From Symbiodinium sp. CCMP2592 (Eukaryota > Sar > Dinophyceae > Suessiales > Symbiodiniaceae), in the NCBI GenBank assembly GCA_905221615.1, contig CAJNDT010004713.1:400001-464000 (forward strand): a stretch of 64,000 nucleotides of DNA, in the 5' to 3' direction. The position numbers and the translations under genes are program-made. Positions 1 through 64,000 of this stretch are shown one piece after another. A model generated the notes under the pieces. The model made no database searches, was not told the DNA's origin, and saw nothing but the letters and a program-made list of their open reading frames with translations. Each line of letters opens with the position of its first letter. The stretch's first letter is position 1.

Positions 1-1
1 G

Positions 2-2044
2 GTCACCTTTGATGCTTCCCTGCAGTCGACAGACCTAACGGTTCCGCATCAAGAGTGTCACTGGCAGGTCACCAGCACTGGGAAGATTGACTTCCTAGAA
101 CTCTACGGTGGATCTCCCCGTATGAGTCACAAGGCTGCCCTGTCAGGTCTGCGAGTAGGTCAGCCAGTCGACTTGCGTAGTGGTCTAGATCTTGAGCAAC
201 CGCAAGGTCGCTCCAATCTTCTTAGGATCATCAAGGAACAAGAACCTACTATTATTGTTATGTCACCCGATCACTCTCAGTGGTCTAGCTGGTACTCACA
301 GTGGAAGAAAGGCTCTGCCAAGAGACTTTCTGTTTTAAAATTCTGTGAATCGGTCGCAGACCACCAAATGAAGCTCGGACGTTACTTTGTTCTTGAGAAC
401 CCATACTACAGCAGGCTCTGGTCTTCACCAGAAGCAAAACGCCTGTTTTCCAACCGCAAGATCAGCTATGAGGTCTGTAACCTACAAGCCTATGGCATGA
501 AAGATCCAAAAGGATACTATGAATCGAAATCCTCGATTTTCATGCACAACCTGCCACCGCAGGTTCTAACTCCTCTCCAGAGGCATTCTGCCAAAACGAA
601 ATCTCCAACATCTCCACCAGGAGACGAAAAGGGTATTCAAGGCTACGGTCTTAAAACGAAACTCGCACAAGTGTATCCTTATGAATTCTGTGAGACCTTT
701 GCCTCGTGTTTGGCAAGATTCCTGAAGAGAGATACATATGCATCTCATCTTTCTTTAGTCACAGACATACTAGGATACTCTGGAGATGAATGCCTCCAGG
801 GACTTTCGGAACTTCTTGACCAAGAGTATTCACTTTTGACAGCAAATCCTCTCAAGGATTCCAAACTCCTGCAAGATCCGAAAATCAGATCACTTGTTGC
901 TAGAGTAAATTCCTTATCGAGTAAAACTGAATTACCATTGCATCATTCCAAACCATCACCGTCCCTTGATGCCTTGGTGTCAGACATTACTCGCCTTAGA
1001 TCAAGACTCTTACCAGGGTCTGGTTTCGAACAGTGTACTCTATACAGAGGTACATTTGGAACAGTCAAAGCACTCACCAGTGTAACTGATGGCGTTCTTG
1101 TCTTCTGGAACAAGAAGAAGCCCAATTCGACTATGACGTGTTGCTTGCCGCACCAGGTTTCCTGGAATAAAGTACACCCATCAACCTTCTCGGGGGTGCT
1201 CTTCCAGATGACAGGCGGCAAGACTTCACCGTCCGTGCGAACACCGCCGGATGTTATCATGTCGGACGAAGAGGTTTCGCCGTCAGACCCGTCAGAACCC
1301 ATGAGCACTAATCGCTCACGGATCACATCTGACGATGTCTCTATGCCGGAACCAGATCAGCCGATGCCTCCCGGCACGCCGCCGTCGCGTCCTCCTCCTC
1401 CCATACCTCCACCGCGACTACCGGCCGTTTCCTCCGATGAGCCCGTGGCTCCTGCTCGGGCTAAGCCTCGCGTGCATCCGCCTCCTCGCGTTCCGTCTCC
1501 TCGGCGTCTGGGGGGTGATGTGTCGCCAAGGTCTTCATCGGAAAGGAAAGTTTCGCCGCACAAACAGAAATCACCTTCACAGGTGCCGACACCAAAACCT
1601 AAACCGAAGGCACATCCACAGGGACCCATTCTTCCGTTACAACAAGATGAAGAAGATTCTGAAGAAGAACTGGTCCCGGACGACCCCGGACAACCGTCCG
1701 CTCCTCCTCACACCTCTGGTTCACCAGAACCGGAGAGCGATGCCGAGTCAGAAGACACAAGGTATTACTCTGATGAGGAAGGTGACCTGGTCGTAGATGA
1801 GAAGGACTGGATCCTTCTCACAGAAGAACAGAAACTGTGCAGTAACACAGGTTCTTTCTCCATGCCTCGGTACATGCATGGCGGACCCGTAGACATCAGA
1901 GAGGTAACATCAAGAGTGAGGTCAGACCGAACACGGTATAAACCCACCAAAAGGTTCCGATCTGACATCCGTGAAGAGTATGATCTTCTCACGGAAGAGG
2001 ACAAGGCCTTATCCCTAAGTTCCCCCAGGAACTCAGCAAATTGA
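2..2044 (+). CDS. Retroelement ORF1: methyltransferase-like block plus proline-rich linker (5' partial)
   Basis: The frame is open from base 2 to the stop at 2042-2044, so it enters from the left; the ATG at 122 is internal. Numbering from that ATG, residues 1-150 resemble the cytosine-methyltransferase-like block found in many dinoflagellate copia polyproteins: FLELYGG just before the ATG, then GLRVGQPVDLRSG, MSPDHSQWSSW and FVLENPYYSRLW. In an active C5 methyltransferase the third motif would hold a Pro-Cys catalytic pair; here it reads Asp-His, so methyl transfer is unlikely. ENP could correspond to the ENV motif. Residues 380-480 are a proline-rich spacer (PPPPIPPPR), followed by a Glu/Asp-rich stretch and a basic tail. 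The region lies where copia polyproteins have the integrase-to-RT linker. The methyltransferase link is inference from motif order. Confidence 0.75.
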   Translation, partial: VTFDASLQSTDLTVPHQECHWQVTSTGKIDFLELYGGSPRMSHKAALSGLRVGQPVDLRSGLDLEQPQGRSNLLRIIKEQEPTIIVMSPDHSQWSSWYSQWKKGSAKRLSVLKFCESVADHQMKLGRYFVLENPYYSRLWSSPEAKRLFSNRKISYEVCNLQAYGMKDPKGYYESKSSIFMHNLPPQVLTPLQRHSAKTKSPTSPPGDEKGIQGYGLKTKLAQVYPYEFCETFASCLARFLKRDTYASHLSLVTDILGYSGDECLQGLSELLDQEYSLLTANPLKDSKLLQDPKIRSLVARVNSLSSKTELPLHHSKPSPSLDALVSDITRLRSRLLPGSGFEQCTLYRGTFGTVKALTSVTDGVLVFWNKKKPNSTMTCCLPHQVSWNKVHPSTFSGVLFQMTGGKTSPSVRTPPDVIMSDEEVSPSDPSEPMSTNRSRITSDDVSMPEPDQPMPPGTPPSRPPPPIPPPRLPAVSSDEPVAPARAKPRVHPPPRVPSPRRLGGDVSPRSSSERKVSPHKQKSPSQVPTPKPKPKAHPQGPILPLQQDEEDSEEELVPDDPGQPSAPPHTSGSPEPESDAESEDTRYYSDEEGDLVVDEKDWILLTEEQKLCSNTGSFSMPRYMHGGPVDIREVTSRVRSDRTRYKPTKRFRSDIREEYDLLTEEDKALSLSSPRNSAN
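1984..2044 (+). other. ORF1/ORF2 overlap, candidate -1 frameshift zone
   Basis: ORF1 (ending at TGA 2042-2044) and the upstream-open frame of ORF2 (after a stop at 1981-1983) overlap by about 60 bases, with ORF2 in the -1 frame. ORF2 has no plausible start of its own before its conserved sequence. I searched the overlap for a canonical X XXY YYZ heptamer in the ORF1 frame and found none; a run of five C (around 2021-2025) is the only slippery-looking stretch. A one-base deletion in this copy would give the same picture. Confidence 0.55.
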
Positions 2045-3951
2045 CCCAGAAGGCACAACGGAAGGAGGCAACCGCCAAGGAAAAGCGTGAGATGAAGAAA
2101 CAGTTTGATGAAGCGAAAGCAGCAGAATATCAGAGCTGGCTAGACAATGATGTCTTTGAGCTCGTCGATACACGGAAACTCGGAAACATCCGAAATTATG
2201 TCACTGGTCGATGGGTCCTGACTCTAAAAAGAGATAAGGACGGAAACTTCCTTAAGTGCAAGGCCCGATGGGTCCTAAGAGGTTTCCAGGATCGACAAAA
2301 GGACATACAGCAAACTGATAGTCCTGCTGCGAGTCGCCCAGGTTTCCGCTTGGCGATTCAACTAGCAGCTAACAAGCTGTGGAGACTGACACACATCGAC
2401 CTAAAGACTGCTTTTCTGCAGGGTGAAGCCTATGATGAGTCGAGAGACATAATCTGTCAGATTCCTCCTGAAGCAGGTTATCCTCCCTACATTGCAGCGA
2501 GGATGAAGAAACCCGCTTATGGACTTAACGATGCACCTCGAAGATGGTGGAACATCGTTGATAAGGCACTCCTGTCTTACGGCCTGGTGCCAACCCGTGC
2601 GGATCGCTGTACATATGTTCTGTATGGTAAGAAGTCTGCAACAGCAGATGCTGAGCTCAAGAAGTCTCAGCCAAAGACCATGGAATCAGCGATTGACTAT
2701 CTCCTAGATCCCATAGCAGGCAACAATGCCAAGGGTAGACAGGTACATGGAGTAGTCTGTTTACATGTAGATGACCTGTGCATGGCCGGTGATGACACCT
2801 TTCGTAAGGCCGTGATTGAATCGATCAAAAAGGAGTTTGCAGTCGGTTCTGAAGACACGAACGATATTATGTTTGTAGGACAGAGATTAGTCTGGAAGGA
2901 TGCTACAGCATCAGTGCCAGCACATATCTCAGTAAATCAGAACCTAGCTGTTGAAGCTCTAGAGGAAATTGTTTTTGATAAGAAGCTCAACAATGAGCAA
3001 CAATGCACACCACAGCAGCACACTGCTTACAGAAGTGTTTTAGGACAGATCAACTGGCTACAAAGCCGGACTCAAGCTCACATCTGTTATCGCTTCAGTC
3101 GGTGTGCGAGTAAGGCTGCCAAGCCTACTATCGGTGATATTCGAGAATTGAACAAGCTTGTTAGGATTTTGAAGTCTACTGAAGTAGAACTGCGTTTTTG
3201 GCCGCTGAAAGGAAATCTCAGAATCCTCGGTTACCCTGATGCTTCCTACAGGAACAATGATGACAAATCATCTCAGAGAGCACATGTTATTTTCCTTGCT
3301 GAAGATCGAAATCCAAAGCTAAAGGGAATGAAACAATCAGCAGCAGCTGCTTCTTCCAAGAAGAACGATTTCTCTGAATCCTCTATTAAGGAAACATCCT
3401 CGAGAGGTAGCCTGGTGGATTATGAGTCTCACAAGATTACGACAACCACAATGTCCACAACAGTGGCAGAGCTTAACGCACTGATGCGTTGCTTTGGTAC
3501 TTGCCTGTTCCTCAAGGGACTTTGGGCAGATCTCTCATCAGAGACCGTACCCATACATATCAGAACAGATGCGAACAATCTTGTGACAACAGCAGGCACG
3601 ACACACCTTCCAGAGCAGAAGGAAACTCACCACCTCATTCAGATGCTTCGTAAGGAATCCAACTCTGGATCTTTAGATGACCTAGCTCATGTAAGCTCGA
3701 AGTACTGCCTAGCTGATGCATTAACAAAGCACTCGGCGCAACCTGATGAGCTTATCAAGGCTCTGGAAACAGGGAATTTACCAGAAACAGACATTCATCC
3801 ACCCTTCCGTGAACTTCTTCAACATAAAGCTTTCACTGTTCGGTGGATCATAGACAATCTCAAGAATGCCGCCACAGCGGTAGCCTTCCTTGGAATTGAT
3901 ATCTCAACAGAGATTTACCGATTATTTTACTGCCAAGGAATATGGTGGTAG
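2041..3951 (+). CDS. Retroelement ORF2: copia-type reverse transcriptase and RNase H
   Basis: This ORF encodes the enzymes that copy element RNA into DNA and remove the RNA strand. The frame is open from 1984. The first codon at 2041 is TTG and the first ATG is 2092, inside the conserved part, so ORF2 is probably read by a -1 shift from ORF1 rather than from its own start. Numbering from 2041, RT motifs are DLKTAFLQGE (first catalytic Asp at 120), PAYGLNDAPRRWW (about 158-170) and LHVDDLCMAG (Asp 244 and 245, with His where copia usually has Tyr). RNase H residues are all present: Asp400 (GYPDASY), Glu477 (TVAELNAL), Asp510 (RTDANNL) and Asp559 (LADALTKH). Length and order fit the copia RVT_2 plus RNase H module. 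The last ten bases overlap the first possible start of ORF3. Confidence 0.95.
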   Translation: MTQKAQRKEATAKEKREMKKQFDEAKAAEYQSWLDNDVFELVDTRKLGNIRNYVTGRWVLTLKRDKDGNFLKCKARWVLRGFQDRQKDIQQTDSPAASRPGFRLAIQLAANKLWRLTHIDLKTAFLQGEAYDESRDIICQIPPEAGYPPYIAARMKKPAYGLNDAPRRWWNIVDKALLSYGLVPTRADRCTYVLYGKKSATADAELKKSQPKTMESAIDYLLDPIAGNNAKGRQVHGVVCLHVDDLCMAGDDTFRKAVIESIKKEFAVGSEDTNDIMFVGQRLVWKDATASVPAHISVNQNLAVEALEEIVFDKKLNNEQQCTPQQHTAYRSVLGQINWLQSRTQAHICYRFSRCASKAAKPTIGDIRELNKLVRILKSTEVELRFWPLKGNLRILGYPDASYRNNDDKSSQRAHVIFLAEDRNPKLKGMKQSAAAASSKKNDFSESSIKETSSRGSLVDYESHKITTTTMSTTVAELNALMRCFGTCLFLKGLWADLSSETVPIHIRTDANNLVTTAGTTHLPEQKETHHLIQMLRKESNSGSLDDLAHVSSKYCLADALTKHSAQPDELIKALETGNLPETDIHPPFRELLQHKAFTVRWIIDNLKNAATAVAFLGIDISTEIYRLFYCQGIWW

Positions 3952-6900
3952 TCTCGTTTGCTGGTAGCACAACCATGTGCTGGATTTTCTATTTAGACTG
4001 TTTTCCGTCTAAAAGAAAATTTGTGTCTGCGAGCTGCGTTTTCATTAAGATCGGACATGTTCATGAGAATTATATGTTCTGTATCATCCGCAGCCGCTTT
4101 CAGCTTCGAGCCTCACAGCAATCAGCCTTTCGGGCTAACCAAGCGTTCCTGATCCTGTTTGGTCATTGTGCCGTAATGAGCACACGATCAAACTTCCGTA
4201 GCCGTGATGGACACGCCCTACCCAGGGCAGTGCAGGCGTACCATGAGCGACATCCACACATGGATAGCTCATACCCCGAGTCTCGTCGGGAAGCATCACG
4301 TCGAAACACCGAACACGGTGGACACCGATTTCACAAACGTGAGAAAAATCACGAGCCTCAATTCATCATCATGGATCACCAACAGGTGTTCAATCCGCAT
4401 CCAAGAGATCTTGCTCAATTGATCTCACGATATGGCCATGCGAGTAGAGCAAGGCTCACTCTAAACTCCAGACATGGAGTCAGGCTCTACGAAGGAGTCC
4501 TTCAAGGACCATGGGACAACAGTCCCCTTGTATACTGGGATAACAACGTCGGTAATCACGCTCGTGATCCACACCAGTTCTGTACGATGCTTGCACATCA
4601 CCTTCAGACAGGCCTCCCACCGGAGGTAGAACAATGTGTGAGCCTTGATGGATCCGGAGAATATGACTATTCCTCCTCAGTGCCAAAACTGGCAGATGTA
4701 ACAGGTCTCTCACCAGAGATGTGCTTCCACATTCTTTCCAAGACCAACAGAGTCGGAAGGTGGTTGGCACACTCAACAAGACACCTTCAGAACCAGCGCC
4801 CAGATCTCTTTGCTGGCCAACACAATTATCTTCTGGACATGTTCAAGTTGGCCGATGCAGAGCTCGCACAGTATACACCACAAGAGATCGCGCTTGGTGT
4901 CCTCCTCAACACTAAGTCTAGGTTTGTGGTCACCATGGTTTATAACAAAGATGGCAAGGCCGAAACCACAGATGCCGCCGTTAACATCCCACCGGATGCA
5001 AATGTGTTGACCATGAGCAAAATTTTCCTTTCGGCAGTGGGAGGACACGGTTCACGACGAACTCTACCAAGAGCTGAAGAACCAGATCCTGAAGAAGAGA
5101 GACCAAGGTCACACATGACCATCTCAGACTTCATGGCAACGGGGAGCAATCCTGTGCAGTCCCATGCACAGCGTCTCTCCACTAACGCGCCAAGGCCCGT
5201 CGGCATGGAGGATTTTGTTCGACAGAACAACCCTTGTTACATCATGCATGCCACGGACCTACAGGCATTATCCTCAATCCTGAGGCACGGTCTGGTACCA
5301 TCAAACCTCCTAGCGCAGGTGGTTACAGCACCAGATTTCCAAGCTCTTGTGAATGAAAACAGTCGTTCCAACAGGGACACTGTTCAGTTCTCAACGCTAA
5401 ACCTGGCGAATCCCAATCCGACCATGTTGCGTGCCAACAAGGCACTGCTTCTGGTATTCGATGCAAATAACGTAGTGAACGAAGTCACAAACCTGTGGCA
5501 GTCGCAAGTAGGGATGTTTGCTACACCAGATGTAGTGCATGCCCGTACTCTTAGCGCCGTATTCGCACCCTCTGAAACACTCTGGGTATCATCGCAATAC
5601 GATGAGCTCAAGAGCATCGGACCATGGTGGGCAGACCATTGCTCCGAACAGATGCCGTCAGCGACTTACGAGTCGAAGAAATGGTGCGCAAATTACGGCC
5701 GAGAAATCGAATCGGCACTTCGAAAAGTGGCAAGGCGAAATCTGCCACCAGAGCCTCCCAAGGCTAGATCTTCTCACAAGAAGTCTTTTTCTCTGCCAAA
5801 GACAGAGGCTGACACAGCTCCAAACCTGGAGCAAACCGCTTCTGCAGGTGAGGTACCTCCGAAAACGGAGACTACTGCAAAGGAGATCCATCCGAGATCC
5901 AAGCTCGCCCGGCAGGCCGAGGCTGACAAGGATCCGGACAGTCTTATGGGACAGCTCTGGAACTCCGACGGCACCAGAAGCGCCACCGAAGTTCTTAAGA
6001 TAACGACAGGTCACAAACCTCCAGAACCTGTTCAGGATACTTCCGCCAACGTAGTTCCTCCCAAGGAAGAATCTTCTGGAACAGAGACGGAACCTGAGGA
6101 ACCGGATCCTAACCAGGATCGTGACGAAGAATCAGACGATGAGTCGGCATCAAGCGAAAAGAGCTCAAAATCTTCGTCATCCTCAGAACTCCGAGTTGAT
6201 GTTAATCCGTCTCACAAGACGAACTCTGCACCTGCAGCGTCGGAGGAGAAGAAAGAATCTCCCACGGAAGAGATCACAGAGAAACTTAAGGAGGTCAAAC
6301 TTGACCAACCAAAGCCTGAAGCAGAATATGTTCAGAGTTCAGACGAAGAGCCACAGAAACCAAAATCTCCTAAAAAGGAGAAGGAGAAATTCCTAGTTCT
6401 CTTCGATCCTGAAACAGAAAGTTATTATCGAGTCAACAGAAGCAAGCTCAACCTCGAATACGAGGAACCTGCTGATGAGGAAGATCTCGTAAGAGAACAT
6501 GAGCGCATCAGCGCTCGACTTCGAGAAAATCGCAAGCACCGAATCTCGAAGTCATCGTCTAACCCGGCTATGCAACAGGAAATGAAAGAGAGAATCTGGG
6601 TTAGTCGATGGAATCGAAAAATCCGAAGTCCACTCATGATCAAGGATTCTGAGGCTCCTGACGAAGAGGAGTGGGACAGACCCAGAGAGTCGGCATCTTC
6701 CTCCTCTGCACCTCCTACCAAGGAGAGATTTGTAGGAGTACGCAGGACAGCCATGAGTCTTAACCAAAGGATACGGCTGATGACACGACCAGATAATCCT
6801 CTCTGCGATCTTTGCAACCAGCCTACAGGCTATTTTTGCTATTCCTGTGGTACGATTGTATGTGCAGACTGTCGACTTACCCCACAGGGTAAACAACAGA

Positions 6901-9338
6901 TGTGCGAGTGCGTCTTGCCAATCGATTGCCTCGAAACCTCTAAAGTGTCAGCAGGAATGACCTCAGAAGAGCGTCAGGTTTTATACGAGGCCATCCTCAC
7001 ACCTGAGGACGTAGATTTGGCAGTCCAGAAAATCAACATGTATTGTGACCACGCAAGGAATTTGTTCATGAGAGCCCATCCAGGCGTTGATCCATGTAGC
7101 TTTGATGATATTAGGAATAATCCTCCTAATACTTACACCAGCTCCACAGAGGCTCCAACCCTGGAGGAATACAAGAGCATTAACAAGAGTCACATCAATA
7201 TCAAGGACTCCAGAACAAGCCACCCGGCTTCTTTTCTCTCTCTTACTGGCTACGAAGACAAACTGGTGCTCGACGCACATTACGAGATAGTTCGTAATAG
7301 GATGGCCGGTGTTAACGAAAAGAGAGAATACATAGAGGGCTCAAACCCAGACAGCGTATCACTAAGCCTAGTGGTATGCAACTGGGGAAATATGGATCGA
7401 GCGCCGGTGCCAGCAGGGAATCCCAAAAAGAAACTCAAACCTGAGAAGGGATTCGATTACCACCCTCTTATTGACATGTGCTTCAACAATTCAGCACATA
7501 TTACCCTCGTACTCGAGGCAGGAGCACTTGCGTCAAAGTATTCGATCGCAACCATGCGACAACATGAATACAGAGGGATGCTAATCCATTCTCCTCCCAA
7601 GGAGCCTGAGGCACCCTCAATGTATATTGGAGTCAAGGGTGACCCAACAACAGACATCTCTCTCGTCCACCACTTTTACCGTCACCGAACAATGAAGCCT
7701 AAGGCTGGTGGTCCCAAGAAGCGACTGTGGGCATGCCACGGTGCGGTATGCCGCCTCACCTTTGGGTACCACAGTACCATCAAGGAGGCAAAAGAATGGG
7801 TCCACCCATATTCCGGCCAGAGGATGACGAGAGATGAGTTCATGAAGATTATCGGATATGACCCTCTCAAGGGTAAAAATCCTGACAAGGATGGACCCAC
7901 TGATGGCTCTTACCTCTCACCAGAGGCGTGTCTGACAATGTCGGACCTCGACCCTGCGCCGGTTCTCTGTGAATGGAACGGCCATGTCGAGGGTGATGAG
8001 CCACCAGAGGAAGACTTTGAGTCATACGCAGAGATCTTCTCACAAGAAGCATCAAACGATCTTGACGAGATGTGGTGTACAAAAGGGCCTTACAAGGTCA
8101 TCACCATCGCGATCGTCCATTTCAACTCATACATGACTCATAAGGAAGAACAGAGGCGCGAACTGGTGAACGCGTTCCTCAACGAGGTTCTCCCTTTCAA
8201 ACCGGATGTAATTGCGGGGGATCTCAATAATATTGCGTCGAGGCTCACCTTAAAAGGTGGAGACGTTCACCCGCGAAACGGTTTGTTTTCTCTATACCTG
8301 GAGAAGAAACTTGCAGCATTCAACAGAATAGCAGGAAGGCACTCACAAGTGCGACACCTCTGCTTGAACAACTCTGACCAGCACAGACTGGCACGTGCAG
8401 ATCGTCTACCGCCGGACCCGGCGAAGAAAGTTGCTGACCTCGACTGTATCAACAGTTATATCCTTGACTGGAGTAAAACGCCGCACACGGCGTCACCTAG
8501 TCCAAGAGATGCTACACCTGCCGCCGAAAGAACATACTGGGAACGAGTCTCAGATATGTGGCAGGACATGAACAGAAACAGGGATATCGATATCCGTCTG
8601 TTTGTCTCAGTCAAGCAGTACTATTCAACTTTTTCTAACCTTGACCTGTGGTTGAGTCCCTCTGACAAAGATTGGCACAGCCCTTTGGGCTTCACGATAC
8701 AACCAATCCTTACAAAAGGGAAACACAACCGGTCAGATGCCCAGGTTCAGAAGATCGCTAACAAGCGACAGGCTTACAAGCAGCGTAATGCTGAATACTG
8801 GGATTACAAAGACTCATTTGTGTATTCATCCGGCAACAGCTGGTACGACAGACAGCAACCACAAGGTAGCTATCACAGATATGGAAGATTCTGGGAAAGG
8901 CCACAGCCTGAACGTCCCAGCGAGCCTGAAGGCTCTCCTCCAAGAAGGAGCCAGGCATCATCGTCCTCTTCACAACAAGATCTACCAAGATCGAGATCCA
9001 GACCTCAAAGAACCAATATTGTTGACAAGCTCAACATGTCTTTGGAAGAGCTGGATGGACTAGAAGAAGAACCGTCACCAACAAAAAGTGACATCGAAGA
9101 ACACGAAAGAGAAACATCAAACTTGATGTCTGCTCAGAGAGATGAAGAGGAACAAGAGGACGAATCCTCCAGCCGGAGGAGAAGAAGGAAGGCATCACGC
9201 CCACCGTCTGCTCCGAGCGGCAAGGCACTCAGAACAGCTGCCACAGCAGCGGGGTTGTCGGGCTGGTTCGGACACCGTAACCACGGTGGAGCGACTTCTC
9301 CGTCTTCAGCATCGCGTGGAATGTGTTTCTGCTGCTAA
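3942..9338 (+). CDS. Retroelement ORF3: KptA-like region, zinc module and EEP nuclease-like domain
   Basis: This 1798-codon frame lies downstream of RNase H, where some copia elements carry an envelope-like gene, but I see no signal peptide or membrane anchor in its body. Residues 290-545 resemble Tpt1/KptA RNA 2'-phosphotransferases: a helical part, SAVGGHGSR, then YIMHATDLQALSSILRHGL (about 433-451), TVQFS and LLLVFDANNVV. The catalytic Arg of the first motif looks lost. A charged linker follows. Residues 955-990 form a zinc module with the pattern CxxC-x7-CxxC-x4-CxxC-x10-CxC. Residues 1140-1590 fit the endonuclease/exonuclease/phosphatase fold: Asn1147 (CNWGN), Glu1192 (LVLEAG), His1393 (VHFNS), Asp1427 and Asn1429 (GDLNN), Asp1577-His1579 (DWHSPLGF), with a long insert between Glu and His. 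The C-terminal 200 residues are Ser/Arg/Glu-rich. The first 78 codons overlap a noncoding-looking signal, so Met79 at 4176 may be the true start. Domain calls are motif reading, not searches. Confidence 0.85.
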   Translation: MVVVSFAGSTTMCWIFYLDCFPSKRKFVSASCVFIKIGHVHENYMFCIIRSRFQLRASQQSAFRANQAFLILFGHCAVMSTRSNFRSRDGHALPRAVQAYHERHPHMDSSYPESRREASRRNTEHGGHRFHKREKNHEPQFIIMDHQQVFNPHPRDLAQLISRYGHASRARLTLNSRHGVRLYEGVLQGPWDNSPLVYWDNNVGNHARDPHQFCTMLAHHLQTGLPPEVEQCVSLDGSGEYDYSSSVPKLADVTGLSPEMCFHILSKTNRVGRWLAHSTRHLQNQRPDLFAGQHNYLLDMFKLADAELAQYTPQEIALGVLLNTKSRFVVTMVYNKDGKAETTDAAVNIPPDANVLTMSKIFLSAVGGHGSRRTLPRAEEPDPEEERPRSHMTISDFMATGSNPVQSHAQRLSTNAPRPVGMEDFVRQNNPCYIMHATDLQALSSILRHGLVPSNLLAQVVTAPDFQALVNENSRSNRDTVQFSTLNLANPNPTMLRANKALLLVFDANNVVNEVTNLWQSQVGMFATPDVVHARTLSAVFAPSETLWVSSQYDELKSIGPWWADHCSEQMPSATYESKKWCANYGREIESALRKVARRNLPPEPPKARSSHKKSFSLPKTEADTAPNLEQTASAGEVPPKTETTAKEIHPRSKLARQAEADKDPDSLMGQLWNSDGTRSATEVLKITTGHKPPEPVQDTSANVVPPKEESSGTETEPEEPDPNQDRDEESDDESASSEKSSKSSSSSELRVDVNPSHKTNSAPAASEEKKESPTEEITEKLKEVKLDQPKPEAEYVQSSDEEPQKPKSPKKEKEKFLVLFDPETESYYRVNRSKLNLEYEEPADEEDLVREHERISARLRENRKHRISKSSSNPAMQQEMKERIWVSRWNRKIRSPLMIKDSEAPDEEEWDRPRESASSSSAPPTKERFVGVRRTAMSLNQRIRLMTRPDNPLCDLCNQPTGYFCYSCGTIVCADCRLTPQGKQQMCECVLPIDCLETSKVSAGMTSEERQVLYEAILTPEDVDLAVQKINMYCDHARNLFMRAHPGVDPCSFDDIRNNPPNTYTSSTEAPTLEEYKSINKSHINIKDSRTSHPASFLSLTGYEDKLVLDAHYEIVRNRMAGVNEKREYIEGSNPDSVSLSLVVCNWGNMDRAPVPAGNPKKKLKPEKGFDYHPLIDMCFNNSAHITLVLEAGALASKYSIATMRQHEYRGMLIHSPPKEPEAPSMYIGVKGDPTTDISLVHHFYRHRTMKPKAGGPKKRLWACHGAVCRLTFGYHSTIKEAKEWVHPYSGQRMTRDEFMKIIGYDPLKGKNPDKDGPTDGSYLSPEACLTMSDLDPAPVLCEWNGHVEGDEPPEEDFESYAEIFSQEASNDLDEMWCTKGPYKVITIAIVHFNSYMTHKEEQRRELVNAFLNEVLPFKPDVIAGDLNNIASRLTLKGGDVHPRNGLFSLYLEKKLAAFNRIAGRHSQVRHLCLNNSDQHRLARADRLPPDPAKKVADLDCINSYILDWSKTPHTASPSPRDATPAAERTYWERVSDMWQDMNRNRDIDIRLFVSVKQYYSTFSNLDLWLSPSDKDWHSPLGFTIQPILTKGKHNRSDAQVQKIANKRQAYKQRNAEYWDYKDSFVYSSGNSWYDRQQPQGSYHRYGRFWERPQPERPSEPEGSPPRRSQASSSSSQQDLPRSRSRPQRTNIVDKLNMSLEELDGLEEEPSPTKSDIEEHERETSNLMSAQRDEEEQEDESSSRRRRRKASRPPSAPSGKALRTAATAAGLSGWFGHRNHGGATSPSSASRGMCFCC
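4010..4029 (+). promoter_or_regulatory. Internal copy of the 3' purine-rich signal (central PPT or subgenomic signal)
   Basis: TAAAAGAAAATTTGTGTCTG here matches 19 of 20 bases of the sequence at 11299-11318 near the 3' LTR, and both are preceded by TTCCG. The core AAAAGAAAA has the look of a polypurine tract that primes plus-strand DNA. An internal second tract is known in Ty1 and lentiviruses. It sits just after the ORF2 stop and before Met79 of ORF3, so an alternative role is a start or processing signal for a separate ORF3/ORF4 transcript. Confidence 0.5.
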
Positions 9339-9340
9339 TG
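9336..9340 (+). promoter_or_regulatory. TAATG stop-start coupling of ORF3 and ORF4
   Basis: The ORF3 stop TAA (9336-9338) shares its last A with the ATG of ORF4 (9338-9340). Overlapping stop-start pentamers of this form are used for termination-reinitiation in some RNA viruses and LINE-type elements. It is the best explanation of how ORF4 is translated and decides its start: the frame is also open upstream from a GTG at 9323, but no ATG lies between. Confidence 0.6.
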
Positions 9341-11020
9341 GGCTTACACTGGATGTGGAAACAGATTACCAGGGCTCCCATCAGATGTATGGACCGCCAA
9401 CAATCAAATGCAAAAGCAGCAGCGAAACGACCACCACCATTTCTCGAACCCGAGAATGAACCACAGACGCGTGAACCTTTAGGACCCAACAGGGTCAATT
9501 CTGGAGAAACAACGGATTTGCGACCTGTGTGGCACACTTCCCGAAGCGAAGTCTACCATCTTTCAGACAGCTGTTACCAGCTCAAGCAAGCAAAAGATGT
9601 TTCAAGGAAGGTGCTGTGTAAAACCTGCCTCCAGGCAGTACAAGTTGCGGAGATTCGCAGGAACGATCCTTTTCAAAGAGGTGATACACGATCACGTGGC
9701 ACCGAAAGGGACATTGAACGGTTTCAAACCTATGACGATGCAAGTACTACTCCTCATATGAGGCAATTATTCAGTGATGCATTGCATTCACAAATGGCCG
9801 AAGAAGCCATGCAGATTACCTATACATCAATCCCTAAGGGATCCTCGGCAAGAGCCAGAGGTACATCTGCACTCGCAAGTGCCTCATCGTCGTCAGTGCC
9901 CAAGGCAATGCCACCAGTGCCTAACAAGGCAAACATGTCACCTCCACCTAAGTCTCCTCCGCCAAAGGCGAAAGGAACAGTACCTTCAGATCCTCCGAGA
10001 CCAAAAGGTCCTACCAGAAGAGGAGGTCAAAATCGGCGCATTCAACGAAAAGCAGCTAGAGAAGCCCATAACAGTGGACTCTGCAACCATGCAGACGCTG
10101 CACTTGGCGAAGCCAATCAAGGCCAGGCCATTAACACTATGTGCCGAAACATGGCAGTAAGACACGTCAGCTCTATCGATGCAACGGTAGAAGCAGCCGA
10201 GCAGTTTACGCAACGCGTGCAACAGCATGTAGAAACATATGATGAAGAGGAACCGTGGAGCACGGAGTTTCTACCAGTCGTGGAAGTCCTATTCAGGAAC
10301 TTGAGCAGCGACGAAACAACTGTCATACATGACAATCATACGGCAACTATGCCTATTCAGAAATATCTCGACCTCCTCAGAATCGCACAATCATTGCGAA
10401 ACTCTATCCAGAGAGACAAGGAGGAAAGAAAGGATCATCTTGACACCATCCAAGATACTCTATCCAGAGTGGAAATCCTTCTAACAGCACTGAAGGACTC
10501 AAAAACAGTCTTCAATCAATTGGTCCATTCCTCACTAGAGATAGAGCGAAGACATAAAAACCTCAAAAATGTCCTTGAGACACTTTTTGACGACCAAAGC
10601 TCTGAGGAAGACCAGTCAGAATCTGACCATGAAGAAGTCCTAACTCCTTCTGCAGCACAGTACTGGAACAGCCTTCATGCCCACGCCTTATCTCCCTCAG
10701 GAGATGAAAGTGAAAGATCATGGGCGTCCTCAGACGGACAGCTTGAAAGAAGAAGGGCCGAACGGGCAAAGGCTAAGCAGCCACAACCGGCTAAAGCCGA
10801 GGCAACTCCAATCAGCTCACAAGCTGCACCAAAGGCCGAGCCAAAGGCGACTACATCCAACCATGGATATGAAACTGCAGACGCCGCCTTCACCAGGGCT
10901 GAGAACAGATTACTCGGAATCTTTTCAAGTTCCGAAGAAGATCACTCAGACCCGGATGAACCACATCCGAACGTCTATGCTCGAGCCTATGATCCAAACC
11001 TGGATCCAAATCTGAGATAA
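9338..11020 (+). CDS. Retroelement ORF4: basic zinc-knuckle and coiled-coil protein of unknown function
   Basis: The protein is 560 residues from the ATG that overlaps the ORF3 stop. I do not recognise a family. Residues 60-100 hold a possible zinc site, WHTSRSEVYHLSDSC followed 15 residues later by CKTC (His, His, Cys, Cys, Cys), a layout seen in other dinoflagellate retroelement proteins. Residues 160-240 are proline- and lysine-rich (PPPKSPPPKAKG) and run into a strongly basic patch (RRGGQNRRIQRKAAR), which suggests nucleic-acid binding. Residues 345-420 read as a coiled coil with regular Leu/Ile spacing. The C-terminal third is acidic and disordered with repeated SSEED-type clusters. A nucleocapsid-like or RNA-chaperone role is a guess. 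The last ten codons are also present in the inverted copy at 35641-35674. Confidence 0.8.
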   Translation: MGLHWMWKQITRAPIRCMDRQQSNAKAAAKRPPPFLEPENEPQTREPLGPNRVNSGETTDLRPVWHTSRSEVYHLSDSCYQLKQAKDVSRKVLCKTCLQAVQVAEIRRNDPFQRGDTRSRGTERDIERFQTYDDASTTPHMRQLFSDALHSQMAEEAMQITYTSIPKGSSARARGTSALASASSSSVPKAMPPVPNKANMSPPPKSPPPKAKGTVPSDPPRPKGPTRRGGQNRRIQRKAAREAHNSGLCNHADAALGEANQGQAINTMCRNMAVRHVSSIDATVEAAEQFTQRVQQHVETYDEEEPWSTEFLPVVEVLFRNLSSDETTVIHDNHTATMPIQKYLDLLRIAQSLRNSIQRDKEERKDHLDTIQDTLSRVEILLTALKDSKTVFNQLVHSSLEIERRHKNLKNVLETLFDDQSSEEDQSESDHEEVLTPSAAQYWNSLHAHALSPSGDESERSWASSDGQLERRRAERAKAKQPQPAKAEATPISSQAAPKAEPKATTSNHGYETADAAFTRAENRLLGIFSSSEEDHSDPDEPHPNVYARAYDPNLDPNLR

Positions 11021-11312
11021 GAAAATTCTCAGAGTTTCACAACAGTGACTCACAAAGCTCTAACAAGAGCACAATGAAGGGCTGCATAATTCGGTAGAAG
11101 AACATTCCCAGACCTGATCTTGTACAGATGATCTCTCTGACCAACATGCATGAGTGTGTGCAAAAGGAGTGACCTCAACAGTGTACTTCAGTGCTATACC
11201 TAGCATAAACAATATGCTGTTTTTATCATGAGTCCAAACTCCGCAACTGTGACAGTGGGCATAATAGTATATGTGTGAATGTGCGGCCATGCTTCCGGTA
11301 AAAGAAAATTAG
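11021..11312 (+). other. Retroelement 3' untranslated region with polypurine tract
   Basis: This stretch lies between the ORF4 stop and the estimated LTR start and is conserved in the inverted copy at 35350-35640, with scattered substitutions and small indels. It ends in AAAAGAAAA (about 11300-11308), a good polypurine tract just before a TG. No coding frame of interest is present. Confidence 0.6.
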
Positions 11313-11318
11313 TGTCTG
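11299..11318 (+). promoter_or_regulatory. 3' polypurine-tract-like signal
   Basis: TAAAAGAAAATTAGTGTCTG spans the presumed plus-strand primer site and the first bases of the LTR. It is matched at 4010-4029 (19/20) and exactly in the inverted copy (35344-35363). Confidence 0.55.
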
Positions 11319-11570
11319 TTTGTTTGCGTAAACCTCTAAAGGGGTAGCTCTAACAGGTACCTACAGCAATGGCTGCATGCTCATACATATACATTCCGCT
11401 GCCCATTGGCTCACAGTGGTTTTACCATATTGAGACAAGACAAGCTCTCCTTGCGTAGCAAGACAAAACAACTACTGTCCGTGTGCAGGGCGCTGCCCTT
11501 TGATCCTTAGGGAATAAACTGGTCATACACCTCCTAACAAGGAGCATTTCCTTGTGGGTGTATCGGCTCA
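11313..11570 (+). repeat. 3' LTR of copy 1 (start approximate)
   Basis: The right end is fixed by comparison: sequence shared with the inverted copy stops after TATCGGC plus one variable base plus CA at 11570. The left end is estimated as the first TG after the polypurine tract, which gives about 258 bases, a plausible size for a copia LTR. It contains an AATAAA-like stretch (GGGAATAAACTGG, about 11510-11522). The start could lie further left, because no 5' LTR is in the window to compare with. Confidence 0.6.
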
Positions 11571-11672
11571 CCCCCCCCCTTAGGGGAGACCCCTTTAAAG
11601 GGGGCTTTAAAGGGGCTTAAAGGGGGGCTTAAAGGGGGGCTTAAGCCCCCCTTTGTCAAAGGGGGTGGGGCC
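11571..11672. repeat. C- and G-run hairpin cluster flanking the LTR
   Basis: Directly after the LTR come nine C, then alternating GGGG...CTTTAAAG and GGGGGGCTTAA units. They contain a perfect 24-base palindrome at 11631-11654 centred on CTTAAG. The inverted copy is also flanked by a run of seven C next to CTTA/TTAA, so the element may favour such sites. Confidence 0.7.
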
Positions 11673-12228
11673 CATCCTCAGAACACGACTGTGGCGGAAT
11701 CTCATTTTTTTTTGTGTGAGCGGGCCTCGTCGACTACGCCCTCAGACCCAGTAAGAAGCGAATGAAAACAAGAAGATAATGAAGAACTGTACAGAAAGAT
11801 CCTAATGGGTGAAACAGGTCGCAACTGGGGTCGACCTTCTAGATGTACCGTCTCTCAGTTAGCCTTCTCCAGAGCGGCAACCAGCTGCACAGAAGCATGA
11901 GCATCCCGGCAAGCAGTGAGAAACAGCGCGTTGCCGTCATTGCCCTTGATGCAAAGCAGCTATAAGAGGAGAGCCAAGCGCACCTGACCAAGGCGTCGTA
12001 CTGGAGAACCCCAGTTTCCGACGTGTGGGTTTTGTCGTACCCAGAGATGCAATGTGACGGAGAGGCCGCACACAGGCAGACCAGCGTAGCATAACGCGGC
12101 AGACTGACAGACCCATCACAAGAGCCAATACGCAGGTTTCACCCAAGTTGCCCAGGTTCAAATCCGGCTAAATCCAGGTTCCAAACACGCCTACGCTCTC
12201 CGGGGCATTTCTAGTTCAGAGTCACTCT
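11673..12228. other. Unassigned sequence
   Basis: I see no recognisable gene, RNA or repeat here. Open frames are short and overlap on both strands. Confidence 0.5.
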
Positions 12229-12740
12229 TGCCCTTGCAAGGCACCATGGTGTGAAGTTGGACTTGGGCGCCTTTTTTGAGCAACATCTGGGTCGAACATG
12301 TATCTATTTTCTGGTGGTTGCTTTCTCGGCCCTTGCGAGACCCACGTTTGGGAAGCTGGGCTGGGAAGGTGTGGCGTCCTGCAGGCTGCTAATTGCCCAG
12401 CATGGCTTCTGTCCATTGGTGCCTGGCCTGCTGTCTTAGTGCAAAGATCAGAGTATCTGCCCTTGCAAGCAAGGTCCACACTGGTGGAAAGCTGGGCTTG
12501 AATTCTAGGTGCTGATGCACTTGCCACTGCGACATGCTCTTCGCTTTGTATGGGTGCTTGGACGCATCCTTTCACACCAAGAGCCTCTCCTTGCAAGGCC
12601 CTCCTTGGAGAAGCTGGGCGAAATGAAAAAAGCGGCCGGGATGGGTGTGTTGTATTGTTCGACCTTTTATGGATGTTGGGCAATACGTGTGCCATTGCGC
12701 GACTCAGTTCATCTGAGAAGCGGGGCATCTGAGCGGTGGT
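12229..12740. repeat. Degenerate tandem repeat, period about 100-130 bases
   Basis: A block of the form CCTTGCAAGGC, about 15 variable bases, then GAAGCTGGGC recurs at about 12229, 12330, 12461 and 12588. The sequence between the blocks is only loosely alike. This looks like an old minisatellite; the open frames across it on both strands are by-products. Confidence 0.45.
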
Positions 12741-13584
12741 AGTTGCTAGGTGCCGGGCATGTCTTGCCAAACGACGTCTGCCGGCTAAGTCTGCTAGTTG
12801 CGGCCCGTCTCACCCTGTTTTGTTCTTTTTGTGATTGACATTATTGTAGTTTCTTACTGGATTTCAGGCCCGCCCACGCCAAAAAAAAGTTCCGGCGATG
12901 CTCCGGAAGCTCTTCCACTCACGGCTAGGTGGTATCCATGTTCGTCATAAGCTGTTCAGCAAAGTGGAGCCTCGCTCAGCGACTCTGAGCAAGTCGTGCA
13001 CATCAAAGTCCAAAAGTCCAAAAACAAGTGGCAAGCCAAGGACAGGAAGGCCATCAGGTTGGATGCGCGGACATCAGTATGACCTCTCCATTGTGTGCGA
13101 TTGTGCGCTGTACTAAGCCGCGGAAGTCCGCACGCTGCAGCAGATGCACTTCTCAATTACTTCGTCTCAAATCGGAGACCGGAAGATGGTAGCTTGTCTA
13201 CATTTGGGGAAGACACGGGCCAGCGACTGAATCCGTGTCCGACTGACTTGCTTTCCATTCTTGAGACAAGATGTCACACATGGAAGAAGGGTCGGAAATT
13301 TTGTTTCGAGTGTCATCGACGTGGACTTGCCGGAGGCTGGTGCTTCGGCTGCACAGAAGGAACACCAATGTCACCGAAGATGCTTATCCTTTTAAATGTT
13401 CAAACCGGGCCAAAGTCCACCACCACAAGGAAAGTTTGGGGAATTTTGAGCCAGAAATCTCCTTTCAATCAAAAAAGAAAGCCTTCAGAAGCGACTCAAA
13501 AGTAGAACGATCTGAGAACGATGCTCTGTTGAGGTGAAAACTGGAGAGTACAGAATCAAAAGTTGCGACAAAACGCACGGCTGC
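12741..13584. other. Unassigned sequence, possibly remains of a retroelement
   Basis: No intact gene is visible. Because a decayed integrase reads leftward into this stretch from 14030, some of it may be the degraded region downstream of integrase. I could not find RT motifs on the - strand. Confidence 0.35.
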
Positions 13585-14030
13585 AAAAAACCTGATCGCA
13601 TCAAGTTGGCCCGAGCCACTTCAAGGATCTCGCGCTTAGAACTGCTTTGTTCTCGCTCACATACTCCCTAGACGTGTTGTGACGAGATCGCAGCTGCCTG
13701 TGCGGCATAGCTCCAATGAGCATTATCAAAGTAGATGACCTTGATTTTTCATCATCGACACCAAGGAGATGCAATATGTCTTCGTAGTTTTGCTCACCAG
13801 ACTTAGTCTGGAAGGATGTAGCTGAACTTAGAGTACACGTCGTTTACCACGTGAGCAACGGCCTTTTCCTGAAACCTTGAATCCTTGGCATCAGCAGTGA
13901 CAACTTTGCTGTGGATAGTTGATGATCCGCCTGACTTTCTGGTCAAGGTTACATTTTTGGCTCGTTGGCAAATCGGGCAGAAAGGTGAAGGAAGCTTCGT
14001 CCTTCTTGGATTTCGGAACCGGCTCGACAT
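13585..14030 (-). pseudogene. Decayed copia-type integrase fragment
   Basis: Read on the - strand, three frames in succession give an integrase core. Segment 1 (14030-13806) has the second half of an HHCC zinc site, FCPICQRAK, then KVVTADAK (first catalytic Asp) and AHVVNDVYSKF. It is followed by a frame change near 13805 into KSGEQNYEDILHLLG. A second change near 13740 leads to VIYFDNAHW (second Asp), then an in-frame stop at 13668-13670, then GVCERE (catalytic Glu region) and KREILEVARANLMRSG. The order zinc site, D, DN, ER and a helix ending in RSG is that of Ty1/copia integrases. At least two frameshifts and one stop make it dead. It is on the opposite strand to copy 1 and is therefore a separate, older insertion. 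Confidence 0.6.
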
Positions 14031-14842
14031 GTGAAACGCAGTTCAAGCTGCATCGAAAGTTACGAAAGTTTTGATAGCCTATCGGAGGAAGTCTCCGACA
14101 GCGAGTGTGTCCAGGATTGTCCAGGCTTGTCGAGCTTGTAAATCCCAGAAACCCGAAGCCCCCAGATTGGCGGGAACTGACGACGGACAAGGCATGGAAC
14201 TTTTGGATTGATGGTCAGCTTGTATTCGACGTTATGACATCTTCAGATGTACTCAGGTCTCAAGCTTCAGCACAGTTTTTCGTTGCATGGCACACGACAT
14301 GTGTCTTGCAATTGAACGATTGCTGGAAGACAGTTTGCCTGGACTGAAGGGTCGTTTGCATCGTGTGGTTGTGTGAAATTTGGGTTGTGAAGAGGCACAA
14401 CGTTCAGGGTTAGCCTTTTGATCAGAAGCCAGGGTCTTGGGTCTAAGGAAAGGGATGGGGAAAATAGTTTATTTCAGTCATGCAGCTGCGCAGTGCGAGT
14501 GTACGCCACATCATGAATGCCAGTCTTTTCGTTGTGACCCATGTGCTCTGACCCTCAACCGTGCTGACTCCGCAGTTTTGGCCTCGGACGATTTTTTGCC
14601 TTCGGGCCCGATTTTCGACGTTTCGAGAACGCAGAGATCACGCCATGGCCTCTGCTGGGGGAGTCCCTAGACCCCACCGGCCAATGACTGGTTTTGCACA
14701 ACTTGTCATTGCAGTCTCTTTACTAGTGCCTTGGATTGCAACATCGAGATCCGACTTCAGTGTGCACACGGCCCTTAATGCATGTCTAAGCCCAAAACCC
14801 GCACCTTTCGAGGTGTGTAAACATTGTCTAGGCTCGATGGGG
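14031..14842. other. Unassigned sequence
   Basis: The stretch next to the integrase fragment may hold more of its N-terminal side on the - strand (GHTRCRRLPP near 14100), but I could not confirm motifs. The remainder shows nothing recognisable. Confidence 0.35.
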
Positions 14843-14955
14843 TTCATCGTGATGATGATGATGACCAAGATGACGATGATGGTAATTAGGAAGGTGGTGG
14901 CCGTGACGGTGGTGGTGGTGGTGGTGGTGGTGGTGGTGGTGGTGGTGGTGGTGGT
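14843..14955 (+). repeat. GAT and GGT trinucleotide tract
   Basis: Degenerate GATGAT (14848-14885) is followed by an uninterrupted (GGT)16 at 14908-14955. Confidence 0.95.
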
Positions 14956-15450
14956 ACTGTTTACGAGTATCATGAGGCAAAAAGCAGTTCTGCGAGTCAC
15001 GGTAGTGAGTTATGGGTGATGGTAGCAGTGATGATGATATCGATCATGACGTTGAGAGTGGCGATTGGGGTATTGATGCTCGCGAAATAATCTTGTATTA
15101 ATCTGGTCATGGTCCTTATGGTTTGTATTGTTATTCGACCAATCATATTTACATATGTGTCGTGCTTCATGACAATCCTCACCGTCGTCATGACCGGGTC
15201 GCCTCAACCACGAGAACCAGTAGTGTTTATCGTTTGAGGTGCTTGGTCAAGTCAGCACACCTCCCTTGAAGATATTCTCAGGTTGCTTAAAGCCTGGACT
15301 TTGTTGTGGCACGTAGTTAACTTGCAATGAGCCCAGACGGCTCAATGCCCACACCCGGCATATACAACAATTCAATTAAGGTAATGCAGGGTTGATATCA
15401 TCAACCGTAGAACCCCAAGCCTTTTGACCGTAGAGCTCCAGAGCCCCCTG
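14956..15450. other. Unassigned sequence
   Basis: The only item seen is the right half of a palindromic element at 15373-15409. Otherwise no gene or repeat is recognisable. Confidence 0.4.
15373..15409. repeat. Palindromic family B, right half only
   Basis: TTAAGGTAATGCAGG...ATATCATCAACCGTA matches the right arm of the other family B copies; the left arm is missing. Confidence 0.5.
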
Positions 15451-15492
15451 CAAAAGGGCCGGTAAGTCCTGTTCCTGGAACGCTAAACGCCA

Positions 15493-15604
15493 GCCCTGAA
15501 CCTTGAACCCTAAGCCCTGAACCTTAAACCCTAAGCCCTGAACCTCAAACCCTAAGCCCTGAACCCTGAACCCTAAGCCCTGAACCCTGAACCCTAAACC
15601 CTAC
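15493..15604 (+). repeat. CCCTAAA/CCCTGAA-type tract
   Basis: Sixteen or so heptamer-like units, mixing CCCTGAA, CCCTAAG and CCCTAAA. Confidence 0.85.
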
Positions 15605-16279
15605 ATGAGTCCCAAAGCTCCACGAACCGAAAAGCTGACAGGTCCTCGCTCCGCGCTGCTTCGTGGGCCTGTCGCCGCAGGCCCGGCTCCCGCGCCCGGC
15701 AGCTTTGCTGCATTGAAGCTATGAGGGTTGTAATACTTGCTATACTTCGGTGTACGTTTATGAGAGGTACTGTGAGGGTTCTCATGAGTGTAGGTTCATT
15801 ATCGGTTTTCCAACATCCGTTTACCTGGACCCAGAACCCCAAGCCCAAGCCCTAACCCGAAACCCCCAACCCCTAACCCTATGTAGACCCTGACAAGCCA
15901 TGTCTGCCACCAGGACATATCCCCACACTTTTTAGCAACAGTGATAGTAACCCTCATGATGTCGAGCTTGACAAGAAGGCAAAGAGGGTTTAAGGGTTTG
16001 AGGTAGACGGCAAAGTCTCGCGAAAGAGGTGCCGACTCCTCTCAAGGGAACCTTCATGGAACCCTATGAGGAACCCTTGTCGAAGTTCAAGAAACCCCCC
16101 AAAAAAGCACTGTGAAAGGAATCCTTAAAGGGACCCTAGTGGAACCCGAAAAGGAACCCGGCAAGAAAGTTTAATGGACATATTTTGAGGAACAATGATG
16201 GGGCTGCAGGGTTGTTTACGCAGGCGTGAACTCGAATCCCTGGGCTCGATCAGGAAATTTCAGGGCTAAATTCTGATGC

Positions 16280-16383
16280 TACGGTTGATGCTATAAATCT
16301 TGCATCACTTTAATGACCCTAAACTATGGGAATTATGGCATATTCATATTATGGCTCATGCATGGTTTATATCATCAACCGTA
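16280..16383. mobile_element. Palindromic family B, full copy
   Basis: Arms of about 45 bases: TACGGTTGATGCTATAAATC at the left and its near-complement ending ATATCATCAACCGTA at the right, around an AATTATGGCATATTC centre. Non-coding, MITE-like. Confidence 0.7.
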
Positions 16384-16429
16384 ACACTCCCGAAACCGGT
16401 TCGGGGTTTGGGGTTCAGGGTTTGGGATC

Positions 16430-16611
16430 TGGGAGTTTCCGAAAGTAGGGGACCCTAAGATAGTACCCTAATTAGCAAGATTCTTATAATAGGGACCCCA
16501 AAAAAGGTACCCCTAACTTACGTAAACCCTATAGATCCCTTATAGGAACCCTGTAAAGGAACCCTTATAGATCCCTTTAAAGGTACCCCCCCCCAATTTT
16601 CGGAAACGCCC
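16430..16611. mobile_element. Palindromic family E, copy with internal insertion
   Basis: GGGAGTTTCCGAAAGTAGGG at the left pairs with AATTTTCGGAAACGCCC at the right. In the middle GGACCC...TAGTACCC pairs with GGTACCCC. A TATAGATCCCTTATAGG repeat has been inserted into the right arm. Confidence 0.55.
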
Positions 16612-16705
16612 ATCTATACCTTTCAGCAGCCTCTGAGGCACAGCGTGCCACCATGCCGGAGTTCGATATGAACAGCCGCGCATCTTACATCTTTAATCAA
16701 AGGGG

Positions 16706-16820
16706 AAAAGGAGGGACCCTTAATGGGGACCCCTACCCTATAATGGACCATATAATGGGTATATAATGGCTGTATTAAGGGTATATACCTAGGGGTCCTT
16801 ATTAAGGGTCCCTCCTTTTA
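16706..16820. repeat. Single long palindrome (F)
   Basis: AAAAGGAGGGACCCTTAAT at the left and ATTAAGGGTCCCTCCTTTT at the right pair almost perfectly. The centre is rich in ATATAATGG units that also fold back. No second copy was noticed. Confidence 0.7.
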
Positions 16821-17146
16821 CCCTTGGATTTAACGAATGAGGGAGCCAAGAAGCACATAAGCATAAGCATTTTCTAGGGATATCCCTACCTTATTCGGCT
16901 TCATTGTAAGGAGGTCTAGATGGGACATCCCTATCTTTTTTGGGGCCTTAAAGAAGGATCCGATTCTTTGGTTGAGGGTCCTGTCTAGAATCTCATAGTA
17001 CCCCGAAAGAGAACCTTAGTTTAGGACTTTATAGCACCATTACGGGTCCTTCAAGGGTTCCTCTAAGATTCCTTCAGGGGGTTCTTTTTAGGCCTCCAAT
17101 GCCTCAAGGCCTCGAAAACTTCCTTTCCGAAACCCGAATCCTGGAT

Positions 17147-17242
17147 CCTAAACCCTGAACCCTAAACCCTAAACCCTGAACCCTGAACCCTAAACCCTGA
17201 ACCCTAAACCCTAAACCCTAAACCCTGAACCCCAAACCCTGA
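17147..17242 (+). repeat. CCCTAAA-type tract
   Basis: About thirteen heptamer units, mostly CCCTAAA and CCCTGAA. Confidence 0.9.
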
Positions 17243-18186
17243 AAAACCTTCTAAACTGGACCCCACGACCTCTTCCTTAGTATGATTTCCTTGTATAGGT
17301 CCCCAAAGAGAAAGGTTACTAGGGGTTCAGGTAAACCCTGAAGCCAAAGTATAACACTTAGGATTTCATCGGCGTTTCGGAAGGGTTCTATGAGGAGTTG
17401 CTACGGTTTGAATATTTTTGTGGGTTTTGCAGAGGGGATCATGGGACTTAGTAGGGGTTGGGAGTCCACCCCATTGGGGTTGCTGGACTTTGTAACCCTG
17501 CTTTTCGCCTACTGGCCTCAAGGGCCTAAACCCTAAACCCTAAACCCTAAATGTGAGGTAGTCGGATTTGTGATTCCGGATCCATCGGGTCAGGGTCTAG
17601 GTTGCAGTGTCTTGTGGTTCAAGCCTTGAACACTTGAGCATAGCAAACACTGAAAGTTTTATGCATACTCACCATAGTTCTTTCAAGTTCCTGTGTTTTT
17701 TGTTTGCAAGGGCTTCTATGAGGATTTTACAGTTTGTTTCTAAATCAGGGTTCTATGGCCGCACATCTCACGTGTCTGTGAGGATTTCATGGGTATCATT
17801 CTCCCGCAAGTAAGGACAAGGAGCACAAACAAGGATAAGAAGGGGTGTGTCTAGTGTTTCTGGGTTAGGATATGGGGTTGCGAGTGTGCGAGGCTTTCAG
17901 TTTTTTCTCCGTTCCAGGAAGGTTTCAAGAAGGCCGTCTTAAAAACAAGAACAAACTGTAAATCTTCAGTCCTAAAAAAATCTATATAGACCCTGCACCC
18001 TAAACCGAAAACCCATGCCTAAACCCTGAATTGCTAATGGCCGAGGTGTTGTTGATAGAACCGAAATGCAGTTGTGCAACACTACGCTGAAGCTGACCAG
18101 CTCTGTGATACTCATCTGCATTACTTTTGGTCCTAAGTCTCAAAAATAGGGTTGAGGATTTAGGGTTTAGGGGTCTAGGGTTTAGG

Positions 18187-18279
18187 CTCCAATATGCCTT
18201 ATTTAAGGAATATCTCTTAAATTGTGAGGGGATCCCTAAGATGATTTAAGGACTGTTCATTAACTAAGGGACATCGGAG
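18187..18279. mobile_element. Palindromic family D, copy 1
   Basis: CTCCAATATGCCTTATTTAAG at the left end pairs with CTTAATGAACAG-like and CATCGGAG sequence at the right. The arms are diverged. Confidence 0.5.
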
Positions 18280-18290
18280 TTTCTGGGTTC

Positions 18291-18413
18291 CCTAAACCCT
18301 AAACCCTAAACCCTGAACCCTAAACCCTAAACCCCTAAACCCCTAAACCCTAAATCCTAAACCCTAAACCCCAAACCCTAAACCCCAAACCCCAAACCCT
18401 GAAGCCTTGAACC
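18291..18413 (+). repeat. CCCTAAA-type tract
   Basis: About seventeen units, including expanded CCCCTAAA and CCCCAAA variants. Confidence 0.9.
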
Positions 18414-18476
18414 CCAGGCCTTGAACCCTGAGCTCTCCTGAACCTTCCGGCTTCTGTGGTGAGGTTTTACCTACTT

Positions 18477-18477
<1 letters not shown>

Positions 18478-18539
<62 letters not shown>

Positions 18540-18660
18540 CTAGTACTAGTACTAGTACTAGTGGTAGTGGTAGTGGTAGTGGTAGTGGTAGTGGTAGTGG
18601 TAGTGGTAGTGGTAGTGGTAGTGGTAGTGGTAGTGGTAGTAGTGGTAGCACCAGTAGCAG
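18478..18660 (+). repeat. TAG and TGGTAG microsatellite
   Basis: A run of about twenty TAG units passes into (TACTAG)n and then into a long (TGGTAG)n tract. The step-wise change of unit suggests successive expansions. Long frames through it on both strands are artefacts. Confidence 0.95.
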
Positions 18661-19136
18661 AGCAGTTGTAGCAGTAGCAGTAGGTCGTCGTCGTGGTAGG
18701 AGTAGCGGTTTCGGTTCGGGGTTCAGGGTTTCAGCATCTGAGAGCCTGGAGGGGGGCAACGACCATGCGACTGCATGCGAGATTGATTGAAGCCATCGAG
18801 CCGGTCTGCAGTGGGGCTTCACCGTCAGATCTTGGTGGGTGGTTCAGGGTTCCATGCGTTGCAGCGATCGCTCCATTAAGCCTCGTCTGCATTGTGCACT
18901 CTTCGCCTTCCTAAACCCTAAAATCCTAAACTCCCAACTCCCTAACCCTATAACCCTAAACACCCTAAGCCCAGCCCTATGGATGTTGTCCTCACCTTTG
19001 TCTTGAACTCCCGCAGACCCCAGGGCCGTACGCCCTTCGGTCGGTCTCCAACTCCAACTCCCCAAGCCCAAAGCGCGAAACTTCAAGCCTTCACCCAAGA
19101 CACTTAAACGCCAAACCCAACTCTTAAACCCGGAGC

Positions 19137-19370
19137 CCCCTAAACCCTAAGCCCTAAACTCTAAAGCCCTACACCCAAACCTTACACCCAAGACCCTGAA
19201 CCCTATATCCGAAGCCCCCAAAGCCGAAGCACCTAAGCCCTTTACACCCAAGGCGCACCGAAACCCTAAACCCTAAACCCTAAAACCCTAAGCCCGAAAC
19301 TCCAAACCCTAAACCCTAAGCCCTAAACTCCAAACCCTAATCCTTAAACCCTAACTTCCAAACCCGACTC
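19137..19370 (+). repeat. Degenerate CCCTAAA-type tract
   Basis: Heptamers such as CCCTAAG, CCCTAAA and CCCAAAC are interrupted by short spacers. One clean stretch lies at 19260-19285. Confidence 0.8.
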
Positions 19371-19522
19371 CTAAACCTAATTCCGCTTTCAAAAAAAACC
19401 AAACTCCGAAGCCCACGGAGCGCTCCGGAGGTTCGGGTTTCCAGATTATGAGAGCCTCGTGACTTTGAATCTGAGCTTGCAGAGCAATCTTCTTTTCTTC
19501 CCAGGTAGCCCCAAAAAACCAC

Positions 19523-19590
19523 CGAATTAGGGAATATAGGACCTCATATGATGATTTAAGCTGTATTCCGTCATCAAGGGTTTTGGGGTC
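19523..19590. mobile_element. Palindromic family D, fragment
   Basis: TTAGGGAATATAGGACCTC...GATGATTTAAGCTGTATTCC matches the inner arms of family D; the outer ends are not recognisable. Confidence 0.35.
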
Positions 19591-20100
19591 TCTTGGTTTT
19601 GGTGGGTTTTAGGGTTGAGTGTTTGGGGCTTAGGCTGTAGGCTTCAGGGTTTTAGGGCATCCAGCTTGGGGTTGAGACTTCGGGTTCAGGGCTTAAGGGT
19701 TCAGCTTAACATCACTACGTAGCAATAGTATGATTGTTCTTCTTCTCCTCATCAGTAGCATGATTGTAATTATGATATCTAGCTTTTTCTGGGTGTGTCC
19801 TCTCGTGGGCTTTAGGATGACGAGCCTAGGAAGTTTCCTGATTGAAGTTTAGAGTTTAGTGTTGGAGCCAGCCCTCTCTTGCGAGACAGTCAGCCTTCAT
19901 ATTCCTGCTGTGGACATGAGGATAGCGTCCTGAATTCCTAAATCCCACAAACCCTGAAGCCATGAACCCTTAATCCCGAACCTCTGAACCCGGAACCAGA
20001 ACCTTAAGCCACCGTCTTGCCTTCTTCCGCACGCTCTTCATGTTCTGCTGCCGAGTCCCTTTTGGGGGGTCTTGCTCAGGCCCCTCCGAAAGATTACTTA

Positions 20101-20195
20101 GAGGATCATGGGACTTTGTAACTAGGGTTGTAAGTAAGATAAATATAACCGCAATTAAGGTACTTATAGCCTTATTTACTTAGTCCCATGATCCT
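20101..20195. mobile_element. Palindromic family A, copy 1
   Basis: Terminal arms GGATCATGGGACTTTGTAAC and TTACTTAGTCCCATGATCC, with internal GGTTGTAAGTAAG / CTTATAGCCTTATTTAC also complementary. Non-coding and MITE-like; ten copies were seen in the window. Confidence 0.75.
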
Positions 20196-20887
20196 TTAGG
20201 TATCAGGTCTTTATACAGGGTTTTCGGCGTTTCCTGTTCAGGGTTCAGAGGTGGGCCTTTTCAGGTTTTGGGGAAAGCTTCGGCCTTGCTCGTGGGTCCG
20301 GCTCGGGCAGCCAAGTAGTGACTGAGAGGAGCGGAGGTGCTTGAGAACCAACGCCACGAGTTAGGGGTCAGGGTGTTGGGTTCTGGAGTTTAGGGCGTAG
20401 GGATAGGGGTTATTTAGGGTCTAGGCTTTATTTGGGGGTTTGGGGTTCATATCGTCTTGCACATCAGTTGCAGTGCTAGCACATCACCGCTACTGCTCAT
20501 GGGCAACATCGGATTGCTTCGAGTAGATGCTTGAACTCCTTTGTTATGCTTGGTGCGCCTGAGCCCCACAAACCGTTGCAAATCTTTACAGCACCCACCA
20601 GCCTGGATAAGGTTTCGTTTGCTTTAAACCCTATAATATCCTATAGTCGTATAACCCTAAACCCAAAACCATTCCAAGGAATGACGACGGTACCATCCTC
20701 TTCTTTGGTGGCATGGTGGCGAAAGAGCTAGGAGCCTGGCGGCTTGGCAGAAGCGAAAAAGTAACCCTAAACCCTAAACCAGAAAAAGCGATAAACGCCT
20801 TGCCAGCGATAAACGCCTTGCCAAGGAGAGAAGAATAGGTGGTAACCACTCAGGATTTGAAGGTTCTTTTGAGGGTTTCCCTGGAAA

Positions 20888-21047
20888 ATGGCTTTTTTGT
20901 TGCTATAAGGGTTCTATAAGGGTTTCCTTTAAAGTGGCTCTTTTGTTGCTATAAGGGTTCTACAAGGGTTTCCTTTAAAGTGGCTCTTTTGTTGCTATAA
21001 GGGTTCTACAAGGGTTTCCTTTAAAGTGGCTCTTTTGTTGCTATAAT
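20888..21047 (+). repeat. 46-base minisatellite, about 3.5 units
   Basis: Units start at about 20888, 20934, 20980 and 21026. Each holds GGCTCTTTTGTTGCTATAAG, GGTTCTACAAGGGTTTCC and TTTAAA. Units 2 and 3 are identical by eye, which points to recent duplication. Confidence 0.9.
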
Positions 21048-21152
21048 ATGGGTTCCATAGAGTTTAGGGCTTCGGGCTTGGGGTTTAGGTGCCCCCAAGC
21101 ATGAGCCCCAAGCCCTGAAACTACGAGAAGCATTGCTGCATAGCCCAGACCT

Positions 21153-21251
21153 TGGGGTTTAGGATTTAGGGTTTAGGGTTTGGGGTTTAGGGTTTGGGGT
21201 TTAGGGTTTGGGGTTTAGGGTTTAGGGTTTAGGGTTTAGGGTTTAGGGTTT
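21153..21251 (-). repeat. TTTAGGG-oriented tract
   Basis: About fourteen TTTAGGG/TTTGGGG units on the + strand, that is CCCTAAA on the - strand. The right half is regular. Confidence 0.9.
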
Positions 21252-21486
21252 CCAAAACCCCTTAGCTAAGAAGCATACATTAGCTCACGTTTGTGATCCT
21301 AACAGGATCTGCAGGTATAATCCCTAATTCGTATACTACCCTTATAGAAACCCTTATAGATCCCTTTAAAGAGCCCCCAAAAAATATGTTCCTTAGTTAA
21401 ATGGTCTGGAAGGTAGGGAAGGTCTGGGAAGTGCGCGGGTTTCAGGAGAACGTTGGGGCCTCTTGGCCCTTTAGGGTTCCCCTGAG

Positions 21487-21590
21487 GGTTTCCGAAAATG
21501 AGAGGTACCTTAGTTTGGGGTCCTGATAGTAAGGATCCTACTATTTGGGGTACTATGTCAGGGTCCCCTATTCCAGGTGGGAACTCCTAA
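21487..21590. mobile_element. Palindromic family E, copy
   Basis: TTTCCGAAAATGAGAGGTACC at the left; GGGGTCCTGATAGTAAGGATC and CCTACTATTTGGGGTAC follow; GGTGGGAACTCC lies at the right end. It is related to the copies at 24429 and 58118. Confidence 0.5.
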
Positions 21591-21867
21591 AGGAACCCTT
21601 GAAGGAACCCTCACGGGGTTCAAGATCCGAGAGGGGGGTTTGAGGGATAGCCGTAGGTTTCGGGGTTTCTCCATCGATGCAGCTTCTCCAGGCTTTGCAG
21701 AAATTTCGCGAAACTTCAGGAACCGTACAAAACCACATAAAGTCGAAGAACGAATCCTTGAAATTCCCTGAACCCCAAACCCTAAGCCCTAAGCCCCAAA
21801 CCCCTACGCGCCAAACCCAAAAGCCGTACACCCTGAACCCCAGAAAGGCGTTCAAAACGAATCTGCA

Positions 21868-21968
21868 CTTAGACTCAGTAACTAGGGTTACAAGTAAGGC
21901 AACTATGCTTATACATAACCCCAATTAAGGTACTTATAACCTTACTTACTAAGTCCCATGATCCTGTA
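21868..21968. mobile_element. Palindromic family A, copy 2
   Basis: The left arm has lost its GGATCATGGG end (CTTAGACTCAGTAAC). The right arm TTACTAAGTCCCATGATCCT and the internal ACTAGGGTTACAAGTAAGG / CCTTACTT parts are kept. Confidence 0.7.
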
Positions 21969-22202
21969 AGTATCAAAAACCAAAAGCCGTATACCCTGAA
22001 CCCGAAACCCTAAACCCTAAACCCTCAACCCTGAAGCCTGAACCCTCAACCCTGAACCCTAAAACTCCAGAAAGGCGTTCAAAACGACTCTGCAGGTGCG
22101 TCATCGAGGGAGACCCCAACGAGGGGGAAGATCCCAACGACCTGTTCATAGAGCTCCGGCCCCGTTTTCCCAAACCCCTTTGGGGGATGCTTTAAAGGGA
22201 TC

Positions 22203-22325
22203 TAAGGGTTTAGGGTTTAGGGTAAAGGGTTTAGGGTAAAGGGATCTAAGGGTTTAGGGTTTAGGATATAGGGGTTTAGGGGTTTAGGGGTTCAGGGGTT
22301 TAGGGGTTCAGGGTTTAGGGCCTAG
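22203..22325 (-). repeat. TTTAGGG-oriented tract
   Basis: About a dozen TTTAGGG, TTTAGGGG and TTCAGGG units mixed with TAAAGGG steps. Confidence 0.85.
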
Positions 22326-23311
22326 AAAGTAGATCTCCTAATTTGGGACTACGAAGGGTCCTTTATAGGAACCCCCATTAAGGGATCTACGCCTTGGATC
22401 CTTCTGGGGTTTTTGGGTTTGGGGTTTAGAGACACGGGTTGAAGAAGGCTTTGGACCTGTTCATAGCCTGTGTTTTGCATGTTGGCCCTAAACCCTAAAC
22501 CCTAATTGGGTGTAGGAAGCTTAGGGTTCTGTGAATGGTTCTATAGTTTTTCCGTCCACTTGAAGCGTTTTCGGGGTGATTCGAAATTTTCGGGAGCTAG
22601 GGTAAATGGTTTCTCTGCTTTCACGGTTGAGCGCTTGTGGTGGCGACTGCTGTGCATGTGTGTGCGCTTGTGTGGCATATCCCTTCAAAGTTGTGTTTCT
22701 TTCGGCGTTTTCGCAGCGAGGCCGGTGTTCTGCAGTGAGTTTTTCACTGGATTTTTTGGGGTTTGTGTTGCTATTGGAGGGGTTGGACGGTTTCGGTGGC
22801 GATCAGTGAGGCACAAGACAGCACTTCACAAGCCCTTTACATAACAGGGGCGGTTCAGGTAGTTTTCTCTGTAGTTTTCTTATATACCCCCCGGCACCCC
22901 ATTCTGTTTGGTTAATTCAGGCCCGCTGCCCCTTACAATGAAGCCGTACACAGGGACCCATCAAGCTTGCTACTGTTTTTCCATATTCCTGCTTTCACTT
23001 GCATCGTTGATGCTGTTGCTGCTGCTGTTCTAGGTTCTTTTCTTGCTCTTCCCTCGCGGCCCCTAAACCCTGCCGGAACCCTCAACCCTGAAGCCTAAAC
23101 CCGCAACCCCCAATCCTATCATCATTCTAATCCAGAGCGCCCGGTCCGGCTTAGTTGGTTTGAAATGAAAGCTGCTCAAATTGCGCAGGGTTCAACCCTA
23201 AACCCTTCTTTAAGTAAGGGGCGTTGGCCTCCTGTGGCTCTGCCAGCCCAGGAGTTTACGCAGCCCCTGACAGACCTGTACAAAGAGGCTTTCACGGACT
23301 CTTGGTCAACG

Positions 23312-23427
23312 CTACTTCAAGGATCATGGGACTTAGTAGGTACGGTCATAAGTACCTTAATTGGGGTTATAAGTATAGTTACCTTACTTACAAACATAGC
23401 TACTAAGTCCCATGATCCTCTAAGTAG
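23312..23427. mobile_element. Palindromic family A, copy 3
   Basis: CTACTTCAAGGATCATGGGA pairs with TCCCATGATCCTCTAAGTAG. Both outer and inner arms are intact, so this is one of the best-preserved copies. Confidence 0.8.
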
Positions 23428-23554
23428 GGTGCCATTTTTTCTTTTCTGTGTGAGGAGCCCGAATCCTGAACCTGCCTTTGAAACTACCATGGTGCCTTAA
23501 TCCCTGTAGTTTGTCTTGAAAGCCCTAAACCTAAATCCAAAAAGTGCCTACAAA

Positions 23555-23640
23555 ACCCTAAACCCCAAACCCCAAACCCTAAACCCCAAAGCCCAAACCC
23601 TAAACCCCAAACCCCAAACCCCACACCCTGAAACCTCAAG
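23555..23640 (+). repeat. CCCTAAA/CCCCAAA-type tract
   Basis: About twelve units alternating CCCTAAA and CCCCAAA. Confidence 0.85.
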
Positions 23641-23686
23641 CCTAAACCTAAACCCTAGAGCCGAAGCCTTAACCCCTAATTCTTCA

Positions 23687-23805
23687 ACTTCAAGGATCAT
23701 GGGACTTAGTAGGTACGGTTATAAGTACCTTAAGTGGGCGTTATAAGTATAGTTACCTTACCTATAACCCTAGTTACTAAGTCCCATGATCCTCTAAGTA
23801 GGGTG
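23687..23805. mobile_element. Palindromic family A, copy 4
   Basis: Very close to copy 3 and followed by the same TAAGTAGGGTGCCATT, so either the element extends that far or the two arose by local duplication. Confidence 0.8.
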
Positions 23806-23810
23806 CCATT

Positions 23811-24029
23811 CCTAAACCCTAAACCCTAAACCCCTAAACCTTAAACCCTAAACCCCTAAACCCTAAACCCTAAACCCCTAAACCCTAAACCCTAAACCCC
23901 TAAACCTTAAACCCTAAACCCCTAAACCTTAAACCCTAAACCCCTAAACCCTAAACCCTAAACCCCTAACCCTAAACCCTAAACCCCTAAACCCTAAACC
24001 CTAAACCCCTAAACCTTAAACCCTAATTC
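23811..24029 (+). repeat. Longest CCCTAAA-type tract, with higher-order period
   Basis: About 30 units of CCCTAAA, CCCCTAAA and CCTTAAA. The variants recur in a regular order (CCCTAAA, CCCTAAA, CCCCTAAA, with CCTTAAA in some turns), giving a period of about 22 bases. Confidence 0.9.
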
Positions 24030-24205
24030 CTCAACCCGAGGTCCCTGGTGGCACGGCTTTCTGGCGAGGGAGGCTCAACTTTAGGACCACGAAAGCTAAG
24101 AGCCTCGGATGCTAAGCTTCGCAGGCTTTTCTTGGGGGTTTTAGGGGTTCCTTTAAAGGGATCTATAAGGGTTCCTTTAAAGGGCTCCTTTTAGGGATCT
24201 ATGGG

Positions 24206-24402
24206 GTTTAGGGTTGAAGGTTTAGGGGTTTGGGGTTTAAGGTTTAGGGTTTAGGGGTTTATGGTTTAGGGTCAGGGGTTTGAGGTTTGTGGTTTTGGGA
24301 TGGGGTTTACCAGGGTCAAGGGTTTGGGGTTTAGGGGTTGAGGGTTCAGGGGTTTGGGGTTTAGGGTTCAGGGTCAGGGGTTTGAGGTTTTGGGTTGGGG
24401 TT
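24206..24402 (-). repeat. TTTAGGG-oriented tract
   Basis: Degenerate TTTAGGG, TTTGGGG and TTTGAGG units. Coming 180 bases after an opposite-strand tract, it makes a large imperfect inverted repeat with 23811-24029. Confidence 0.8.
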
Positions 24403-24428
24403 TAGCATCATCATCATGATGATGATAT

Positions 24429-24500
24429 TGTACCCTGAATAGTAGGATCCTTACAATAAGGACCCCAGAATTAGGTACCCCCTAATTTTCGGAAACTCCC
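24429..24500. mobile_element. Palindromic family E, partial copy
   Basis: GTACCCTGAATAGTAGGATCC, then GGACCCC, GGTACCCCC and TTTTCGGAAACTCCC: the right half of the element. Confidence 0.5.
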
Positions 24501-24844
24501 ATTATTACCATCGTCATCATCGCCGCCTTCATGCTGCCACAGGATGCTAATCTCGAAGCCATGGAAATCGTCATGGCTATATGCTTTTCAGGGTTACCAT
24601 ATAGTACGGGTTCGAAGATCGGACTTCGGGTTGTTAGGATTCCCCACATCTCGCCACCAACCCCAAGAACTTTTGAGCCAAATCCCTTGCTCTTTGAAAG
24701 GAAGCAGAAGGTCTTTGTAGAGGGCGGCATCGTCGTTTCGGAGCGTGAGGAGGGAACCTCGCTGGTGCGCGAAGGCCGGGGGCAGTGAACCGAATCTGAG
24801 AGAAAGTAAGGGACCTTGCCATCGGCTCTTAAATACTACACCGA

Positions 24845-24935
24845 CTATACCCTAAACCCTAGACCCTAAACCGACCCTAGACCCTTGAAGCCCGAAACCT
24901 TAACCCTAGACCCTAAACCTTAAATCCTAATCCTT
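24845..24935 (+). repeat. Degenerate CCCTAAA-type tract
   Basis: About ten CCCTAAA/CCCTAGA-like units with spacers. Confidence 0.7.
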
Positions 24936-24992
24936 ACAAGGCCCGGTGCCTATCCGAAGCAATGGCACTCTGGTTCTGGTTGTAGCCGTCCT

Positions 24993-25040
24993 GCGGTTGA
25001 TGATATAAATCCTGCATTACCTTAATGACCCTAAACTATG
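24993..25040. mobile_element. Palindromic family B, left half
   Basis: GCGGTTGATGATATAAATCC through GACCCTAAACTATG is the left arm. The right arm is absent, replaced by a family C element starting at 25050. Confidence 0.6.
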
Positions 25041-25049
25041 TTACCGGAG

Positions 25050-25146
25050 AAGCCAGAAAGCTGGAACATGGGTTTAGGAGGATTAGTGCTAACTTATACT
25101 TTACATTAGGGGCGTGAGGATACCAATGTTCCAACTTTCTGGCTTT
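25050..25146. mobile_element. Palindromic family C, copy 1
   Basis: AAGCCAGAAAGCTGGAACAT at the left and ATGTTCCAACTTTCTGGCTT at the right. The start abuts the truncated family B element, suggesting insertion into it. Confidence 0.75.
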
Positions 25147-25234
25147 TACCATGCTTCAAGGAAGCCCAAGCACAAAGCCTTGGACATGCATTTTGTGGCT
25201 ACGGATCAGGGCTCGCACTTGAACTCTAAAGTAG

Positions 25235-25332
25235 AAGCCAGAAAGTTGGAACGTCATTATCCTGTTAGCCTTAAGGTAAAGTAAAAGGGGTTCTGGCACT
25301 TATCATCCCAAATCCACGTTCCAACTTTCCGG
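25235..25332. mobile_element. Palindromic family C, copy 2
   Basis: AAGCCAGAAAGTTGGAACGT at the left and ACGTTCCAACTTTCCGG at the right. The interior (TAGCCTTAAGGTAAAGTAAA) is diverged from copy 1. Confidence 0.75.
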
Positions 25333-25399
25333 GGTTCGCTGTAGTTATCAGTTCCCAGTGCAGTCCTTGAGCGCCGCCCCCACCCTAGAGCTTAAAGCC

Positions 25400-25477
25400 T
25401 ACTTGAAGGATCATGGGACTTAGTAACTAGGGTTACAAGTAAGGTAACTATACTTAAGTGCCATGATCCTCCAAGTA
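25400..25477. mobile_element. Palindromic family A, copy 5 (internally deleted)
   Basis: Both ends are present (ACTTGAAGGATCATGGGACT and GTGCCATGATCCTCCAAGT), but about 30 bases of the right inner arm are gone. Confidence 0.7.
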
Positions 25478-25904
25478 AACCCCCCCTGCACCCTAAAGCC
25501 TGCAGCGGGCCCCACTTCTTGAAAGTCCCGAAGCCTTTGATCTCGAACCTGAGCCGACCCCAAACCCTAAACCCTAAATAGGATGCTGCAGACTGCCGCC
25601 CCCTGGAAAAAATGAGTTCAAAGAAGAAAAACACCCTAAACGCTGAATCCTAAACCCTGAACCCACAGCTTCCTGGGAGCTCTGAAAGGAACCCTTTTGG
25701 GGAAGCCTCTGCCTTTAAAGGAGTCCGAGACCCCTTTCATAATCGAAGTCTTATACCAAGCTGTATAGTAGCCCGAGCAGCAGCCCTTCCAGCAACCCTT
25801 AAAGTAACCTTCATCGTAGCCCTTTAGACCTAACCCCTAGACCCGAAAACTTCGAATTTGCAATGTTTAACCCTACACCCCAAACCTAGAGTTCTAAATT
25901 CGAA

Positions 25905-26063
25905 ACCCCAAACCCTAAACCCTGAACCCCAAAACCCTAAACCCTAAACTAACCCTTCATGGAGCTAAACCCTAAACCCTAAACCCCAAACCCTAAACTA
26001 ACCCTTCATGGAGTTAAACCCTAAACCCCTAAACCCTAAACCCTAGACTAACCCTTCATGGAG
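25905..26063 (+). repeat. CCCTAAA tract with embedded 49-50-base repeat
   Basis: ACTAACCCTTCATGGAG recurs at 25948, 25997 and 26047, each time separated by CCCTAAA-type heptamers. The heptamers and the spacer have therefore been duplicated together. Confidence 0.85.
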
Positions 26064-26676
26064 TTTCCGGGGAGGGATCTTTTCTGCAGAGTCGGCCACG
26101 AAGAAGATGGTGGAGGAGGGGAAGCCCGGGTTCTTTCAAAGGGGACCCGATTATAGAACCCTTTAGTAACCTTTAACAGTTCCTTTAAGGGGTTCTGTAA
26201 GGGGGGGGTTCTCCAAAGGTCCCTTTAAAGACTTTAAAGGGGACCTTACTATGGAACCGGATTTTTTCTTCGCGTGGCTTTTGTAGGGCTTTCCGTGGAC
26301 CTTTTCGGACACTTTTCTTGGGCTTGTACGAGGCTCTCCTATGAGGGAGTCAAAACGGGTCTCATGGGCATTTCTGGAAGGTTGTCTAGGGCCCCCCCCG
26401 CCCCAAAATCCCTAAAAGCGGAGCCCAAAATCCCTGGAGCTTTAAAAAGCCGCAAACCTTTAGATCCTCAGCCTTAAACGCTATAAACCCTCAATCCCTA
26501 AACCCTGAACCCGACGGTGTCCCTCATTCGCCTTTTCTCCTAGACCCTCAGCCCAGACACTCCGACGGTTTAATATAGGGGCCTACACATACTATTTGGG
26601 GGTTCCTTATTATGTTTATAGTATGGTCCCAAAACTCTAGTCTAATTATTAAGGCCCCTAGGTTTAGGCTTCAGGG

Positions 26677-26769
26677 TCAATATCCCTTAGTTAAGGAAGA
26701 GTCCTTAAATCATATTGGGCATCCTGTTATAGTTTAAGGTATATTCCTTAGTTAAGGCATGTTGGAGTC
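26677..26769. mobile_element. Palindromic family D, copy 2
   Basis: CAATATCCCTTAGTTAAGG at the left, CCTTAGTTAAGGCATGTTGG at the right, and AGTCCTTAAATCATA / TATAGTTTAAGG inside. Confidence 0.7.
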
Positions 26770-27624
26770 TTAGGGAAGCTTGTGTTCAAGGCAAAGGGAT
26801 GACAGTTGAAGGACCCTTACTATAGGGGCCTAACTAATTGCCAATATTATCCTTAGCGATTCTTTCTTCGTATAGTATATACAAATAAGAAACCTTTTCT
26901 AAATATCCAGGCCCATGCAGTAAAGAAGTCATCATTATTCCCATGCTCTTAAGGTAGAGCACAGGGGATGCCAGCACAAACCATCCTTACTCTACTTTCT
27001 GGGTTCAGCATAACCCCAAGACCCTGAACCCTCACCCGTCTAGTACCCTTTCAGAACCCAGCAAACCCTTACAGGAACCCTGAAAGTAAAACCTAAAGGA
27101 ACCCTTAAAGGAGCCCTTGCACTCTGAGGGTTCGAAAGGCTCCCAAACTCATGAGGGTGTACGGCATCGAAGGAGTCAAAGTGGACGGTTTGGGGTTTCA
27201 GGTTTGGTGTTTCGGGTATTTTCGGTTGAGGGTTGAGGGTTAGACGGACTGCTCCAGTGATCCTAAAGCCAATCCAAAAGTAGATCCCAGGCTCTCTATC
27301 TAAGTAGTATGGGTAGTTTTCTAGATTAGGGTCCCTTTCTGGGTCAGTCGGCACCCGTATAAAAAGAACACCAAACACGACACTAGTTTAAAGCATTGCC
27401 CATATACTTACAGGCTACAGGGCATTCAACCATGGAGGGATCCTCCTTAATGTGAGTTGAGGTATACAGGGATTCTGGAGTCAGTAGACCCTGTTGCCTT
27501 TAGATTCTAAACCTTCAGTCCTAAACCCTTAACCCCACAGCACGAAACCCTAAACCCGAAACCTTCAAACGTAAACCGCTAAACAAAAGTCTTGAACCCT
27601 AAACCCTAAACCCCAATAAATCCT

Positions 27625-27719
27625 TCTATAAATCCTGCATTACCCATAAAACGGAAAATACCATAATTCCGATAGTCTAGGGTCATTAAGGTAATGCCTC
27701 ATTTATATCATCAACCGTA
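27625..27719. mobile_element. Palindromic family B, copy
   Basis: TATAAATCCTGCATTACC at the left; GGTAATGCCTCATTTATATC and ATCAACCGTA at the right. The left GGTTGATG end is lost. Confidence 0.65.
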
Positions 27720-27907
27720 TGTATCCGCAGCATACCCCAAACCCTGAACCCTTCTTTCATATGTATCTAGCCCCCATTTCTTATAGATCCCCCTCAAAGG
27801 AACCCCAAACCCTGAACCACAAACTGGACCCTAAACTGCCTCCAAAATCCCACAAAGAGCCTCGATAACGCCCTTGGCAAGGGCCCTTAAGGAACCCAAA
27901 ACTCAAA

Positions 27908-27953
27908 ACCCCCTAAACCCTAAACTCTAAACCCTAAACCCCAAACCCTAAAC
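27908..27953 (+). repeat. CCCTAAA-type tract
   Basis: Six CCCTAAA/CCCCAAA units. Confidence 0.8.
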
Positions 27954-28108
27954 CAACTGAACCCCTTTTCAAGAACCCGAAAGCGCTCCGCAGGATACGC
28001 GCAAGAAGGCCCAGGCTGCCTTCGAACGCGCGCTTTCCACCCCGAAGGCCGCGGGGGCGAGCTCGGGGTTTGAGGTTCCCTTTCGGGTTCCTGTTAGGGT
28101 TCCTTTTA

Positions 28109-28310
28109 GGGTTTCTTTGGGGCTTCGATGCTTCGATTTCGGGTCTTTTCAGGGTTCCTTTGGGGCTTCGCTGCTTCCATTTTGTGTCTTGGGGTCTTTT
28201 TAGGGTTCCTTTCAAAGCTTCTATGCTTCCATGTTGGGTCTTGGGGTCTGTTTAGGGTTCCGCATAAAGCCTCTATGCTTCCATTTTGGGTTTTGGGCCT
28301 TTCCGGTTTT
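28109..28310 (+). repeat. About 51-base minisatellite, four units
   Basis: AGGGTTCC starts units at 28151, 28202 and 28254, with an earlier diverged unit. Each contains GCTTCNNTGCTTCCATTTTG and GGGTCTTGGGGTCT-like text. Confidence 0.8.
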
Positions 28311-28449
28311 CTTGAGGCTTCTATAATTCTAAGGTGTTCTCAAACGGTCCTTAGGATTGTGGGGTCTAGGATTTGGGTCTGGGTTTCAGGGGTTTAGGGG
28401 TCGAGGGTTGACGGTTCTGAGGTCAAGGTCGAAGGGCATTTCGATGAAC

Positions 28450-28760
28450 TTATATATGTTGGTATATCATAGTATACTGCAGTATGCCATCCTTTGTTAT
28501 TGTATATTATGTATATCATTGTATCTGTATGTTATTGTATGGTATTGTAATTACACGATTGTACATCATTGTATACTTGCTGTATTATGTTACAGTATAG
28601 TATATCAAAGTAAATTATCGTACATTATAGTATATTATAGCACATTATGTAGTATAGTTTAGTACAGTGTAGTATAGTATGGTAAAGTCTAGTAAACTAT
28701 AGTACGCTACAGTGCAGTACTTAGTGTAGTTTGTCTAGTCTAGTATAGTATAGTCTATAA
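28450..28760. repeat. AT-rich degenerate GTATAGTAT/ATTGTAT tract
   Basis: About 300 bases of diverged short units (TTATTGTAT, AGTATAGTA) stand out from the GC-richer surroundings. No coding potential. Confidence 0.7.
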
Positions 28761-29137
28761 CAGAATCAGATGTGTTCGGATGACACCCCCTCCTTGAGCC
28801 CTGAAGCCCAAACTTATAAAGCACAGAAGTCCGAAAAATCCCAAACCCTGAACCCATGAACCCCTCAATCCTGACCCTAAAGCTCCCATACTGCTGATAT
28901 TTATCCTTTGTTTGCACCCGCGAAAGCCTGACCATCAGGCTGTTAAGCCCTCAAGCTGATAATCCTAAGTCTGTAACCCCGAACGCACACCTTAAGCCCC
29001 AAGCTATATCGGTTTGGGGTTGATTATCCGCATGCCGACGAAGTCTGCAGCTTTCTGCCCAGGCTGAGTCCACTGGCTTCAAGACACCGGCCAGGCCGCT
29101 TGGAGATGATGCATGTACATACCGCTACCCTCAACTT

Positions 29138-29251
29138 TACTTAAAGGGTCATGGGACTTAGTAAGTAGGGTTATAATTAAGGTAACTATACTTGTAACCC
29201 CAATTAGGGTACTTATAACCTTACTTACTAAGTCCCATGATCCTCCAAGTA
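29138..29251. mobile_element. Palindromic family A, copy 6
   Basis: ACTTAAAGGGTCATGGGAC and GTCCCATGATCCTCCAAGT ends. The inner arms are intact. Confidence 0.8.
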
Positions 29252-29329
29252 AATCCCTAAACCCCAAGCTCGCAAAACCGCCGGACCCCGAGGAGCTCCA
29301 TGCTTCAAAGCCCTACACCTTAGAAGCTG

Positions 29330-29423
29330 CCCCCCACCCTGTAATAGTGGTATAATAGGAATATAGTAGGGCCCTAATATAATCCTATATAATCCTTATG
29401 GTCACTATTACAGGGTGGGGGGG
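29330..29423. repeat. Single strong hairpin (G)
   Basis: CCCCCCACCCTGTAATAGTG pairs with CACTATTACAGGGTGGGGGG. The interior is made of TATAATAGGAATATAG-type sequence that also folds on itself. No other copy was noticed. Confidence 0.8.
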
Positions 29424-29539
29424 CCCCTTCTAACCTACACCCCCAATCCTTGCGCGTAGAAATATAGTGCCTCTTTAGAACCCCTGAAACAGCCCTTCAA
29501 GGAACCTTAAACTCGCAACACTGAAACCATAAGAGCTTT

Positions 29540-29650
29540 CTTAAAGGATCATGGGACTTAGTAAGTGAGGTTATAAGTACCTGAATTGGGGTTATAAGTT
29601 TAGCTACCTTACTTATAACCCTAGTTACTAAGTCCTGTGATCCTCTAAGT
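29540..29650. mobile_element. Palindromic family A, copy 7
   Basis: TTAAAGGATCATGGGACTTA and TAGTTACTAAGTCCTGTGATC ends, with one arm mismatch (CTGTG for CCATG). Confidence 0.75.
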
Positions 29651-29737
29651 TGTAGAACCCTGAACAGAGCGCTTGACAAGAAGGAGCCCTGAGCCTTCTT
29701 TGACGAGGATCCCCAAACCCTCAGCCATAAACCTTAC

Positions 29738-29845
29738 GTGAAGGATCAGGGGATGTAGTAACTGGGTTACAAGTAGGGTTATAGGCACAGTAACCCCAGC
29801 TAGAGGACTTATAACACTACGCAGAACTTACTTGCTAACTCCCCT
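29738..29845. mobile_element. Palindromic family A, copy 8 (degenerate)
   Basis: GTGAAGGATCAGGGGATGTA at the left; CTTGCTAACTCCCCTGG at the right. Recognisable but diverged. Confidence 0.5.
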
Positions 29846-30041
29846 GGCCTGAGCACTAAACCTCAAACCCTAAAGCCTACAGCTCGACACCCGACAACTA
29901 CAGCCTAAAGCCCGACACCTAAAGCCTATAGCCTTCAAGTAAGCTCTCTTTGACGAGGATCGCTGGTGCGGGTGGCAGCCGCAAGGGCAAAGCTCTGCCA
30001 AGTGGCCGGCCACGGGGGACGCTCTCCGCCAGCCAGGCATC

Positions 30042-30098
30042 GGGTTAGGGGTTTAGGGGTTTAGGGGTTTAGGGGTTTAGGGTTTAGGGTTTAGGCTT
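30042..30098 (-). repeat. TTTAGGG-oriented tract
   Basis: Seven units of TTTAGGG/TTTAGGGG. Confidence 0.85.
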
Positions 30099-30602
30099 TT
30101 AGGCGTTCCTTCTTCCTAGGTAGTGTTAGGGAGACCCCCTCAAGGGGATCCTTCTTGACCCTGATCGTAAAAAGGGACGTTATTGAGGGGGTCAATGTCC
30201 CTTCCGGGGTGGTATAAGTTCAGGCGATTTCTCCTGGGGTCTAGAAACTATTCCTCAAAGTGTCCTGCACGGCTTCTATGGGAGCTCTTCAAGAAGTTGT
30301 TTCGGGTTCTGGAACGGGTTCTGAGTAGAAGAGAGAGGAGTGTGTTGTAAGGTTCCTGTATAGGTTCTGCAGGGCATTATAAGCGTTTGTTTAGGGTTTA
30401 GGCTACCATCCCCCTCTTTGATTTAGCGCATGTTCCGTAGCGGTTTCTCACGTAATTAAATGAGTGTCCGGATGATGCTTGGATCGTACTACTTCTGTTA
30501 GGCTCGCTTAGTGTCTGAAGCTCCCTCGCAATGTTGCACGGGTTAAGACCGGGAACAGGTCTTCGGCCGTGAGCATTCTAGATCTGTGATGAGGAACCCA
30601 AA

Positions 30603-30700
30603 GACTCCAATATCCCTTAATTGAGGAATAGTCCTTAAATCATATAAAGGATCCTACTATGATTTAAGGAATATGCTTAAACTAAGGCATATTAGAGTCT
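30603..30700. mobile_element. Palindromic family D, copy 3
   Basis: GACTCCAATATCCCTTAATT at the left and GCATATTAGAGTC at the right. Inner arms AGTCCTTAAATCATAT and CTATGATTTAAGGAATATG pair well. Confidence 0.75.
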
Positions 30701-31073
30701 CTGGGAAACCCCTTGTCCGTAAAGGAGGCCTAGATTATGCCATCTCGGGCGTGACAACGGAGGGGTAGAAGCCCTCAGCCCTGATCCCAGAGGCCAAGAA
30801 CCCCAAACCCGAAGCCTTAAATCCTGAACCATAACCTTCAATCCTACCCTCCGAAACCTTGAACCCCAAATCCACAAGCCGTACATCCCTGTACAGGAGG
30901 ACCTGGACATGCTCGAAGATGGCAAGGGGAAATCCTAGACGAGCTTGTTCTGTCCTTCCGGAGCGCACCCGGTGCCCCCCCAAACCCTAAACCCTAAAAC
31001 GTTGAGCCCTGAGGCCCTACAGCCCAAAGGTGATCTTCATGCGGTTTAGAGTTTAGGGTGATTGCACGGTATA

Positions 31074-31103
31074 GGGCCAGTGCTTCTATAGAAGCACTGG
31101 CCC
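31074..31103. repeat. Perfect 30-base palindrome
   Basis: GGGCCAGTGCTTCTA is followed directly by its exact reverse complement, with no loop. Perfect palindromes of this size without a spacer are rare in this window. Confidence 0.95.
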
Positions 31104-31517
31104 AACACCACCCTAAAGCCCTGTACCTAAGGCTTGGCCCTAAACCTTGTACAGCCCCCAAAGCCCCACCACAGAGAACCCTTGTCACAAGCTCTTCAAG
31201 CCTTACAAACCCAATAGAGGACCTTCGCAAGAACCCTTTTACAAGACCTACTGTATATGCCCCTTATAGAAGGACCCTTGTAGCAACCCCCTAGAAGCCA
31301 TGAAGCCCTTTAACTGAACAAGGCTCAAACAAATGTTAGCCATGGTCTCGGGTTTGGGGGTTTACGGCTTGATGTGGGGTTTTTGAGCTTTCTAGGTTTT
31401 GGTACAGGGCTTCTCAGGGTTTTCGTCAAAAAAAAATGCTACGGGGTTTTCAAAGCTCCGCTCTATCGCGTGCAGGTTCAGCCTCAAGCTCTGAAAGGGT
31501 CTAGGGTACAGGGCACC

Positions 31518-31552
31518 TTTAGGGTTTAGGGTTTAGGGTTTAGGGTTTAGGG
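31518..31552 (-). repeat. TTTAGGG-oriented tract
   Basis: Five perfect TTTAGGG units. Confidence 0.9.
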
Positions 31553-31999
31553 ATGCTTAGTCAATGTTCCGGTCGCATCTGCTGTTCTTCTGACCATGAA
31601 AGGGAGTAGAGGTGCCTGAGGCTAGGCCACGATACTTCTCCGAGCTCGCGAAGAATATTTTGTTTCACCGCTTGCGCCGAGACCGCGCTAGACATCGAGT
31701 CCCCGAAGGAAAAAATCGGGCATGCGCAGAAATGCATCGGCTAGTGCAGCCCCGTAATCCATCAAACAAACCTGTTCCTTGGGGTTGAGGGTTCCAGGTC
31801 AAGGGTTCAGGAATTTAGGGTTGAAGCAGCAGTAGGCGGAATGATCATACGCAAATAACTCAGGAGGAATCAACAACCGCCAAGCAGGGCTGCAAGACAT
31901 CTTCCAAGCCGGAAGCCCGAAAACCATCTCCTCAACGAGTGCATCAAGGGTGCAGTCCTGATTGGGGTTTTGGGGTTCAACTTCCGTCTTAGTAAATGC

Positions 32000-32103
32000 T
32001 ACGGTTTATGATATAAATCCTGCATGACCCACAATAAGGAGCATCCCGTAATTCTCATAGTTTAGGGTCCTTAAGGTAATGCAGGATTTATATCATCACG
32101 TAG
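32000..32103. mobile_element. Palindromic family B, copy
   Basis: TACGGTTTATGATATAAATCC at the left, GGATTTATATCATCACGTA at the right, with long complementary arms around GGAGCATCCC. Confidence 0.75.
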
Positions 32104-32644
32104 GATTCGGCTTTTGGGCCTTCCTTGTTTGTTCAGAGTTTTGTCGAGCACCATAGCCTCGATCCCAAACGTCGAAATCTCGACGCCAGACCTGATGCCT
32201 TAAGCCGTATAGAACCCCTTAAAGCTAAAGGAGCTCTTAAAGGAGCCTAAATCCTAAACCATCGGTCCTAAACCCTCAACCTCAAACCCAAAACACGCAA
32301 GCTTGACCCCTAAACCCAAAGCCTAATCCTAAACCCTATAGTGCCCCACAGAAACCCACTAAAGACCCCAAGGTTCACAAAGATGTCAAGCCATAAACCT
32401 TGCGTTGCGTTCAGCTTCGATTTTGGCTTTAGCGGTCTTCCATGGCGACCATGCTCCAAGAAGCAGCCTCCGCGGCTAAGCACGCTGGGAACCTTAAGGC
32501 AGCGGTCTGTTTGGGGTTACCCGGAGACGCCTTTAAAGGAATCCGGAAGGGATCCTTAAGGGTTCCTTTGAGGGATCTATGAGGTTTAGGGGTCTAGGGG
32601 TTTCGGGTTTAAGGTTTAGCGATTCCGAAATACCCAAGAAATTC

Positions 32645-32749
32645 AGAGAGCCCAATACCACTTGATTAAGAAATATGCCTTAAACTATGAGGGGGTTGAT
32701 ATTATGATTCAAGCTATATTCCTTAGTTAAGGGGTCTTTGGGCTCTCTG
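32645..32749. mobile_element. Palindromic family D, copy 4
   Basis: AGAGAGCCCAATACCACTTG at the left and AAGGGGTCTTTGGGCTCTCT at the right. The outer ends extend further than in the other D copies. Confidence 0.65.
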
Positions 32750-33158
32750 GGTTCGCATGAAGCCCTAAACCCTAAACCCTAAACCTGACGAAGCAACTTG
32801 CAGCAAGTTGTAGATATCTTCTTTACATGTGTATGTACACGTTCTCTGAGGATGCATATGATATGTCGTCCTTTGTTTCGCTCTTTGTCGGCAGGCTTTC
32901 GCCCGCATCCCTGCAAAACCGTATTCTAACTACAAAAGCAAATTTTCTCGGTATCACAATTGTCAACTCCTCCAAAAAACACTACTCACATTATTTCGGA
33001 CCATAATAACGCCAGGAATGGCGTGGGAGGAGTTCTGCCCTTAAAGACTTTCCCAACCTTTCAGGCACTCCATAAATATCTATCAACATCACACGGGCAA
33101 ACTTGTAGAGGAGGTAGGCCCTGAAACCCAAACCCTGAACCCTAAGCTTTGCAAGCCT

Positions 33159-33275
33159 TACTTAAAAGATCGTGGGAAACCGTAAGCAATCAGGGCTGCG
33201 AAAAAGGTAACTATACTTATAATTACTTAACCCCAATCAAGGTACTAATAACCTTACTTGCTAAGTCCCATACAT
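33159..33275. mobile_element. Palindromic family A, copy 9 (degenerate)
   Basis: ACTTAAAAGATCGTGGGAA at the left, CCTTACTTGCTAAGTCCCAT at the right; the terminal GATCC is altered. Confidence 0.55.
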
Positions 33276-34157
33276 CCCTTATAAAACCCTTATAGATCCC
33301 CGTAAGGAACTCTTTAAGGAACTTGACTTACGAAGTCCCAACCGTACTGCGAGGCTGATGAGGTGTCCTGGAAGACGAAGCTCTCCTTCTTTGTGAACCT
33401 TGGGCTCTTGAGTGGGTTTCTGTGGGGCACTGTAGGGTTTGGGATTCCGTTGATTTCGGATTAGTTTTTGGGTTTCGGGATCAAGCTTGAGGGTCTGGGT
33501 TCAGGTTTAAGGTTGAGGGTTTAGGGCCTAGGGTTTAGGATTTAGGGTCCTTTAAGGGCTCCTTTAAGGGGTTCTATACGGCTTAAGGCCTCAAGGTTGA
33601 GGGTTTAGGGCCTTGGGTTTGGGGTCTGGGCTGCATCGGGCGCTTACGGGGCTTTGTGCGTCTTTTGTCGGGTCTTTGTGGGGGTGTTGAATTTTTTAGT
33701 TCAATCTGAGTCGACAGTTTGCAGAACTTTGCGCTCTCTATCGCAATGAAGGAGTATTTGGAGGGGTCTAGAGCGTTGGTGAGTGTACTAGCCTTCATTG
33801 TTGGGGCGCTGGGACAGAGCCGCACCCCAAAGTACAGCCTCTTTCTTTGTTCCAGGCCCTCAGCCCGAAACCCTAAGCCCTAAACCTTAAACCCAAAGCA
33901 CTAGACCCTTAAGACTAAATGCCAAACGTTTGCCCTAAACCCTAAACCATACTCGCCAGAAGGCTCGAACACCTGAAAGCCTAACCCTAAACCGCAAGTC
34001 ACAAGCTGTCGCGCTGTCCATGCATGGGATCGGGGTTCTATAGGGCTATAGGATTTACTGTACGGAGTTTATGTGGTTCACCACGAGGGTTACAGTCAGG
34101 GCTCTGTAGGGTTACGACGCGAAGTTTGGGTCTTAAGGGTTTGGGGTTTAGAGTAAC

Positions 34158-34292
34158 TACTTGAAGGATCAGGGCAATTGGTAAGTTGTTTTTTTTTCAT
34201 GTAGGGTTTTAGATACAGTAACGGTAACGTCAGTTCAAGGATTTTTAGCCTTACTTATAACCCGCTTACTTAGTCCCCTGCGGCTTCAAGTA
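34158..34292. mobile_element. Palindromic family A, copy 10 (diverged, expanded)
   Basis: CTACTTGAAGGATCAGGGCAA at the left and CTTACTTAGTCCCCTGCGGC with TTCAAGTAG at the right. A run of T enlarges the left arm. Confidence 0.5.
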
Positions 34293-34299
34293 GGGTTTA

Positions 34300-34633
34300 C
34301 TGGATTTGCGGAAATTTGTTACAAGAAGGGTTTCAGTCACCTAGCTACGGGTGCTGTGTATAACACAAAGGTTGCGGCGTCAACCGCGACCGCGCGGCGA
34401 CAGCGGATTGAGGGTTTGCACCGTGCTTAGGGAAATAGTGTTTTTTTTCGGCATTTTTGCGCATTTGTGTTTGGAAGTGTGCGGAGCCACTCGTCAAAAG
34501 TGTCGTTTTTCCACGACGTTGAAGACCAATGTGCAGAAAACATTGGCTGGCGTGGCATTTTCGCAACACACTGTTCGAGCACCTTGAAGTGAACACTTTA
34601 TCAGGCTGTTTTTGTGTGTTTTGTACTGTTGTT
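34300..34633. other. Unassigned sequence
   Basis: No gene or repeat is recognisable. The paired open frames at 34345-34596 on both strands have no familiar motif. Confidence 0.4.
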
Positions 34634-34830
34634 CTTGTTGTGGTGGTGGTGGTGGTGCTGCTGCTGCTGCTGGTGCTGGTGCTGGTGCTGGTGCTGGTGC
34701 TGGTGCTGGTGCTGGTGCTGGTGGTTGTGGTTGTGGTGCTGGTGGTTGTGGTAGTGGTGCTGGTGGTGGTGGTGGTCGTTCGTTCTTCTTCTTCTTGTTG
34801 TTGTTGTTGCCGCTCTTCTTCTTGTTGTTT
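34634..34830 (+). repeat. GGT, GCT and TTC trinucleotide tract
   Basis: (GGT)n, (GCT)n, (GGTGCT)n, mixed GGTTGT and finally TTC/TTG units lie in series. Frames through it give homopolymer-like peptides. Confidence 0.95.
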
Positions 34831-34939
34831 TGAGCTTGAAGGCTTCGCAGAAGTCTGTGGTTGTTGTTACGAGCTTCAGGGCTTCACGCAACTCTAGGAG
34901 ACTTGTTTACTGCGCTTTGCTCGCTTTGTGTGCCAAAGC

Positions 34940-35005
34940 TCCTAGCGCAACAAAGGCATCAGCAGCAGGAGAGATAAAGGCCAGCAGGCATCAGCAGTAG
35001 GAGAG
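34940..35005 (+). repeat. Short direct repeat
   Basis: GGCATCAGCAG followed by AGGAGAG occurs twice, with spacer AAAGGCCAGCA, about 35 bases apart. Confidence 0.6.
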
Positions 35006-35090
35006 CTAGTCTGAACATAAAGCACTAAAGGGCAGCAGGCGTAGTAGTAGAACTGCTAAAAGTAGAACAGGTTCGTCATTAAGCCCCCCC

Positions 35091-35349
35091 TGTGCCGATA
35101 CACCCACAAGGATATGCTCCTTGGTAGGAGGTGTATGACCAGTTTATTCCCTAAGGATCAAAGGGCAGCGCCCTGCACACGGACAGTAGTTGTTTTGTCT
35201 TGCTACGCAAGGAGAGCTTGTCTTGTCTCAATATGGTAAAAACCACTGTGAGCCAATGGGCAGCGGAATGTATATGTATGAGCATGCAGCCATTGCTGTA
35301 GGTACCTGTTAGAGCTACCCCTTTAGAGGTTTATGGTTTCAAACAGACA
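35091..35349 (-). repeat. 3' LTR of copy 2 (inner boundary approximate)
   Basis: It ends with TATCGGCACA (on the - strand), against TATCGGCTCA in copy 1. The flank on the + strand side is a run of seven C. Confidence 0.65.
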
Positions 35350-35640
35350 CTAATTTTCTTTTACCGTAAGCATGGCCGCACATTCACACATATACTGTTA
35401 TGCCCACTGTCACAGTTGCGGAGTTTGGACTCATGATAAAAACAGCATATTGTTTATGCTAGGTAGCACTGAAGTACACTGCTGAGGACACTCCTTTTGC
35501 ACACACTCATGCATGTTGGTCAGAGAGATCGTCTGTACAAGATCATGTCTGGTGATATTTTCTACATCGAATTATGCAGCCCTTCACTTTGCTCTTGTTA
35601 GAGCTTTGTGAGTCACTGTTGTGAAACTCTGAGATTTTCC

Positions 35641-35674
35641 TTATCTCAGATTTGGATCCAGGTTTGGATCATAG
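35641..35674 (-). CDS. Retroelement ORF4 C-terminus, copy 2 (cut by assembly gap)
   Basis: The stop codon at 35643-35641 and ten upstream codons (YDPNLDPNLR) are identical to the end of ORF4 in copy 1. The frame continues into the N run. Confidence 0.85.
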
Positions 35675-35774
35675 NNNNNNNNNNNNNNNNNNNNNNNNNN
35701 NNNNNNNNNNNNNNNNNNNNNNNNNNNNNNNNNNNNNNNNNNNNNNNNNNNNNNNNNNNNNNNNNNNNNNNNNN
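35675..35774. other. Assembly gap, 100 N
   Basis: Exactly 100 N, the usual placeholder for a gap of unknown size. The sequence to its right does not continue the retroelement. Confidence 1.
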
Positions 35775-36110
35775 TGAATTTTTAGAGTTGAACGATCCTT
35801 TATAAAAGAATCCGATTCTAAATTCTTTCTTAATATCTCATTTATATGAAATAATCAAGTATCATTAATCCATTTCTATTTTTGATTTCGTTATTATTGG
35901 CTCTTGTACGCTGTTTATGCTATTACCGGCTCTTGTACGCTGTTACCGGTCAGTTTGTTAAATTTTTTGGTTTCCTCAATTAGTATCATTATTACCGCAA
36001 TTTCAAACATCATATTTAATATTAATTTTATTCTCGATATCGTCGTTATCCTTATCATCATTATTATCATGACATCATCATTAATATCATTATCCCCGTG
36101 ATCATCAATG
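35775..36110. other. AT-rich stretch at the start of contig 2
   Basis: Strongly AT-rich and unlike everything to its left. It contains a short direct repeat GGCTCTTGTACGCTGTT (35899 and 35927) and then ATT/ATC-rich low-complexity sequence. No gene is recognised. Confidence 0.6.
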
Positions 36111-38962
36111 TTCCAATCGTGATCTGTTTCTTATCGTCATCATTCATCACCCTGTTCGTCATCCTGGGCACCCTCGAAGTCAACCTCACGACAAAACGTG
36201 CGCAAGGCATCCGAAAGCCTGACCGTGGCACCTCGTCGCAAAGGTTCCTGCTGCGTCATCGCTGGACAAGAAATCAGAGCACTCACCAAGCTTCAGATTA
36301 CCATCCAGTGTCAAGGCATTCAATGACGGACGTTGGGCCCCGCAACGACATCTCGCAAGTACCTGAAACGTATCCCAAGCTCAAGCTCAAATGTGCATTG
36401 GCCACTGTTTTGCAGCCGGCAGCTCAGTGGGACCGGAAAGCAATCTGGATCATCGTTAAAGCAAGGCCAGGCATTTGTTTGGCTTACACAACCGGCTGAG
36501 GATGGGCGCCGGTGGGAGCTTCCTGCACCGCCGGCACATGGGAAGGTCAACGGCCACGGACTTCAACAGCAAGGAGCCCTAAAACTCTCATCTAGAGGGA
36601 GCTCTGGCACTACAATTTCCTTCGGAAGATCCTTCTCCATGGGCGCCAGCCGAATCAGGAGCTCGGCTGTGATTCGTTTGGGGTCTGTCATAAACTTGCG
36701 TGCTCCAGAAGGAACTCTAGGCCCGATGCTGACAGAACACACACCCTTGACTTTCCGGCCTTAAGTTGAGTCTGTTTATTCAAACCCAGTTGTGCTGGTT
36801 CGAGGACCTGCCGTTGAGATTTGTAAGTGGCGCGGGCAGTAATGCAGGTATGCAGTGGTACCAGCAATAGCGATAGTTAACTCACTTCACTAGCAGCAGT
36901 CGTCGGCTGGCAGCAGGTTCGCAACAGCAGCAGCAACAGGAGGCAGCAAAAGTACCTACACCGCCACCACCATCAGCAATAGCAGGCCTTGTTTGTGTAA
37001 TCATTCCAAGCAGCCCTACGCTCCAGGTCGCGGGGTTTCTCCTGTTCTTGCAGCTGGTTTTGCTGGTTGTTCGAATTTCAGATTTGGCACTGCAGGCGCT
37101 GTTGGCCCAAGGCCAGTAGAAGGACAACTCGACATGACATCAACTTTGACCCCTAGTGTCAATGGAACATCCTTTTTCCTCAAGGAGAGAGTTCAAAGCC
37201 CAGACCTGAACACCAAAACCCGACCCAAAACCTGCAAAACCTTGGCCATGAGCCAAATTCACTCAACACTCGAGAAGCACGTCCTCCACCCTGAATAGTT
37301 CACCTCTGCCTCTGAGCCTTCCAATCCGAAACCCCAGCCCTCGAAAACCCGGCACAATACTGAAGGCGTTTGGGATATTGGGCCGAGCACTTTGGAGTTC
37401 ATAGCATGCTTACGTTTACGGTTCAGGAAACTCGTCCCCAAAAAATTTCGCAGCAAGCTCCAGCTTTGGCCAGGCAGGCGGAATGGTGTATTAGCTTGCG
37501 GGCGCACCCCCCGACCAATTTCGGGTTGAAGTCACTGCCCGTGCTAAGCAGGCTATTCACATATTCTCGAGACCTTTATTCGGATTAAACAAACCCCAAC
37601 TCCGTCGTCAATTTCCTAAACTCAACCCTCAGCGGCCTGAAGCCTTGACCCTCAGAACGAAACTCGCATCCACTTGGAAAGGCATGTGGCCTCTCAGGTC
37701 CTAGGCAAGCCGAGAACCATTACAAGCTTGGTATATTACAATTCTGTACTCATAAGGAACAACGTCATGCGTGGATTTCGGGTTGCAAGGGCTTTGCTCT
37801 CTTACAGTAACTATCCCACTCCACCTCCAAACCGTCAAGCAAACTATAAGTGCCAAGTCCTATGAGCAACTCCACAGCCCGAAACTTGAACATAAATCGG
37901 AAACACCCTGGCTCGAATCCCGAAGCTAGAATGTGTGCCACCAGAGAGTGGGGGGGGCGCCGCGAACAGAAGGCTTCAGAGCAGGGCCCTCGAATACATC
38001 GAGGGCGATCGTCGGGCCACCCACGCAAACAAGGCAATGGGGTCCTACGCCTACGGCTTGGGGACTAGGCCTTGTGCATCGCATTGTCCGAGCGACGGTC
38101 GAACTGAGGCTTGAAATGTTTGGTGGGTGAGGAGTAGGTGACTACATAGAAAGAAGTCTCACTGATGAGCTTGGAGTGCTTCGTACACCTGGCGCTGAGG
38201 CACTCAAATACTTGAGAACGCTTGAATGTATCGCATAATATTCGTGGCCTTTGCGTGCTGGGCAGAGTAAGGGAGCGTAAGGGGCCCGATTGCCGTTACA
38301 CCAGCTCCAGGGAGTGCATGTCTTTCATAGTGTTGAGTGAATCCACACGGATCAAGAGAGATCTCGGTTCTGAGCACCAGAAGCGCTTCGCAAAGACGGC
38401 AGTTTAGCCGTCCAAGTTAGGGCGCCGGCCTCCAGTGCCGAAGTCCGCACCTCTTCATCGTCGGCTTTCTTGAGGGCCTGTCTCAGAATGCTTCTGCCGT
38501 GGGAAGATCTCGAGAAGTCGGATAGCATGGAGGCTAGGGATCAAGCTCTCGTGGCTTGTCTGTTTTTTGGAAGCGACCCGGCAAAGACTGTGGCACCACG
38601 ATGCCCTGCACCCACGGCAATTCAAGACCCCGGAGCCGTTATGCTGCAACTTCACCTGTCGATCCCCTGCATCACAGGCTTGCACGACACCGAAGCCGGC
38701 CACGAGCCATGTCGCGCAAGTGGAGCTGATTTGAGGTTGGATCTGGGTGGACACGCATGGTAAGACTTCGTACTTGCCGGCACTCGCCACAAGGGAGGAA
38801 GTGCTTTAGTTGACTCAGCCTGGAAGACGAGGAGCGGTTGTCATCCTTTCTCCATCAGCCCTTGTGCTTGACTTGCAGAAGCCACCCGAAAACTGGCGCT
38901 CCATCGCGTCAACTTCGAGTTGCTTCGGATGCTACAACCCTTATCCGGCTTGGGTTTACAGG
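36111..38962. other. Unassigned sequence
   Basis: Short overlapping frames on both strands, none with a motif I recognise. Isolated short GCA/GCT runs occur near 36890-36975. Confidence 0.4.
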
Positions 38963-39900
38963 TCACTCTAAAAGCGAAAGTCCACGCCAAAGCTTTGCCT
39001 GGAGCTTGTCGATGGCGCCGGCTTTTATCGCCAGTTTCGCATACCTCAGGTCTCCAAGTTTGCGATTTGCACCCGAGAGACGTGCAAACTTTAGCTTGAG
39101 CTCCAGTCCTCTGATTGGAACCCAGTCCAAGTTCTCGCAGATGCTGTAAGGTAGGTTTGCATTGAATGGGCTTCTTGATATCGTTTAGCGGACCATTGAA
39201 GCACATACCTTTGATTCGCCCTGCGAAGCAATTTTCGCTCTGAAGCTCCCCGACTTTTTCACCACCATACCACAAGACTCTTAGAAGGTATGCGAAAGGA
39301 ACACCTAGGCGGTTAGGATCTTGGATGATTCTCAAACCCTGGATTTAGGATTTGGCTTTACATTCTTTGCAAGTGCTCCACATTCTGTGTGACCCGGCCG
39401 ACCTGGCCGAGTATCAGTGAAACGTCGACAGCTGCAGAAAACCCCGAACCGTCATAAGATCGAAAGGCTCTGCGATGGTTTCGCCATCCTCGGTTTCGAC
39501 CATGTCCTGCAGGTTGAGCACGGCCTCAGAGCTTCGCCACAAGCTTGTAACTTTTGCAGCCCTTGCTGAAGGTGTCAAAAATTATGCGTGGAAACCCGAA
39601 GCCAGCCCACAAAGCAGAGCTGGATGTCAGACTAGGTGAACAAGCTTTCGAACTGGATTTGCTCTCCTGACTTGGTACCATTTAATTTCGGTTGATGGCT
39701 CCTTCACTGGAACAACAGCTTCTCTCAGGTACTTGTAGCAACCATGCCAAGGCAGACTGACGATCCCTGGATTGTAAGTCGCTAGATCACGAAGCCTCAA
39801 GCTTGCAGCTGTCGAACGAGTGTCTCGCTACCAGCAACATGTAAGGGCTCCAGTCTCAATTGTCGCTCTGTAGCTCTGGCTCATGATGAGCTTGTACTGG
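38963..39900 (-). pseudogene. Broken or intron-split coding region of unknown function
   Basis: Translating the - strand gives a series of protein-like segments in changing frames, read from 39900 down: SQSYRATIETGALT; a stop-free stretch at 39827-39627 with YNPGIVSLPWHGCYKYL, VPVKEPSTEIKWYQVRR; then about 39588-39414 with LQDMVETEDGETIAEPFDLM and TVRGFLQL; DVSLILGQVGRVTQNVEHL; then near 39335-39150 RIIQDPNRLGVPFAYLLRVL and GRIKGMCFNGPLNDIKKPI; and finally 39145-38963 with LKLKFARLSGANRKLGDL. Amino-acid composition is balanced, unlike the repeat-derived frames nearby. Most segments lack an ATG and end at stops, so this is either a decayed gene or short exons. I do not recognise the family. 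Confidence 0.4.
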
Positions 39901-41093
39901 CTAGGCGGCTAGGCCGGCAGCGGTTTCAACAGCTCGTGGGATCAAGACATATTCATCCCAAACCGCTGAAGCCCAGATCCTAAACCCTCAACGCAAACAA
40001 GGTGGGTGCCTCTAGCTGGACGTCAGCATGGTTCAGAGCTGGGTCCGGAGGCGTGTCCAGCTGGTTCACCAACGCCTACACTGCAGGAGAAGATGAAGTA
40101 GTGACAGTGAAAGGCAGAACGGTGCGAGTTCCCCCCTGTAGCGATGCCACTACTGAATATGCATGCCGGTAGTACTTCCAGTTGTGAATCTGACTGTGTG
40201 CCTGCATATTGATAAAGGTTGATGCTTAATTGCGGCAACTGGCAACAGGATAGTACGGCTTTCAATTCCGCATATGCATGACAGATACCGGCTCGAATTG
40301 CCGGTGTTGGCAGAAACATATCATTGATACTCTTCCCAATTGGTATTACTGCTACAAAGCATTGATTCTATGATTTTGTTAAGCCGCTTTACTGTCTACA
40401 ATACATGTCTCCAGTTGTAGCAGGTGGCTGCCTGCAGCATTTGAGCCTGAAGACCTATACGCGATGGCTGCGCAAAGCCGAGCCACAATCTAGCCACAAT
40501 GTTGGACACAACAAAGCAACAGTTGGAGTGTGGAATCTGGAATTTGACATTGCTGTCCAGATTGTATATTCACGAGCAGCTCTCGATCTCGGCAAACGAA
40601 GAGTCCACTGGGGCTAGGGATTTCGACGGGACAGCACGCGACAACTCTGGGCTTTTCTACATGTTTGTCCCGGCTTAAGCTTTTTGCAGCTAGTTTGTCA
40701 ATGCCGGTGACCGGGAAATTACGCTGCAAGTGCAACGGCGAAATGCCTCTCAACGGCGCTTGCCGACCGATACAGCCGTGGGGCTGCTTTGTCAGGCAAG
40801 TCTTGAGGTAGAAAGGACTGCAGATTCTTGGGATGTGGATCATGACGGAGGTATATTGTGTGGTTCTCCAACAAACTGAAGCAGGAGGCTATCAGCACAT
40901 CAATCCCGACTCCCGCTTCTATGCCTGGATGCCGCCAAGCTCGACAAACTTCTTCCGGTACCTTCAAAGCACACTCCTGTATCCATCGTCTGGAAACTTG
41001 AAGCTGCAACAAAGACACAGTACCACAAAATCAAGGAAATCCACATAACTACGGAGAATGAGAATCCTCGTGGTCACAAACAAACACCTCAGC
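39901..41093. other. Unassigned sequence
   Basis: Nothing recognisable beyond one CCCTAAACCCTCAA remnant near 39980. Confidence 0.4.
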
Positions 41094-41512
41094 ACGAGCA
41101 CGAGACCAGCACCACCACGACCAACACCAGCACCACCAGGAATCGACTACTACCACCACGGCTACCAGGACGCCAACGACTACCATGCTGCCTCAACCCG
41201 TACGACTACGACGACCACCGCGAACACCATCCCCATCACCAGGATTGCCATCACTACGACTGTACCTAGCACCACTCTGACCACCACGACTACTGTGAGT
41301 ACCACGGCCACTGCGACAACTGCGCCGACTACGACGACAACTGCTATTTCTCCTGCTCCTCCTCCCTCTCCTGCTGCTGCTGCTGCTACTAGTACCAGTA
41401 ATAATCATAGTATTACTACTACGAAAACTACTAATGATACTAATACTACTAATACTGCTAATACTACTAATACTACGACTGCGACTGCGACTGCTGCTGC
41501 TGTCAAGGCTTG
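41094..41512 (+). repeat. Degenerate ACC/ACG/ACT/GCT trinucleotide tract
   Basis: Over 400 bases in which almost every triplet is ACN or GCN, moving from ACC-rich to ACT- and GCT-rich. Thr/Ala-rich frames on the + strand and Ser/Arg-rich frames on the - strand follow from this. Confidence 0.85.
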
Positions 41513-43360
41513 ATGTCAAGTTGAAAAGGCTTCGGGGTTGATGAATGGAAGGGGGAGGGTAGAAGCGGACTCAATTGCCTTTCCACGGGCTCAAGCCAAG
41601 GTTAAGTTGGTCAGGGAAACACGGTTCGGACGGCAGGCGGTTAACAGCTTACAGGTGACTACCCCCAGACTCCAGGTGCTAGCGTTGTCTATACCCTGGT
41701 CCGTTGGGTAGGGTTAAGGCGGGAGTGGCTACAAACGGATAGGAATGTCTTGTAGCGCCTGCAAACCCATCTGAAACTACGGTCGGTCTTGTCTCGAACA
41801 AGTGCGTTCGCATCGCAAGCAGGGAGCAAACGCTCGTTCTGCTGCATGGAACTAAGGAAATTAGGAAACCGGTTCATGAGCATAGCCCAACCTTTTCAGC
41901 AGTGTACACACACGCACACCGCGACACGCTGACCGACTTGCTGCGCAACGCACAGCATTTTAGCAGCAAGCCTGCACGTAGTACGAATGGAATCTGCGGT
42001 GTGCATGACATGACTTGCGAGGGTTTCCAGTTGTGGTGAGTATACTACGGTAATCCGGAATCACATGTAACTGAGCCCTGCACACGTCATCTTCCATGCA
42101 GATGTTGCGCAGCGTAGTGGCTGCAGCTGCTCTCTCCCCGGCCTCCAGAACACAGGTTGGAGGAAAGGCTGTCCAAACTGACATTCTCTAGTACCTCTGC
42201 ATTGCTTCCGGTTAGCACGGAGTTTGAAGCACCCACGGGCTCCAGCGGAGCCATGGAACAGCACTGTCGCAACAGGAAAGGGAAGCTTCTTGGATGCGGT
42301 GCATCGGACTTGAGCTGCAAACACAGTTGAAAGTCTACGGGACTTCGGGTCTGAGGCTATCCTGGTACTTGGGCTCTGCGTTTGGGCTTTCAGGTTTGGG
42401 CTGAAAGTTGTCACACGAGTTTCGCAATGCGCTGCAGGAGTAAAGCTTAGAGTAAAGGGTTCAAGCATTTTTGTCCGTCGATGAATGATTATGAATGTAA
42501 TAGGTAACTTCCGTTGCTCGGGTTTGTTTCACTTTCACCTGCTTTAGAGAGATTGCACCGGAACCTTGCACATGTGCAGATGACGCAACTGCTCTCATTG
42601 TGCTGTCCTGAACCGTGCGTTTCTCCCACAGGGGCCCCTCCCCCCTCGCAGCATGCGAGCATCCATTGAATCCCATGCAGGCTCGTTGCACCCAAAGCAG
42701 CCCAAAGCATCCCAACGTCGGAAGGCTCCGAGGCCGGGACAATCTTGGAATCCACGAGCTTCAGCATCAACTCTAGGGCTCCAGCTTCGTAGGCCTAGAG
42801 GCATTTATGGGATGTTTAGTGCGACCGTAGGCTGTCGTAGCAGATGTAAAAAGCAGTGGCGCCAGCACACATGGTTGTGCGATTCCAGCTGCTACCACCA
42901 AAATTATTATTTCAACTGCTGTTCCGACGATGGTGTCAAGCACCTGAGCGACGGGCCGCGACTACGTTTTCCTTGCAATCTGCCTGAGCTTTCATCTGAG
43001 GAGCTTCGGGGGTCTGCGAGGGATTCTCCATTAAGGTTTCAGGATTCAGGGGCGTGAAGTTGGGCCTGAACCTTTCCTCCATTTGACGCACGGGCCCGTG
43101 ATAGGGCTTGAGGACTTCAGGCTCTGCATTTCGCGGCTGGCAAAACCGTGCAAAGGGCACTGACTGTGCCTGATCACCAATCAAATACCCCGTCAAAAGA
43201 ACATTCCACTAACTCCAAGTTCGGGCTCCCGTCCCCGAGAAATCACCAAACAGCCTAATCGAGCTCTGCCAAAGCTCTGCCTATCAGCTGGGTCTCGGGC
43301 TCCTCTTTGGGCACTAAAGTGCGGTACATGATGAGCAGGAGGAGCATTCCGAGATTCCGA
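41513..43360. other. Unassigned sequence
   Basis: No gene or repeat family recognised; the frames are short and overlapping. Confidence 0.4.
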
Positions 43361-43530
43361 GGATAATGATGATGATGATGCTGAGGGTGGAATTGAGTGG
43401 TGGTGATGGTGGTGGTGGTGGTGCTGCTGCTGCTACTGCTGCTGCGGCTGCCGATGCGTTCGCTGGCGCTGGCGCTGGCACTGACGCGGACGCTGCTGCT
43501 ACTGCTACTGCTGCTCCTACTCCTGCTATG
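43361..43530 (+). repeat. GAT, GGT and GCT trinucleotide tract
   Basis: (GAT)n, then (GGT)n, (GCT)n and a degenerate GCN stretch, with further GAT/GAG units to about 43660. Confidence 0.85.
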
Positions 43531-43660
43531 GCCATGCTGACCCAACTGCTGAGGATGATGAGGGGCGGTGACATGGTAGGAGGTTGATGATGTCAGCGGA
43601 AGGAGCAGGAGGAGGAGGCTGAGGATGATACTCATCCTGCTAACAATGAAGATGATGATG

Positions 43661-45919
43661 ATGAGCGTAGTTCTTGCTGCATTTAGACGTCGACGGCGAG
43701 AACGAGAGCGAGGAGGTTGCCGTTGGAACGTAACACGGAGTAGCACATGTTGCAGACATCGTCGCAAATAAACAGTGCCAGCACCCACCGCGAGTTTGAA
43801 AGCATGCAGACAGGCTGCAGTCAGAAAGCTCAATGCGACCACGGCAGTTTGGACGCGATCCTGCAGAACAGGCCGATCGCCCTGCTGAGTGTCACCTACA
43901 CCCTGAACTGTAAACCCTCTGCCTGCATACGCCCCGGACTTTACTCGGGCATGACAGACCCACACAGCAACCCGTGAGAGTGCAGCGTTAACCCTAGATG
44001 CATGTGGAGCCTACCGCTTCGAGCATATCGTAAGGCCATATTCCATATCTAAAGCCAATCCAAAACCGCGAACCCTGCAATTCCACGCTCCGAGATGTCT
44101 AAACATCCAAAACGCAGCGTTGCAAACGATATCTGGCGACCATCACCGGCACTATTCACCGCGCACAAATCCTGCAGCTAAATGCGGAATCACCCGACAA
44201 ATACCTCTGGCTCTCGGGCTTTGGGTTTTGGATGTTTTTCCGTGACTTCTACTGGTCAAACCTTCATGGCATGCGTGGGCCAATGCAGACCCGCGACAGC
44301 TTCATGTCACCATCCCAAATCCTTAAATCGGCGAGCTCCGAAGAAAACCTTTATATAGACGATCAAGAATCAGCTTCCCTCTGCACTGCATCCCTGCTCC
44401 ACGCTTTTCCAAACAGGGGGTGCACGATGACTGAAGCCCTGAAATCTGAATCCGGTCGTTCTGATCGGACTTCAGGAAGTCAACCAAGGGAGGTATGGCA
44501 CCAGCCTGCTTCCAAGAGCATGGCATGGTTTCAGTTAAAGCTTTCACACAGGGTTCCGCACGGTGGGAGGGATTAGTTATTGGGCGGAAGAACTGTATGG
44601 GCCTGCACTCGTGCACTGAACCACCGGCAACACATGCAGATCTTGGTCTTCCAGCTATCCTTGCAATCTCTTTTCTCACCTATTTCGCATGACAGGGTCA
44701 CCAAAGAAGAAGGCATATTGACCGTGGGACGAAGGCAGATCCCAGAACTGACTTGATCAGCACGGTCATCAGATGGTTTGATACCAGCAGAAAGCGGCTC
44801 CTGAACTGCCAGACAGGAAACCCCGATTACTGAAATTGCCATTGCTGTGTTCGTAGCACCCTAACAAAGCCCGCGTATGGCTGCAGGGATTCCCCTGGCC
44901 TGGTAAGGAACTTCAAGCCGCAAACCCACTGCGAAGCTGTCTAGAATTTCTCACACCAGCAACCGTAAACATCAAACCCACCTGTTTCGCTAACACTCGA
45001 AGTTGTTGTACAACCTCATGTAAGCTGTCAACAAGACAGAAGCACCGACCTTTCGAATGTCATCCTTGATCTGTTTGCTGGCCTGGCTCGATTGAACGGG
45101 GCTGAGGACCTAAAGCTCACAGGTGTATTTAGTTACAGGGTTGGCTGGCCTGGTATACACAGTCGTTCACGGCACAGAAAAACAGCTGTGAAAACTTAAG
45201 CTACTTTACTGTGACGCTCTCTCTTTAACCAGTAGTCGGTAATCCCTGTACACTGCATCAAGACACGCCGAGGTTGGCAGGTTGAGACGTTTGTCGTCTA
45301 ACGATTCAAAAGTCTCCTTTGTGCATTTTCCGGCTTCAGGTATGGGCAGCAGTGTGTCAAGATGACTTCGTGCACCTGACTAAACTGTTCCACAAAGCAA
45401 AACCGTGGCCGAAACACTGGCAAAGTCGTCTAGAAGCGTGAACTCTCGATCCTCAAATCGTGCTCGGCAGCCCTAGAATGCCCTAGAATGTGGCGAGCCT
45501 CCGCCTTCTCAGCTGCTGATGCAAGGATAGCAAGCTGAGTGCCAGCCAGTGCTCCCACCTCAAATGACTGGGGCTTGGGCTTGGACTTGGGCTTTGAAGC
45601 CGCCGTTCTCTGAGGAGCATACCAGGCTTGCAGAGAGGACTTGACTACTGAAGTTATCCAGGATTTCGTGAAACCGCTTCCATGCCTTTTAGTCCCGAAG
45701 CTCAGACGTATTGTTGCTTGAAATTCGAAGTGACCAGTTGAAGTAAATACGTGAGCCGGACAAACGTTTGCCAAAGCACGTTTACTGAACCACTGCCTTA
45801 GCACTGCATGTCGCATGTTCCGACCAACAGCCTGTCAATCACATAAAGACTTGCACTAGCCCCCTCCAGGAATGGCCATTTCACGTCACGCTTTCTGCAA
45901 GTCAAGGTAGGTGGCAATA
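43661..45919. other. Unassigned sequence
   Basis: No recognisable gene. Frames up to 128 codons occur on the - strand (45430-45816) but carry no known motif. Confidence 0.4.
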
Positions 45920-45949
45920 TTGGTAGTGGTGGTAGTAGTACCCGCCACC

Positions 45950-46554
45950 GTGTTTACCGTACCTCTAAATATTGAAAAACGCAGCTGCCGCTGTGGTGGC
46001 GTGCATATTTCAGTGTATTTTGGAAGTACGCAAATGACAAGGCTGTTTTGCGTTTTGTGTGGGAGGCGTTGCTCGAAAAGGTTTACGCGCGCGAGTGTTG
46101 TGACAACATGTCTTGCTCCACATCCTTGTGCAGCATGTTGTACCAAGAGCCCAAAATGCTGTAAATACCAGCGTTTTGGGCATGATCGCCAAAGGCAGTG
46201 ACATGAACATCAACCTCACCATCTTCATCATCATCTTCATAACCATCATCCTCGCCATGCTCAACATCATCGTTTACCTGATCATCTTCATCATCATCCT
46301 CATAGTCATCATCCCTATCATCATCCTCATAATCGTCGCCATCATCAACATAAGGCCGGTGATGCAGTTAACGATGATGTTGAAGATGGCGAGGATGATG
46401 GTTATGATGAAGATGGTCAGGTTAATGTTCATGTGATTGCCTTTGGCGGTCATGCCCAAAACACTGGTCCCCCGTTACTGCTTACGGTCAACCATGTCGT
46501 TATTATCCCCCCCCCCCAGTCCCCAGTAGCCGATTTCACGGGTACGGTAAACAC
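45950..46554. repeat. Large foldback (inverted repeat)
   Basis: The inner arms 46174-46274 and 46370-46461 are near-perfect reverse complements, including TTTTGGGCATG / CATGCCCAAAA and AACATCATCGTT / AACGATGATGTT. The outer arms share GTGTTTACCGTACC (45950-45963) with its complement at 46541-46554. The left side carries about 120 extra bases. The loop (46275-46369) is ATC-rich. Confidence 0.8.
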
Positions 46555-46561
46555 GCCGCTG

Positions 46562-46563
46562 GC

Positions 46564-46640
<77 letters not shown>

Positions 46641-46641
46641 A

Positions 46642-46687
<46 letters not shown>

Positions 46688-46735
46688 GGTAGTGGTGGTG
46701 GTGGCGGCGGCGGTGGCGGCGGTGGTGGTGCTCGT
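46562..46735 (+). repeat. TAG and GGT/GGC trinucleotide tract
   Basis: A long TAG run with one AAAAG interruption, passing into GGT and GGC units. It starts just outside the foldback. Confidence 0.95.
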
Positions 46736-46842
46736 GGGGAAGTGGGGGGGTGGTGGGGGTCCGGTTAGGGGCAGGGGGAGGGGGCAGGGGTGGGGGTCGC
46801 TACCCGGTAGCGTAGGGGCAGGGGAGGGGTGGGAGTAGGCAG
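46736..46842 (+). other. G-run block with G-quadruplex potential
   Basis: Runs of four to seven G are separated by one to four bases, for example GGGGCAGGGGGAGGGGGCAG and GGGGTGGGGG. Many four-run combinations are possible on the + strand. A short hairpin (CTACCCGGTAG) sits inside. Confidence 0.75.
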
Positions 46843-47126
46843 TATTGGCCGTGATCGTGGTGACTGCGATCGTAGCAGTAAGAGTGGAAGCAGGACCCCA
46901 ATTAGGTGCTGTTGTTTGCTCATCTCTCGGGCATCAACCGTCTTGGGATCCTCGGCCCACGGGTGCATCCTCTCATCGAAAGACCTCGAAGTTTGCTCTT
47001 GGAAGCTGCTCACATTTAGACTTACCGGCTTGTGTTTAGGGATCAATGTTGGTTCTGGAGTGTGAAACCACTGAACTAAGACCTACTCCTTTCATTAGTA
47101 CTGCAACTGTCGCTATTGCGACGGTG

Positions 47127-47300
47127 CTTACATCACCATCATCATCCTCAAAATCATCACCATCACCATCACCATCATCACAACCATCACCATCACAATC
47201 ACCATCACAACTGACCATCACAATCAGCATGATCATCACTATCACGATCACTATCACCATCAGTTCACCATCCTTATCATCACCAGCATCACCATCACGA
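47127..47300 (+). repeat. ATC/ACC trinucleotide tract
   Basis: Degenerate (ATC)n and (ACC)n units run across 170 bases, with some fold-back to TGATCAT. Confidence 0.85.
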
Positions 47301-48480
47301 AAGCATGCTATGAGTACTGCAGCTGATGATCATTGCTAGCGCGGCTGCTACTATTTTTCTGTTCTTCGGTTCATTAATGCTGCCACAAGATCCGTTGATA
47401 TCTCTACTAACACCCTTCAAAACAATCCTTCCAGTGTGTGCATCGTATTTCCACCAGAGGCAAGACTGCAGGGCGACTGCTATTATCTGTTCTGTTCTTC
47501 TTGTCTTCTTCTTCTGCGCTGTGATTTGCGATTCGTTCATTGGCATTAGCCTACCACTGACACTTGCTGCAAGTGCTACACTTACACATAGAATCATTGC
47601 AAACGGTGCGCTGACTACTACCACCTTGGATGAAATCCTCCCCCACATACATATACAAATATGGTTTCATGTATACACACACACACATACAACTAACGGA
47701 TGCTATTTCCATCGACAATCGGACCAGTAAGGCCATGTGCAAGCACTTTGCTGCGATCGACGCCGGATACTACGATTAGTGACGCTACTGTACGATCATC
47801 CTCACTAGCCTTCTTCTCACTATGACTGCCAATGCTCATTGATGCTGGCATATCGCTAGCGCTTACTAGGACTATCCTTGCTGTAACTCTTGCATGCCAC
47901 AGCATCGCAAACAGTACTCCGGCTTCTGCGAATCACGCCCCTACTCTTCACATGATTATTGCTACCTTCCCTGTTGACATTATGCCACCACTACTATAAA
48001 CTAGTCTGTGTGGCTATGACTATGTCACGTTGCGATAATTGGGAACTTGACTGTGGCTGCTGCTGCTCTTCTATCTGCTGATCGTTTCAATGCAAGCCCG
48101 TCTATTCTCTTCTCAGGCTATTAGCTTCATTGAGGTTACTGCGACGACTGCTATTGCCTAGCGCTCGACCGAGTTCTGTGGTCTTCAGCTGCACATTGCA
48201 CTTCGCAGCGTCATGGCCATGACTACAACCAAACTGTTCTCACAACCGCTGCTGTTCCAGCTACTTTGACCCTTCATCCATAGTGTTACCATGAGTACCG
48301 TCGTTACCTACCAGTATCAGCAACAGCAGAAAACGGTAGCAGCCAATGACTGAGAGGTGGACTCGATGGCCTTCAGGCAGGGTGCGATGCAAGGCTTCAT
48401 GTTATACTCAGATTACTAGCGCTATGGATGCTAACTGCTATTGTACTATGGCTGTTCGTCGTCGTAATTATCATAGTGGT
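47301..48480. other. Unassigned, partly eroded trinucleotide sequence
   Basis: GCT/ACT triplets are over-represented (for example around 47560-47620 and 48055-48080) without clear runs. No gene recognised. Confidence 0.4.
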
Positions 48481-48484
48481 TTTT

Positions 48485-48667
48485 GGTGGTGGTGGTGGTG
48501 GTGGTGGTGGTGGTGGTGGTGGTGGTGGTGGTGGTGGTGGTGGTGGTGGTAGAAGTAGAAGAGTAGACGTAGAAGTAGAGGCAGCGGCAGAGTTTAAAGG
48601 TAGAGGTAGCGGCAGACGCAGAAGCAAGAGCAAAGGCAGAAGCAAAAGCAAAAGCAGAAGCAAAAGC

Positions 48668-48702
<35 letters not shown>

Positions 48703-48950
48703 CAGCAGCAGTAGTAGTAGTAGTCGTCGTAGTGGTAGTGGTAGTGGTAGTGGTAGTGGTAGTGGTAGTGGTAGTGGTAGTGGTGGCAGTGGCGGTGGCG
48801 GTGGCGGTGGCGGTGGCGGTGGCGGTAGCGGTCGCGGTGGCGGTGGCGGTGGCGGTGGCGGTGGCGTTGGCGTGGCGGTGGCGGTGGCGGTGGCGGTGGC
48901 GGTGGCGGTGGCGGTGGCGGTAGCGGTAGCGGTAGCGGTAGGTAGTAGTA
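48485..48950 (+). repeat. Compound trinucleotide array: GGT, GCA/AAG, TAG, GGTAGT, GGTGGC
   Basis: Begins with (GGT)22 at 48485-48550. Eroded GAAGTA/GCAAAA units follow, then (TAG)n, (TGGTAG)n and a long (GGTGGC)n block with one frame slip near 48866. A 253-codon frame through it is low-complexity only. Confidence 0.95.
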
Positions 48951-51900
48951 GCAGTAGTAGTAGTCGACTACTACGACGGCTGCTGCTACTACTACCTACT
49001 ACTAGCACACTACTAGTCGTCAAAGTCGTCAATTCTGAAGTACTGGTGATTGCATTATTGGGAACAGCATTAGGTTCATTTGTATTGTTGTATCTTCTTT
49101 ACAGCAAAACGTATCGACTCGAAACTTGTCCGAAGGCTCTCAAGCTTAAGAGTTTTCGGGCTTTGGGGGCTGCATGGGTCGCTGGCTAAGGCATTCTATA
49201 CTTGCGTGCTGAAACGCCAGGACAGAGTGAATGTCTGGCATATTGGGTGAGGCATATTGGGTGATCATCTGCGTTTTGAACCATAATGCATTATCAGCGT
49301 GTGTACAAGCGGACGTATTGGAGGTTAGAAGGTGCATGTACGCAGTGTGCAGGAACGTGCAGAGACAGCCTCAACACGTCCACCATCTTATCTAAGTTTG
49401 CGGCCGAGACGAGGAAATCAGCACAGAAGAAAACAGGAACAGTTCCAGACCCATGTGGAAGACCAGGACAGTTCCAAAAGCACAGCCTAAACCACAAGGC
49501 AATTCTCGTCAAGACTGGACCAACCGATCCCCGCTTGAGCTGCCTGTTGTGATGAGAGCAGCTCCACGAAAGCTTTCAGGTCGTTAGTCTCGAACGCCTT
49601 GCTGCATTGTCAAACCCTTGCTATCTTGATTTTGCAGGGAATAACATTATTGCGTTGAAATCACGGGCCAACGCTATCCAGCATATCTTGGGATTTTACT
49701 GTCATTGCATAGTTGAAGGTCTTTGAGTCTCTTGCAGAGGGCTGTGCAGGCTACCGAATTAATGTTCATCCAACTTCTGCCACGGTTCGAAAAACAAAGG
49801 CTGTAGTATGAGTTAATAGCATACCACATTCGATGTGCATCATCACCTCAACAATACAAAAACCCTACAACACGGTACCCGCATGCTCGGCGAGGACACT
49901 TGAAGGCCCTATATCGGGAAGGGCAGAAGCTTCTAACTGTCTGCTGCGGACTCAGCAGCAAGAAGGCTTGGGCGGCTTAGGACTTCACGGTCGCACGATC
50001 CTGTTCTATGGCAGACTATGGCATGAAGCCACGAGGACGAGAGAAAAGAGGGGCGCCCAGAGGCGTGCCGAAGCACATCCCAAACACACAATGTGACACC
50101 ACATCCCCAACACCTGGGATTCAAACGCCCAGGATTCAAAGACATGCCGAGTGTCACCACAGAGTCCGTGCATGACAACTACACGGCGGAAGCCAAGACT
50201 CTTGTGCTGAACGTGTAGCTCTTTGTTTGGGCTCGAGTTTGTCCCTCTAGCAAGCCCGCACCTCTGGAGCGCATAAACACTTGATTCAATCAGACGTGAC
50301 TTTCCAATCCTGGAAATGCAAGGTCGTCCCCGGAACTCTCTCTAACCTTTCCAGCGTGTTGCATGTTGCATTGCTTCAAGCTCTTCTACCCACAACAATC
50401 GGTGCCTACAACAACAAGAGCAGTAATGACTGATTGTAGTACTGCGAAGAACGACAGCAAGGATAACACCCGAGTAGCCAAAACCAAGGCAGCGATACTC
50501 ATGCTACTGACATCAATGATTCCAACTCAGGTCGCAGCGTAGTTGTGTCACTCTTCCAGGATTTGGGTGCTTGGAGTTTGCATTAAGGGGCACGATGTAA
50601 CTAGGATAGTAGTCGAGAAGGCCTGGGAGGCAACTGTCCAGCCGGCCTTGTCAAATTTCTCCGAATCATCCCCTTTGGAATGATACCCGATCGATATTGC
50701 CTGGCCCAGACGCGGGGTCAGGTTGAGATCTCAGTTCGAATTTGGTTTAGTTCGGCCGAGGGGGGCCTTGTACCAAGTCTCAACCACCTTTCAAGCTAAC
50801 CAAAGCTAGACTCACACTGGAGCCAAATGCCCTTAAGCCGAAACCTTCCCGAAAGAAATCTGCCGGAACGAATCTATGATGTGAATATGCGCCCAGATGT
50901 TCAGCCTCACCTTCAGCCTCTCTGACTCGGAACTCGGCATTCTCTGCAACATGCCGGCAAAGCCCTCTTCTTCGTGTCGTAGCTACCGCCGGCAACCTGA
51001 GCTATGCTGGCCGCGTCATGCGTGGGAAATGCAGGGAGTCAGGAAAGCGAAGATGCGCCTCGAGCCTCGGAGCCCCAACAGCTTAAGCCTTCCGAAACAC
51101 TGGAAGCCTTGAGAATCTGAGACGCACGCAGACTTTCGAGCTCCTTCGTTAGGGTTTCTTGTTTCTTTTCATGGTTCAGCAGCTGCAAGGCACTCGGAAG
51201 ATGCACCCCAAGAAGCAGCCTGAACGTAACCTGTAGACTGTACGGCTCCGCGGACTGTAGGCTAGTCTTGTGGCTTCGAGTGGCTTCAGGCCATGAGCTT
51301 CGGCAGATACGAGGATAGGGATTCACTCCAGGACTCTCGACACTTCGAGGCTCCGGGGCTCAGAAGACTCAGAACTTGGGACTTTGGCCTCCCTCCCGTC
51401 AAGCTGCCTAAGCCTAAGCTGCCCAGCTCTAGCTCCCATCTCTCCAATGCTTTCGCCCTCCAACAAGGTGAGCCTTGGTCACCTGCGGGCTTGCTGTCCT
51501 GGACGGGGCGCGGCTTGGCGCCAGAATCCCAAATCTAGAAAAACAACCCCGAGACCTTGTGGGTCCCGCACTCGGAGCCTCATACCGAGAGCAAGGAACC
51601 CCTGCTTTAGAGTTTCTTTTCTGGTTTATAGTTTGGGCTTAGCCGCATAAGCTTCCTCCACTGGAGCGTCTGTCGGTTTTGTGCAAAATACCCAAATATG
51701 CAATAACACTAACGCAGGCCATGCTCAGCGACAAAGAACGGGTTCCAACTTCACTGCCCACAGTCCTGCAAGCAACATCCACCCTTATGATGGTTCCGCA
51801 ACCTAGACGGCTGTAACCATGGGATACTGATTGCTAAACAGCTCAAGATAGCCGTTTCATTAGCAGATCGATGTGGACCCCAACGTAACAAGCCACACCT

Positions 51901-53628
51901 TCGAGAATACAAGCTGGTACCACAAACGAACCGCACGCATTGGCTAGTCGCGAGGTGGTTCTGCAGACCGCACCGACCCTAAAGTTGTGCGGCGTCCTTC
52001 CCGGCTGTCTCCTGACAAACAAAGCTGGGGAGTCGAAGTTTTGATGTAAGGGTTCTGGCATTTCGCTTCGGCGTGATACATGTGATTCCAGAACTCTGTA
52101 TGTGCCAGAGGCTTGAGGCTGGGGATATGGAGTTGCCCAAAGGCCTTTAAAAGGCAATGTGAAGTAGCGGCCAAATCACAGCTGATTGGATGGATAGCTC
52201 TGACAAGGTTGAGTCAATTACCGAATGCATAGGGAACACCATTTTGTGCTGCTTGTATGTCTTGAACTGTATTGATGTGTCTCTTGCGGTTCGATTTGGG
52301 TACATGCAGAGCTGTGAAAAGCTTCCTGCGTGAGTAACTTCTGCGTTTCCCGGTGAGCTCTTGAGATAACTCCGCTCAAAATGCTCGAATCCGGCACCCT
52401 CAACCCTGAACCCTAAACCCCAACACCTCAAGAGCCGCTGTAAGACCCAAAGACTCTAAAACCCTCAGACCCTGAGCACGTTCTGGCCTTGCGCTCGGTG
52501 CAACATTTTTGGCCTGAGGTCTCAACAGTTCAAAGATTGGTGTTCCATAAGTGGGCACCTACATCCACAACGCTCCTCGGCAAGACACGGCCACGCGTGG
52601 AGAATAAACCTCTGTCCGCGAAATCCGATGCTGCTCAGACACCCATGGTCCACCCACGAACGGCTCCCACGCGGGCATGGAAAAGGAGCCGAGCGGCAAG
52701 CTGCGGCAGAAAAACTGGGCCTTTGGGTTGAAGGTTACAAGGCTTGACGCTTCTGGTTGCAGTTGTTCGCATTCCCGCCGCATTGGCACTTGCCATGCTG
52801 AATGCTGGCGTCTCGAAAACCCTAATGATTCAGGCTTCAAGTTCGGCGACAGGTTCCGAAGAATGCGGCGTGGCAACGGCCGGGCATTGCATTTCTCGGG
52901 CTTGTGTGTGCTGAGGCTAGTGTAGTGTAGATGCCAATGTGCAGACCCTAAAGCCCGACACCGCCCGACGAATCCGACTGATAAGTGCAAAAGCCCGACG
53001 GCACCAACCCGCGCAGAACTTTAAACCCCATGAGCCCTGAACTTTAATCCGACTGCTGGCAAGACATGCTCCCAGCTTTTTGCCGCTGCCCCGCACTCCG
53101 TATCTTTTGGTTCTCCTGCAAAGCTCGGTGCACATCAGGGGTTCAAACAGTTTGGGTGTCGGGGACTTCGGGCAAACGTGAAAGCTTGAGGTGGCTTTGG
53201 GCTTGGGGCTCAGGGCTCCCGCTTCGGGTTCAGTGGGCTTTGGAACTTGGCGTCCCCTGGATTTCGATTCCGGGCATTGTTGGTCCAAGAGAATCCAAGC
53301 CCTTCACATCCGATTAAAACCTGTTGGCTGCACTGCGACCGGTTCCTGAATCCAAGTCCCAACACTCTGCTGCCCTTGCCTTAGCTTCAGCACCTCGCGC
53401 GGGTCAGCTGCACACATGTCCTCAAGGTTCAGATTTCAACTTTGCTACAAGCTGGAGGCTCGGAAGTTCCAACAGGCTCTGCCTTCACTCGGTCGAGTGA
53501 ACCTCGTGAACACCCCGCCTCGCAAAACACCCCAAATACATCTGCCGCCCGGCTGCGACCGGCTCACCGGACGGACATGTCCAAAGGATGCACCCGACCT
53601 GCACGAAATTCATCTCTGGCCATTGACG

Positions 53629-53629
<1 letters not shown>
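48951..53629. other. Unassigned sequence
   Basis: I see no supportable gene. A short CCCTGAACCCTAAACCCC remnant lies near 52405, the same type as in contig 1. Frames on both strands are short and overlap. Confidence 0.4.

Positions 53630-53692
<63 letters not shown>
53630..53692 (+). repeat. (CTG)21 microsatellite
   Basis: Twenty-one uninterrupted CTG units (CAG on the - strand). The surrounding frame is not recognisable as a gene. Confidence 0.95.
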
Positions 53693-53695
<3 letters not shown>

Positions 53696-53925
53696 TCGCC
53701 GGTGACAGTAACACTCCTACTCTGACTCCGACTCCCACTCCCGTCCTGCGGCTCCTCCTATACTCCTACGCCTACTCCTACTCCACTCCTACTCCTCCTA
53801 CAACTACTACCACTACGTAGGACTAGGCTAGGGTCAGGAGTAGAACTAGGACGAGGACCAGGACCGGAACGAGGAGTAGGAGAAAGAGTATGACAGGGGT
53901 AGGTTCAGGGTGGGGGTCGGGTCAG

Positions 53926-53938
53926 CAGTGGTAGTAGC

Positions 53939-53982
<44 letters not shown>

Positions 53983-54080
53983 TGGTAGTGGTAGTGGTAG
54001 TGGTAGTGGTAGTGGTAGTGGTAGTGGTAGTGGTAGTGGCAGTGGCAGTGGCAGTGGCAGTGGCAGTGGTAGTGGTAGTG

Positions 54081-54135
<55 letters not shown>

Positions 54136-54326
54136 GAGTAGCCAGGAGTAGCACTAGTGGCAGGAGTGGTAGGAGTGGTGGGAGTTGTGGGGGTTGTAGA
54201 TGTAGTAGGAGTAGTAGGAGTAGCAGGAGTAGCAGGAGTAGTATGAGTATTGGGGGTCGTGGGAGTAGTAGGAGCAGTAGGAGTAGGTCGTAGTAGTCGT
54301 AGTAGTAGTAGTAGTAGTAGCACACT
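53926..54326 (+). repeat. TAG, TGGTAG and TGGCAG array
   Basis: About 400 bases, ordered as (TAG)n, (TGGTAG)n, (TGGCAG)n, (TGGTAG)n, (TAG)n, an eroded GGAGTAG part and a final (TAG)n. The near-symmetrical order suggests expansion from the middle. Confidence 0.95.
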
Positions 54327-56969
54327 ACTACCACCCTAAAGCCGAAATCAAAGGCTTCAATCGTCGGCAGCCAAGGCTCACTGTCTCTCGCAACAGCTTT
54401 GGCTGAGAGGGAAGTTGGTCAGATGCCTCGACAAGCGACAAGCGAGGCCGAAGCCTGAAAATCAAGAACAAGGGCTCATAACACTTTGCGCTGTTTTTTC
54501 ATGATCTTCATGATCAAGGAGCATTGAGGTTGGAGCCTGAAGATCCGCAGTAATAATTTTCACTGTCGAAATTTCCGATTTTGGTTTGTTTGGGATCGAG
54601 TGGAGCTCATTAGGGTTGACTTGGAAGAATCTGTAAATGGTTTATCACCCATGGACTTAGTGTTCCGCCTTTGCCAACAGTCGCTGGGCGATGCAACAAT
54701 ACAGGATGATACGGTCTTCAGCTTTGGATAGAACTTCGACCCGAAACCTACCTGAAAAGCACAAAACAGGACCGAACCCGAAGTTGCCCCGCTAAACATC
54801 TTTTCCAAGGCGCCTTCCGCTTCGGCGGGCGTCGTGCATCCTGCAATTGAGCAGCTTCGGTACGGAGATTCATGGCTCCTGAAACTCTGGGACTGCAATT
54901 GGAGGGCCCGTATACTACATCCTGGCCCTGTAGCACCAACGCCATGCGACCCCCCATCTGTAGCGAGCCATGCTGCAAACAACGGGAGCCCGTCACCCGC
55001 ATCCAAAGCTTAAAACACCTTTGTGTCCGTCAGAATGGCAATCCTAGTCTTTGCAGACCGGCTGAGGTTTTTGTAGCTTTCTGTGTGTTTGATCTTTAGG
55101 TTTGAGGATTTGACCTCGATCTTGCTCTTAGCGCAAGGTACCGAATCCGATCCCCAGATACTGACACTCCGCAAGCCAAGAGGCAAGGAAACCTAGATCC
55201 AGGCTGTCATGCTCGGGATTAGGGATTGTAGAATCCCAGCCTCGGCAAAGGGCACGGCGGGGCCACCTCCTGGGCTTGAACCCTGCCCGGAACCCCACAA
55301 ACCTAGGAAATCCGATCAGGTGCACAGGGGACGGTGACGGGAGCTCCGGGTCTCCATGTAGTCAAGTAGCTTTTGGCTAGCTTTGGCCACAAGGATCCAA
55401 GACTGGATACAACAACCGACTGCAAGATCCTGAAATTCCCGTGGCGCAGCGTTTGAGGTTCACGTGTAGCCTGCACATCTCACGATCAACGCCACATGAG
55501 TTCCTTCGGCTCGAACAGAACTGAGCACAAGCCTGAATCCCGCAAGCCAATGCCGTTCAGCCTGTAAACGTCCATTCAACCTCGAGGACTCGAATCTTGT
55601 GTGGCCCTCTTATACCTGAAGCAACTGACCAAAGTGGCAAAACCCATTCTTGAGTCCCAAGATGTGACGACGAGCATAATGCCTTGAATGATTGATTCAT
55701 GGACGATGCTGACATCTTCTTGGAATCTTCTAAACTCCTAACCCTGTTCCTGACAGCCAGCTGAACGACTGATGAGGTCTGCACAGAGCCTCGAGAGGCT
55801 GGGAACAAGAAGAGGGATTCAGAACCGTTCTCAAGTCATCGAGCGAAGACTTGCGAAGCACAAACCCTCCACTGCTGCACCTGCCAGTCTGCCAGTCACG
55901 CCAAGAGGCTTCTGGGTGGGACGAATAAGGAATTTCGCAGAGATCCTCGAGGAAGGGATGAGGCATGATGATTCGATTTTGTTGAATTGAAGTGGGGCGT
56001 TTCGTCCTGCAAAGGTCAAAAGCAGGACAGGCTGCCAAAGGGAGGAGCTAGATTCAAATTTGGCTCGGAAGCGGCCAGAGGTTGCCGCTTGCCATTCCCC
56101 AAGCCTGACCCAACTGCTCTCCTTAGAGGGGCCACCCACCAACCCTAACCCCCCCCAAAAAAAAAATAATTGTGGCTTAAACACATTTTGACAACGGACT
56201 TGGAGGGAACCCTCCATCCACCCACCCACCCACCCACCCGCTCCCCGCTCCGCACCTCGAGCCGAGGCGGACGATGTGAAGCGCTTAGAATTACTGTCGG
56301 TCCCAGTTAGCTGAGGACTGAGGAACCAAGGTCCGGGTCTTGGGTACGGAGTTCGGAAACCCGAAAGCTGAATGCGCCCAGCACCTGGTCCCCTGGTTAA
56401 AAGGTCACAGCCTCGCGGCAGGACGACTGATGAACTTTGCACGGAGCCTTCATCGCAAGGAGCGGAATGAAGCTTGAGGGCATAGGCTTAAAGTTCGTTG
56501 GAGAATCACGGAGTGAGTAGCTAGGCTTGACGGGTCCAGAGCTCGATTCATAAAACCTCACTCAGGTTCTCCGTGCAAGGTAGACGGACTTGATTCATGA
56601 TTCATGAAGTTTCAGACAAGGTCGCCAAACGTTTTCCTCAAAACGCGCAACAGCCCCACCCCAAGACTGCTTTGGCTTTGGCATTCCCACGTTGGCCTGC
56701 CACACCTCGAAGCTTTAACTAACCCGCTTCAGGTGATCCAAAACAAACACACCTCAAATCGAACCCCAGCTAAGATGCGAAACTCGATCAGAGAAATCAA
56801 TCTGGACTGGATGCTTAAGGTTCTTATAAGCCTCTTGACACGTAGGTTCTTATGCCCAATCCATGGCGAGCCTCAATCCAAGTCCTGACTGACACCACAC
56901 TGCCATGCACGACTGGCTCCATGCAAGCTAAAGCCACCAAAGTGTAGTCGTAAACTCGATGTATCTGCC
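54327..56969. other. Unassigned sequence
   Basis: No gene recognised. A (CCCA)n run at about 56217-56239 is the only simple repeat of note. Confidence 0.4.
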
Positions 56970-57175
56970 TTTGGCCGCGGGATTCGCTCTGGGAATGGAA
57001 GCGGTCGCTGCAGTCCCAACGGAGCCTGCAACACGGCTGGGTGCGCGCCGGGGTTGAGGCTGGGTTTCGTGCCACTAGTGAGGACATTGCGCGGATGCTG
57101 TGCCATGGAGCGCCTCGGCCATTGGCCGCTGGATTGGCTTTGGGAATCGAAGCGATCGCGGCCAGAGAGCCTGTG
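56970..57175 (+). repeat. Diverged direct repeat, about 45 bases twice
   Basis: TTGGCCGCGGGATTCGCTCT... (about 56972) and TTGGCCGCTGGATTGGCTTT... (about 57122) match over some 45 bases. Their + strand translations, LAAGFALGMEAVAA and LAAGLALGIEAIAA, differ only by similar residues. They are in different surrounding frames today. Confidence 0.55.
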
Positions 57176-58117
57176 GGAATCAAACCGGAGTTGCAGCCCA
57201 GGTCTTCCGAGAGATTGACTATTGCAAATCGGTGCCTGCAGCCACCTGCCTCATGGACATTGCGCACTGCTAAACCATATGAGTTTAGATTGCCTTCAAG
57301 CCGAAGGACCCGCAATCAACCTGCACATCCGAGGCTGGAAGACACTCCTATATACTCCTTGCCCCAACCCTGTAGCCCAACTCGCAGGCCAATGACAACG
57401 GTAAGGTGGAGTACCCAAACTTTGTCGGTTAGGATATTTCTGCAGCAGTGTGCCGCCCGGTGGTGTAACCCCCCGAAGACAGACATGCAGCATCGGTAGG
57501 ACGAACATAATTTTCGAAAACTTCTTTTCTGGCCTAAATTGGAGCAACATGGAGCCCTGAAGCTCCAGATCCAGCAAACCCCGACACATCCGAAAGATCA
57601 GAAGCTGGACTCTGCCCGCGAGCCAAACCTTTCTTCTGAAGCCCTCCATCCTAAACTGGCATGGTCCCGAGCCTTCCTTGGCAGCATCTGCCCTGCAGGA
57701 CAACAGGACAATGCTACACAGTGTTGCACAAGGCCTTGCAGATCTCAGGCGAATTTCTACCCAGTCGCAACGGGTCGCAGGCAGAAAGTTATGCACCACT
57801 TTCGGTTTTGTGTGTGGTATGGTGTGGTCCGAGCTCAGGGGGTAATGAAGCTCTTCGTTCTGCTGAGATATCTTGGTGAATGCTTGCATAACCATCTCCG
57901 ACGAGCTTTTCAAAACACTGTAAGCCCAAAATCCGAAGATTCGCCATGCACCTCCCAAATTTCCGAGCTCCGGTGAGACCTATAGAACCAGTACACTCTG
58001 AACCGCATGTAGGTAGAAGTTGGCAAAGAATTGAACAAAACTCCAAGCCCCTTCCGAAGCCGAAAATCCCGAAACCTGAACCCAAAGCCAAAGCCTTCCA
58101 ACCCTTGCAAATAACAT
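57176..58117. other. Unassigned sequence
   Basis: No recognisable gene. A 220-codon - strand frame (57296-57958) carries no motif I know. Confidence 0.35.
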
Positions 58118-58217
58118 GAGGGCTTCCGAAAAGAGGGGATCCTAATATAGTGCCCTAAGTAGTAGAATCCTTATTCCCCAAAAGACGGTACAGTACCCCT
58201 TAATACAGGAAGCTCCC
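58118..58217. mobile_element. Palindromic family E, copy on contig 2
   Basis: GGGCTTCCGAAAAGAGGGGAT at the left, AGTAGAATCCTTATTCCCC in the middle and GGAAGCTCCC at the right match the copies at 16430, 21487 and 24429. This supports a common genome for both contigs. Confidence 0.55.
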
Positions 58218-59545
58218 ACAAGGCTACGAGCCTTCGCTTGAAGAATTGGCATGCAGCCGCAGCTCCCACTGGGCCGTTGGGCGCCTCGGAATAATTGGAA
58301 TAGGGTTTTGGGGGACATTATACCATAGATATAATGAGGAACCTCCAAAATAGTATAGGTTCATCAAGCTTGCTATACTGGTGCTGGCGGTATTGAAATA
58401 GCTGCACCTATACAAACAAGATCCACTGATTAAGACCTCCGTCGCTACCTAGCAAAGAAGATGTAGCAGTAGCATTGGTGCTGACAATGGCAAGTCTTGG
58501 TGCTGACAATGGCAAATCTTATGATCGCCGTACAAGTAAACATACCCTAAACATATTGCTATTGATAACAAAAGCCCAAACCGTTATCATTAGCAATTAT
58601 CATGTTGCACACAGACTAATATGGACGAGTGACCCTTCACGTCCAGTAAACCTGAACCGTCCAAAACATCAATCCCAAAATTCACAAAACAATCAAGGCT
58701 GCAGAGACTTGCTGCTTCGACGGACCAAACACTGACCAGCAAACACCAACCCCAAAGCAGGTAATTGTTGCACCGTACGCACTGAACAAACAAATAAACC
58801 TCTGAACGAGCGACTCTTTGGCACCGTTTCTTGGGAAACTTGGGGGCGGCACCCTTCTCGGCACAGCAGGAGGGATAGAAGTCCTTTTTTGCGCAGCGTT
58901 GATTCGGACTCCAGATTCCCCAGTGCCAAACTGCGAAGAAACACTATCATTCAGGACGTCACCACTCGCAACTCCATGAGAAAGCGAAGCCCCTCTGCAA
59001 AGAGACGACAAAATGCAAGAAGCTCTGTCTCTGTTGAGATGCTTTTGCGGGTCTGGGCTGATTTAACGTCTCTGAATGCGGTTGTAAGCGGATGTGTGTG
59101 GGACATGGTCATACCGAGGGATCAGCTAGCATCATAGAACCCTGCACGGCAAAGATTTCAGGATTGAAGATTGCATGAAGCTCTGCAGCAGATTGCTTCA
59201 GTTTCGACCGGTTGAGCAATCCTGACTCTCCATGATGGAACAGAAGTTAATACTGCGCAGCCACCGCAACACACATGACAGCCTGCTTCCCTAGCTGCTG
59301 GGATCTACGCACTCCTGCCGTGCACCTCTGGGGGCTGCAGACGAAAGCGATGTCTCCACAGGCCAAAGGCTCACTGCTGATTATCTCAACAACGAAATTT
59401 GCACCCTCTCCTCGGCTGGGGTGCAAACGAGGCATGTTCCAAAGACAGCTCCTCCTCTGCGCAGCATGAAGGTTTTGATGCTTTGCCAAATGAAGTGCGG
59501 CGAAAACAGCAAAGCAAATCTCAAGTCATCTGCAGAACAATTCAG
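58218..59545. other. Unassigned sequence
   Basis: Nothing recognised on either strand. Confidence 0.4.
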
Positions 59546-59810
59546 CCGGCGACATCACCGAGAGCCCCGACGAAAACCTGTTGCAACATCCCCAGACAGA
59601 ATCGGCCTCCTCAGGAGGTGGCTCGCCGTCTTCGCCCAACACCTCCTCACCCAGTTCCCTTTCCTCTTCTTGGAACTCCTCAGCTTCCCACGGCTGGTCT
59701 TCAACCTCACCCGGAAGTTCCTCAGTCTCGTCTTGGCATAGCTCGAATGCCTCCCCCGGCTCTTCCCCCCAAGCATCACCCTCCGCCGTCGCTTCTGCGG
59801 AGTCCTGAGA
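59546..59810 (-). other. Possible acidic low-complexity exon
   Basis: The - strand frame gives a Glu/Gly/Pro-rich peptide (for example EEFQEEERELGEEVLGEDGE) and the + strand gives a Ser/Pro-rich one over the same bases. Both are long for this region, and codon composition does not decide between them. It may be an exon of a disordered protein or just biased sequence. Confidence 0.25.
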
Positions 59811-61907
59811 GGAAAGCAAGGCATGTGGTTGCTGGCCTGGAGTTCAAAGTTGCAGCAACATGTCTGCAGGTGTTGACGCGCAGGTGCCTTCGAAGATGCA
59901 AGCCCCACAAGCCAAACCCATACTCAGGCCCAAGCTGACTCGAACCCTGAAAAACGTGAAGCCTACCAGCTCTCTAGTGGCGGTGTGGGAAGTGGCTTGC
60001 CGTAGCTGCGACCGAAGCTCGTCCGCACGAGCATACATGCTTGGGGGAAACATTTCGGAGTTGTGGCTTGCCAATGTGCTCTGGCACTCGAAAACCGAAC
60101 CGTAAGCTTGCATTGTTGGCTTTGGTGTGTCGAGCGAGCGCCCCCACCAAACGCTCACAATTGCCACCGCACACAATTGCCGGAGCTGGTTCAGAGCTGA
60201 GGGTCCTCTCACGCCCACAAAACTAAAGCTGACTTAATCATGTGATGCCTGCACAGACGTCCAAGCCACCAAACGACAAAGCAGCAACCCCGAAGTTCAA
60301 CATGCAGCTGATGAGCTTCGACACGATGTGTGTGTGTGTGTGCTACTCCAGCAGCTCAATAGCTACAACAGCGCAACACTAAACGTTCAACAGGTTGAAG
60401 ATTAAACAACGAATTTGAACGCAACAGTTTTCGAACGAATGCTGCTCATGAAGTTCCACAATTGCGACTGACTGAAGTGTTTCAGCGCTGCCGATCACAG
60501 CAAACGCTGAGCTTGCTATCTTCAACTTCGAAACTTTTCAAGCTATTCGAGGTGGTTTAAGCTGCTTGATTCACTCATCGCGAACTCTGCTGGCAGCAAC
60601 CTCCCATGTTTCTAAATTGACTCGGCCTGCCTGAACCTCATTCAGCAGCCGATGCGTTTCAGGTACTCTTTGATCGCTCGGCGATGATTGCCGACCTTTG
60701 GAACACAGCTGCCAATGCCCGGAGTACTTGATGTTTTGAAGCCTCTCCACCGACCTAACCGTTTGCCCTTGGGCCGAGGGGAGACAGCAAGATTCTCCAA
60801 CTGCATCTTGAAGGCGAAGTCACCAGCCCACATACCAACAGCTCGGCATTAACTCCTGCTAACTTGGTGCTTTAAGCGAGGCTCTCGCTCGCGAGATCAG
60901 AACCGTGACCAAGACAGTCATGAGACAGGTGAAAATGGGACTCTTGAATACTGACTGGACAAAACACAAATGCAGCAGATCCAATGTGACCGATTGTGTC
61001 TTGCCAATTAGCCAATTTGTGATGTCAACTTCCCGGAGTATACAAAGCGGCAGTCCCCGCAAAGCTCAGTACTAACGCGAAAGTCTGTGCAACGGCTGTG
61101 CCACTCGGACACAAGCCTGCAGCTGAAAGAGTCGCCCTCAGCAACGTCAACATTAAAACCATCATCAGTATCGCCTCAAGTTGTCGTACTGTGCGGAAGG
61201 TCACGTTCAGTCGAAGTCTTATGACAAAGCCGCGCCTGCAAACACGAACTGGGGAATGCGAAGGCTTTTGCCAGCATTCTGGATTTCGCCAGCTTTCGCC
61301 TCAAGCACGGGCCGAAATCTTATAACGACTAGGTGAGGGCTTTATGATGAAAACTTCTAGTTATTCCACTTGGACCTTGCAGGACCCCCAGCCGAAGCTG
61401 CGGCCTCGCCTCCTTCCAGCAGGGACCACATCTCGCACACACGGGCTTGCCTGCCAACAATGCGACAGGCACCGGGGGTTGTGAAAGATGCATCGGATGC
61501 AGAGCGAACAGGGTTTGGGGAAGGTTGCAGAGAGCACATGCAGGTTGCAAGGAGGCACGTAGAAACGGCTTCCGACTGGTTTCAACTCTTTGGGGTCGGG
61601 CCTGTGTTCGACAGCCCGAAGCGTCCGATGGAGTCGAAGCTCACCATCTGCAGCTCTAGTCTGGGAACCTTTCGAGCTCTCAAAAGTTCACAAACCGACG
61701 GCTGAGAAAGCAACAAAAATTGAAAGGCATCACCAAATTTCCGAAATCCAGGATCAACAGGAAATCCAACGCTGATCATGGGAGGCGCGTGTTTCTAGAG
61801 ACTGGATTGCTGAATGTCGAAATTCAATCAGCGCTCAAAATAAAGTGACAGTAGTAATTGTAGTCATAGAAGTCATGGTGCGTAGGTAGTCTTTGGTGGT
61901 AGTCTTT
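59811..61907. other. Unassigned sequence
   Basis: No gene or repeat family recognised. A short (GT)n run lies near 60328-60342. Confidence 0.4.
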
Positions 61908-62000
61908 GGTGGTGGTGGTGGTGGTGGTGGTGGTGGTGGTGGTGGTGGTGGTGGTGGTGGTGGTGGTGGTGGTGGTGGTGGTGGTGGTGGTGGTGGTGGT
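61908..62000 (+). repeat. (GGT)31 microsatellite
   Basis: Uninterrupted GGT over 93 bases, preceded by two short GGTAGTCTTT units. Confidence 0.95.
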
Positions 62001-64000
62001 ACCGGTTCCACCTGCCTTGGCATGTCAATGCAAGACGAGAAGCGGCAACCTGAAGAAAGCCTTGAAGCTTCGACCAGAAAAAGTCCTCACTGGACTCGTC
62101 CAGCAAAGTGTAGTTGAAGTAGTGATGACCTCAGTGGGTTCCACACTGGGCAGGTGTGGTTACCACACATGCCAAGTTGTGCTAAACCTGAATGCTGATC
62201 TCAGCAGCCCGTCCCGAAGCCGCAAAGCCAAAACCCGGTTCAGGGTTTAGAGAAGATCAGGAAGATGTGGTGAGACCCCAACTGTTGATATCGTCATCAT
62301 GGTAATGCTTGCTGCCGGTGCTGCGACGACAGCGACGACTTGTACTGTTTCGACGACGACGCTCATGTGGGTGGTGAGCGTGGTGTTCTCGTGATGCTAC
62401 TATTCTCACTATGCTTCAGTACTTGGGCAAGAAGTTGACAAACCACGGAAGCAACATGAGGCGAGAGCCGCGTCAATGAAACTGTGTTCTGGCATGTCGG
62501 GTTTGGTGGTACCTGATGCATACATGCCTGAACGGAAACAGACTAGGCTTCTCTGCCGTTGGCAAGTCAGGCCCCGGCCACTTTTGTTTTTCTTTTTGCG
62601 TCCCCTGTCTGAGTCGGCTTTTTCATCGGGAACCTGGCTACAAAGAGATTGGTCAGTGTGCCACTTCAACCAATAACGACATTCAAACATGTGCAGCACA
62701 CTAACAATCGGCAGATCCAATGGACTTCGTGTCACACACCCCTACCCCCGATCTGGGCACCAGCTGAAGGCTTGCCATGAGAAAGGCGTTCATGAGATGG
62801 CTTGCGGTACCACAGACGACGTCTACTCGCCAGACTTGCCGCACTTGCCCTTGACTATACCGAAAATCATGGAATGTCAACTATGCACATGGGACAGCGA
62901 CAAGAAATGCTCGCTGAAGGGGCCTCGAAGAGTTGCACGATGCTATCAGAGCCTTTCTTGATGCTTTCGTCCTGCAGAAGTAAGTGTGTTGCCAGAATCA
63001 CGGGCGTTTCGAAAAAGCCCCAGGAAGCTGCGTGTATTCGCCTTGCATGTCAGTCAAGAAACTCTCTTTCCCGTCCCCACGAACCGTTGAGTTTTACCCT
63101 GAAGCCAAAACGAGACTGAGCCCGTTGTGCCTGCACGTGGTGGATGATTGCATTCACCTTGCAGGGCGGTTCGGCTTCCACGGGAGCGCAGCACTGGACC
63201 CGAGCCCAATCTGCGATGATGGCGACTATGATGATGGCATGGTGCTGGTGGCACTCGCAGTGCCTGTCACGATGGCCATGATAGTCGAGGTAGCTGGGAC
63301 CAGCTATGGCACAATTGGTGATGGGGCCGGTTGGGATCGTTGCAGTGCTGGCGGTGGTGTTGGGTGCTGGTGGCGGTGATGTAATGAAATTGGGCCAGTG
63401 GACAGATTCACTTAGCTCTTCAGATCCATGATCCACAGCATCTCAGTATCTCATACGGTCATCATGCTGCATACTTCGCTATGTCTCGTGACTGTTGCTG
63501 TTGTTTTTTATTTGACCTGCAATTGCTCGCTCTACTTCTTCTCCACTTATTTTAAGCAGCGCTATCAAACAAATGCATAGAGCCGATATCATCATGCAGC
63601 CCAGGCAGCATCTCGGAAGCTTGACATCGAGTCTTTCCTGGCGCAGATAGCATAATTACACGAAGCTGTCTCGTTGTTGCAGATAGAGATGATGAGCCAC
63701 TACACCATACAAATCAAAAGACAATCTACGAACAAGACTAGACCAGGAACGCAACATACAAGACAGCTTTCTGCCGAGGGTCCTCGCGTGCATTGCAAGA
63801 ACGACTGGCACGACGCTCAGCCTTGTTGCCACCTGCCGGCGGGAAACGAAGACTACGTCCGCATGGAATGGACTCTAGCATGCCGGGCTTCATCAAACTA
63901 TTGAGGAATTTCCGACTTGCAGCGCGCGGTCTTGCCTCACATTATTTTGGAGTTACTGTTTGCAGGGCTCCCTTTTGCCTCCAGCTGTTGCACAGTTTTG
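62001..64000. other. Unassigned sequence
   Basis: Only eroded GAT/GGT triplets (63210-63380) and short overlapping frames; no gene supported. Confidence 0.4.

Follow-up and report, generated by a model that had tools for sequence, protein, structure and literature searches.

ORF3, the subject of this analysis of a 64,000-nucleotide stretch of Symbiodinium sp. CCMP2592 DNA (the window), lies inside a Copia-type LTR retrotransposon, between its two LTRs, and is linked to pol. The protein resembles the RNA 2'-phosphotransferase Tpt1/KptA over one region and, partially, the endonuclease/exonuclease/phosphatase (EEP) superfamily over another, and one comparison between copies reveals purifying selection. 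The account that we favor, with about as much doubt as confidence, is that ORF3 is an accessory polyprotein of the element, made up of Tpt1/KptA-like, B-box and EEP-like parts, that processes RNA ends and so aids the element. We infer the catalytic activity, the RNA substrate and the life-cycle role of ORF3 from sequence. The features on which the argument draws are collected in Table 1.

Table 1. Features of the element and of ORF3, in window coordinates
Feature	Position	Strand	Basis or remark
LTR retrotransposon, in-window part	1..11570	+	LTR pair, TG...CA ends
gag-pol frame, downstream part after the integrase-like region	122..2044	+	frame break separates it from the RT frame
Reverse transcriptase (RT) frame	2041..3951	+	RVT_2 covers residues 36-195 (about 2146-2625)
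ORF3, 1798 codons, between pol and 3' LTR	3942..9338	+	open reading frame
Tpt1/KptA-like region, residues ~270-560	4749..5621	+	R280 H281, N-T-K-S-R327-F, GGHGS 367-371, H436-A-T, R478
Best-supported part of that region, NAD/ART-type lobe, residues about 430-531	5229..5534	+	hhalign aligned block
B-box-type zinc finger, residues 951-979	6792..6878	+	Pfam
Proposed EEP-like region, residues 1131-1599, with five motif words	7332..8738	+	only IV-V block statistically supported
Motif IV-V block, supported part of the EEP-like region, residues 1379-1465 (H1393, D1427, N1429)	8076..8336	+	hhalign, tiling
Frame break in ORF3	9285..9340	+	~60 nt of siblings L002, L005 and L006 absent
ORF4, C-terminal part of the ORF3 frame in siblings	9323..11020	+	sibling comparison
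3' LTR	11321..11570	+	matches 5' LTR

The element that holds ORF3 is 15,856 bp long (15.86 kb; contig C4712:395715-411570). It starts 4,286 bp upstream of the window, which therefore does not include the 5' LTR, gag or the integrase-like region (locus L031). The LTRs are direct repeats of 250 bp that are 100% identical (L031 5315-5564 and window 11321-11570) and end in TG...CA; each is bordered on its outer side by nine C, which would fit a short target duplication within a C run, without amounting to proof of one. From 5' to 3' the element contains gag-like frames, the integrase-like region, RT, ORF3 and the 3' LTR. The reverse transcriptase is of the RVT_2 type (PF07727, E = 2.2e-18, over the Pfam cut-off). 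Upstream of it, the integrase-like region was recognized as an rve match in a cropped 367-aa fragment only (E = 0.0081; 16.8 bits against a cut-off of 32.6; profile positions 9-102 of 102), and the 1288-aa frame scanned against Pfam returned no family, rve included. No Pfam match to RNase H was found in window 3001-3948; RNase H presumably belongs to the 2041..3951 frame, to which we assign it by its motifs. A putative primer-binding-like sequence, apparently similar to the 3' end of initiator tRNA, lies just 3' of the 5' LTR. ORF4 matches no Pfam family above the family's own cut-off. The sequence-only reading of this DNA had described an additional ORF, at 3942..9338, in a Copia-type element, and our analysis bears this out: the frame is open throughout, the RVT_2 match is clear, and ORF3 lies between the two LTRs and is linked to RT in other copies. 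We rejected the idea that the element is a LINE, given its LTRs and integrase-like region.

The copy in the window is not intact. Because about 60 nt are missing near 9290, ORF3 ends early and the remainder is read as ORF4. Its gag-pol is also split into several frames (2041-2044; L031 5577-10000) despite the identical LTRs. The element is a recent insertion; the window copy could have been broken already when it inserted or could owe its breaks to an assembly error, and both are possible. Well outside the element, window 15453-15600 is an array whose 21-bp units are variants of CCCTGAACC(T/C)TAAACCCTAAG; it has a telomere-like look.

Intact gag-pol and ORF3 frames occur elsewhere in the genome, where many siblings have a single open frame of 2391-2409 codons over the ORF3 region and many have a single 2658-codon frame over RT. 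A search of the 1.1-Gb assembly with the 468 residues of the EEP-like region scored at least 91 copies among 970 candidates, all of them 99-100% identical, and all 91 scored copies are stop-free over that region. A relative, P0006, used as query yielded at least 63 further places among 2,826 candidates (61 of the 63 stop-free). The two lists do not overlap, so the genome holds at least 154 copies of the EEP-like region. At least one additional subfamily of the element, with 63-67% identity to P0006, was seen at G000:C1336:890052-892088, C4898:153620-155671, C100:181175-183223 and other places. RT and the EEP-like region form at least 30 pairs in which both lie on the same strand of a contig, no more than 12 kb apart (91 and 69 places compared), and the spacing is 5285-5314 nt in 28 of the 30 pairs found. 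Gene models of other Symbiodinium assemblies likewise join RT to an ORF3-type ORF (P0004, with PF07727). The closest protein relatives are from Symbiodinium, and none were found in viral contigs; a further protein search brought up four proteins, none of them new to the set. That ORF3 might be a neighboring host gene was rejected because it sits between identical LTRs and recurs at a fixed distance from RT.

The EEP-like region is under purifying selection in the comparison with L035, the most diverged comparable copy: dN/dS is 0.15 over 570 codons at a dS of 0.17, the two proteins being 94.7% identical. Against five closer copies, dN/dS was 0.42, 0.36, 0.36, 0.55 and 0.84, but these are weak estimates, as dS does not exceed 0.04. 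The broken copy L032, with a likeness of about 70%, did not enter the dN/dS comparison. Among 30 copies compared, 9 of the 17 distinct changes are nonsynonymous, against the 78% expected for random changes.

The better supported of the two enzyme resemblances is one that the sequence-only reading did not list. Residues ~270-560 (window 4749-5621) resemble, in their sequence, Tpt1/KptA, the NAD-dependent RNA 2'-phosphotransferase. Searched with 24,736 Pfam models, all four cropped fragments, whose rows are mutually related, matched PF01885 with a best E value of 1.5e-4; the window fragment had E = 0.0019 and, with 18.7 bits against 26, lies below the Pfam cut-off. Two other families listed for the cropped fragments matched two of the four, with E values no better than 0.028. 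Uncropped, ORF3 did not match PF01885 at E ≤ 1, so the crop counts as chosen after the fact. For hhalign, the template was built from PF01885 proteins of bacterial genomes and the query from ORF3 residues 120-620 with three relatives. Ten of the 13 template rows were kept, L153, L163 and L161 having been dropped (two empty, one in the wrong frame), and the partial match L165 was unused. Against these 10 KptA proteins the score was 49.0 (prob 89.0, P = 2.3e-6), which none of 200 shuffles reached (best 24.1; reversed sequence 17.4); the initial 13-row profile had given prob 62 and P = 7.6e-5, again with 0 of 200 shuffles as good. Residues 400-560 alone matched the NAD lobe of KptA with prob 93.0 and P = 3.4e-7. 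The winged-helix RNA lobe (N-lobe) of KptA taken alone was equaled by 22 of 100 shuffles, and its best alignment places R-H and N-x-K-x-R-F in register. We also ran a tiling scan, comparing 11 overlapping 300-residue stretches of ORF3, together with ORF1, ORF2 and ORF4, each singly with the KptA and EEP profiles. The KptA profile scored 34.6 at residues 301-600, 22.8 and 20.3 in the neighboring stretches and at most 15.7 in the rest.

An Arg-His-Arg-Arg tetrad is described for Tpt1 in the available excerpts of PMC6333775, and we placed it in ORF3 through the bacterial KptA rows, not through CthTpt1. Its residues, R280, H281, R327 and R478, are invariant in all four rows, two of which are window-like; the lysine of N-x-K-x-R-F adjoining R327 is Q in P0002. 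An ordered motif pattern written post hoc fits two of four ORF3 rows, six of 10 KptAs and 0 of 20,000 shuffles, and we did not count it as evidence. PDB sequence searches found no Tpt1. An AlphaFold model of residues 270-560 from four sequences is of low confidence (pLDDT 37.5), and the absence of Tpt1 among the matches listed in fold searches with it counts neither way. Downstream of this region, the B-box scored 26.4 bits against a cut-off of 24.1 in a 113-aa fragment and 22.8 bits, below the cut-off, in whole ORF3.

The product of ORF3 could also be a counter-defense or host-modifying protein. Its Tpt1/KptA-like part would then ADP-ribosylate or dephosphorylate RNA or protein of the host, a role suggested for certain viral ADP-ribosyltransferases. 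Such a role would be in keeping with the part that ART-superfamily domains play in virus-host conflicts and with the KptA domains of a few eukaryotic viruses, both described in passages of PMC9503650. The residues kept in ORF3, however, are those for recognition of the RNA 2'-phosphate, going by the excerpts of PMC6333775, and there is no known host target; we consider this role quite unlikely. Alternatively, ORF3 could be env-like or structural, acting in assembly, at a membrane or in the particle, with its enzyme-like regions decayed. Sense additional ORFs usually lie where ORF3 does, between pol and the 3' LTR, and some of them are called env-like in the sections of PMC7264820 that we draw on, and hydrophobic stretches occur at the N terminus of ORF3 and at the start of ORF4. 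Yet the hydropathy is modest (best 19-residue means of 1.37 and 0.69), and both the invariance of the tetrad and the dN/dS of 0.15 in the EEP-like region argue against decay, which makes a purely structural ORF3 more doubtful still.

The second resemblance is the one from which this analysis started. The sequence-only reading had named five motif words of the EEP fold, and all are present in the order given: CNWGN (residues 1146-1150), LVLEAG (1189-1194), VHFNS (1392-1396), GDLNN (1426-1430) and DWHSPL (1577-1582). Scored with small motif matrices, GDLNN reaches 15.5 bits, a score that none of the 400 column shuffles attained. Motifs I and II, with the metal-binding N and E, and motif VII are not above chance, since 242, 306 and 285 of 400 shuffles, respectively, do as well. 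The best-scoring site coincides with the word proposed for motif II and not with those for motifs I and VII, and the C-terminal motif of ORF3 reads D-W-H-S-P, not S-D-H-x-P.

At the level of profiles, an EEP hit spanning all five motifs did not materialize. HMMER comparisons of whole and cropped sequences with Pfam, NCBIfam and PHROGs gave no EEP match, whole-length ORF3 did not match PF03372 at E ≤ 1, PDB sequence searches found no EEP, and a home-made EEP HMM run with the filters off left ORF3 below the inclusion threshold. As a positive control in the same genome, PF03372 matched over its cut-off at at least 150 places among 4,163 candidates, and ORF3 of the window was not among the matches listed. 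Many of these EEP loci (L122-L151) lie inside long open frames that resemble LINE proteins. The hhalign comparison set a profile of 17 nonredundant EEPs (16 from the same genome and one ExoIII) against a profile built from four rows of the ORF3 region. It scored 34.7 (prob 27.6, P = 6.5e-4), with 0 of 200 query column shuffles as good (best 25.6) and 13.0 for the reversed sequence; a trimmed EEP template raised the score to 36.0 (prob 38.3), again with none of 200 template shuffles as good (best 21.6). The signal is located in the motif IV-V segment of about 85 residues (prob 66.8-76.6, P = 5.3e-5 to 2.1e-5), and the N-terminal half gave no clear signal in the untrimmed comparison. With the trimmed template, residues 1132-1207 align best to EEP motif II, where they would be expected to, and 7 of 100 shuffles are as good. 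In the tiling scan, the EEP profile scored highest in the two stretches that cover residues 1351-1500 (33.8 and 33.5), followed by 20.2 in ORF1 and at most 16.3 elsewhere. In a leave-one-out comparison the 17 known EEPs score 104-237 and ORF3 scores 36, which puts it far outside the EEP range.

We therefore retain only part of the EEP claim. The motif IV-V block stands, none of 200 hhalign shuffles having matched it; the words for motifs I, II and VII are present and score no better than chance. The resemblance is partial: ORF3 appears very divergent from known EEPs and specifically similar to them over motifs IV-V only. Even so, it seems rather probable to us that ORF3 holds a true EEP-type domain. 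The structural comparison suggested in the sequence-only reading came out neutral, neither supporting nor refuting the fold. AlphaFold with six sequences gave a low-confidence model of residues 1078-1627 (mean pLDDT 30.8), and the best Foldseek match had E = 0.36; the absence of EEP among the matches listed counts neither way.

It is also conceivable, if improbable, that the EEP likeness is due to chance or is very local, with residues 1131-1600 adopting another fold that has a GD-x-N loop and with only the Tpt1/KptA-like region and the B-box being real. The silence of the HMMER libraries, the scores of motifs I, II and VII, no better than shuffles, and the lack of signal in the N-terminal half would all agree with this. 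They have to be set against the hhalign result, which survived shuffling on the query and on the template side, the specificity of the IV-V block in the tiling scan and the placement of residues 1132-1207 on motif II in the expected order (with 7 of 100 shuffles as good). The poor model also hints at a strand-helix-strand pattern around the block.

If the EEP-like region is a nuclease, it might nick target DNA and thereby open a second, LINE-like integration route, as the sequence-only reading had imagined in proposing that the element combines two integration strategies. A 12-member LINE-like subset of EEPs does score higher in hhalign (32.4) than a five-member ExoIII/host-like subset (27.1), and Symbiodinium LINEs carry PF03372 according to the accessible text of PMC5890265. 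The difference in score is small, however, and the subsets are unequal in size. The element has complete, identical LTRs and an integrase-like region, which would already account for integration. The notion of two strategies thus gained no support, the Tpt1/KptA-like neighbor points to RNA handling, and we rejected target nicking, for which there is no evidence, as highly improbable.

The reading of ORF3 as an RNA-end-processing accessory polyprotein draws on the pairing of its two enzyme-like regions, since an RNA 2'-phosphotransferase-like region beside an EEP-like one points to activity on RNA ends. According to passages of PMC9503650 and PMC6333775, KptA removes the 2'-phosphates that cleavage or ligation leaves on RNA, and ANGEL2, a member of the EEP superfamily, hydrolyzes RNA 2',3'-cyclic phosphates, as stated in an excerpt of PMC9525292. 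In our model, ORF3 would occupy the place that env has in retroviruses, between pol and the 3' LTR. Its protein might, for instance, strip cleaved element RNA or the primer tRNA of 2'-phosphates or of cyclic phosphates, or it might instead cut or trim RNA. Such processing of RNA ends could help reverse transcription or shield the element RNA from host RNases. Integration would proceed by the element's own integrase, and the EEP-like part would not be needed for it. The Tpt1/KptA-like and EEP-like regions may act jointly. More speculatively, and with little confidence, one can picture an RNA-end-healing kit in which a Tpt1/KptA-type and an EEP-type enzyme repair or mature the cleaved genomic RNA or the primer tRNA ahead of reverse transcription, answering a host defense based on RNases. 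If both domains are active, this retrotransposon family would devote about half of its 16 kb to RNA-end chemistry, not to copying or integration, and would connect retrotransposition in dinoflagellates with RNA repair and with NAD-dependent chemistry. Since the family is abundant and recently inserted, its expression and activity are directly testable.

LTR retrotransposons that carry an extra ORF are a known kind of element, and the RNA-processing-like content of ORF3 is a variant of that kind. Orchid Ty3/Gypsy elements reportedly carry an acquired m6A RNA demethylase domain. They are likewise LTR elements with an acquired enzyme domain that acts on RNA, but superfamily, host, enzyme and chemistry all differ from those of the Symbiodinium element. 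In passages of the open-licence full-text literature, no mention was found of Tpt1/KptA in any retroelement or retrotransposon. Precedents for enzyme capture exist in Symbiodinium itself, where, in the consulted sections of PMC5890265, LINEs and DIRS carry DNMT and Copia elements lack it; that capture thus concerns LINE/DIRS. An EEP domain in LTR-type reverse-transcribing elements also has a precedent in the Kuafuorterviruses, although Exo_endo_phos is present only sporadically there, as far as the excerpted text of PMC11673190 goes. Compared with Tpt1/KptA proteins (PF01885), ORF3 has collinear motifs, the Arg-His-Arg-Arg tetrad and a profile match over the ART lobe in common with them, but it falls below the Pfam cut-off, has an insert of ~20 residues before the third motif and is part of a retrotransposon polyprotein. 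With the EEP superfamily (PF03372, which includes LINE endonucleases, ExoIII/APE1 and CCR4/ANGEL) it has in common the motif IV-V block and the order of the five motif words; it is nevertheless far more divergent than the 17 EEPs compared, lacks a family-level match and has a long insert between motifs III and IV. A close parallel in architecture is with plant LTR retrotransposons that carry sense, env-like aORFs, as described in passages of PMC7264820. ORF3 is like these in place, orientation and retention in many copies, and it differs from them in its very large size, which in siblings is about 2400 codons, and in resembling RNA-processing enzymes.
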